Positions 1 through 32,986 of a stretch of DNA of 32,986 nucleotides are shown one piece after another (positions within the stretch are counted from its first letter, which is position 1; the number at the start of each line of letters is the position of its first letter). Location of the stretch: the IMG/VR virus record IMGVR_UViG_3300027770_000018, positions 1 through 32,986 of that record, one strand, 5' to 3'. Made by a program: the position numbers and the translations under genes. Below the pieces are notes generated by a model. It was not told the origin of the DNA and ran no database searches. It was given only the letters and a program-made list of their open reading frames with translations. This stretch comes from a virus.

Positions 1-116
1 ATTAAAAACCAGTAGATGCCATAACCTTCCATTCCAAGTTGCTGCCTTAAGAAAAGAATCTTCACATCATTGTGTGCATTGTAATCGTGCGAAAAGTAAA
101 ACGTATCTTTTTTCAT
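1..116 (-). CDS. 5' fragment of the Lin1244/Lin1753-domain replication protein (copy of 32244-32975)
   Basis: This is the first 38 codons of the gene annotated at 32244-32975, present a second time because the ends of the window overlap. The start codon is the ATG at 116-114. Reading continues off the left edge in frame and joins residue 39 onward at the right end of the window. It is not a separate gene or a duplication; in the circular genome there is one copy. The promoter and structured leader of that gene lie just upstream at 117-250. Confidence 0.9.
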   Translation of the reverse strand, partial: MKKDTFYFSHDYNAHNDVKILFLRQQLGMEGYGIYWFL

Positions 117-127
117 TAAATAAAAAA
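1..127. repeat. Direct terminal repeat, left copy (circle overlap)
   Basis: These 127 bases are identical to 32860-32986. An exact odd-length overlap of this size is typical of a de Bruijn assembler closing a circular molecule with k=127, so I read it as evidence that the genome is circular or circularly permuted, with a unique length of 32859 bp. The repeat cuts through the start of the replication-protein gene, with no cohesive-end or att-like structure at its edges. A true short terminal repeat cannot be fully excluded from sequence alone. Confidence 0.95.
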
Positions 128-162
128 AGGGTGTGCAATGGTAGAAGCATTACAAACCCTTT
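122..162 (-). terminator. Intrinsic terminator/attenuator hairpin upstream of the replication gene
   Basis: On the minus strand the arms 159-148 and 140-129 (GGGTTTGTAATG and CATTGCACACCC) pair in 11 of 12 positions, counting one G-U, around the 7-nt loop CTTCTAC. An A/U extension (160-162 with 126-128) lengthens the stem. A run of seven T follows (128-122). This is a standard Rho-independent terminator shape. Its U-tract ends only 5 nt before the start codon at 116, so it sits inside the leader of the following gene rather than at a neutral gap, which suggests attenuation. Confidence 0.75.
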
Positions 163-209
163 AAAGTTGAAATAAATATTTCGTTTCGGCTTCTACTACG
201 TAACGAAAT
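129..209 (-). promoter_or_regulatory. Two hairpins with complementary loops (candidate kissing-loop attenuator)
   Basis: The first minus-strand hairpin has 8-bp arms ATTTCGTT (209-202) and AACGAAAT (185-178) and a 16-nt loop containing GTAGAAGC (196-189). After a short A/U linker comes the terminator hairpin (159-129), whose 7-nt loop CTTCTAC is the exact complement of GTAGAAG in the first loop. The two loops could kiss. Alternatively, the 8-nt pairing GTAGAAGC/GCTTCTAC could invade the terminator by one base. The pairing is seen directly in the sequence; a regulatory role for the replication gene starting at 116 is inference. No known riboswitch or attenuator class is recognised. Confidence 0.55.
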
Positions 210-216
210 TGTGATA

Positions 217-250
217 CAAATATAAGAATTAATGTTTAAAATACTTCAAA
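217..250 (-). promoter_or_regulatory. Bacteroidetes-type promoter for the replication gene
   Basis: On the minus strand TTTG (250-247) is followed after 22 nt by TATATTTG (224-217), a perfect match to the Bacteroidetes -7 element TAnnTTTG; the usual spacing is about 19-21 nt, so this one is slightly long. It overlaps the last codons of the DnaA-like gene. A start site roughly 7 nt downstream would fall near 210, so the transcript would begin at the first hairpin of the structured leader (209-178). That agreement supports both predictions. Confidence 0.6.
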
Positions 251-588
251 CTGCCATAAATTTTCATATGCAATTTTTGGTACTCAAATCTGTAATCAGC
301 ATAAACTTGACAATATGTTTTAACGCATTTTATTCCATTGATAACAGTTGAATGGTCACGATTTCCAAGCAATTCACCTATTACCTTCAATGATATTTTA
401 TTGTCAAAATTAGAATACAACAAATCAAATATCTTATGCCTAATCGTAACCAAATGTAAATCCCTTCTTTTGCTTAATACTAAATCAATATTTTCATTAT
501 AGTAATTACAAACATCAATTATAATTTCATCAGGTTTTAAATTTAATACAGTTCCAGTTAATGTGCTGATGCAAGGTTGACAAATCAT
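229..588 (-). CDS. DnaA domain IV-like DNA-binding protein
   Basis: This 119-residue protein resembles only the C-terminal DNA-binding domain of DnaA. It has the basic segment SKRRDLHLVTIR (about residues 39-50) and the signature GNRDHSTVINGI (75-86), which in DnaA is GGRDHSTV and contacts the DnaA box. The AAA+ ATPase domains are absent, so it cannot be an initiator on its own. It may bind DnaA boxes near the phage origin or recruit or sequester host sites; that role is inferred. It starts in an ATGA overlap with the upstream gene and is the last gene before the structured leader of the replication protein. The domain call is solid, the function is not. Confidence 0.8.
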   Translation of the reverse strand: MICQPCISTLTGTVLNLKPDEIIIDVCNYYNENIDLVLSKRRDLHLVTIRHKIFDLLYSNFDNKISLKVIGELLGNRDHSTVINGIKCVKTYCQVYADYRFEYQKLHMKIYGSLKYFKH

Positions 589-935
589 AAATCTTTTAAT
601 TTAAGTTCATCAGCTACTGAAGAACGGATTCTGAAAAAGTTGTTATACTTCGGATGTTCCATCATAAACCTTCGTGAATAAAATGCAGCGTAATCATTAT
701 TGATTTTAAACTTATCGTTTTTAGCAACAATCATTGATTCCCAGCGTAACCTTTCAATTATCATCTGACTTCCACAATTTTGATAACCTGATTTAATTAC
801 TTCAAATGTAAACTTTTTAAACATTTTATAAATTTCAGGATTCACTTGATTATACTCTAAAAACCTTTTATACAAATCTGATTTTAAATCATAAGATTGT
901 TTTTCTTCTTCGTGTTCAAAAAATTGTTTTTTCAT
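585..935 (-). CDS. Conserved phage protein of unknown function
   Basis: This 116-residue protein resembles a small family widespread in phages, in which a helical N-terminal part is followed by segments like FTFEVIKSGYQNCGSQMIIERLRWE and NNDYAAFYSRRFM, then an FFRIR-type end. I recognise the pattern but know no function for it. It has no signal peptide or membrane segment, is rich in charged and aromatic residues, and is probably cytoplasmic. It is coupled by ATGA overlaps to both neighbours (932-1129 upstream, the DnaA-like gene downstream), so it belongs to the early recombination/replication block. Confidence 0.8.
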   Translation of the reverse strand: MKKQFFEHEEEKQSYDLKSDLYKRFLEYNQVNPEIYKMFKKFTFEVIKSGYQNCGSQMIIERLRWESMIVAKNDKFKINNDYAAFYSRRFMMEHPKYNNFFRIRSSVADELKLKDL

Positions 936-1129
936 TTTAATTTAGGATTTATGATATCAATGGCAGTTGAGTAATCAGATTCTTTGATAAAAAATTTACT
1001 TCCATTTTCGTGCTGAACAAGAATCATATCGTGTTGATTTTTTAAAATATGAATCCTATCATTTTTCTTGCCATAAACCTTATTACTGCAACTGCCAATG
1101 ACATCGTGTTTTAAATACAACCAAATCAT
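932..1129 (-). CDS. Small hypothetical protein
   Basis: A 65-residue protein that I do not recognise. It appears beta-rich: a short basic middle (YGKKNDRIHILKNQ) is followed by MILVQHENGSKFFIKESDY, which reads like two strands with a turn. It has no membrane segment or cysteine motif. ATGA overlaps on both sides place it firmly in the early operon between the 155-residue and 116-residue proteins, which is the main evidence that it is real. Confidence 0.7.
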   Translation of the reverse strand: MIWLYLKHDVIGSCSNKVYGKKNDRIHILKNQHDMILVQHENGSKFFIKESDYSTAIDIINPKLK

Positions 1130-1593
1130 TTTGCAATGGTTGTTTTGATTGATGATGTAGATGATTTAGATGGCGGATAAACACGGCAAACTTCATCACC
1201 TATAAGAATATCCATACCTGATGCTGGAATTGATTTAAGCCACGTTTGGCGTTCTTTAATCGCAGTCTCTAATGATTCCATCTGCTGCATTAATTGATTG
1301 TATTCTAAATCACCACAATTTGTGTAATCGTATTTCGTTCCAACTTCAGCCAATTCGATTTTAGTTCCATATGAGGTTACAACTTGCTTACCGAATTTTG
1401 CAACTTCATCACGTAACGCATCAATATAATCTGAATTCGATTTTAGTTCTTTTATCAACCATTCAACCTTTGCAAATGTTTCGATTGACTCAATCAATTT
1501 ACCTGATTCAGTTAATTTTTCAGCCAAATCTTCAGCTATAAATTTTAATTGCGATTTCGTTAACTGGTTGTTAACTACTGGTAATTCGTACAT
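1126..1593 (-). CDS. Hypothetical early protein next to ERF annealing protein
   Basis: A 155-residue, mostly helical protein. Residues from about 12 to 75 are charged helices likely to form a coiled coil (LAEKLTESGKLIESIETFAKVEW, IDALRDEVAKF). A segment SYGTKIELAEVGTKYDYTNCGD follows, then another helix. Similar proteins occur beside recombination genes in Bacteroidetes phages, but I know no function. It lies 11 bp after the ERF gene and overlaps the next gene by ATGA, so co-expression with ERF is likely. A role as a recombination accessory would be a guess from position only. Confidence 0.75.
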   Translation of the reverse strand: MYELPVVNNQLTKSQLKFIAEDLAEKLTESGKLIESIETFAKVEWLIKELKSNSDYIDALRDEVAKFGKQVVTSYGTKIELAEVGTKYDYTNCGDLEYNQLMQQMESLETAIKERQTWLKSIPASGMDILIGDEVCRVYPPSKSSTSSIKTTIAK

Positions 1594-1604
1594 AGTTTTA
1601 ATTT

Positions 1605-2159
1605 TTAATTATTGATTAATAATGATTCAACTTCTTTTGAAACTTTGTAATGCTTCCTAACATCAGCAATTGTAATCTTTCCAGCAGATAGCTTTTCTTT
1701 TGCATTATCAAAATCTTTGCTGCCTTTGTTCAACCATTGCTTGTTGTTATCTTCTGCTTCTTGTGGATTCTTGCCACCATAAGTTGCAGTATTACCATCA
1801 TCATCTTCATCAATATTCAATGATAATACAGATGCTAATGCATAACGCCTTGCGTATGTAATGGCTGAACCTCTGCCTTGTGGGTCGTCCTTAACTGGTC
1901 GCATTGAATATTCTGATTTCAAATATTCACCTGATTCGTGAAGTAGAATGGTTGTTAAACCATAATCACCAGTAGGGAATTGTAATACTGATAAACCTGA
2001 TTCAATTAATGGTTCTTTGATAGCATCCAAGATGTTTGATAAAGATGCGTAACTTGACTTAAAGAATGGATTCTTTGCATCCTTCTTTATTGATTCCACT
2101 TTTACTTGAAATAGAATCATTGATTTTGCCAACTCTGATAGATTGTTTGATTTGTGCAT
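1605..2159 (-). CDS. ERF-family single-strand DNA annealing protein
   Basis: This 184-residue protein has the ERF superfamily pattern: an N-terminal helix with NPFFKSSYASLSNILDAIKEPL (about 30-51), a central sheet, and the hallmark GRGSAITYARRYALASVLSL (about 95-114) followed by an acidic stretch IDEDDDG. ERF proteins coat single-stranded DNA and anneal complementary strands, giving phages RecA-independent recombination and a way to circularise or concatenate genomes. No partner exonuclease of the lambda Exo type is obvious, although a PD-(D/E)XK nuclease is encoded at 29998-30285. The C-terminus is short and ends in a small helical region (KVSKEVESLL). Confidence 0.9.
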   Translation of the reverse strand: MHKSNNLSELAKSMILFQVKVESIKKDAKNPFFKSSYASLSNILDAIKEPLIESGLSVLQFPTGDYGLTTILLHESGEYLKSEYSMRPVKDDPQGRGSAITYARRYALASVLSLNIDEDDDGNTATYGGKNPQEAEDNNKQWLNKGSKDFDNAKEKLSAGKITIADVRKHYKVSKEVESLLINN

Positions 2160-2203
2160 ATTTTTTGGTTTTTGATTGATTTACTAATATTGAAACTATG
2201 TTT

Positions 2204-2494
2204 TTAAATTTCAATTTTGTTTGTAATTGTTTTTGATTCATTAAATGTTTTGTTATAGTAATCTTGTGCATCTTCAAATTCAAAATCATCTTCATTCTTG
2301 TGCCTATCCCACACATTCTGTTCACCATCATTAAAAGCACGTTTGATTTGAATTTTTTCTGTACTTAATAATAAATCAGCTAATCTGATTGTTGATACTA
2401 ACAACATACTTGCAGCATCTTTTTTGTCTAAATGCAGTAATTCTTGTTTCATTTTTTCAATTAGAATCTGCATTGCAGTTTGATTTTTTTCCAT
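2204..2494 (-). CDS. Small acidic hypothetical protein
   Basis: This 96-residue protein has a helical first half (MQILIEKMKQELLHLDKKDAASMLLVSTIRLADLLL) and an acidic, aromatic second half (NEDDFEFEDAQDYYNKTF). The pattern resembles small early proteins common in Bacteroidetes phages, for which no function is known to me. It starts 5 bp after the upstream gene; a 44-bp A/T-rich gap separates it from the ERF gene. No membrane segment or cysteine cluster is present. Confidence 0.75.
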   Translation of the reverse strand: MEKNQTAMQILIEKMKQELLHLDKKDAASMLLVSTIRLADLLLSTEKIQIKRAFNDGEQNVWDRHKNEDDFEFEDAQDYYNKTFNESKTITNKIEI

Positions 2495-2499
2495 TGTTT

Positions 2500-2763
2500 T
2501 TAATATTCAGGATTTGAGTATTCAATTTTTTTTTCTCTGTAAAGTTCATACCAGTTAACACTATCAATCATTTCTTCCATTTGTTTGCTGAAGTACTGAT
2601 TCATAACATCTGATAGAACGATATTAATACCACCATTAGAATGGTCTGTGATTGATATGTTCAGCAAATCATTCACACCAGTTTCAGGAAGATAATCAAC
2701 CATTATGTGAATAGTTACATCTTGCTGCTGGTCATTGTAGTTAAATTGTTGTTCCAGTATCAT
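2500..2763 (-). CDS. Small hypothetical protein
   Basis: This 87-residue acidic protein appears beta-rich at the N-terminus (QQDVTIHIMVDYLP, LLNISITDHSNGGINIVLSD) and ends with helices (MEEMIDSVNWYELYREKKIEY). I do not recognise the family. Its first codons overlap the end of the preceding gene by 23 bp, and the next gene begins 5 bp beyond its stop, which fits translational coupling in the early operon. No function is proposed. Confidence 0.7.
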   Translation of the reverse strand: MILEQQFNYNDQQQDVTIHIMVDYLPETGVNDLLNISITDHSNGGINIVLSDVMNQYFSKQMEEMIDSVNWYELYREKKIEYSNPEY

Positions 2764-2929
2764 CTTTTAGATTTTTTAAATAGTTATAAATTTTGTTTCG
2801 CAATTGGTTTTTATCAGTTAAATCTAATGTTGAATTTGCAACATAAATAGTAACTGGTGTCTTTTTGATTCCTGATGGTTTGCGACCTGAATTTTGTCGT
2901 TTGCCACCACGTGATTTTTTTTGTTCCAT
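2741..2929 (-). CDS. Small basic protein with GGKRxNSGRKP motif (putative DNA binding)
   Basis: This 62-residue protein opens with KKSRGGKRQNSGRKPSG, a glycine/arginine-rich arm seen at the N-terminus of many small phage DNA-binding proteins, some of which carry a ribbon-helix-helix fold. A short strand (TPVTIYVA) and a helix (NQLRNKIYNYLKNL) follow, compatible with such a fold. DNA binding, perhaps as an early regulator, is inferred from the motif and size. It overlaps the next gene by 23 bp. Confidence 0.7.
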   Translation of the reverse strand: MEQKKSRGGKRQNSGRKPSGIKKTPVTIYVANSTLDLTDKNQLRNKIYNYLKNLKDDTGTTI

Positions 2930-2960
2930 TTAATTTGTAATTGGTTGTACGAAACCACCG

Positions 2961-3044
2961 TTAAAATTTTATAAAGTTTTCTGCGAATAAGCAGATTAGA
3001 ATAATGATTGTTACAACGATTGTGTCTTTAGTGGATTGTTTCAT
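2961..3044 (-). CDS. 27-residue single-span membrane peptide
   Basis: An ATG at 3044 opens a 27-codon frame ending in TAA at 2961-2963: a short polar start MKQSTKDT, then a hydrophobic stretch IVVTIIILICLFA and a polar end. It lies in the 196-bp space between the 3126-3332 and 2741-2929 genes, which otherwise holds only a weak terminator-like hairpin. Its upstream A-rich leader (ATCAAAAATG) resembles that of the gene at 3332. Such short membrane peptides occur in Bacteroidetes phages without known role. Length alone makes this uncertain. Confidence 0.4.
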   Translation of the reverse strand: MKQSTKDTIVVTIIILICLFAENFIKF

Positions 3045-3086
3045 TTTTGATTTTTGTTTGATAAATGTATGATTATTATTTGAATT

Positions 3087-3114
3087 AAAAAAATGCAGTT
3101 TTGTGGATGCTGCA
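3087..3114 (-). terminator. Weak terminator-like hairpin after the first early gene
   Basis: The minus-strand arms TGCAG (114-110) and CTGCA (98-94) form a 5-bp stem around an 11-nt loop, followed by seven T (3093-3087). It lies 12 bp beyond the stop of the 68-residue gene at 3126-3332. The short stem makes it a weak or partial terminator at best. Confidence 0.3.
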
Positions 3115-3125
3115 CCCCAGTATGA

Positions 3126-3332
3126 TTATATTTCAAATGATGGACACATTGAATAATATCCATTTGGAAAAATATATTTAGTACCATCATAACTTGTTTT
3201 GATTTTTCTTCTTACAATTTTATTGTCAAAAAATATAATTGCAAAATTTCCTTTGATTTCTAATAATTCAGCAGTAATTGTAATGTTACTATCTGTAATT
3301 AATTTTGTTCTTAATGTTTGAATTCCTTTCAT
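3126..3332 (-). CDS. First early gene: 68-residue basic hypothetical protein
   Basis: I place the start at the ATG at 3332; the frame is open further upstream only through a TTG at 3374, which overlaps the promoter -7 box. The protein is basic and appears beta-rich (SNITITAELLEIKGNFAIIFFDNKIVRRKIK), ending in GTKYIFPNGYYSMCPSFEI. It could be a small OB- or SH3-like fold, but nothing is recognisable. As the first gene behind the best promoter in the genome, with only about 30 nt of A-rich leader, it should be expressed immediately on infection, a place often occupied by host-takeover or anti-defence proteins. That is inference from position. Confidence 0.65.
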   Translation of the reverse strand: MKGIQTLRTKLITDSNITITAELLEIKGNFAIIFFDNKIVRRKIKTSYDGTKYIFPNGYYSMCPSFEI

Positions 3333-3371
3333 TTTTTTGATTTTTTGGTTATTTGTTTTTGTTTGATAAAT

Positions 3372-3404
3372 CAAAGATACATAAACTTATTTGATTTCAC
3401 CAAA
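3372..3404 (-). promoter_or_regulatory. Canonical Bacteroidetes promoter of the early operon
   Basis: On the minus strand TTTG (3404-3401) is followed after 21 nt by TATCTTTG (3379-3372), matching the Bacteroidetes sigma-ABfr consensus (-33 TTTG, 19-21 nt, -7 TAnnTTTG) at every fixed position. It lies between the terminator after the endolysin gene and the first early gene, exactly where an early promoter is expected. The start site should be near 3365, giving a leader of about 30 nt. Confidence 0.8.
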
Positions 3405-3417
3405 TAAAATTCAAACA

Positions 3418-3450
3418 TTTTTCAAAATAATTTTAAAATATTTTTGAAAA
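3418..3450. repeat. AT-only imperfect palindrome upstream of the early promoter
   Basis: TTTTTCAAAATA (3418-3429) and TATTTTTGAAAA (3439-3450) form an imperfect inverted repeat within an almost pure A/T stretch just upstream of the -33 box. It could be an UP-like element, an operator or a DNA-unwinding site; the composition makes chance palindromes likely, so confidence is low. Confidence 0.3.
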
Positions 3451-3476
3451 CCAATACCACATTGACTTTCAGGCAT

Positions 3477-3505
3477 AAAAAAACCCGATGTAGAAACATC
3501 AGGTT
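3477..3505 (-). terminator. Rho-independent terminator after the endolysin gene
   Basis: The minus-strand arms ACCTGATGT (3504-3496) and ACATCGGGT (3491-3483) pair over 9 positions (one G-U) around a 4-nt loop TTCT, followed by a run of T (3483-3477). It lies about 30 bp past the endolysin stop and before the early promoter, so it closes the late transcription unit. Confidence 0.85.
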
Positions 3506-3533
3506 ACAAAAACCAAATAATGAGAAATCAAAA

Positions 3534-3980
3534 CTACGAAAAATATAAATTAGATTCAGCTAATCTTCTTTTAGTTAACCCTTTTAATTCAACAAGTACA
3601 CCATTTACACGACCTTTATTCCATTTTAAAAATTCATTCCTGATTGATTCATCTTTAGGATTGGCTTTAACTTTTTTATGTAAAGTTGATTTACTAAATG
3701 CACCACTTCCAACATTATAGATAAACGAAGATAGTGCATCGTATTGATTTTGATTCAATGTTAATGTATCAAGCATTACACACATTTTATTTACTTGCCA
3801 ATACAACAACACACCAGCACCATCTAAAGTGATTGTTTCGCCTAATTTGACTTTTTTTCCATCATTCCACATAGTACTACCATAACCAATTGTTGGCACA
3901 CCAACGGCATCTAAATACGCTTTACTGCGAAACCCTTCAAACTGCTTTATTAAGTTTATACAATTTTGGCTTGGATTCAT
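3534..3980 (-). CDS. Endolysin, GH24 (T4-type) lysozyme
   Basis: This 148-residue muramidase cuts the beta-1,4 bond between N-acetylmuramic acid and N-acetylglucosamine at the end of infection. The catalytic triad spacing of T4 lysozyme is preserved: E15 in KQFEGF, D24 in AYLDAVG and T30 in VPTIGYG (E-9-D-6-T). The usual C-terminal helices include ALSSFIYNVGSGAFSKSTL and FLKWNKGRVNGVLVELKGLTKRR. There is no signal peptide or SAR-type membrane segment, so release should depend on a holin, and two candidates lie at 5731-6145. It overlaps the candidate spanin by 4 bp and ends the late unit. Confidence 0.95.
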   Translation of the reverse strand: MNPSQNCINLIKQFEGFRSKAYLDAVGVPTIGYGSTMWNDGKKVKLGETITLDGAGVLLYWQVNKMCVMLDTLTLNQNQYDALSSFIYNVGSGAFSKSTLHKKVKANPKDESIRNEFLKWNKGRVNGVLVELKGLTKRRLAESNLYFS

Positions 3981-4519
3981 TTTTTCTTAAAATTAAAAAA
4001 CAAAGAAACGCCTAATGCAATTATCAACCAAATGCTAATCTTTAGTAATTGCTCTTGCTTATTTCGATAATTTAATTCTGATTTTTTTGTTTGATTTAAT
4101 TCATAATCAAGATAATATATTCTTGCAGAATCTTTGATTTTAATACTTCTATAAATAAACACTGGTTGCGATTGTTTGAGTTCATTTATTAACTTATTAG
4201 CAATCATTAATTCTTTCTGTATCTTTTTAATTTGCAGTTTACTTTTAACAGAATCAGCACGATAAATTATATTGTTAATTGTATCGTGAATGTTTTGAAT
4301 TCTATTGTTTAAATCATTAATAATTGAATCTGATTTTATGTTATTTAATGAATCAACTTTTAAAATCTGAATATCACACGGAAACCATTCACTTGTTTTT
4401 TTAGCAACAAGTTCAGGATATTTTATAAATGCTTTGTTAATGTCTTTATTCGCCTTATTTGATGTATAACAACTATTCATCGTTGTTGCTACCAGCACTA
4501 TCATCAAAAGTTTCTTCAT
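3977..4519 (-). CDS. Candidate unimolecular spanin (lipoprotein with C-terminal membrane anchor)
   Basis: From the ATG at 4519 this 180-residue protein begins with a lipoprotein signal (MKKLLMIVLVATTMNSC) whose lipobox cysteine is residue 17. A charged region of about 130 residues follows, with long helical, coiled-coil-like parts (residues about 50-110), and then a C-terminal membrane span (KISIWLIIALGVSLFFNF) with basic tail. An outer-membrane lipid anchor plus an inner-membrane anchor in one chain is the defining layout of u-spanins such as T1 gp11, which fuse inner and outer membranes in the last lysis step. Position beside the endolysin supports this. An ATG at 4528 is an equally possible start. 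It overlaps the upstream gene by about 47 bp. Confidence 0.7.
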   Translation of the reverse strand: MKKLLMIVLVATTMNSCYTSNKANKDINKAFIKYPELVAKKTSEWFPCDIQILKVDSLNNIKSDSIINDLNNRIQNIHDTINNIIYRADSVKSKLQIKKIQKELMIANKLINELKQSQPVFIYRSIKIKDSARIYYLDYELNQTKKSELNYRNKQEQLLKISIWLIIALGVSLFFNFKKK

Positions 4520-4739
4520 AAATTTCATTAATGTAATGTGAAATTAATCTTAACGATTGTCTTTTAATTTTCCTGATACGATTTTCATCTGTCTTACTCA
4601 TTAACGTAACATCTAAACCATCAATTATTGATAACGCATTAACTGCTGATGTGATGTAATCGTGTGATGATGATAATAATACTTCACCTTCGATTTCTTC
4701 AGGTTCAGCAACTTCTTCAATTATTAATTTTGTTTCCAT
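4473..4739 (-). CDS. 88-residue acidic hypothetical protein in the lysis region
   Basis: The start is taken at the ATG at 4739, one base after the phosphoesterase stop; the longer open frame inside the phosphoesterase gene has no support. The N-terminus is very acidic (IIEEVAEPEEIEGEVLL). A helical region (SSHDYITSAVNALSIIDGLD) and a basic helix (ENRIRKIKRQSLRLISHYINEIY) follow, with an acidic end. No membrane segment is seen. I do not recognise the family, and its place between a phosphoesterase and the spanin candidate suggests, but does not show, a late role. Confidence 0.7.
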   Translation of the reverse strand: METKLIIEEVAEPEEIEGEVLLSSSHDYITSAVNALSIIDGLDVTLMSKTDENRIRKIKRQSLRLISHYINEIYEETFDDSAGSNNDE

Positions 4740-4740
4740 T

Positions 4741-5730
4741 TTAATGTACTTTACCATTAACAATCTGATAGTTTTTGACCGTGTAATCACCATTACCTTC
4801 AACAATTATATGTGCAAATCCGTGTTGAGCATTGCTGACCATTGGTGAATAATTAGGTTTTAGTTCACACAAACAGCCAGTACTCCAGCAACTGATTATC
4901 TTGCCATCTAAATCAACTTCAGGGTGATGCGATGCTCTGTGTAAGTGACCAACAATCAAACTTTGCTTTGCTCTTAAAAATGCACCACGTGATGGATTAA
5001 CTGGTGTAAATACACCTTTGAAAATATGATGTCCGTGTGTGATTGATAACTTACCAGCTTTGACTAAAGTTTTATCGTCAAGTAATTTTACTTTAACAGA
5101 ATTCAATTGCAATCGTTCTTCAAGTTGAAAGTATTCATCATCCCAAATTTCTCTAACCTTCATCAGCAAAAACTTTTCCCAACGGATACAATGATTTCCT
5201 TTTAGCCAGTAAATAGAAGCATCAGGAAACGCTTCACGAAGTGAAACAAGAAATTGTCTTGTAGCATCAAATTCTTGCTTAACGCTTCTTTTCTTTGGGT
5301 CTGTTTCAAATCTGCTCACCTGATGGTTATCTATTAAATCACCATTGATGAATATAGTGTTTACATTATGTTGCTTACCATAATCAAGTGCAATTGTAAC
5401 TGCTTGTATATTGTGATAAGGAATGTGTAAATCTGATATTAAAAGAATGTTGTTGCAAGATTTAGGCAGTACGAATGCTTCACGCTTTTCTTCGTGTGAT
5501 TCAGGTAGGTTATATGGATTTAATGGCTTTGCTTGTGTCTTAAATCTATCATCAACTTCAGTTCTTTTTTGTTTACCATTATTACCAGTTAAATCCCTTA
5601 CAATACTTCTTACTGATTCTACATCTTTGAACAATAAATTATTTTCAGAATAGATTATTCTGGCTATCTTAAGGTTTGGATATTTTGGATACTTTTTTAA
5701 GTAACCACGGACAACGTCACGTTTAGTCAT
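4741..5730 (-). CDS. Calcineurin-like metallophosphoesterase
   Basis: This 329-residue protein has the full set of metal-binding motifs: DLH (100-102), GDLID (130-134), GNH (178-180), HGHH (232-235) and GHLH (261-264). The family hydrolyses phosphomono- or phosphodiesters at a two-metal centre; the substrate here is unknown. Residues 1-50 are a separate helical region with a helix-turn-helix look (LKIARIIYSENNLLFKDVESVRSIVRDL), then a linker (about 50-90) precedes the enzyme domain. There is no signal peptide. Similar enzymes sit between fibre and lysis genes in other Bacteroidetes phages, so a late function is probable. It adjoins the holin candidate without a gap. Confidence 0.9.
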   Translation of the reverse strand: MTKRDVVRGYLKKYPKYPNLKIARIIYSENNLLFKDVESVRSIVRDLTGNNGKQKRTEVDDRFKTQAKPLNPYNLPESHEEKREAFVLPKSCNNILLISDLHIPYHNIQAVTIALDYGKQHNVNTIFINGDLIDNHQVSRFETDPKKRSVKQEFDATRQFLVSLREAFPDASIYWLKGNHCIRWEKFLLMKVREIWDDEYFQLEERLQLNSVKVKLLDDKTLVKAGKLSITHGHHIFKGVFTPVNPSRGAFLRAKQSLIVGHLHRASHHPEVDLDGKIISCWSTGCLCELKPNYSPMVSNAQHGFAHIIVEGNGDYTVKNYQIVNGKVH

Positions 5731-5955
5731 TTATTTTTCTTTCTTTAAAAATTCATCATTAGAATTTGTAAGCAAGTTTTTCATAATGTAAGCAAGTGCA
5801 GCAGAAGCAGCAGCAGTTGAAATTTGTTTCCAATCAAAGATTAATGTTCCAGTTTGAACAGTATTATAAGCTACCGTGATTACTGCTGTAATTACAGCAA
5901 CGATTAATCCCTTTAAAAAATCTGTTTTGTTTAAAGTAAAAATTGATGAATTCAT
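5731..5955 (-). CDS. Holin candidate, two membrane spans
   Basis: This 74-residue protein has two predicted spans: FLKGLIVAVITAVITVAY (about 14-31) and ISTAAASAALAYIMKNLL (about 45-62), with a lysine/glutamate-rich C-terminal tail. Small size, two spans, a charged end and position upstream of the endolysin suit a holin, which would open the inner membrane so that the signal-less lysozyme can reach the wall. The N-terminal FTLNKTDFLKGL resembles putative holins of Bacteroidetes phages. It directly abuts the next gene, and a second two-span protein sits immediately upstream, so the pair may be holin and antiholin. Confidence 0.65.
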   Translation of the reverse strand: MNSSIFTLNKTDFLKGLIVAVITAVITVAYNTVQTGTLIFDWKQISTAAASAALAYIMKNLLTNSNDEFLKKEK

Positions 5956-5956
5956 T

Positions 5957-6145
5957 TTATTTTATTTTTTTTGTTGCGAAATAATAATACCTGATTGCGA
6001 ATATACCTGATGCTATTGCAATAATTGAACCAGCAAGTGTGAAATATGGCTGAACATCAGATGCAGTAATTAAACAAATGGATGCTGATGTTAGACTAAT
6101 AACACTACTTAATGCAGCTAAAAAAGGATGCGTATTTTGTTCCAT
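5957..6145 (-). CDS. Small two-span membrane protein (holin or antiholin candidate)
   Basis: This 62-residue protein has two hydrophobic segments, FLAALSSVISLTSASICLITA (about 8-28) and YFTLAGSIIAIASGIFAIRYYYF (about 34-56), and a short basic end (ATKKIK). With the neighbouring 74-residue protein it forms a pair of small membrane proteins between the tail fibre region and the lysis genes. Holin/antiholin pairing is a reasonable inference; which protein plays which part cannot be told from sequence. It lies one base from the gene on each side. Confidence 0.6.
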   Translation of the reverse strand: MEQNTHPFLAALSSVISLTSASICLITASDVQPYFTLAGSIIAIASGIFAIRYYYFATKKIK

Positions 6146-6146
6146 T

Positions 6147-6410
6147 TTAATCTAATAATATTAATGATAATTTTGTTGCTGCGATTGAATACGCCTCACT
6201 ATTGATATCAGATGCTTCACCCCAAGTCTGATATTCTTCGCCATCAATAGTCAAGTTTCCTTGTGCTAATTGCGTTCCATCTTCAGTTAATAATTGATAG
6301 TAAAGTGTTGCTGAAGTGTCAAGATTATCATTGATAATAGTTAATGATAATTGTGTTGCTTGGGAATTAACACCATTTGCCCAAATTGATACTGGTTGAA
6401 TTGCTTTCAT
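6147..6410 (-). CDS. Small fibre-associated structural protein (unknown function)
   Basis: This 87-residue protein starts MKAIQPVSIWANG and reads as a compact beta-sandwich: QATQLSLTIINDNLDTSATLYYQLL, then TQLAQGNLTIDGEEYQTWG and a final helix/strand (EAYSIAATKLSLILL). I recall similar short proteins next to tail fibre genes in Bacteroidetes phages, where they are annotated only as hypothetical or structural. A role as fibre cap, chaperone or decoration is possible. It lies 5 bp after the long fibre gene and shares its codon character. Confidence 0.65.
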   Translation of the reverse strand: MKAIQPVSIWANGVNSQATQLSLTIINDNLDTSATLYYQLLTEDGTQLAQGNLTIDGEEYQTWGEASDINSEAYSIAATKLSLILLD

Positions 6411-6415
6411 ATATT

Positions 6416-9019
6416 TTAATTTATTACGAAAAATCCGATTGATGTTTCTGCTGTTGTTGCAGCACCTAAATTTATTACAAATGAACCAGCAGCTGGTACT
6501 ACGTTCTTAATCGTTGCAGTAGCATCATTTGTTCTTATAACTGCATAAACTATTGATGTAGCTGATACAAGTGAATTGGTTACTGTTACTGTTGTTCCAG
6601 CAGCAGCAATGTTTACTGTTCCACTTGCTTTGTTTATTGTCTGATTTCCAGTTGTACCTGATGCTGTGTTGGTTGGATTAAAGTTCAATGCACCTTGCAC
6701 TCTTGCAGTACCATTTACATCAAATCTATACCCAGCGTCTGTGTTAGTATTTATCTGCACATTACCATTGCCTTTTATTTGCATTTGGTAAGTTGAATTA
6801 GTGCCAAAAGTTGAAAATGTTATATCTTGAGCAGAACCAGTTCCAGATGTGTTTGCACCAAATGATAATCTTTGCTGGTCAACAGAACCCAATGAAACTG
6901 AATTTGCTTGTGCAGCAATAATATAATTTGATGGATAGTATGATACTTGACCAACATAAGTACCAGCAGCATTTCTTAATAGCATTCCAGTAATTGCAGT
7001 TGTGCCAGAATTAGTATTTTGCAATACCATTCCTTGTATATATGAATTATCAGAATAACTAACGTGAAGGTTTGTTACTGGTGATGCCGTACCAATTCCC
7101 AAACGATTATTTACTTCATCATATGCTGATGTTCCAAACAACAACTTACCTTTTGTTGCATTACTTGTTGATGATAATGTAAGGGAATTACTTGCAGCAG
7201 TTCCCCCAACAACAGACTGCCCACCACTTACACCAGTAGATAGATTATTTGTAACTGTTCCTGATGAATTAGTAAGACCTGTTGAGAATGTGTAAGATGT
7301 TCCACTTCCCACACTATCTTTAATAGCATAACGTGTACTGCCTATATTAAATATTATTGAATCCTTTCCTACTGTTCTGGAAATGTTGTTAACGAATCTA
7401 TTGGTAGTGTCTATCTTGCGTAGGTACGGTGTAAGCATTGTTGCAGTGTCTGTATATTTAACACGCAAATCTATTCTTGATGAAAGGGAAACCGTGTCAG
7501 ATGCACCTAACTTGCTATTAAATGTACTCCAGTTAGCTGATGATAATGCACCACGATTAGTGGCAGATGCAGTAGGTAAGTTAAACTTATGTGTTGTTCC
7601 AGTAGAAACTATTTTAAAATCTGTACTATCTGTTCCAGTCACCATTGTTTGTGCTGCTCCAGTTAGGGAATTTATAGCAGTAATTCCCGTACCAGCCATT
7701 ATACCTGATTGCTGTGTTACAGTCATAATAACTGAAGCTGCTGATGGTGGGGGACTACCAGCAGCATAAAATTGCATTGTAACATTTGCAGCATTAGTTG
7801 TACTCCACATTAATTCATAATACTGCCCAGCTACTACACTAAGCACATAATTCCACCCTGTTATTAAATGCCCTTCATTACCTGCACCTGCTGATTTTCT
7901 TGCAGGTACAGAAATTAATCCAGCACTACCTGCAACATCTGTTCCATTTAATCTTAACCATACTGTTATATCGTGTTGAGCATTATCAGCATTTTGAAAT
8001 TGACTACTAAATTGCAGATTGTATACTCCAGTATTTGCAAATGTTATTCTTGTTAGATTAGTTCCATTACTAACTACAGATACACCATTGGATAAATCTA
8101 TAGTTCTAAATATCATAGCATATCCTGTATTAGATACAGCAGCAGTTTGTGTAACATTATCTTGCCAAGCACCATAATAACCTACTGGTGCTGGATTAGT
8201 TCCAACACTATCTTTTATAGCGTAACGTGTTGAACCTATAAAGAATATGATTGAATCTTTGCCTGATGTTCTTGTTATATTATTTACAAATCTATTTGAA
8301 GTATCAATTACGCTATATCTAACATTATCTAATGTAGCAAGTGTATCTGTTCTATTACTATAACCAACTGGCATATAAGCAATATAATCAGTAGCAAATG
8401 GAGTTCTTGTATGAAATGCTAATTTAGCACTTTGACCATTTAAAAATTTAACTATTTTTAATCCACTTGTATCTAAATCAATTGAACTACTTAAATCATT
8501 ATTATATATATTAAATGATTTAGAATTAATATTTATTCCTTTACCAAATTGTCCAGTTTGTTCAACTCTTAATTTTACATCATCATTTTCAAAACCTATG
8601 TATGATGTTCTATTGATTATATCTTCATTTCCAATAAAATAAAAAGGATAATTGCCACTAGTACCAGCAATTTCTTTATTTAATTCAACAATAGCATATC
8701 CATTGTCATAAGTGTTTCCAACAGTTGCCACATCTTGAAGTGATGGCGTTGCGCCACCACCTGAAACTTCTGACCAAGTTAATGTCTTTGGATTGTAAGT
8801 ATAAAATTTATTATTGCATGAATCAAATGCAATTGCTGCTTTCTTATTTACTGACACAACAGATTTTAATGTTGGTACACCACACACAGTTGGAATCTGC
8901 AATGTAGAATCAAATGCCATACGATTAGCACGATAACCATATTGTGGCATTTCCTGATAAATCTGCGTAAAACCTGAAAAGAAAAAAAACAAAAATAAAA
9001 CTGATAAAATGTATTTCAT
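6416..9019 (-). CDS. Long tail fibre / receptor-binding protein with signal peptide
   Basis: This 867-residue protein is the likely host-recognition fibre. It begins with a Sec-type signal peptide (hydrophobic FLFFFFSGF, likely cut after FTQ near residue 19), unusual for a virion protein. The N-terminal part has the pattern of Bacteroidetes phage fibres (ALTWSEVSGG, SLQDVATVGN). A repeat of about 37 residues occurs twice, near 237-273 and 537-573 (TNRFVNNIxRTxGKDSII, GSTRYAIKDSVG), separated by a beta-sandwich-like domain. Around 635-650 is NRLGIGTASPVTNLHV, a motif common before C-terminal fibre domains. The end is serine/threonine/glycine-rich beta structure. No peptidase or lyase motif is recognised. 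Confidence 0.8.
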   Translation of the reverse strand: MKYILSVLFLFFFFSGFTQIYQEMPQYGYRANRMAFDSTLQIPTVCGVPTLKSVVSVNKKAAIAFDSCNNKFYTYNPKTLTWSEVSGGGATPSLQDVATVGNTYDNGYAIVELNKEIAGTSGNYPFYFIGNEDIINRTSYIGFENDDVKLRVEQTGQFGKGININSKSFNIYNNDLSSSIDLDTSGLKIVKFLNGQSAKLAFHTRTPFATDYIAYMPVGYSNRTDTLATLDNVRYSVIDTSNRFVNNITRTSGKDSIIFFIGSTRYAIKDSVGTNPAPVGYYGAWQDNVTQTAAVSNTGYAMIFRTIDLSNGVSVVSNGTNLTRITFANTGVYNLQFSSQFQNADNAQHDITVWLRLNGTDVAGSAGLISVPARKSAGAGNEGHLITGWNYVLSVVAGQYYELMWSTTNAANVTMQFYAAGSPPPSAASVIMTVTQQSGIMAGTGITAINSLTGAAQTMVTGTDSTDFKIVSTGTTHKFNLPTASATNRGALSSANWSTFNSKLGASDTVSLSSRIDLRVKYTDTATMLTPYLRKIDTTNRFVNNISRTVGKDSIIFNIGSTRYAIKDSVGSGTSYTFSTGLTNSSGTVTNNLSTGVSGGQSVVGGTAASNSLTLSSTSNATKGKLLFGTSAYDEVNNRLGIGTASPVTNLHVSYSDNSYIQGMVLQNTNSGTTAITGMLLRNAAGTYVGQVSYYPSNYIIAAQANSVSLGSVDQQRLSFGANTSGTGSAQDITFSTFGTNSTYQMQIKGNGNVQINTNTDAGYRFDVNGTARVQGALNFNPTNTASGTTGNQTINKASGTVNIAAAGTTVTVTNSLVSATSIVYAVIRTNDATATIKNVVPAAGSFVINLGAATTAETSIGFFVIN

Positions 9020-9021
9020 AT

Positions 9022-9456
9022 TTAAGATTTTGTTGGGAAATCACAAGCGTTAAATTCGCCTTTTGTTGATATGTTAAATGTCATTGTCACGCCTGATAAA
9101 TAATCTTCAAACTTTTCACTAACTGCATTCCAAATTATATTTTCATCTATAACTAATAAACGATTTTGTCTTATTGTTGAAATTATATCACCAGCAATTT
9201 GATGTTGGTCAGAAATTACATCAGTTTCAAATTCACCTTCAACACCACTTTTATCTAAATACCAAAAGGTTATTTGATAAGTTATTTCACGACCTAAATT
9301 AATGTTACCTTGATTGATACCAAATAAAGCAACTGGAAGTATTGGTTGCTCATCCCAAGCCAACCATTCAGTTGGTGTTGCAAATCTTACCGTGTTTATC
9401 ATTGCGTGGCTTTGCAATAGACTTGTCAGATAATTTACTATTTCGTTGTATGTCAT
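9022..9456 (-). CDS. Putative tail terminator/completion protein
   Basis: This 144-residue protein follows the connector and has the size and alternation of tail terminators: an N-terminal helix (YNEIVNYLTSLLQSH), strands such as ITYQITFWYLDKSG, a helix (ISDQHQIAGDIISTIRQN) and final strands (VTMTFNISTKGE). Tail terminators (gpU-like) cap the tail tube at the head end and fix tail length. The assignment rests on size, fold impression and position, not a diagnostic motif. The frame cannot be extended upstream because of a stop at about 9471. Confidence 0.5.
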   Translation of the reverse strand: MTYNEIVNYLTSLLQSHAMINTVRFATPTEWLAWDEQPILPVALFGINQGNINLGREITYQITFWYLDKSGVEGEFETDVISDQHQIAGDIISTIRQNRLLVIDENIIWNAVSEKFEDYLSGVTMTFNISTKGEFNACDFPTKS

Positions 9457-9508
9457 TAAACTTACTTTTTACTTTATCAACATATTCTTTTTTATATCCT
9501 TTACTCAT
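9368..9508 (-). CDS. Possible 46-residue basic protein overlapping the tail terminator gene
   Basis: An ATG at 9508, two bases after the connector stop, opens a 46-codon frame ending in TGA at 9368-9370. The peptide is very basic (SKGYKKEYVDKVKSKFNDIQRNSKLSDKSIAKPRNDKHGK). It fills a 54-bp space in an otherwise gapless region but overlaps the next gene by 89 bp in another frame, which is unusual here. It may be a real small gene or an accident of a leader sequence. Confidence 0.35.
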   Translation of the reverse strand: MSKGYKKEYVDKVKSKFNDIQRNSKLSDKSIAKPRNDKHGKICNTN

Positions 9509-9510
9509 AT

Positions 9511-10302
9511 TTATCTATATAAGAATGAAAATAATTCACCAGCTAAAGCAATGTCACCAGTTGGAAGTGTAACCACCTGACCAACGATTTGAATGTAACC
9601 AGTATTTGAATTTGGTCCATTTGTTATAATTTTAGCCAAACCACCCCTACTTGCAACCAAACATTCTCGACCACCTAACGCTGCAACATTGAATGTTGTT
9701 TCATTACCTACTGCCGTATAATATGCAATTGCTGGTGATGTGTAACCTGATGATGAATTTACGTATCTTGGATTTGCACTTACGTAATTATCACCTAAAT
9801 AAATGGGACAACTGTACGCTTTTTCTTCAGGGAATATTACATCGAATCCACTTCCAGTATTAATATATTCATAAAACAAAGTATAGTTTTCTTGCAGATA
9901 CTTAATCAATCTTGTTTTGTAAAATTCAGCCATTGAAGTATATTTTGCTTCAATCAATTCTAAATCTGAACGTGATGGTGCAGAAGATTCTTCTGATGTT
10001 TTTTGCAAGAATCCTTTGCTGAATAATTGAAATCCCATAATCATTGGCAGCATTGACATCGTGTACCATATCAAAGCATCTGTAATATATTGGTTAATCA
10101 ATAACTGTTCATTGGCAGTTAGATTATTAGCTGTAATTCCATCTTGCAAACGCTGGTATAACTTACTTCCAAGTGCTGGTTGAATATGAATATCAGCAGC
10201 TACTTTAATCATTGGAAACAACTGTTTACCATCAATGTTATTAGATGCACCAGTTCTTGATTTAAATGTTTCTTCAGTAAGAAAAAGAATATTTTTGCTC
10301 AT
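9511..10302 (-). CDS. Head-tail connector (adaptor) with C-terminal beta domain
   Basis: Residues 1 to about 165 of this 263-residue protein are helical, with IQPALGSKLYQRLQDGI (about 37-53) and a helix ending KTRLIKYLQENY, the pattern of gp6-like head completion/connector proteins in Bacteroidetes phages. Residues about 190-263 are a glycine-rich beta domain (TTFNVAALGGRECLVASRGGLAKIITNG to GELFSFLYR) that I recall as an appended virion domain of unknown role. It follows the portal by one base. The connector would sit under the portal and receive the tail. Confidence 0.65.
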   Translation of the reverse strand: MSKNILFLTEETFKSRTGASNNIDGKQLFPMIKVAADIHIQPALGSKLYQRLQDGITANNLTANEQLLINQYITDALIWYTMSMLPMIMGFQLFSKGFLQKTSEESSAPSRSDLELIEAKYTSMAEFYKTRLIKYLQENYTLFYEYINTGSGFDVIFPEEKAYSCPIYLGDNYVSANPRYVNSSSGYTSPAIAYYTAVGNETTFNVAALGGRECLVASRGGLAKIITNGPNSNTGYIQIVGQVVTLPTGDIALAGELFSFLYR

Positions 10303-10303
10303 A

Positions 10304-12289
10304 CTATTTTTTTGTTACAAGATGACTAACCCATTCGTGTCTGCATTGTGTTGAATGTATACCGTTTGGCATTGTCCACCAACCACCACATCTATCAAAT
10401 ACACTATAACCCAAACGCAAAGAAATCTGTTCGATGTCTGAACGTGTCCACATTCTTGTTCTACTTAATGCCAACATTCTTTCGCAAAATGGTCTTGAAG
10501 GTTTACCATTATCAGCAACACGCCATTCATATGAATAAGCAATAAATACTCTTGTAGTTTTTGCATTCTTACCACCTAATTCAGATACTGGTTTTACAAC
10601 TTCATATTTTGGTGCTGCATTGATTTTAGAAGGTATTATATTTATTACTTTTGTTTCAGATAGTTTTTTAATAATATCATTAACAACAGTAACTGCCAAC
10701 TTTAAAGATTTAGCAATAACTTCAGGTGTAATATTCTTATCCTTTGTAATCAAATCAAGAACATTTGCTTCATTCTGATTTAAATCCATTGCAAATTTAG
10801 AAACAACAGATTCTGATTTATGAAATTGATAATCATTTCTATCAACACCACATTGTTCAAATTCCAAAACAATCCTTTCTTCTTCTGACATTGAAAATTT
10901 CTGAATCTCAAATTCTGTAATTGGTGAATCATCAATACCAAGAAAAACATTTACATCATCATCAGTAAAATTAAATCCATTCTTCAACATCAATGATGCT
11001 TGTGATTTATTTAGTTTTCCGTTTGAGAACTGCCTAACAATACGCATTACATTTTGATATTGTCTGCCTGATAGATTCTTGATAGCATCGTTTGATTGCA
11101 TAGGTGTAACAACAGCAATATCATTAGTAACTGCAACATTACCATCAGAAGTAACTTCTGTTGACTGCAATGGTTCTTTGCCCATCAAAGAACGAATTTC
11201 ATCTTGCGTTAAATTCGCCACCATTACATTTTCGCTGAATTCAAATTTTAAAGGTTCTACTGGCTGAATAGTTAATTCGCCAACGTGACCTGATAGATTC
11301 CAAAACTTCGTAAAAATCTCATTATAAAGCAATTGCCTTTCTTGGCAATAAACATTGTTAAAAATCTCATACGCATCCCTGATTTCATTTCTTGCACCAA
11401 GTTGACCTTCTGTTTTAATTCCAAAAAGTGTAGGTGAAACAATCTGATGCGATGCAAATATTTCTTGTTGAATCAGATTATTTACATTCGTAAAATCTTC
11501 TTTAGTTAATGTAGTTGTGGCAAGTGGAATAATTTCAGCAGCATTGTCTTTTGACTTATTAAACATTATCACAACACGCTTTCCTGCATCACCAGTAAAC
11601 TTCTTTAACAATCCACGTTCAACTTCACCTTTATGTTCTTCATTAATTGGGTCACCATTATTTAAATTGATTAATGTACTGCCAACAAAAGATTGTTTAG
11701 CCATTCCCAAAATGTGCCGACTAACTTCAATATCCGATTCGATATAGTTTAACCCTTGAAAGTAAACTGGCAAAGGATAGACTTCAAAGGACGGATTGTA
11801 TTCCTTATAATAAAATATCTGACTGCCAAAAGGATTATTCAAATTAAATGCATCATATTCACGCATTTTTTCTTTATAATCGTTCCAATCATTTTTTAAA
11901 TAAAATTTCTGTAAATCTTTTGATGCTCTGACTTTATGAAATTCGATGTGATATATTTCAGAAACTTGCTTTGCACGATTCCAAATAATTTGCAAATAAT
12001 AACCACGATAAAGTTCATCATCTTTTATGCATCTTCTTAATACACTATTCCAAGTTTCACCAGCAGAATTAATTATTGATTTTTCTTCAAACCCTTTGCC
12101 ATAAATGTAATTGCATTTGCTCTTAACAATTGCACCGTGTTTTGGTGAATTATTATAAAGACTTAACAAATATTTTGGATAGTCATTGTCTTTGCCATAT
12201 TCAACATATCCCTTTCCTTTCTTTTCAGTAAAGACTGGCTGTTGAGCTTGGTCAAATTGTAATACGATGTGTTGGTAATTATTAGCCAT
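10304..12289 (-). CDS. Portal protein with winged-helix and MuF-like C-terminal extension
   Basis: The portal forms the dodecameric DNA gate of the capsid. Residues 1 to about 380 carry the portal part: an N-terminal DNDYPKYLLSLYNNSPKHGAIV, core strands and helices, and the FASHQIVSPTLFGIKTEGQLG segment typical of Bacteroidetes portals. About 504-555 (EANVLDLITKDKNITPEVIAKSLKL) reads as a winged helix-turn-helix. About 581-661 is a MuF-like end with conserved FCERMLALSR, RSDIEQIS, CGGWW and QCRHEW residues. At 661 residues it is a fusion of functions usually split between two genes. It lies after the capsid genes rather than next to the terminase. Confidence 0.8.
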   Translation of the reverse strand: MANNYQHIVLQFDQAQQPVFTEKKGKGYVEYGKDNDYPKYLLSLYNNSPKHGAIVKSKCNYIYGKGFEEKSIINSAGETWNSVLRRCIKDDELYRGYYLQIIWNRAKQVSEIYHIEFHKVRASKDLQKFYLKNDWNDYKEKMREYDAFNLNNPFGSQIFYYKEYNPSFEVYPLPVYFQGLNYIESDIEVSRHILGMAKQSFVGSTLINLNNGDPINEEHKGEVERGLLKKFTGDAGKRVVIMFNKSKDNAAEIIPLATTTLTKEDFTNVNNLIQQEIFASHQIVSPTLFGIKTEGQLGARNEIRDAYEIFNNVYCQERQLLYNEIFTKFWNLSGHVGELTIQPVEPLKFEFSENVMVANLTQDEIRSLMGKEPLQSTEVTSDGNVAVTNDIAVVTPMQSNDAIKNLSGRQYQNVMRIVRQFSNGKLNKSQASLMLKNGFNFTDDDVNVFLGIDDSPITEFEIQKFSMSEEERIVLEFEQCGVDRNDYQFHKSESVVSKFAMDLNQNEANVLDLITKDKNITPEVIAKSLKLAVTVVNDIIKKLSETKVINIIPSKINAAPKYEVVKPVSELGGKNAKTTRVFIAYSYEWRVADNGKPSRPFCERMLALSRTRMWTRSDIEQISLRLGYSVFDRCGGWWTMPNGIHSTQCRHEWVSHLVTKK

Positions 12290-12303
12290 TTTTGTTACAA
12301 ATA

Positions 12304-12669
12304 TTATCCATTATATGTTACGAAAGTATTCGATTGCCCATTATATTCATCAGGTTCAAATTCTGTGTTGCTTCTTAAATACATAAATCCTGATTCAAGT
12401 AATGGTGTGTTAGGTGTGCCACCTATACTTGCACAGCCATAAATTTTATAATCCCAAAATCCATTGTCTAAAGTAGTGAATTCTGTGTTTACGTTAATAC
12501 TGAATTTCTGATATCTTTCCGTTGTAGAAATATTTGTTTTCCAAATTTCTTTTACATCTTTTGTTACACGATTTGTAAATATAAATTTAAAAATAGTAAT
12601 TACCAATTCAGTATTTTCTGAAGGTGTAACGTAAATGTAATTGGTTGTATTTCGTGTAAGTATTATCAT
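12304..12669 (-). CDS. Beta-rich virion-associated protein, unknown function
   Basis: This 121-residue protein is predicted all-beta: ILTRNTTNYIYVTPSEN, TIFKFIFTNRVTKDVKEIW, RYQKFSINVNTEF, GFWDYKIYGCA and a LLESGFMYLR element close to the end. The pattern matches a family repeatedly found among head and tail genes of Bacteroidetes phages, annotated only as hypothetical or structural. It stands alone between a terminator (12675-12707) and the portal gene, 14 bp upstream of the latter. A head decoration or connector role is possible. Confidence 0.65.
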   Translation of the reverse strand: MIILTRNTTNYIYVTPSENTELVITIFKFIFTNRVTKDVKEIWKTNISTTERYQKFSINVNTEFTTLDNGFWDYKIYGCASIGGTPNTPLLESGFMYLRSNTEFEPDEYNGQSNTFVTYNG

Positions 12670-12674
12670 AATCT

Positions 12675-12707
12675 AAAAAACCACCAACTGAATTGGTTGG
12701 TGGTTTT
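12675..12707 (-). terminator. Terminator after the probable tail tube gene
   Basis: AAAACCACCAA (12677-12687) and TTGGTGGTTTT (12697-12707) are perfect complements, with one more C-G pair around a 7-nt loop. A-tracts on the left and T-tracts on the right make the element usable from either strand. On the minus strand it lies 21 bp beyond the stop at 12728 and ends in six T. Confidence 0.85.
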
Positions 12708-12727
12708 CTTTTTTGGATTTTAAAGTT

Positions 12728-13267
12728 TTATCCAGCAGTTTCTAAAGTAGCTGCTATTGCATCAGGAACTATTAAAAAATCTTCTCTTTCTTGACTTGAA
12801 AAAGTTAACATATAACCATTTCTATCCGCTAATGCTGTTCCACTTCCACCTTCTGAATTATCAAGTGTTAAACCGAATTCTTTACCGAACATCTTATATA
12901 AACCATCACCTTCTTTAACTACGAAAGTAACACGATTTTTTCCAAGTGTTGTAACAATATTTCTGATTGTTGCGTTACGCTGGTTGATTGGGAAAACAAC
13001 TTGATGTGTATAGAAGAATGTTCCATTTTCTTGTGATGATGAAATACCATTGCTTGTTGAAGCAGTTCCACGTGGTACTTCAAACTTCCAAAATCTTTTT
13101 CCAGTATTTTTTGTTAAAGCAGTAACAACACCTGATGCAGATGTTACACGGCTATTTCCTGAAGCATCATACAATGCAGAATTTTCAATTAAGTAAATAG
13201 TTTCAACACCACCTACTGAATCTCTACATTCAATTGCATATCCTGATGTAATTGCACAACTTGGCAT
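12728..13267 (-). CDS. Probable major tail tube protein
   Basis: This 179-residue beta-rich protein starts MPSCAITSGYAIECRDSVGGVETIYLIE, a pattern I associate with abundant virion proteins of Bacteroidetes siphophages. Strands dominate, with FWKFEVPRG, THQVVFPINQRNATIRNIVTTL and VTFVVKEGDGLYKMFGKEFGLTL. It lies directly after the major capsid gene and is bounded by strong terminators on both sides (13292-13327 and 12675-12707), so it can be made in a different amount from its neighbours, as expected for the tube subunit. A capsid decoration protein is the main alternative. Confidence 0.55.
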   Translation of the reverse strand: MPSCAITSGYAIECRDSVGGVETIYLIENSALYDASGNSRVTSASGVVTALTKNTGKRFWKFEVPRGTASTSNGISSSQENGTFFYTHQVVFPINQRNATIRNIVTTLGKNRVTFVVKEGDGLYKMFGKEFGLTLDNSEGGSGTALADRNGYMLTFSSQEREDFLIVPDAIAATLETAG

Positions 13268-13291
13268 ATTTATATTTTTAAATTTTTATTT

Positions 13292-13327
13292 AAAAAAAAT
13301 GGTGGTGTATATTTCACCACCATTTTT
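13292..13327 (-). terminator. Terminator after the major capsid gene
   Basis: The arms AAAAATGGTGGTG (13295-13307) and CACCACCATTTTT (13315-13327) pair perfectly over 13 positions around a 7-nt loop; the A-tract 13292-13299 gives a U-run on the minus-strand transcript. It lies 18 bp past the capsid stop. The stem is strong and, like the 12675 element, is symmetric enough to work on both strands. Confidence 0.85.
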
Positions 13328-13344
13328 ATTTATTAAACCAATTT

Positions 13345-14307
13345 TTAGATTGCTGCGATAAACTTAACACATTCGTTAGTGAATGCTACGTTAACACCCA
13401 TTTTGAATGCTACTCTAAATCTAACATCGTTATTATCTTCAGAATACCACATCTTATATGAACCTTCTTCGTCAACTAAATCAACTGCCATTGCCATATT
13501 TGATAAAGAAATTGCGTAAGCATCTCCAGTTCCATTTAAACCATTTGTTGAAACAACTTCAACATTAGTTGCTGGTAAGATGAATGAAGAAGCATTTGCA
13601 TCTTGTGGATTGTAAGAGAAAAGATTTAATGCTCTGTAAGCCATTATCAATAATCTGTACCAATCGTTTCCAACAAAAATCTTAACATCACCTTTAGCAA
13701 GTACTGCTGCTGGAATTGCTTTATAAATACCTTCAGTTGCAGCAACCACATTTGATTGTGTGATTGTAGTAATCGTTGCTACTCCAGTATATCCTGAAAC
13801 GTTAGCATCAACTGGTGAACCAGCAGCAATCAACTTTGATAAACCATCAAACTTGTTTAAGTTAGCACCACCACTTCCAGTAATATCACCTTGCCAAATT
13901 GCAGTTTCTAATTGTGCAGCTATTCTTGCATTCTTCTTATTCAAGTAAGCAGTTTGGAAATCAGCATTTCCGAAATCTTCGTATGTGCTTCCAGCTTTTA
14001 ATGCTTCTTGTGTGAAGTATGCTTCTAAATCTTTTGGACAGATTTTTTCTTCTACTTTAATTTTACCAACTGTAATTGTACGTTGTGTAAAAGTAGTTGT
14101 ACCTGATGGGTCAAAAGAACAAGAATCAGTTCCAAAAACTGCATCTGTATCCATTAAAGGAATTGCAACAACTGATTTTGCATTAGGTATAACTATACCA
14201 CCATCCTTAATCATTTGTTGTGTCTTTGCTTCAAAAACTGCACTTGTCAAAAGTGGTTTAACAAGTTGCTTTGTGTATGAAGTTAATGTGCCTAAACTTA
14301 ATGCCAT
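13345..14307 (-). CDS. Major capsid protein
   Basis: This 320-residue protein follows protease and scaffold genes, as expected for an HK97-fold shell protein. The N-terminal part is helical (TSYTKQLVKPLLTSAVFEAKTQQMI), then strands VIPNAKSVVAIPLMDT and the segment TVGKIKVEEKICPKDLEAYFTQEAL, an E-loop-like and spine-helix-like arrangement. A central NKKNARIAAQLETAIWQGD and the C-terminal MWYSEDNNDVRFRVAFKMGVNVAF are typical of capsid proteins in Bacteroidetes phages. Its very regular codon usage and the terminator right behind it fit a highly expressed product. HK97 fold is inferred, not proven. Confidence 0.8.
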   Translation of the reverse strand: MALSLGTLTSYTKQLVKPLLTSAVFEAKTQQMIKDGGIVIPNAKSVVAIPLMDTDAVFGTDSCSFDPSGTTTFTQRTITVGKIKVEEKICPKDLEAYFTQEALKAGSTYEDFGNADFQTAYLNKKNARIAAQLETAIWQGDITGSGGANLNKFDGLSKLIAAGSPVDANVSGYTGVATITTITQSNVVAATEGIYKAIPAAVLAKGDVKIFVGNDWYRLLIMAYRALNLFSYNPQDANASSFILPATNVEVVSTNGLNGTGDAYAISLSNMAMAVDLVDEEGSYKMWYSEDNNDVRFRVAFKMGVNVAFTNECVKFIAAI

Positions 14308-14326
14308 TTTATTTTATTTTAAATTT

Positions 14327-14866
14327 TTAACTAAATAGGATATCGTAAGATTTTACTTTCTTTTCTTCAGCAAAACTTGATGTAGATTTTACTGAAGCAT
14401 CAGGAACACCAGTTGGTGTTTCTGCAAGTGTTTGTGTCAAGTTTAATAAACCTTCAATCACTTGTGTTGCTTTGTTTAATCTCACTTCGTAATCAGAAAA
14501 TCTTTGCTCATAAGCAGAAAACTTTTCTTCGTATGAAGCAAATTTTTCATTTATTGCAGAAAACTTATTACCAATTTCATCTTGCATTGGTGCAGCAGTT
14601 TCAACTGCAACATCTTGTTTAATTTCTGTTATTGCACCATTATCACCTACCATTATATAAGTACCATCTGATAATTCATATTCACCAATTGGTGCTGGTG
14701 TTCCATTTATTGTAACAATACCACCAACAATCATTTCAGTAATTTGAATTGCAGTACCATCTGATAATGTGGCATCCATAAGTTGAATTGGATTTGCAAC
14801 AGCAACTGGTGCTACCAGTTCGTTAAATGTTAAACGTAACTTTTCAATGATTTCTTTTGCATTCAT
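14327..14866 (-). CDS. Putative capsid scaffold
   Basis: Residues 1 to about 85 of this 179-residue protein contain repeated beta elements of the form DGTAIQITEMIVGGIVTI and ELSDGTYIMVGDNGAITEI. Residues about 97-145 form a clear coiled coil with a heptad-like series NEKFASYEEKFSAYEQRFSDYEVRL. The C-terminal part is flexible and ends in SYDILFS. A coiled-coil protein between the protease and capsid genes is normally the scaffold that guides shell assembly and is then removed. The 11-nt leader ATCCATTATAT before its start is shared with the gene at 23475. Confidence 0.65.
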   Translation of the reverse strand: MNAKEIIEKLRLTFNELVAPVAVANPIQLMDATLSDGTAIQITEMIVGGIVTINGTPAPIGEYELSDGTYIMVGDNGAITEIKQDVAVETAAPMQDEIGNKFSAINEKFASYEEKFSAYEQRFSDYEVRLNKATQVIEGLLNLTQTLAETPTGVPDASVKSTSSFAEEKKVKSYDILFS

Positions 14867-14880
14867 AACATATAATGGAT

Positions 14881-15900
14881 TTAATCTGTGATTAGTTCAT
14901 TTAATAATTTTGAAATCTGTTGCAAAGCATTTTCTTCGGCTGATATTGGTTCAACATAATCAAACATTCCTTCAACTGAAAATCCTTTGTAAGTGCCTTT
15001 TTTTACATCTTGCCATACTTCATCATTTTCAACATAAAAACTTCCAAACCAACTTCCATCTGCTACTTCTTTAAATTCTGCCATTGGCATTATTCCACGA
15101 TTTTTATCAACAATAAAAGATTCAAACATAGTTACATCATTAACCCTTTGTTCAGAATCGTGCATCAAATTAACGTGATTCATATATTTCTTTTTGGCAA
15201 ACTTGATTGCTATCTGTCTAATTGTTTGTGCAGAAAACTTGACATAATGTTCGCCAAACTTTTCATTATTGCGATAAATCAATTCATCAGCCAACATTAA
15301 TGGACCTGATATGATACGTTGTTCTTCATTGATAATTGCAAAAGAATGTGATTCAAGAAACTTTGAACCAATTCCATCTAACTGTGCAATAACATCAGCA
15401 TTATTATCGTAGTGTTTATTTATATTTAAATCCTTTACTTTTTGCACTTTGGCAGTATTGCTTCCAGTTGCATATACTCTTGATTCAGGAATTCCTAATT
15501 CAGATGCAGTTGACAGCATACCATCTTTTGAATCTCTTGCTGATATGATGTAGATTGTATTACCTTCTGCAATCAATTTTTTAGCCAATGTTTTGCCACG
15601 TTCAGTTGATAATGTATCATCGTAATCAAAAGAAATTTTGTTATCTGCAAAATGTTCGGTCCACATTGAATTACATATTGCAACTGCTTGGTCTGAATCT
15701 TTACCTTCTTTGATTACATATGCAATACATCGTGGCAAAAATTCTGTTTTATGTTCACCTTTTGATGGTGCAACAAATTCATCTTTAAATGCAATGAAAT
15801 CTTTTTTAATTGCTGGTTCATCAACTAATGCTACATAAGAAACTTCTGCTTCATTATTGATATCTTCTGAAATCTTTAATTCGTAAATTGGTAATGTCAT
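14881..15900 (-). CDS. XkdF-like prohead protease with inserted HAD-like domain
   Basis: This 339-residue protein begins with the XkdF pattern SYVALVDEPAIKKDFIAFK (21-39) and ends with its second half: VNLMHDSEQRVNDVTMFESFIVD (243-265), GSWFGSFYV (282-290) and VKKGTYKGFSVEGMF (299-313). XkdF-type proteases process head proteins during maturation. Between the halves lie RCIAYVIKEGKDSDQAVAICNSMW (57-80), a motif common in phage head genes, and about 88-180 a HAD-like phosphatase domain with FDYDDTLS (D92, D94), IISARDS (118-124), lysines at 151-156 and HYDNNAD (163-169). The HAD insert is not usual for this family; its substrate is unknown. Confidence 0.75.
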   Translation of the reverse strand: MTLPIYELKISEDINNEAEVSYVALVDEPAIKKDFIAFKDEFVAPSKGEHKTEFLPRCIAYVIKEGKDSDQAVAICNSMWTEHFADNKISFDYDDTLSTERGKTLAKKLIAEGNTIYIISARDSKDGMLSTASELGIPESRVYATGSNTAKVQKVKDLNINKHYDNNADVIAQLDGIGSKFLESHSFAIINEEQRIISGPLMLADELIYRNNEKFGEHYVKFSAQTIRQIAIKFAKKKYMNHVNLMHDSEQRVNDVTMFESFIVDKNRGIMPMAEFKEVADGSWFGSFYVENDEVWQDVKKGTYKGFSVEGMFDYVEPISAEENALQQISKLLNELITD

Positions 15901-15916
15901 TTTTATTTATTTTAAG

Positions 15917-18151
15917 TTAGTTAATTCTTGCTGCTCTGTTTAATCTTCTGATTCTTTCTTGATTGCCTGAAACATCAGATTCAAGAACGAATGCACGATT
16001 AGTTGCTGAACCTAATTGATTTATCTGTGATTGATTAAGCATTGTAGTTTGCATTTGTGGTGTTAATGGTGCAGTTTGACCACCAGTAAAAGAATTAGTT
16101 GGCATTGCAACATTGCTTCCAGCACCACCACCATTAGGCACTTGTACAGACATAATCTTTTTAACATTCTTAATACCAGTTGCAATTGCTAATCCAGCGT
16201 TAATTGGTGCTAATACTGGTCCGACAAAAGGAATACCAATAGTTGCTTCATATGCTTTCTGTGCTGATGTAATCGTTGAAATCGTTGCAGATATTACTGC
16301 CAATGCTTTACCAACACCAGTTTGTTCACCAAGTAGCTGTGCTGTTTTCATTAAAGTATCAGCAATTGCATCTGCTGCTTGAACAGTTGCTTCAACCTTT
16401 GCTTTTGCTAAATCTTTTTCAGATTGTATTATTGCATTGTTAATCTGTTGTTCCTGAATCGCATATTTCTGTTTTATTTCAACAGTTGACAAACCAGCTT
16501 TTTCTGCTGCTTCAATTTCTGCATCACGCTTAACATTTAATTGTTCTATTAATGTTGCAGATTCTTGTTTTGCAATTTCAATTAATCTTTGTGCTTTGGT
16601 AAATGCATCAATCTTTTCTTTTTCAATTAAACCTTTTTTCAGATTGTATTCTGCCAACGCATTATCAATCTGTGCATTTTTCGTATCTAATGCACGTTGA
16701 TTTCTGATTTTATTAATTTCTGCTTGTGCTGCTGCATCTGCAATATCTAATTCCTGAATCTTTGTTTTTAATTCAATTTCAGCATCTAATCTTGCTTGTG
16801 TTCCTTCTTTAGTATTATTAACATTTTCTTGTAATCGTGCAAGTTCAGCAGCACGTTCTATTTCACGAATCTTTTGTAATTCTAATGCCTTTGCAAGTTC
16901 ATCTTTAATTAATTCGGCATCTGCTTTTCTTTTATCCAATGCCAACTGGATATCAGATTGTGAACGAAGTTTGTTTAATTCAAGCAATTCTTTGTTCAAT
17001 GCAACTGCATTAACTTTTTGCTCTGATTCTAATCCAGTTATTTGTGCTAAAACACCAGCACGTTCATTATATGCTTCTTTTAATGCAACCTGAAATTCAA
17101 TGCTTGATTTATTAGAATTTAATTCTGCTTGTGCTGCTGCAATCTTTTGGTCAGCCAAAGAAACCATTGCATTCTTTTGTTCTTCTAATACTTTTCCTAA
17201 ATCTTCATTCGCCTTGATTCTTTCTTCAATCGATTTATTTTCATCATCACGAATCTGCCTTAATTGCTCTGCTTGTCTATCATATTGTTCAACTAAACCT
17301 TGAAGTTCTGCTTGTGCAATTTTAGCTGTATTTTTTAAAGATATAATTGCTTTTGAATTCTCATAAATTGCTTTGACATTAATTTTACTTGCACCATCAA
17401 CAACACCACTAACAACATCACCAACAGATTTAACTGCTTCACCGAAATTGTTGTAAATGTCTTTACCTGATTCAACAGCAGAATCTGCAACTTCTTTTAT
17501 GTTTGATTTTGTTTCAGTAATTCGTTCATTCAAATCCTTAATAACCTTTGGGTCTTTATCACCAAAAAAAGAATCTTCCCAAGCTAATTGTGCTTCCTGA
17601 ATAGTTAATTTAATTGCATAAAATGTAAGTTTAAGTGGTGTAAATGCAAGATTGATTGCACCCATTACAACCTTACCCAATGCTTCAAAACCATTTGATG
17701 ATTCACCAACCTTTGTTATTACATTACTGATTACTTCAACCAATGCACCAAGTACATTTTCAATAGTTGTCATTACAGCACCAACAGCATCAGCAACCTT
17801 TTGATTTTTCATTAATGCTTCTTTGAACATATCAAACCCAGCACTAATTACTGAAACAATACCTAATCCTTTAATCACATCCATCAATCCTTTATTAGCA
17901 GATTGCGATTTCTTTGCTTCCTTCTGATTTTCTTTTAAGCCATCATTTAATTTATTTTGTGCAGATTCAAGTTTCTTTTCTGCATCAGCTAATTTTTTTA
18001 AATTATCAGCATATTCATCTGAACCTTCAGAAGAATTTTTTAATGATTCTTTTAACTTATTAATTTCTTCAGTTAACGATTTAACTTCTTTTTCTGCACC
18101 AGCAACATCAACATTAATCTTAACTGCAACTTCTGTATTTACTTTTGCCAT
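15917..18151 (-). CDS. Tape measure protein
   Basis: This 744-residue protein sets tail length and is ejected ahead of the DNA. The N-terminal 100 residues are coiled coil (VKSLTEEINKLKESLKN, KKLADAEKKLESAQNKL), then hydrophobic stretches about 90-180 (VIKGLGIVSVISAGFDMF, TIENVLGALVEVISNVIT), a long charged helical middle (about 270-610), a second hydrophobic region near 620-680 (GKALAVISATISTITSAQKAYEATIGIPFVGPV) and a glycine/glutamine-rich end. At about 1.5 angstroms per residue it implies a tail near 110 nm. Unusually it lies downstream of the tail-tip genes. Confidence 0.9.
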   Translation of the reverse strand: MAKVNTEVAVKINVDVAGAEKEVKSLTEEINKLKESLKNSSEGSDEYADNLKKLADAEKKLESAQNKLNDGLKENQKEAKKSQSANKGLMDVIKGLGIVSVISAGFDMFKEALMKNQKVADAVGAVMTTIENVLGALVEVISNVITKVGESSNGFEALGKVVMGAINLAFTPLKLTFYAIKLTIQEAQLAWEDSFFGDKDPKVIKDLNERITETKSNIKEVADSAVESGKDIYNNFGEAVKSVGDVVSGVVDGASKINVKAIYENSKAIISLKNTAKIAQAELQGLVEQYDRQAEQLRQIRDDENKSIEERIKANEDLGKVLEEQKNAMVSLADQKIAAAQAELNSNKSSIEFQVALKEAYNERAGVLAQITGLESEQKVNAVALNKELLELNKLRSQSDIQLALDKRKADAELIKDELAKALELQKIREIERAAELARLQENVNNTKEGTQARLDAEIELKTKIQELDIADAAAQAEINKIRNQRALDTKNAQIDNALAEYNLKKGLIEKEKIDAFTKAQRLIEIAKQESATLIEQLNVKRDAEIEAAEKAGLSTVEIKQKYAIQEQQINNAIIQSEKDLAKAKVEATVQAADAIADTLMKTAQLLGEQTGVGKALAVISATISTITSAQKAYEATIGIPFVGPVLAPINAGLAIATGIKNVKKIMSVQVPNGGGAGSNVAMPTNSFTGGQTAPLTPQMQTTMLNQSQINQLGSATNRAFVLESDVSGNQERIRRLNRAARIN

Positions 18152-18154
18152 TTT

Positions 18155-18583
18155 TTAATATATTGAAATTTCTATTGTTGTTTCCTTTAAAATATCATCA
18201 GATTGCGTTGAACCATCAGATAGCCAAGTTCTTAAACAGACATTACTATTATTAGTTTTATATAATGAAAAATATCTAATAACACTTGAATCAATCATTC
18301 CTATTGAACCTTCTATTTTTGGCATATTGCCAATGAATGCATCAGTTAGATTTCCATTATATTCGCCAGTATTTAATCTTGTCCAAGTTATACTTCCGAT
18401 TGTGTTGAAATATGTTGTCGTAACAATTGGGTCATCTGTTCCTGATTGTGTTAATGCAACAATGTATTTTTTATTTATTTGCAATGATTCAAATCCATTT
18501 TCAGTTATAACTAATGATGAACCAACTGTTCCAGTTATATCTTGCCATACACCATTAAAATTGTCAAAATATTTAATAATCAT
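18155..18583 (-). CDS. Small tail-associated protein
   Basis: The start is set at the ATG at 18583, one base beyond the preceding stop; the longer frame inside the upstream gene is unsupported. The 142-residue product is beta-rich: IIKYFDNFNGVWQDITG, SLVITENGFESLQINKKYIVAL, TYFNTIGSITWTRLNTGEY and CLRTWLSDGSTQSDDILKETTIEISIY. It sits between the large tail-tip protein and the tape measure gene and is probably a virion component. I do not recognise the family. Confidence 0.6.
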   Translation of the reverse strand: MIIKYFDNFNGVWQDITGTVGSSLVITENGFESLQINKKYIVALTQSGTDDPIVTTTYFNTIGSITWTRLNTGEYNGNLTDAFIGNMPKIEGSIGMIDSSVIRYFSLYKTNNSNVCLRTWLSDGSTQSDDILKETTIEISIY

Positions 18584-18584
18584 T

Positions 18585-20927
18585 TTAATATGTTGTATAA
18601 ATAACACGAAGTAATTGTACTTCGCAAATGTTGTTATCTGAATAATCCACAATTTTTATTAATCTATAAAGGACACCATCAACAAATACAAATCTGCCAA
18701 AATCAAGATTATAAATATCTGATTCTTTAAATTTCATTTTACAAGTGACTAATCGTGAATCCTTATCAGTAATTTCAGCAATGTAACTGGAATAGTATGC
18801 ATTGAATAGATTATTAGATAATGCACCTGATACCAAAGAAAAATACAATTCTTTGGGAATACCAAAATTCAAATCTACATTTGGAACATCAGGGTCATCA
18901 AAATGCCCAGCGTAACAATATCTTGTTTCAGTTGACAATACAGTTGTGTTATTAAGTATTTTCCAAGAATCAACACCACTTATAACTTTAACTTGCAAAA
19001 TCCTGATTACTGATTCAACTGAATCTTCAACATTATTATTTAATTTAAAAATAGAAGAAACTATTTTATCACGATTAGCATAACCAACTAATGGTGTTGG
19101 TGCAAATATTACATCAGTTGTTTCTGTATCCTTTGCAAATTCAAGTTGATTATCATAAGTTCTTGTCCCATAAGTTTCATTGTACTGCTTTTTATATTTG
19201 TCGTTATAATAATCAGTATCATCTTTATATTTTAACGTATAATATCTTGCAGATACTTCTGACATTGGTTTTATTTTTATAGGTTGTTTTCTATCAACTT
19301 TATCAGACCAATCTAAATATGTGCTGCTATTTGTATTGTAAAAATCAACATTAGGTTCTATTATCAAATGCCTATCAATAAATTTATCTTCAGTAACCAT
19401 TAGGTTAAACATCTTTAAAATAGATGTAAAGAAATCTTTTTGAAGTACATTTTTTGGTAATAAATCATTCATCTTAATTGTATCACCTAATTGATATGGT
19501 ATATTTTCAGCACCTTCATTTTCAATCAAAATACTTGCACCTGAATTTATAGTTAATGATGCACTACCTGAATATGGATTATAATTTATTGCGTAAACTA
19601 ATGAGAAATTATCATTTTGATTTAATGTAATAATTCCAGTTGATGTTGCATTATATGTCCCTACATTTGTCTGAATATTGCAAACTTGTCCACTTGTTGT
19701 ATTAAAATAAATAAATCCACTTCCTGATATTCTTGAAAATGTATAGTTTAAATTAATTGTAATTTTTATTGTTATTGGATTTGTGCCAGTATATTGAAAT
19801 GAACCAGTTGTTGAATTGTAACTAATATTTGCAGCTAAAGTTGGACTATTAAATAAAATATTCTTTTGATTTGCAGTACTTGCATTTATAGTTTGATTTA
19901 TATTAGTTGAACCTGATACATAATTTACAGAATCTTTTCTTGATAAATTTTTATAATTATTTGGAATAACTAACCTTCTGAAAAAATTAGTATTAAAAAA
20001 GTTTGATGAAAATGTATATCCAGCATCTTCAATTATTTTGCTTATTATTTCTCTAACAAAGAAAGCTGGTCTAAATGCTTTTAATTGATAATCTTTTTTT
20101 GATAAATATGTTGGATTATTTGTTGGAATATCATAACTACAATTGCCATAATCAATCAATGGATAAATGTAACCAATACCAAGTAAACGATTATATGTTA
20201 ATGTAAAATTGCTGTCTGTTTCATTTACTATATTTTCAGCAACAGTTATTTCTGTATATCTAAAAATACTTATTGGCTGAATGAATATATCAGTAATTGT
20301 AAAAGTATTATTATTTGAAGCAGTACCAGTTAATGAAAATGTTGCACCAATTTGAAGATTTAATATTTGTCCTGATATTTTTATTTTTTTAGTAGATGCA
20401 GTAAATGTTGTTGAAGTTGTTATTGGATAAGTAACAACATCATCCCAAGTTGATAGAATATTAGTAATGTTATATGTATGGTCATAATTACTAAAATCTA
20501 AATCATCAACACCATTATCATTATCAGTTAATTTCTTTGCACCTACTTTTGAAACAAAGCCACCAAGTTCGCCAAATAAAGCAACTTCATAATCAATGTT
20601 GTTACCATCTATTACAATTTCAAGCAATCTTAACACACCTTTCATTACTTGCATTCCATTTATTTCAATTCTTGCTTTAGCTGATTTTGATGCATTAAAA
20701 TTATAAAGAACATTGCTTTGCGTATCATCAGTAAAATTGCTATTTGAAAATTCAAATATATTCCCAAGTAAACGATTATTATTTGCAGTTGCTGGAAGAA
20801 TAATCGTTTTGCTGAATGAAGTTGATTTGCTATCAAGATTGTTTAAATCATCAACAGCAAATGTTATCTGCTGCGAAAAATCTTGTTGAATATCAAGTTC
20901 GTTATTTTCAATAAATAGTCTTGTCAT
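18585..20927 (-). CDS. Large tail-tip/baseplate protein
   Basis: This 780-residue protein starts with MTRLFIENNELDIQQDFSQQITFAVDDL and a SFSKTIILPATANNNRLLG element (about 36-54), a pattern I associate with tail-tip (Tal-like or baseplate hub) proteins of Bacteroidetes siphophages. The middle is asparagine/serine/threonine-rich beta structure; a helical section (KNVLQKDFFTSILKMFNLMV, about 505-525) leads into a second domain with WSDKVDRKQPIKIKPMSEVS. It ends with RFVFVDGVLYRLIKIVDYSD. It overlaps the 390-residue protein by ATGA. No peptidoglycan hydrolase motif is visible. Confidence 0.65.
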   Translation of the reverse strand: MTRLFIENNELDIQQDFSQQITFAVDDLNNLDSKSTSFSKTIILPATANNNRLLGNIFEFSNSNFTDDTQSNVLYNFNASKSAKARIEINGMQVMKGVLRLLEIVIDGNNIDYEVALFGELGGFVSKVGAKKLTDNDNGVDDLDFSNYDHTYNITNILSTWDDVVTYPITTSTTFTASTKKIKISGQILNLQIGATFSLTGTASNNNTFTITDIFIQPISIFRYTEITVAENIVNETDSNFTLTYNRLLGIGYIYPLIDYGNCSYDIPTNNPTYLSKKDYQLKAFRPAFFVREIISKIIEDAGYTFSSNFFNTNFFRRLVIPNNYKNLSRKDSVNYVSGSTNINQTINASTANQKNILFNSPTLAANISYNSTTGSFQYTGTNPITIKITINLNYTFSRISGSGFIYFNTTSGQVCNIQTNVGTYNATSTGIITLNQNDNFSLVYAINYNPYSGSASLTINSGASILIENEGAENIPYQLGDTIKMNDLLPKNVLQKDFFTSILKMFNLMVTEDKFIDRHLIIEPNVDFYNTNSSTYLDWSDKVDRKQPIKIKPMSEVSARYYTLKYKDDTDYYNDKYKKQYNETYGTRTYDNQLEFAKDTETTDVIFAPTPLVGYANRDKIVSSIFKLNNNVEDSVESVIRILQVKVISGVDSWKILNNTTVLSTETRYCYAGHFDDPDVPNVDLNFGIPKELYFSLVSGALSNNLFNAYYSSYIAEITDKDSRLVTCKMKFKESDIYNLDFGRFVFVDGVLYRLIKIVDYSDNNICEVQLLRVIYTTY

Positions 20928-22096
20928 CTTCTATATCCGTATCTTGTTTGATTCATTGCAATATCAATTTCAAATGCTCTTAAGCCATTATTGACATTCT
21001 TTGAATATTCGTAATTTGTATTTATAATTGAAACTGGATAAAATGCACCATCTATTTCAGCAAATATCTGTGGTGATATAATTAATTCATTTAACCATTG
21101 ATATTCTGCATCTGATGGATAATTCATTGTTAAATGATACTTCCAATCTATTTTGCTGCCATAATTAATTGATGATTCATTGTAAACATTATTTGCATCA
21201 TAATAATCAACTGAATTTCCATTAAATGAATAATCACGCTTTGCATATGTCTTTCGTTCCAAATCCATTGATAATTTATTAACAAGTTGAAACCTTGCCG
21301 TTTCAAACATTCCAAATGCGTTTATAAAATGTAATAATATTGGTGTGTATTTATTATTACATTCATTATAAATTCTTACATATTCTGTAATAGTATTATC
21401 AAATCCAACTTCCCAATAATTTACATCATTTGTTAACTGATATGAAAAAAGTACATTATTAATATTAGTACCACCAACATCAAGTTGTAAAAATGGATTA
21501 CCAGTTGGTGTTTGATTATATAAGTATGATTCTTGCCAAATCATATTATTTGAATCATTATATGCTCTTACATTAAAATACCTACCATTAACTAAACTTT
21601 TAACACCAATCAAAACCCTATCTGTTAAATTATGTTTTAGTGATTTTAATGGTCTATTTGATAAGAATCTATTGTTCCAATTATCTAATTTTAATTTTCT
21701 GCGATTAAATACTGGTGGAATATAATTATAAGCAGTTGTATTTCCTGATGCTAAATTTAGTGTTGTAATGCCACTAAAATCTTCGCCAACACTTACTTGA
21801 TATGTTAAACCAATCTGACCTGATGTTGATGGTTGTGAAATACATATGTTGTCACCTTGCAATGGTTTAAAATAATTAAAAGTAATTTCATTACGTACAA
21901 CTTGCGATGCGTTAAAATATCCTTTACCTGATAATGGGTCAGGAAATACCTTTGTTCTAACTAACTGTTGTCCTTTATAATACACATCAAAGACAAATTT
22001 AAAATCAGTTTGACCTGAATTGCTGGATGATGCAACGTGCCATAAATCATCCTGAATTGAAACTTCACCTGATGGTGATACAAAATTAATTGCCAT
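20924..22096 (-). CDS. Distal tail-like protein
   Basis: This 390-residue protein opens with INFVSPSGEVSIQDDLWHVASSS and continues in beta-rich segments (FKFVFDVYYKGQQLVRTKVFPDP, QIGLTYQVSVGEDF). A distinctive block PILLHFINAFGMFETARFQLVNKLSMDLERKTYAKRDYSF (about 253-292) is followed by YPSDAEYQWLNELIISPQIFAEIDG (about 328-352). The place beside the large tail-tip gene suggests a Dit-like or baseplate component connecting tube and fibres. The function is inferred from position and general fold. One-base overlap with the upstream gene and ATGA overlap downstream indicate coupled expression. Confidence 0.6.
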   Translation of the reverse strand: MAINFVSPSGEVSIQDDLWHVASSSNSGQTDFKFVFDVYYKGQQLVRTKVFPDPLSGKGYFNASQVVRNEITFNYFKPLQGDNICISQPSTSGQIGLTYQVSVGEDFSGITTLNLASGNTTAYNYIPPVFNRRKLKLDNWNNRFLSNRPLKSLKHNLTDRVLIGVKSLVNGRYFNVRAYNDSNNMIWQESYLYNQTPTGNPFLQLDVGGTNINNVLFSYQLTNDVNYWEVGFDNTITEYVRIYNECNNKYTPILLHFINAFGMFETARFQLVNKLSMDLERKTYAKRDYSFNGNSVDYYDANNVYNESSINYGSKIDWKYHLTMNYPSDAEYQWLNELIISPQIFAEIDGAFYPVSIINTNYEYSKNVNNGLRAFEIDIAMNQTRYGYRR

Positions 22097-22728
22097 TACT
22101 TAAATAATTTAACTGAAATATTAACTGCAAATTCATCTGCAATTTTTGTTTCCAATCCCTTAAACGATTCATCAATTGGTTGTTGAAGAAAGTTAGTTGT
22201 CTTGATTCCGAATCTACGAATCAAGTACATTAACTTGTTTACTTTAGCATCAATCAACGATAACTTCTTTTTTTCACCACCTACTGCACCATATTTTCTA
22301 ATATCAGAAACACGAACCTTTGCTTTACCTGATTCAATGTATTCCTTTATGCTTCTTCTAAATTCACCATTGCTTGATGTCTTTGCTGGATTGCTGTATG
22401 AATAAGGTGATGATGGTGCATTCTTACTGCTTCCCCAACCTTTGACACCTTTGTCAACATACTTCGCATATTCAACAATATAAAAATCAAGTGTCTTGCT
22501 ACCATCACTTTCTTCAATCAACTTAAAATATAAGTTATCATCAGATTGCATTCTTCCTGATGCAGTAACTTGATGTGTTTTAATTGATGCAACAAGATTT
22601 GTTTTAAACTTATTAGCATATTCAATTAGAATCTTATCAACGCCTTTCATATCAATCTTTTGATACTGACTTGTTCCAGTATCATTTAAGAAATCAAGAT
22701 TAACCTTTTGCGATTTATTTATGTCCAT
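22096..22728 (-). CDS. HK97 gp10-like tail completion protein
   Basis: This 210-residue protein has a helical N-terminal half (GVDKILIEYANKFKTNLVASIKT), then the strand-turn pattern LDFYIVEYAKYVDKGVKGWGSSKNAPSSPYSY (about 80-111), the hallmark YAxYVDxG of gp10-like proteins that join tail and neck. A basic second half follows (GEKKKLSLIDAKVNKLMYLIRRFGIK). The assignment is by motif and context. It overlaps the frameshifted chaperone frame by 14 bp, as in a coupled tail operon. Confidence 0.65.
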   Translation of the reverse strand: MDINKSQKVNLDFLNDTGTSQYQKIDMKGVDKILIEYANKFKTNLVASIKTHQVTASGRMQSDDNLYFKLIEESDGSKTLDFYIVEYAKYVDKGVKGWGSSKNAPSSPYSYSNPAKTSSNGEFRRSIKEYIESGKAKVRVSDIRKYGAVGGEKKKLSLIDAKVNKLMYLIRRFGIKTTNFLQQPIDESFKGLETKIADEFAVNISVKLFK

Positions 22729-23475
22729 TTTTCTTTAACAGTCTTTTTTCTTGTTCATCATCTATTCTTCGTTTCATTTTTAGATAACTTAAATCATTCA
22801 GAAACTGAAAAACGCCTAAATCCCACACTTCATTTATGCTGATATTTTCAAATTCTGAAACCATTTTTGCGTTATATAACCAACCATAACTTCGTGTAAA
22901 TTCATTAGAATTGTTTCCATCTGATTCTTCATCGGCGTTATGCTCTTGAAATAAATAGGTGAATTTTGAATTGATTTGCTGAAAACTGCGTAAAAAAAAA
23001 CACACGATTGATATGCAGCAGCAAAATCATAATCAAGCATTTCATCTGATAATATACTATGGTCTATTTCTTTTTTAGTATTCACAAATCCTTTGAATGT
23101 CAATTTAATTGGTGTACACATTGTAGCCATAATACGATGCATATTAGCAATTATGTCTTGCGAATAAGTAGCAATTTCAACATACTTACCAGCGTTCATT
23201 GGTGGCTTTGCTAAATTATAATTCAAACGATACCAATTACCATTCAATCTAATTATTGATTTTGATTTACTTTTTTCAGTTTGCTTATTAAATTCCTGAA
23301 ACGCACCATTAATATTGTCAATAAGTTTATTTCTCTTTTTTTCAGGCATTGCATCAACTTGTTCTTGTGTATTGCCAGTAAGACATTGCACCAATAACAT
23401 TGACTTTTCAACTTCAGTACCTTCGATTTGACTGATGTTGTAAAGTTCCTGAAACTTTCCGATTGAAATCTTCAT
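22715..23475 (-). CDS. Candidate -1 frameshift product (gpGT-like tail chaperone), 253 residues
   Basis: If the ribosome slips -1 in the T run (shift near 22993), the first 161 residues of the gpG-like frame join 92 residues of the second frame, beginning LRSFQQINSKF and ending LLKKNGHK with stop at 22715. The second frame contains YGWLYNAKMVSEFENISINEVWDLGVFQFLNDLSYLKMKRR, which reads like a real folded domain with normal codons and has no good independent start (first in-frame GTG at 23005, first ATG about 48 codons in). Tail chaperones of many siphophages are made this way. A homopolymer error merging or splitting one gene is the chief alternative. Confidence 0.55.
22834..23475 (-). CDS. 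Putative tail assembly chaperone, unshifted (gpG-like) product
   Basis: The start is the ATG at 23475; an in-frame ATG at 23514 would sit on the candidate promoter. The 213-residue product begins MKISIGKFQELYNISQIEG, continues with SMLLVQCLTGNTQEQVDAMPEKK, and reads ANMHRIMATMC and FAAAYQSCVFF up to a run of nine T (23000-22992). I recall this pattern from Bacteroidetes phage tail regions. After the run this frame continues for about 52 codons (SKSIQNSPIYFKSITPMKNQ), while a second frame overlaps it with better-looking coding sequence. The chaperone label rests on position and the frameshift arrangement. Confidence 0.6.
   Translation of the reverse strand: MKISIGKFQELYNISQIEGTEVEKSMLLVQCLTGNTQEQVDAMPEKKRNKLIDNINGAFQEFNKQTEKSKSKSIIRLNGNWYRLNYNLAKPPMNAGKYVEIATYSQDIIANMHRIMATMCTPIKLTFKGFVNTKKEIDHSILSDEMLDYDFAAAYQSCVFFYAVFSKSIQNSPIYFKSITPMKNQMETILMNLHEVMVGYITQKWFQNLKISA
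22992..23000 (-). other. T9 slippery run, candidate -1 frameshift site
   Basis: In the gpG-like frame the codons are GTT TTT TTT TAC, giving a zero-frame T TTT TTT heptamer, a classical X XXY YYZ slippery sequence. Slipping back one base continues into the open second frame (22993 to 22715). No other strong heptamer was seen in the overlap 22834-23000. I did not find a convincing downstream stimulatory hairpin by eye. Confidence 0.6.
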
Positions 23476-23511
23476 ACTATATAATGGATTTTTTTTGAAA
23501 AAATATATTTG

Positions 23512-23545
23512 CAATGTATGATATAACCATTATTATCCACAAAAA
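23512..23545 (-). promoter_or_regulatory. Candidate promoter of the tail block
   Basis: TTTTTG (23545-23540) is followed after 21 nt by TACATTG (23518-23512), close to TAnnTTTG but one T short. It lies in the 97-bp gap between the terminase gene and the tail block, the largest gap in that region, so a promoter would be expected here. The match is imperfect. Confidence 0.4.
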
Positions 23546-23551
23546 CGAAGG

Positions 23552-23575
23552 TAATGTAGAATATAACCTACATTA
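23552..23575. repeat. Inverted repeat at the terminase stop codon
   Basis: TAATGTAG (23552-23559) and CTACATTA (23568-23575) form an 8-bp perfect inverted repeat with an 8-nt loop that includes the terminase stop codon (23573-23575). No U-run follows, so it is not a good terminator; it could be an operator for the promoter just downstream or an mRNA-end structure. Confidence 0.35.
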
Positions 23576-24733
23576 TATAAAACGATACACACCTGAATAC
23601 TTATGTTCATTCATACACTTGACAGCTAAAGCTAAAGCATTTACGCAATCATCGTGGAATCCTGATGGTGCATTATACCTTACACCAGTAGCTGTGAATT
23701 GATATTCAAACACATCAAGTTCTTCTTTGATTGCACCTGCAGGATAGAATACTTCTTTCTTGTGTATTTTAGAAGCAAGTAGTTCCATCAGTTGTTGTTT
23801 GCTGGATGCAGTGTATTTAAACCCATACATTGAATTAAAATGCTTCTGCAAATCTTCTGTGATAGCATCACCAACACCAGTTGAATCAATTACTATTGGT
23901 TTATTCTTATCAAGTTTAATAATCTGTTCCTTTGTTGACTTCCAATCCTTTTGAAATCGTTCATAATGTGCAACGCAACCATCAACATCAAGACCGATTA
24001 TAACTGACCAGTCAAATGATTTCGCTAAATCAATTCCAAAATACATTGCTTCTTTATTTGATTGTTGTCTTACACAATCATTAATATGCTGACTGCCGAA
24101 AGGATTAGATGCATTTTCCATTGCATCTGCAAGATATTCTTGCTGGAATACTGCTGCTGGTATTTGATTCTGTGCATCAAGTATTTCGTGTTTGTCAATG
24201 TAAGGATTGTCAAAGGTTGTAAACTTAAATGATTCCCAGTCTGATTCACGTGAAACACCTTTTAAAAATAATGAATGAAAATAGTTTTTGCCTTTTGGCG
24301 TTGATAGGAACAATGCCTTACCGATGTAATCAGTTAATGTTGGTCTGATACTATTCAGCCAACCATCTTCAAGATTCGGAATGAATGATGCTTCATCAAT
24401 CACAACCAAGTGAAATTTGCGACCTCGTAAAGAATCTAATCGTTCACCAGTAAAGAACATAACCTGACCATCATTAGGAAAGTTAATAATCAAATCTGAT
24501 TTGTTGTTTTCAAATGGAACAACCTTTATTAATTGATTGAAGAATGTTTTGGCAAGTTGGTAAGTAGGTGTGATATAAGCAACTGTATTTCCGATTAATG
24601 CTGAATTAATAATTTCAATCTGTGATAATTCTGATTTACCGAATCTTCGACCACAACACACAACACGATATCTTGAAGTTGAATCAAGAATCTTTTGCTG
24701 GTTAATATGTGGTCTTGGTAATTCAATTCTCAT
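23573..24733 (-). CDS. terL: Terminase large subunit
   Basis: This 386-residue packaging motor has the ATPase motifs GRRFGKS (Walker A, 28-34), LVVIDEA (Walker B, 109-115) and STPKG (coupling motif, 144-148). The C-terminal RNase H-like nuclease has FGIDLA (D235), VIDSTG (D283) and GFHDD (D361/D362) as metal ligands. All key residues are present, so it should be active. It would pump DNA into procapsids and cut concatemers. At 386 residues it is on the short side for the family but complete. Upstream lie a 39-residue membrane peptide and the small-terminase candidate. Confidence 0.95.
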   Translation of the reverse strand: MRIELPRPHINQQKILDSTSRYRVVCCGRRFGKSELSQIEIINSALIGNTVAYITPTYQLAKTFFNQLIKVVPFENNKSDLIINFPNDGQVMFFTGERLDSLRGRKFHLVVIDEASFIPNLEDGWLNSIRPTLTDYIGKALFLSTPKGKNYFHSLFLKGVSRESDWESFKFTTFDNPYIDKHEILDAQNQIPAAVFQQEYLADAMENASNPFGSQHINDCVRQQSNKEAMYFGIDLAKSFDWSVIIGLDVDGCVAHYERFQKDWKSTKEQIIKLDKNKPIVIDSTGVGDAITEDLQKHFNSMYGFKYTASSKQQLMELLASKIHKKEVFYPAGAIKEELDVFEYQFTATGVRYNAPSGFHDDCVNALALAVKCMNEHKYSGVYRFI

Positions 24734-24735
24734 AA

Positions 24736-24855
24736 TTATGGAAATAAAGTATCATCATTATCTTGTTTCCAACTGTCTTTTGAATTATGAATGCCAATTG
24801 CCCAAATGACTGAAATTATTAATGATATTGATAATGATATAAGTATTTGAATCAT
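24736..24855 (-). CDS. 39-residue membrane peptide between the terminase genes
   Basis: An ATG at 24855, overlapping the preceding stop by ATGA, opens a 39-codon frame ending in TAA two bases before the terL start. It begins with a hydrophobic helix (MIQILISLSISLIISVIWAIGI) and ends with a polar, acidic tail (SKDSWKQDNDDTLFP). The exact fit between both neighbours and the coupled start make it a real gene in my view. A role for a small membrane protein amid packaging genes is unknown to me. Confidence 0.65.
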   Translation of the reverse strand: MIQILISLSISLIISVIWAIGIHNSKDSWKQDNDDTLFP

Positions 24856-25220
24856 AATATGGTTTTACCTTCTATGTAAACGATTTCAATTCTGTTATCT
24901 GTGGTGATTTGAGCCGTTTCCTTTGGCTTTCCGTACACACGTGTGAGTAATGTATCAATGGAATATAAACTGCCTTTTTCAAGCGATTTCTTCATTGCAC
25001 CAGCAATTGTCTTTTCAAGTATTGTTGCTTGTGGATTTTTATAAACATCAGCAAGTTCATCAATAGTCATTTGAAGCATAACTTGAATAGTATCATTGAT
25101 TTCTGCAATACGATATCCTGAATCACGAAGCAGCGTTGTAAACTTCTTTGGTCTGCCATTGGGATTCTGAACAACACCTTTTTTGAATTTATGTTTTTCT
25201 ATGTTTTGTGGATTTGGCAT
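24852..25220 (-). CDS. Putative terminase small subunit
   Basis: This 122-residue basic protein has FKKGVVQNPNGRPKK (about 12-26), the KGxxxNPNGRPK arm found in proteins of the DUF5681 kind and in small terminase-like DNA-binding proteins. A helical middle (IQVMLQMTIDELADVYKNP, TILEKTIAGAMKKSLEKGSLYSIDTLLTRVYGKPKETA) follows. The LLTRVYGKPKE segment is frequent in small terminase-like proteins. Small subunits recognise phage DNA and regulate the motor. Position before terL, with an HNH nuclease immediately upstream, supports the call; there is no direct functional motif. Confidence 0.7.
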   Translation of the reverse strand: MPNPQNIEKHKFKKGVVQNPNGRPKKFTTLLRDSGYRIAEINDTIQVMLQMTIDELADVYKNPQATILEKTIAGAMKKSLEKGSLYSIDTLLTRVYGKPKETAQITTDNRIEIVYIEGKTIL

Positions 25221-25222
25221 CG

Positions 25223-25477
25223 CTATTGTTTCGCTATTTTTTTCAAATGAATATGCTTCAAAAATTGCACCTGATTTTTTATATCACCATAAATAATATG
25301 GCACTTTCTACATAATGCCATCAAGTTTTCAATTGTATCTTTATCTTCAGCACCACCCATCCCACGTGCATCAATGTGATGGATATCAACTGCTCTTGCG
25401 CCACATAATTCACACGGAATAAAATCTTGTTCACCATATCCAAAATGCTGGAAATATATTTTAGTGTGTTTTTTCAT
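25223..25477 (-). CDS. HNH endonuclease
   Basis: From the ATG at 25477 this is an 84-residue single-domain nuclease (an ATG at 25489 would add four residues). It has CELCG (C22, C25) and IENLMALCRKCH (C56, C59) as zinc knuckles, with the catalytic region VDIHHID (H33, H34) between and an N before the second knuckle. HNH proteins beside terminase genes are known in HK97-like phages to help TerL cut DNA for packaging, which is the likely role. Homing mobility is an alternative, but the gene is tightly packed with its neighbours. It overlaps the methyltransferase gene by 17 bp. Confidence 0.9.
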   Translation of the reverse strand: MKKHTKIYFQHFGYGEQDFIPCELCGARAVDIHHIDARGMGGAEDKDTIENLMALCRKCHIIYGDIKNQVQFLKHIHLKKIAKQ

Positions 25478-26690
25478 ATGGCAATCCATTTCTTTTTATA
25501 ACTAATGTTGAATCAAGTTTCATCATCCTATCAACTATAACTTGACAATACTTTTCATCTAATTCCATTCCGTAGCATTTACGATTCAATTGATGTGCAG
25601 CAACCATTGTTGAACCTGAACCTAAAAATAAATCTAATACTGTCATTCCTTCTTTGCTTGAATTATTTAAAGCATTTTCAATAAGCGGTATCGGCTTCAT
25701 TGTTGGATGCAAGTCATTCTTTAATGTTCTCTGAAACTCCCATATATCTTCTTGCTTATACCTTTCACCATAAAAACAGCTTCCTGGCTGTCCATATATT
25801 ATTGGTTCATACCGACTTTTATAATCCATATTTGATAAAGCTGCTTGGTTCTTCATCCAAATAATTATATTTTTCCACTTGTACCCTGCATCAATTAAAC
25901 TATTTAAAAGTAGTTGTAATTCAGAATAAGCGAAACAGATATACCATGCTCCTTTATTAAACATAAAAAGGTTATTTAATACCCCTGCCATAAAATCTTT
26001 AAAATCATCCTCACTTAAAGAATCATTTTCTATCTCATCATGCTTTGTATTTGCCCCCTTGTGTCCATGTATTACAACTCCATCTTTAGTTGTATTACTT
26101 ATCCTTTGCCCTTGAAAAGATACCCTGTACGGCGGGTCAGTAAATACCATATCAGCCTTTTGTCCGTTCATTAACTTTGCCACTTGGTCGCTATCTGTAC
26201 TATCACCACAAAGCAAACGATGTTCCCCTATTTCTATTAAATCACCTAATACAAAATCAGATTTAATTTCATCAGGAATTTGATAATCATCTTCTTCTGC
26301 TTCAAGTTTAGTTTCTTCAAAGTTTGGAATATCCAAACCCCATTCTTCTAATTTATCAGCATCCCAGTTATTCGCTAAATCATCCCAATCCCATTCACCA
26401 AATCCAACATTATCTTTAATTACAAATTCATTCCTTTGTTCAACACTCCATTCATCTGCTAATGTAACCCAGTTTTCAGGTATCTCTTTATAATTTAATT
26501 CTTGCAATGCTTTTAAACGCATATTACCACCTAATGGATATAGTTTTCCATCAGTATCAGTTACACAAACGATTGGTCTTTTATCCATCATTTGTGGAAA
26601 ATCCTTAATTGATTTTACAAGTTTTTGAAACTTATCATCTTTAATAATTCTTGGATTATTTGGATTTGATTTTAGTTTAGTTATTTTCAT
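25461..26690 (-). CDS. ParB-domain / DNA methyltransferase fusion
   Basis: This 409-residue protein joins an N-terminal ParB-like nuclease/CTPase-type domain (SNPNNPRIIKDDKFQKLVKSI, with GGNMRLKALQEL at 54-65) to an amino-methyltransferase domain. The latter has TDPPY (motif IV, 184-188) before FLGSGS (motif I, 355-360) and a HPTMKP element (328-333); this motif order is of the beta class, N6-adenine or N4-cytosine. It would methylate phage or host DNA and may protect against restriction; no cognate restriction enzyme is seen, so it looks orphan. It overlaps the FkbM-like gene by ATGA. The sequence specificity cannot be read from the sequence. Confidence 0.9.
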   Translation of the reverse strand: MKITKLKSNPNNPRIIKDDKFQKLVKSIKDFPQMMDKRPIVCVTDTDGKLYPLGGNMRLKALQELNYKEIPENWVTLADEWSVEQRNEFVIKDNVGFGEWDWDDLANNWDADKLEEWGLDIPNFEETKLEAEEDDYQIPDEIKSDFVLGDLIEIGEHRLLCGDSTDSDQVAKLMNGQKADMVFTDPPYRVSFQGQRISNTTKDGVVIHGHKGANTKHDEIENDSLSEDDFKDFMAGVLNNLFMFNKGAWYICFAYSELQLLLNSLIDAGYKWKNIIIWMKNQAALSNMDYKSRYEPIIYGQPGSCFYGERYKQEDIWEFQRTLKNDLHPTMKPIPLIENALNNSSKEGMTVLDLFLGSGSTMVAAHQLNRKCYGMELDEKYCQVIVDRMMKLDSTLVIKRNGLPYEKTH

Positions 26691-27208
26691 TTAAAAGTAT
26701 TTATAAGCGATTTATCAATGTATTTTTCATTAATGTACCAATCTTCAAAAGCACCAAAAGAACATTGTACATCAGGCAGAATTAACGTATATCCTAAATC
26801 TTGCAGCACCTTTCTTGATGGTTCTACAAATGTTGAATCAAAATAAGAATCTGTTTCATATGTTATAATGCCAAATTCCTTTTTAGATTCCATAACACGA
26901 AGCAATGCTTTGTAAGTGTTCAATGGTGGTTCGATATCTAACTGAAGATAGTCAAAATACATTTGATTTAATTTAGAATAATCAAATGTCATTGCATCAG
27001 TAATGATTAACGGATTCTTGCGTTTCTCATTCCAAACATCTTTGTTTTGGCTGTCATTGTCAATGCTGATACCTAACCATCCATTTTCTTCAAGCAAGTA
27101 TGTATTGTTAATATAAATTGGATGCGATGCACCTATTTCAAGATATGTGCCTTTCTTGTGATTCATCATATGATACACAAATACATCTTGGTTTGCTTGA
27201 CTATACAT
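26687..27208 (-). CDS. FkbM-like methyltransferase
   Basis: This 173-residue protein has the SAM-binding start YSQANQDVFVYHMMNHKKGTYLEIGASHP (3-31), then GISIDND (46-52) and YLQLDIEPP (88-96), the pattern of FkbM-type methyltransferases, which O-methylate sugars and small molecules. It is shorter than many family members but seems complete. It overlaps both neighbours: 8 bp with the GT9-like gene and 4 bp with the ParB-methyltransferase. Together with two glycosyltransferases it forms a sugar-modification cassette; it may methylate a transferred glycan. The acceptor is unknown. Confidence 0.8.
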   Translation of the reverse strand: MYSQANQDVFVYHMMNHKKGTYLEIGASHPIYINNTYLLEENGWLGISIDNDSQNKDVWNEKRKNPLIITDAMTFDYSKLNQMYFDYLQLDIEPPLNTYKALLRVMESKKEFGIITYETDSYFDSTFVEPSRKVLQDLGYTLILPDVQCSFGAFEDWYINEKYIDKSLINTFK

Positions 27209-27881
27209 TTACAATTGTTTCACGTGGCATTAATAATGAAGAACAAGTGTGATTTGGTGCTTGTTCCATTCTGTAAGTTAACCCTAATCCCATTGCAATC
27301 GTTGACCATGCCGAATAGCAACCAGTAAACATTACTGCATTTTTTATCAAATATGCACCTTCTAAAAAATCACACGAAAAATATTTAATATCAGTTCCAA
27401 ACTTTTGATTAAACAAAAGATATTCATCAGGATATCCAATAAAAAATACTTCATCTGCAATTGTTCTTAAATATGCAACTTCTTTTGACCAATCAAAATT
27501 TGGGTCAGCATAATTTGTTGTGCGATTAATTACTGCATATTTAATTCCATTTAGCATAACTTGGTTATCAGGCAAAGTTAACCAGCCATCTTTCCAAGAA
27601 TTATCTATTGGTATGTTTTGTCCTTTAAAATGTGCTTCAACTAAATTTTGATGATGTCCAGCATGAACACGAAACTTATCTAAATCTATTGCATCCCCAA
27701 ACTTATAATCAGACCATTCAACTGAATCAATATAATCTTGTACTTCAATTAACTTCTTGATTGATTCATATCGTTGTTTATGAAATGAATGAATGATTAG
27801 TTTACCACCACCCATTGCTTTAATTGTTGGAAGTGAAAACACGATGTCACCAGTTGCACCTCCGTGAGTAAAAATGTTCAT
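27201..27881 (-). CDS. Glycosyltransferase family 9-like protein
   Basis: This 226-residue protein opens with IFTHGGATGDIVFSLPTIKAMGGG (3-26), the GDxxxxLP loop typical of heptosyltransferase-like GT9 enzymes, and later has KNAVMFTGCYSAWSTIAMGLGL (about 183-204), the second nucleotide-sugar-binding part. It is shorter than standard GT9 enzymes (about 330-350) and may be minimal. It could transfer a sugar to a virion protein, DNA or a host surface glycan. It overlaps both neighbours, placing it in the cassette. Confidence 0.7.
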   Translation of the reverse strand: MNIFTHGGATGDIVFSLPTIKAMGGGKLIIHSFHKQRYESIKKLIEVQDYIDSVEWSDYKFGDAIDLDKFRVHAGHHQNLVEAHFKGQNIPIDNSWKDGWLTLPDNQVMLNGIKYAVINRTTNYADPNFDWSKEVAYLRTIADEVFFIGYPDEYLLFNQKFGTDIKYFSCDFLEGAYLIKNAVMFTGCYSAWSTIAMGLGLTYRMEQAPNHTCSSLLMPRETIVNV

Positions 27882-28111
27882 ATTGTTTTTGAATTATAAT
27901 ATCTGTAAATAGTTGTAATCATTTCGCAAATACAAGCAGTACAATTATCGTTGTAGTGGAAATGTGGATGCTCTACACGATATGCATCAGCAACTTCTTT
28001 TCTGATATGTGGGTGAAAGTTAACAAGTTCACCAGTCTTTTCAAACATATCATAAATGTGTTTATGAAGCAATAAGGTCTGCAAATGCTTTTCTTCTGGA
28101 AGTGTTAACAT
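27878..28111 (-). CDS. Small Cys/His-containing protein in the glycosyltransferase cassette
   Basis: The ATG at 28111 gives 77 residues with a 50-bp overlap into the upstream glycosyltransferase; an earlier ATG at 28159 would overlap by 98 bp. The sequence TLPEEKHLQTLLLHKHIYDMFEKTGELVNFHPHIRKE is helical, and the end HFHYNDNCTACICEMITTIYR contains three cysteines and several histidines that could bind a metal. I do not recognise a family with a known role. It overlaps the GT9-like gene by 4 bp. Confidence 0.65.
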   Translation of the reverse strand: MLTLPEEKHLQTLLLHKHIYDMFEKTGELVNFHPHIRKEVADAYRVEHPHFHYNDNCTACICEMITTIYRYYNSKTI

Positions 28112-29072
28112 CGAAGATGTTGTATTTTGTTTTTGCCCATTGATAGATTTTTTCGCCATATTCTTTTCTGATTTCAGGATTATTTATTAACAAATTTAAA
28201 TGTTTATTCCAATCAGTTTGATTATGCACCCAAAATACTGGTGCATCAATGTCATTAATGTATGGTTCTACTGCTGAACAGATTACTGGTATTTTCTTTG
28301 TAGCTGCTTCTAATAGTTTAAGATTTGATTTACCAGCAGCCCAATCAGATGATAATAATGGCACAAGCATAATATCTGCATTGCTGTACATATTCATATA
28401 CTTATCAGGTGAAGTTCCTTTTAAAATTTCGTGTGGCAATTGTTTTGATGCAGTAAAATATGAAACCATTTTATCCCAAATGAATTTTGAGATATCATTT
28501 GAATCATCATAACCACCGATTACCATTTGAATCTTGTGCTGATGCGTTTTTAATTTCCTGATAGGATTTTTTAAAATTTCCATATCAGCTTCGTGAGTAA
28601 CACCACCACACCAAAAGATTCTTACTTTGTCACAATTATTCTTATTATCGTGATACTGATGCTCACCAAATGGAATAGCATTAGGAAAGACTTGCACGTT
28701 TGAATTATAAGGTCTTATTCTGTTTGCCAGTCTTTCGTGTGTACAAGTAACTAAATCAGCATCTCGCAGATTCTTTTCAATTCTTGAATTTAATTCTTGA
28801 TAATCATAATAGTTAATATGGTTGCTTGGTAATATCCAATCATCATCCATATCAACAACTATCTTGCAGCCAATCTGCTTACGTACTTCATCAAAATTAT
28901 TATCGTACTGGCTAATTCGATTGAACAATAAAATATCCCACTTTTGCGTTAATACATCATCTGTTGGAATATTAGTTACAAATCCACTTACATCGTTCAT
29001 AAATCCAAGTGGCAGCACCACACGGTGAAAGCCACAACCTGAATGTGGATGTGATAAACCTAATATCTTCAT
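28062..29072 (-). CDS. Glycosyltransferase, GT4-like (GT-B fold)
   Basis: This 336-residue protein has a start strand MKILGLSHPHSGCGFHRVVLPL, the DMDDDWILP element (about 74-82), an NAIPF segment at about 131-135 and, in the C-terminal half, KYMNMYSNADIMLVPLLSSDWAAGKSNLKLLEAATKKIPVICSAVEPY (about 225-272), which includes the GKSNLKLLEA donor-binding site typical of GT4. No membrane span is seen. Its target is not evident; capsid or fibre glycosylation, DNA modification or host-surface alteration are possible. One base separates it from the 48-residue gene upstream. Confidence 0.85.
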   Translation of the reverse strand: MKILGLSHPHSGCGFHRVVLPLGFMNDVSGFVTNIPTDDVLTQKWDILLFNRISQYDNNFDEVRKQIGCKIVVDMDDDWILPSNHINYYDYQELNSRIEKNLRDADLVTCTHERLANRIRPYNSNVQVFPNAIPFGEHQYHDNKNNCDKVRIFWCGGVTHEADMEILKNPIRKLKTHQHKIQMVIGGYDDSNDISKFIWDKMVSYFTASKQLPHEILKGTSPDKYMNMYSNADIMLVPLLSSDWAAGKSNLKLLEAATKKIPVICSAVEPYINDIDAPVFWVHNQTDWNKHLNLLINNPEIRKEYGEKIYQWAKTKYNIFDVNTSRRKAFADLIAS

Positions 29073-29073
29073 T

Positions 29074-29220
29074 TTATGATTTTTTTATTGCAACATAAGT
29101 TGATTCGTACCAGCCAAAATATTCATCTTCAAATATATTTTCTATTCTAAAATTATTCCAGTCTATTTCAATTTCCAAATAATATGATTCATTAGGAAAT
29201 CTCATTTGTACTATTTTCAT
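29074..29220 (-). CDS. 48-residue hypothetical protein
   Basis: An ATG at 29220 overlaps the stop of the membrane-protein gene by ATGA and opens a 48-codon frame ending in TAA at 29074-29076, one base before the glycosyltransferase start. The peptide is acidic and aromatic (RFPNESYYLEIEIDWNNFRIENIFEDEYFGWYESTYVAIKKS) and reads like a small beta-fold. The perfect fit between neighbours makes it likely real. No function is known. Confidence 0.7.
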   Translation of the reverse strand: MKIVQMRFPNESYYLEIEIDWNNFRIENIFEDEYFGWYESTYVAIKKS

Positions 29221-29453
29221 TTTATTTTATTTCCGATGAAACCAGCACCAAATATTACTGCCATAAAGTAATTGATGTAATCAGGTGTGAAGTATAACGC
29301 AACTGCAACCCAAACTGATAAGCAAGTAACACAATCAAATGGTTTAATTCTTGCGCCAACCTTCATCTTTGCTTTTGCCTTAATCCAGTTAGGTATTCCA
29401 GCCACGTTAACGAAGTAGTAACTGAAAAAAAATGCTGCTAATACTATTACCAT
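29217..29453 (-). CDS. Small membrane protein with CxxC motif
   Basis: This 78-residue protein has a first span VIVLAAFFFSYYFVNVAG (2-19), a basic loop (KAKAKMKVGARIK), PFDCVTCLSVWVAVALYF with a CxxC pair at the head of a second span, and a third hydrophobic segment (YFMAVIFGAGFIGNKIK). The FDCxxCLxxW pattern occurs in small membrane proteins of Bacteroidetes phages, for which no role is known to me. It might be another holin-like protein, but it is far from the lysis genes. It overlaps the sigma-like gene by 7 bp. Confidence 0.7.
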   Translation of the reverse strand: MVIVLAAFFFSYYFVNVAGIPNWIKAKAKMKVGARIKPFDCVTCLSVWVAVALYFTPDYINYFMAVIFGAGFIGNKIK

Positions 29454-29965
29454 TGTTTTTTTATTGAATCCTTTAATTCTTTTTTAGTCTTATTCACAAC
29501 CTGATGCACGTGTAATCTTGGAATATTAAAAAAATCTGCTACCTTTTGACAGCTACGAAGTTCAACATACTTTGAAAATATCATTGATTCGTGTGCATCA
29601 TTAGCGTTTGATAATAGTTTTTCATTTAATATTTTCTTTGCATATTTTACAGAAGATAAATCATCTTTTGATTGTACAAGTGATTGCATATATTCATATG
29701 CTTTGTTTAAATCTTTTTTTCGGTAGGTACGGTAAAAGTTGCCATTCTGAAGTGTTCCCATTTTCCACACAATACGTGATGCAAATGCTATAAGATTATT
29801 TTCTTCAAATATTCTGATTAGCTTTTTGCAATCGTAAGTTAATAACACAATAGCCATTTCTTGTCGCAAATCATCCTGAAGTTCTTTTGGTTCTATCTTG
29901 GAAATTAGTTCATTAACTTTTGGATTCAAATAAATCTGTTCAACATAATCATTACATTGATTCAT
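29447..29965 (-). CDS. Sigma-70-like / helix-turn-helix regulator
   Basis: This 172-residue protein resembles small sigma-like factors. Residues about 25-55 contain EPKELQDDLRQEMAIVLLTYD, similar to region 2 (DLxQE), and the C-terminal part ELRSCQKVADFFNIPRLHVHQVVNKTKKEL (about 136-165) reads as a region-4-type helix-turn-helix. It may be a phage sigma factor or another DNA-binding regulator, and could drive late genes. The larger than usual gap upstream (29966-29997) includes a perfect -7 box. Identity as a working sigma factor is uncertain because core-binding residues cannot be verified by eye. Confidence 0.6.
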   Translation of the reverse strand: MNQCNDYVEQIYLNPKVNELISKIEPKELQDDLRQEMAIVLLTYDCKKLIRIFEENNLIAFASRIVWKMGTLQNGNFYRTYRKKDLNKAYEYMQSLVQSKDDLSSVKYAKKILNEKLLSNANDAHESMIFSKYVELRSCQKVADFFNIPRLHVHQVVNKTKKELKDSIKKQW

Positions 29966-29970
29966 TTTAT

Positions 29971-29997
29971 CAAATTTACAACAATTTTAAATCCAAA
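29971..29997 (-). promoter_or_regulatory. Possible promoter before the sigma-like gene
   Basis: TAAATTTG (29978-29971) matches TAnnTTTG, and TTTG (29997-29994) lies upstream, but the spacing is 15 nt rather than 19-21, and the -7 box ends only 5 nt before the start codon, so any transcript would be nearly leaderless. Weak evidence. Confidence 0.25.
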
Positions 29998-30285
29998 TTA
30001 AAAAAATGTAAAACCAATTACTTTTAAAATGTCAGATACTGATTCACAGATTGAAACCTGACCATACCAATCAAAGTGAAACTTAACTTCAGCAGCAGTA
30101 AGTTTCTTTTGTGATTTGAATTTATCACCATCTTTAATCTCAATCAGATAGTTTTTATTTTTAAATCCAACAACAATATCAGGAAATCCTTTTCCAATTG
30201 TATGTGTGCTAAAAACTGATAAGTTAGGTATTTGTCTTAACTGGTCAATAATTTTTTTGTGATTTGCATCAGTTCGTTTTATCAT
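29998..30285 (-). CDS. VRR-NUC/PD-(D/E)XK-type nuclease
   Basis: This 95-residue protein has the core GFPDIVVGFKNKNYLIEIKDGDK (about 33-55), giving PD, then E and K in an ExK arrangement, and LTAAEVKFHFDWYGQVSICES (about 62-82), matching VRR-NUC and Holliday-junction-resolvase-like nucleases. It could resolve recombination or replication junctions, or act with the ERF annealing protein. It overlaps the 70-residue gene by 17 bp. The catalytic set looks complete. Confidence 0.85.
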   Translation of the reverse strand: MIKRTDANHKKIIDQLRQIPNLSVFSTHTIGKGFPDIVVGFKNKNYLIEIKDGDKFKSQKKLTAAEVKFHFDWYGQVSICESVSDILKVIGFTFF

Positions 30286-30481
30286 AATTTCTATTGTAAA
30301 ATTGTTCGCCTAATCTAATGTAATAACCATTGGCTGTTTCATTCTGACCTGATTCGTAAGCATCAGCAATCTGATGCTTTTCCATTTCTTTAGCTTGATT
30401 AATAAATTTCGGAATATCTTCTGGATATTGTGGTTCATTTAATTTTTCAATTAACCATTCAATAGCTGTTTGTTTTTTCAT
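30269..30481 (-). CDS. Conserved small phage protein of unknown function
   Basis: This 70-residue protein begins MKKQTAIEWLIEKLNEP and includes FINQAKEMEKHQIADAYESGQNE, a pattern that I recognise as a very common small protein of Bacteroidetes phages, always without known function. It is helical, charged and probably cytoplasmic. ATGA coupling to the 111-residue gene upstream and 17-bp overlap downstream make it a certain part of the operon. Confidence 0.8.
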   Translation of the reverse strand: MKKQTAIEWLIEKLNEPQYPEDIPKFINQAKEMEKHQIADAYESGQNETANGYYIRLGEQFYNRNYDKTN

Positions 30482-30813
30482 TTTTTATTGATTTTTGATG
30501 TTGAATAATTAAATCCGTTCATTCGTGTTGATTCAGGTTTATTGTAATCATTTAAAATAATGTAATCTTCAGTTCCAAGCATTTGTATCTGTTCTTCGTT
30601 TGCATATCGCAAAGCAACTTTAAAATCAAATTTTAAATCTTTTAATATTCTGCCATTTCTTTTCAAACAATATTCAACTGAATGATTTTTATCGCAGTTG
30701 TAATTTTTAAAAATATATCGTGCCACCAAAACTTTGTATTTAAAAATACCAATTAATTGTTTGTTAGAACAATTGTATACAGCAACTGGTCTGTAACCTA
30801 TAATATATTTCAT
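30478..30813 (-). CDS. Hypothetical protein
   Basis: This 111-residue basic protein has strand-like segments (YIIGYRPVAVYNCSNKQLIGIFKYKVLVARYIFKNY), a CDKNHSVEYCLKRNGRI part and a helix (FKVALRYANEEQIQML). It contains three cysteines without a clear zinc pattern. I do not recognise it. It lies 3 bp after the PP-loop gene and overlaps the next gene by ATGA. No function is proposed. Confidence 0.65.
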   Translation of the reverse strand: MKYIIGYRPVAVYNCSNKQLIGIFKYKVLVARYIFKNYNCDKNHSVEYCLKRNGRILKDLKFDFKVALRYANEEQIQMLGTEDYIILNDYNKPESTRMNGFNYSTSKINKK

Positions 30814-30816
30814 AAG

Positions 30817-31536
30817 TTAAGAAGTACAAGCACAATCAAATGCTGGTGTTATTTGTGATAAATCTTGTTCTTTGAATAAATTGTTTTGCGCAATATGTTT
30901 CATTTGTTTCATACTTATATTTTGAAAATATTGATATGGTTTCATTTTTTCTTCATCAGCAATCCATTCATCAGCAAGTTCAGGATATAAAGATAAAATA
31001 TTTATAATAGCATTTTTACCTTTCATAAAACACAATGTGCAATTACCTAAAATTGATGGGATTTCAAGATTATAACTTTTATTTTTCCAGTAATCATTAA
31101 TAATATTTTTATCTATTTGTTTTTCAAATAAAGGAAAATAATCTTCTACATCTTTCCACATTTTTTTCCTTCTATTAACACGCAATGGTTCATCAAATCT
31201 AAAACCAACAAGATTAATATATTTAGTTATACCTAAACTTCTCAAATATCTTCTTGCAGTTTTTATTTTCAATTCTATTGTGCAGAATCTTTTAAAATTA
31301 TTGGGTATTGCTTTTCGTTTTTGAATTAACTTTTCAAAGCCACCTTCATATTTTAATCTAATAACTGGAATATTTTCAAATGCTTCAAAATCATTTATAA
31401 ACTTATAAGTCTTAGGATGCTCACGACCAGTATCACAAAATAAAACCAAATCACCTTTTTCATATTCTGTTATAGTCATATAAGCAGAAGTTTTTCCACC
31501 ACTAAAATTTATAACTTTTTGAATTTTATTTTTCAT
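30817..31536 (-). CDS. PAPS-reductase-like PP-loop protein
   Basis: The start is the ATG at 31536; the longer frame into the upstream gene would prefix a hydrophobic stretch without support. The 239-residue product has the PP-loop FSGGKTSAYM (11-20), which binds ATP or PAPS, then LVFCDTGREHPKTYKFI, FKRFCTIELKIKTA, NLVGFRFDEPLRV, GNCTLCFMKG and a final CACTS. The cysteines could hold a cluster or act in catalysis. Phage relatives are often labelled phosphoadenosine phosphosulfate reductase, but some PP-loop proteins of this kind (DndC) take part in DNA sulfur modification. The real substrate is unknown. It overlaps the upstream gene by 11 bp. Confidence 0.8.
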   Translation of the reverse strand: MKNKIQKVINFSGGKTSAYMTITEYEKGDLVLFCDTGREHPKTYKFINDFEAFENIPVIRLKYEGGFEKLIQKRKAIPNNFKRFCTIELKIKTARRYLRSLGITKYINLVGFRFDEPLRVNRRKKMWKDVEDYFPLFEKQIDKNIINDYWKNKSYNLEIPSILGNCTLCFMKGKNAIINILSLYPELADEWIADEEKMKPYQYFQNISMKQMKHIAQNNLFKEQDLSQITPAFDCACTS

Positions 31537-32308
31537 TTTTTTCTTTTTGGTAATTAACAATGTAATCAAGTACAGATAAACGCTTATACATATACTCAAT
31601 TTGAAAAACAAAATCATCACTAATATCTATAAATCCAACTGCCTTTTGTTTCATAAATCTATTGTAATCCTGAACATCAGATGATTCAAGTGTTAATGCT
31701 TTAAAAGATAATTTTTCTTCAAACAACTGCAAACACCTTTTATACATAATTGATTTTTGTTTATCTGTTTGATTTAACCATTTTAGTTCAATCATATAAT
31801 CGTATATGTACAATGGTATGTAATGCAGATTACGAAGATTTAAATCAGTACGATTCAGATATGTTTCAATATCATTTACTTTATCACGTTCAGTTATTAT
31901 AACATCAACTTCAATATCATCCATCTTTACAAGTTTTTTGTTTTCGGCAATTAGCCACAAACGATAACCATTCATAATTCGCACAAGATATTCAATGCTG
32001 AAATTGTCATACACTTTACAATCATCAATATCAAGTTCTTGCTTAATTGCTAATTCAAATGCCAGTTGTAATTCATCCAGCGTTTTGTGACCGTATTCTT
32101 TCCTGATGTAATTAATCAGAAACTGGTTGTGTAACTTGTCAGGATAGTGCTGCATCCTTAATCCTACAAGTAGGAATGTCTTTAGCAATCTGTCTTGAAT
32201 TTCGCCATCAGTAGCATCAGTAATTTTTTTTGACAATAAGATATTAACTATATCTGTTGTGCCATTCTGAATAGGCATCAATCTTCTTGTCTGCAATTGA
32301 TTTTCCAT
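31526..32308 (-). CDS. Conserved phage protein in replication block
   Basis: I choose the ATG at 32308 (260 residues, MENQLQTRRLMPIQNG); an upstream TTG at 32317 and an ATG at 32278 are alternatives. It overlaps the preceding gene by 65 bp. Residues about 30-125 hold the block IQDRLLKTFLLVGLRMQHYPDKLHNQFLINYIRKEYGHKTLDELQLAFELAIKQEL and YLVRIMNGYRLWL, a pattern I recall from replication regions of Bacteroidetes phages without known function. It is helical and has no P-loop, so it is not a DnaC-like ATPase. A partner of the Lin1244-domain protein is a plausible inference. Confidence 0.75.
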   Translation of the reverse strand: MENQLQTRRLMPIQNGTTDIVNILLSKKITDATDGEIQDRLLKTFLLVGLRMQHYPDKLHNQFLINYIRKEYGHKTLDELQLAFELAIKQELDIDDCKVYDNFSIEYLVRIMNGYRLWLIAENKKLVKMDDIEVDVIITERDKVNDIETYLNRTDLNLRNLHYIPLYIYDYMIELKWLNQTDKQKSIMYKRCLQLFEEKLSFKALTLESSDVQDYNRFMKQKAVGFIDISDDFVFQIEYMYKRLSVLDYIVNYQKEKNEK

Positions 32309-32975
32309 TTGTTTCAAATTTTTGGTTTTTAATCCAATTTACAAAATATTTGTAAACTTCGGATTCGTTATTGTAATAAATTTCGCCAGTTAATTTTTCT
32401 AATTTAAATGCTTCCCAAAGTGATTCAATTTGATTCCTGTTGACATCAGTTTGTTTTAAAATTTTCATCTGTTCAATAATTGCCTGAAAATATTGATTTG
32501 GAAGTTCATTAAAATCTGTATTTAAATACTTTTTACCATTTAATTTAATTTCCTTTTCTTTCTTTTCCTTTCCTTTCCTTTCCTTTGCATTAGGGATGCC
32601 AATAGCCACCCCATTAGCCACCCCATTTTCTTTTGTTCCCCATCTTAATTCAGCACCTTTTTTGCCTTGTTCAGATAGATTTTTTCTAATGTTTAAATGA
32701 GATAATAAACGCTGACTAAAAAAAGATTCTTCGTGAACATCAAATAAATCAAATTGCTTGATTACTGCTTCAACCTTAACTTCTGTTGTATGCATCTGCA
32801 TTGATAGTACTGGAACAATTTTCAAAGGTAATATGCCACCTGAATCAGCAAGTGCTTCAATTAAAAACCAGTAGATGCCATAACCTTCCATTCCAAGTTG
32901 CTGCCTTAAGAAAAGAATCTTCACATCATTGTGTGCATTGTAATCGTGCGAAAAGTAAAACGTATCTTTTTTCAT
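32244..32975 (-). CDS. Lin1244/Lin1753-domain replication protein
   Basis: The first 95 residues (FYFSHDYNAHNDVKILFLRQQLGMEGYGIYWFLIEALADSGG, HLNIRKNLSEQGKKGAELRWG) are a Lin1244/Lin1753-type (formerly DUF4373) winged-helix domain found in phage replication initiators and helicase-loader-like proteins. A low-complexity linker with tandem repeats (about residues 115-140) leads to a C-terminal helical domain (IIEQMKILKQTDVNRNQIESLWEAFKLEKL, YFVNWIKNQ) resembling DnaD-type tails. It would open the origin or load host helicase, since no phage helicase or polymerase is seen. Its leader (117-250) holds a promoter, two hairpins and a terminator. Confidence 0.85.
   Translation of the reverse strand: MKKDTFYFSHDYNAHNDVKILFLRQQLGMEGYGIYWFLIEALADSGGILPLKIVPVLSMQMHTTEVKVEAVIKQFDLFDVHEESFFSQRLLSHLNIRKNLSEQGKKGAELRWGTKENGVANGVAIGIPNAKERKGKEKKEKEIKLNGKKYLNTDFNELPNQYFQAIIEQMKILKQTDVNRNQIESLWEAFKLEKLTGEIYYNNESEVYKYFVNWIKNQKFETNGKSIADKKIDAYSEWHNRYS
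32567..32586. repeat. (CCTTT)4 pentanucleotide repeat in the replication gene
   Basis: Four perfect copies of CCTTT (AAAGG on the coding strand) lie in the linker coding region. A change of copy number would shift the frame, so this could in principle switch the second half of the protein off. Only four copies, so slippage should be infrequent. Confidence 0.8.
32603..32626. repeat. 12-bp tandem duplication in the replication gene
   Basis: TAGCCACCCCAT occurs twice in tandem. In protein it gives two GVAN-like units (NGVANGVAIG) in the linker between the two folded domains of the replication protein. Being in frame, copy changes would only lengthen the linker. Confidence 0.8.
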
Positions 32976-32986
32976 TAAATAAAAAA
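32860..32986. repeat. Direct terminal repeat, right copy
   Basis: Exact second copy of bases 1-127 (see there). It includes the start codon region of the replication gene at 32975 and the first bases of its leader, and shows that the window closes on itself. Confidence 0.95.

Follow-up and report, generated by a model that had tools for sequence, protein, structure and literature searches.

Kissing between fully paired 7-nt loops controls replication in ColE1, where RNA I meets RNA II, and in the purine and lysine riboswitches, which are 5′ leaders with a terminator, two loops of the same molecule pair. The C4 RNAs of P1 and P7 are grouped with the CI immunity RNA of phage P4. In P4, a small RNA derived from the leader pairs with sites in that same leader and brings about premature termination before the replication genes (PMC4825925), and in pT181 and pIP501 kissing hairpins decide a terminator in front of the replication initiator (PMC4878617). 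Here we examined a virus record of 32,986 nt (hereafter the window, meaning the whole stretch of DNA analysed), in which a replication initiator gene is preceded by two adjacent hairpins with mutually complementary 7-nt loops, the second hairpin being a predicted intrinsic terminator. Together with its relatives in other phages, this element appears to represent an undescribed class of phage 5′ leader RNAs.

The replication leader and its genome

The first and last 127 bases of the record are identical (1-127 and 32860-32986), and the virus record is circular, so that the replication gene beginning at 116 continues across the junction and is present in full at 32975-32244 (Table 1). Its length, 127 bases, points to a k-mer overlap from assembly and not to a repeat of biological origin. 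The window has a G+C content of 31% and carries nearly all of its long ORFs, including every identified one, on the minus strand. Genes for a terminase, a lysozyme, an ERF recombinase, a portal protein and a ParB/methyltransferase-like protein were identified in it; at 25461-26690, a DNA methyltransferase domain is fused to a ParB-like N-terminus (phrog_498, phrog_8071). Of 50,697 phage records, none matched a 3-kb query around the leader at the DNA level. Because the promoter box has the form TAnnTTTG, the window phage and its relatives probably infect Bacteroidota; the relatives are metagenomic contigs (IMG/VR; labelled L001 and so on) lacking a host assignment.

An initial annotation of this DNA had proposed a perfect -7 box, a 5′ hairpin, a terminator and a coding start, in that order, and all four were found on the minus strand, with the box retained in the relatives that we aligned. 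The -7 boxes of Flavobacterium psychrophilum have been measured at -12 to -5 (PMC9723704), and with that placement transcription here would begin around 212, which lies 3 nt ahead of hairpin 1 and close to the originally suggested position near 210. Hairpin 1 has the coordinates first given for it, although the 8 bp then counted are only the contiguous part of its stem, and the terminator hairpin is present but occupies 162-126 rather than 159-122. Its loop CTTCTAC is, as claimed, the exact complement of the hairpin 1 loop over 7 nt, or 8 nt when the closing G148 is counted; with position 189 added, loop 1 reads GTAGAAGC at 196-189. The U-tract likewise ends 5 nt before the start codon, as described.

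Table 1. Features of the leader and flanking genes in the window.
Feature	Coordinates	Strand	Basis
DnaA domain IV-like orphan gene (119 aa), upstream of the leader	229-588	-	PF08299, E 3.6e-12; alignment A1
Possible -33 element TTTG, 22 nt before the -7 box, within the end of the DnaA-like gene	247-250	-	Sequence; consensus as cited in PMC7366714
-7 promoter box TATATTTG	217-224	-	Sequence; kept in alignment A2
Hairpin 1, RNA 5′ end, 10 bp and one A-A mismatch	178-209	-	Fold; covariation
Loop 1 GUAGAAG, kissing partner	190-196	-	153/153 cells paired with loop 2, 22 leaders
Possible alternative hairpin P2: GAAAT (182-178, base of the hairpin 1 3′ arm) with linker ATTTC (173-169)	169-182	-	
Hairpin 2, predicted intrinsic-terminator stem, 14 bp, one mismatch	126-162	-	Fold; covariation
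Loop 2 CUUCUAC, fully complementary to loop 1	141-147	-	
U-tract of predicted terminator, 7 U	122-128	-	Sequence
Replication initiator gene start, ATG 116-114, running over the circle junction	1-116	-	127-bp end repeat
Lin1244-type replication initiator, full copy, 243 aa	32244-32975	-	PF14297 Lin1244_N, E 3.8e-11; phrog_2562 replication initiation protein, E 1.9e-17

When we searched the window for the leader's 8-mers in trans, they were present in the leader only, and 7-mers occurred at about chance level. A structural scan for a hairpin followed by a terminator with a complementary loop returned 0 strong matches in 2.36 Mb of shuffled phage sequence. For the possible alternative hairpin P2, the native pairing beats swapped linkers with p about 0.006, which is weak evidence.

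Complementary loops in two types of leader

Relatives of the replication protein in IMG/VR carry the same layout with other loops (GUACCAG/CUGGUAC, GUUGCAG/CUGCAAC, AUUGCAG/CUGCAAU, GUCGCAU/AUGCGAC and GGUGGUAUC/GAUACCACC). We assembled these type I leaders into alignment A2, whose 22 distinct sequences came from the replication-protein relatives, from pattern searches and from a DnaA-C alignment search; with the pattern searches contributing the matches listed, type I leaders number at least 22, and part of the aligned members were picked by a loop-matching filter. The loop helix is paired in 153 of 153 cells, all of them Watson-Crick, with changes on both sides at 6 of its 7 positions, and its covariation score, with relatedness ignored, reaches 0.647 against 0.158 ± 0.029 in shuffled alignments and at most 0.129 in slid controls. 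Both stems vary in concert as well: hairpin 1 shows both-side changes in 9 of 10 pairs, and hairpin 2 covariation in 11 of 15. The -7 box and its short gap to hairpin 1 are conserved, and the linker is nearly constant (11-18 nt in the 22 leaders), suggesting a set geometry between the kissed hairpins.

Because many members of A2 had been chosen for matching loops, we built the covariance model R1 from the nested type I stems only, with the loop pairing excluded. R1 recovered L129 (79.8 bits), L380 (46.8 bits) and L002 (44.0 bits), whose loops are complementary in all three cases; L129 and L380 had escaped the loop-based scan. Matches at 42 bits and below include genuine type II or intermediate members (L454, L511), together with L334, L137 and L066, which lack a matching hairpin 1. 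Each record searched with R1 held one strong type I element, with the exception of L424.

In the second architecture, type II, hairpin 1 is short, at 5-8 bp, and the terminator is compound, with the complementary 7-nt loop on its inner hairpin. The strict scanner and R1 had missed this group, which surfaced on reading the raw DNA before start codons, and its source was the best 80 loci of the replication-protein alignment search. Loop pairs of at least 6 were present in 57 of 78 upstream regions against 20.8 in shuffles, and pairs of at least 7 in 50 of 78 against 5.6, with relatedness ignored in both comparisons. Alignment A7 contains 24 type II leaders, L457 and L510 having been omitted after MAFFT shifted their loop 2; here the loop helix is paired in 168 of 168 cells with both-side changes at 5 of 7 positions, its covariation score is 0.584 against 0.147 ± 0.029 in shuffled alignments (relatedness ignored), and the stems covary too. 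The covariation of stems and loops in relatives, to which the initial annotation had looked for support, is thus found in both types. The covariance model R2, made for type II without the loop helix, identified 44 places at 45 bits or more in the replication-protein set, several of them not preselected, and the loops match in 44 of 44. A third set, gathered with a DUF1376-like replication protein, yielded loop pairs of at least 7 in 12 of 79 regions against 1.8 in shuffles (relatedness ignored), and further members with short stems were spotted by eye.

Across 28 elements checked, we counted 27 different loop sequences, all complementary. Since the loops of relatives change completely yet stay complementary, we take the pairing to be real, and it is almost certainly a selected feature.

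The elements occupy varied gene settings. The genes downstream encode Lin1244-type initiators, DUF1376-like proteins, an SNF2 helicase, a DUF3987 protein or small ORFs, the last followed in several cases by a replication-type gene. The SNF2-type helicase behind the type I leader of L365 (10014-12812) seems to bear an intein (PF14890, E 5.9e-10). In two type II phages, a second element precedes a NUMOD4/HNH homing endonuclease (L554 at about 2000-2651, and L553, reverse strand); its loop pair, GUGAGAU/AUCUCAC, is identical in the two and differs from the pair before the replication genes of the same phages, whose replication leaders differ from each other. DnaA-C is the usual, though not constant, upstream neighbour of type I leaders, and dependence of the leader on it was rejected because in L340, L352/L365, L361 and L373 the gene immediately upstream is a different one. 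The DnaA domain IV-like orphan of the window (229-588) has a conserved CxxC-type N-terminus, and many of these phages have such a gene beside their replication operon.

The element is not universal, because the replication-protein relatives L003, L004, L476, L487 and L514 do without it and carry another or a single hairpin. In L004, at about 2900-3000, one long hairpin (GGGTAACTTCTGTTGC...GCAACAACAGAAGCTACCC) is followed by a T-rich stretch and an ATG, before a close relative of the replication protein. Cellular genome contigs gave 107 pattern matches, none convincing. Run without a positive control, R1 gave two matches on 299 and 395 Bacteroidota genomes, both rejected as unrelated (a TrpE leader, and a tRNA plus terminator), and R2, also without a positive control, gave no match on 395. 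Among named phages we found no DNA match, and scans returned no convincing element in the whole genomes of Flavobacterium phage 1/32 and Cellulophaga phi12:1, in most of the Croceibacter P2559S record, in 45 of 72 kb of Cellulophaga phi13:2, or in the parts scanned of one F. columnare phage and one Porphyromonas phage.

Leader exchange and candidate functions

With modest confidence, we favor the reading that loop pairing tunes termination ahead of the replication operon. RNA polymerase would start about 3 nt before hairpin 1, which would fold first and display its 7-nt loop; the terminator hairpin would then display the exact complement, and the two loops would pair, a step that the covariation supports. 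The kissing pair may set the balance between termination as a roughly 90-nt RNA and read-through into the replication operon, and by analogy with pT181 and P4 we lean towards pairing that would favor termination. Such pairing could be intramolecular, or a completed leader RNA could pair with one still being transcribed, the latter case making it a self-limiting dose sensor; more tentatively, P2 might compete with the base of hairpin 1. The promoter, the leader structure and an intrinsic-terminator form ahead of the coding start are conserved in A2 and A7, as in an attenuator. No antiterminator structure that would open the terminator was found, and inspection by eye revealed no segment that would compete with the terminator stem. 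Because the U-tract is poor or broken in L380, L454, L455 and L510, termination may not be universal.

Comparison between pairs of phages revealed how the leaders themselves vary. Between the window and L001, the bins beside the leader are 95-100% identical and the leader 72%, with the differences concentrated in the upper stems and loops; between L101 and L151, the leader is 98% identical and the flanks 73 and 78%. Stem identity is 0.85 in same-loop pairs versus 0.71 in different-loop pairs, at similar flank identities (0.66 and 0.63). Near-identical flanks around different leaders, and shared leaders within divergent flanks, therefore mark the leaders as exchangeable alleles; exchange alone is no proof of selection for diversity, because other stretches of these mosaic phages differ too. 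Among the 27 distinct loops, 19 carry U-N-R at loop-1 positions 2-4, and the pyrimidine of the full YUNR motif is mostly missing from loop 1. A YUNR U-turn has been reported to characterise loop-loop recognition across antisense systems generally (PMC4485353).

These observations bear on a second possibility, a trans-acting self-recognition RNA, in which the terminated leader would accumulate with copy number and, by pairing loop 2 with loop 1, act on leaders of the same kind as they are transcribed. It would provide copy-number control, or immunity or exclusion between related phages, with the loops defining compatibility groups. Loops that differ despite 95-100% identical flanks and loop-matched leaders common to divergent phages would fit such a role, as would the different loop pairs borne by two elements of one genome, the U-turn loops resembling those of antisense RNAs (PMC4485353) and the location before replication genes, as in P4 (PMC4825925). 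Proximity, however, favors pairing inside one molecule, mosaic exchange is common elsewhere in these genomes, and no sign of lysogeny was present among the window genes searched. Several loops, moreover, recur in unrelated phages, GUAGAAG in many of them, which would leave few compatibility groups. We regard the trans-acting RNA as a tentative option, somewhat unlikely, which may hold alongside the tuning of termination. More doubtful still is its fullest form, in which the terminated leader would shut off leaders of its own kind and thereby provide a protein-free copy counter and immunity groups through a swapped 7-nt code, as a new RNA class.

The sequence between hairpin 2 and the AUG weighs on a further alternative, in which the kissed hairpins would act as a compact cap at the 5′ end, shielding the RNA or gating ribosome access to the AUG, the U-rich stretch being no working terminator. 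This interval is 73% T in type I and 62% in type II, with 10-14% A, figures somewhat inflated because elements were chosen partly for T-rich tails, whereas 30% T and 51% A are found at other starts on these contigs. Adenine at -3 favors initiation at Flavobacterium starts (PMC6847099), and a stretch so rich in U and poor in A would suit the tail of a terminator better than the context of a Flavobacterium start. The type I stems and U-tract also have the full form of an intrinsic terminator. Hairpin 2 does end about 10-25 nt from the AUG, a region in which structure affects initiation in F. johnsoniae (PMC6847099), and some members have a weak U-tract; even so, control through translation or mRNA stability seems to us improbable.

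It is highly improbable that the element is a DNA-level site, at which proteins would read the inverted repeats of a replication origin, an operator or a recombination site. The inverted repeats do adjoin the replication gene and often the DnaA-like gene, but complementary 7-mers fall exactly in both hairpin loops of every aligned member, between promoter box and U-tract, their pairing is kept while the sequences change, and in two members the gene that follows is for a homing endonuclease and not for replication. Finally, although the upstream gene does finish just before the leader, a chance assembly of a promoter, an unrelated hairpin, that gene's terminator and accidental loop complementarity is ruled out statistically by the covariation and the shuffles, and its probability is negligible.

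Relation to described RNA regulators

Searches against Rfam 15 gave best matches of E 1.4-3.9 for the window region, far under the gathering scores, and no match for L464, L511, L455, L380 or L352. A literature search, with most subscription papers outside its reach, found no description of the element. The initial view that no described class fits has therefore held up, and the interpretation offered with it, of an attenuator-like leader, is partly supported. The element precedes replication genes of several unrelated types in phages whose probable hosts are Bacteroidota, a group in which phage gene control is little known, and it would offer a clean system: a 7-bp code in 27 variants, with natural swaps between near-identical phages.

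The proposed mechanism resembles attenuators and kissing antisense RNAs, and we found no precedent for an RNA class whose single leader supplies both partners, in a code that varies but always matches. The 27 distinct loops are all complementary to their partners, and 19 of them carry UNR in loop 1, as natural kissing loops do. Unlike the riboswitches, the element has no junction or ligand-binding core, the terminator hairpin itself pairs, and the loops are hypervariable. ColE1 differs in using two separate RNAs and in controlling a primer rather than attenuation. In pT181 and pIP501, an antisense RNA read from the other strand serves as the partner and there is also an antiterminator segment. 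In our element the partner would come from the leader's own strand, within that leader, and we found no antiterminator; by eye, no evident TAnnTTTG box for an antisense promoter was seen on the reverse strand of the leader. The CI RNA of P4 is flanked by two target sites, seqA and seqC, in contrast to the single complementary site here. In our element the two partners are 7-nt loops carried by neighbouring hairpins, the second of which is the predicted intrinsic terminator, and by sequence it displayed no processing and no relation to CI. What it shares with P4 CI, in all aligned members, is a leader RNA complementary to a site in the same leader, placed before replication genes.
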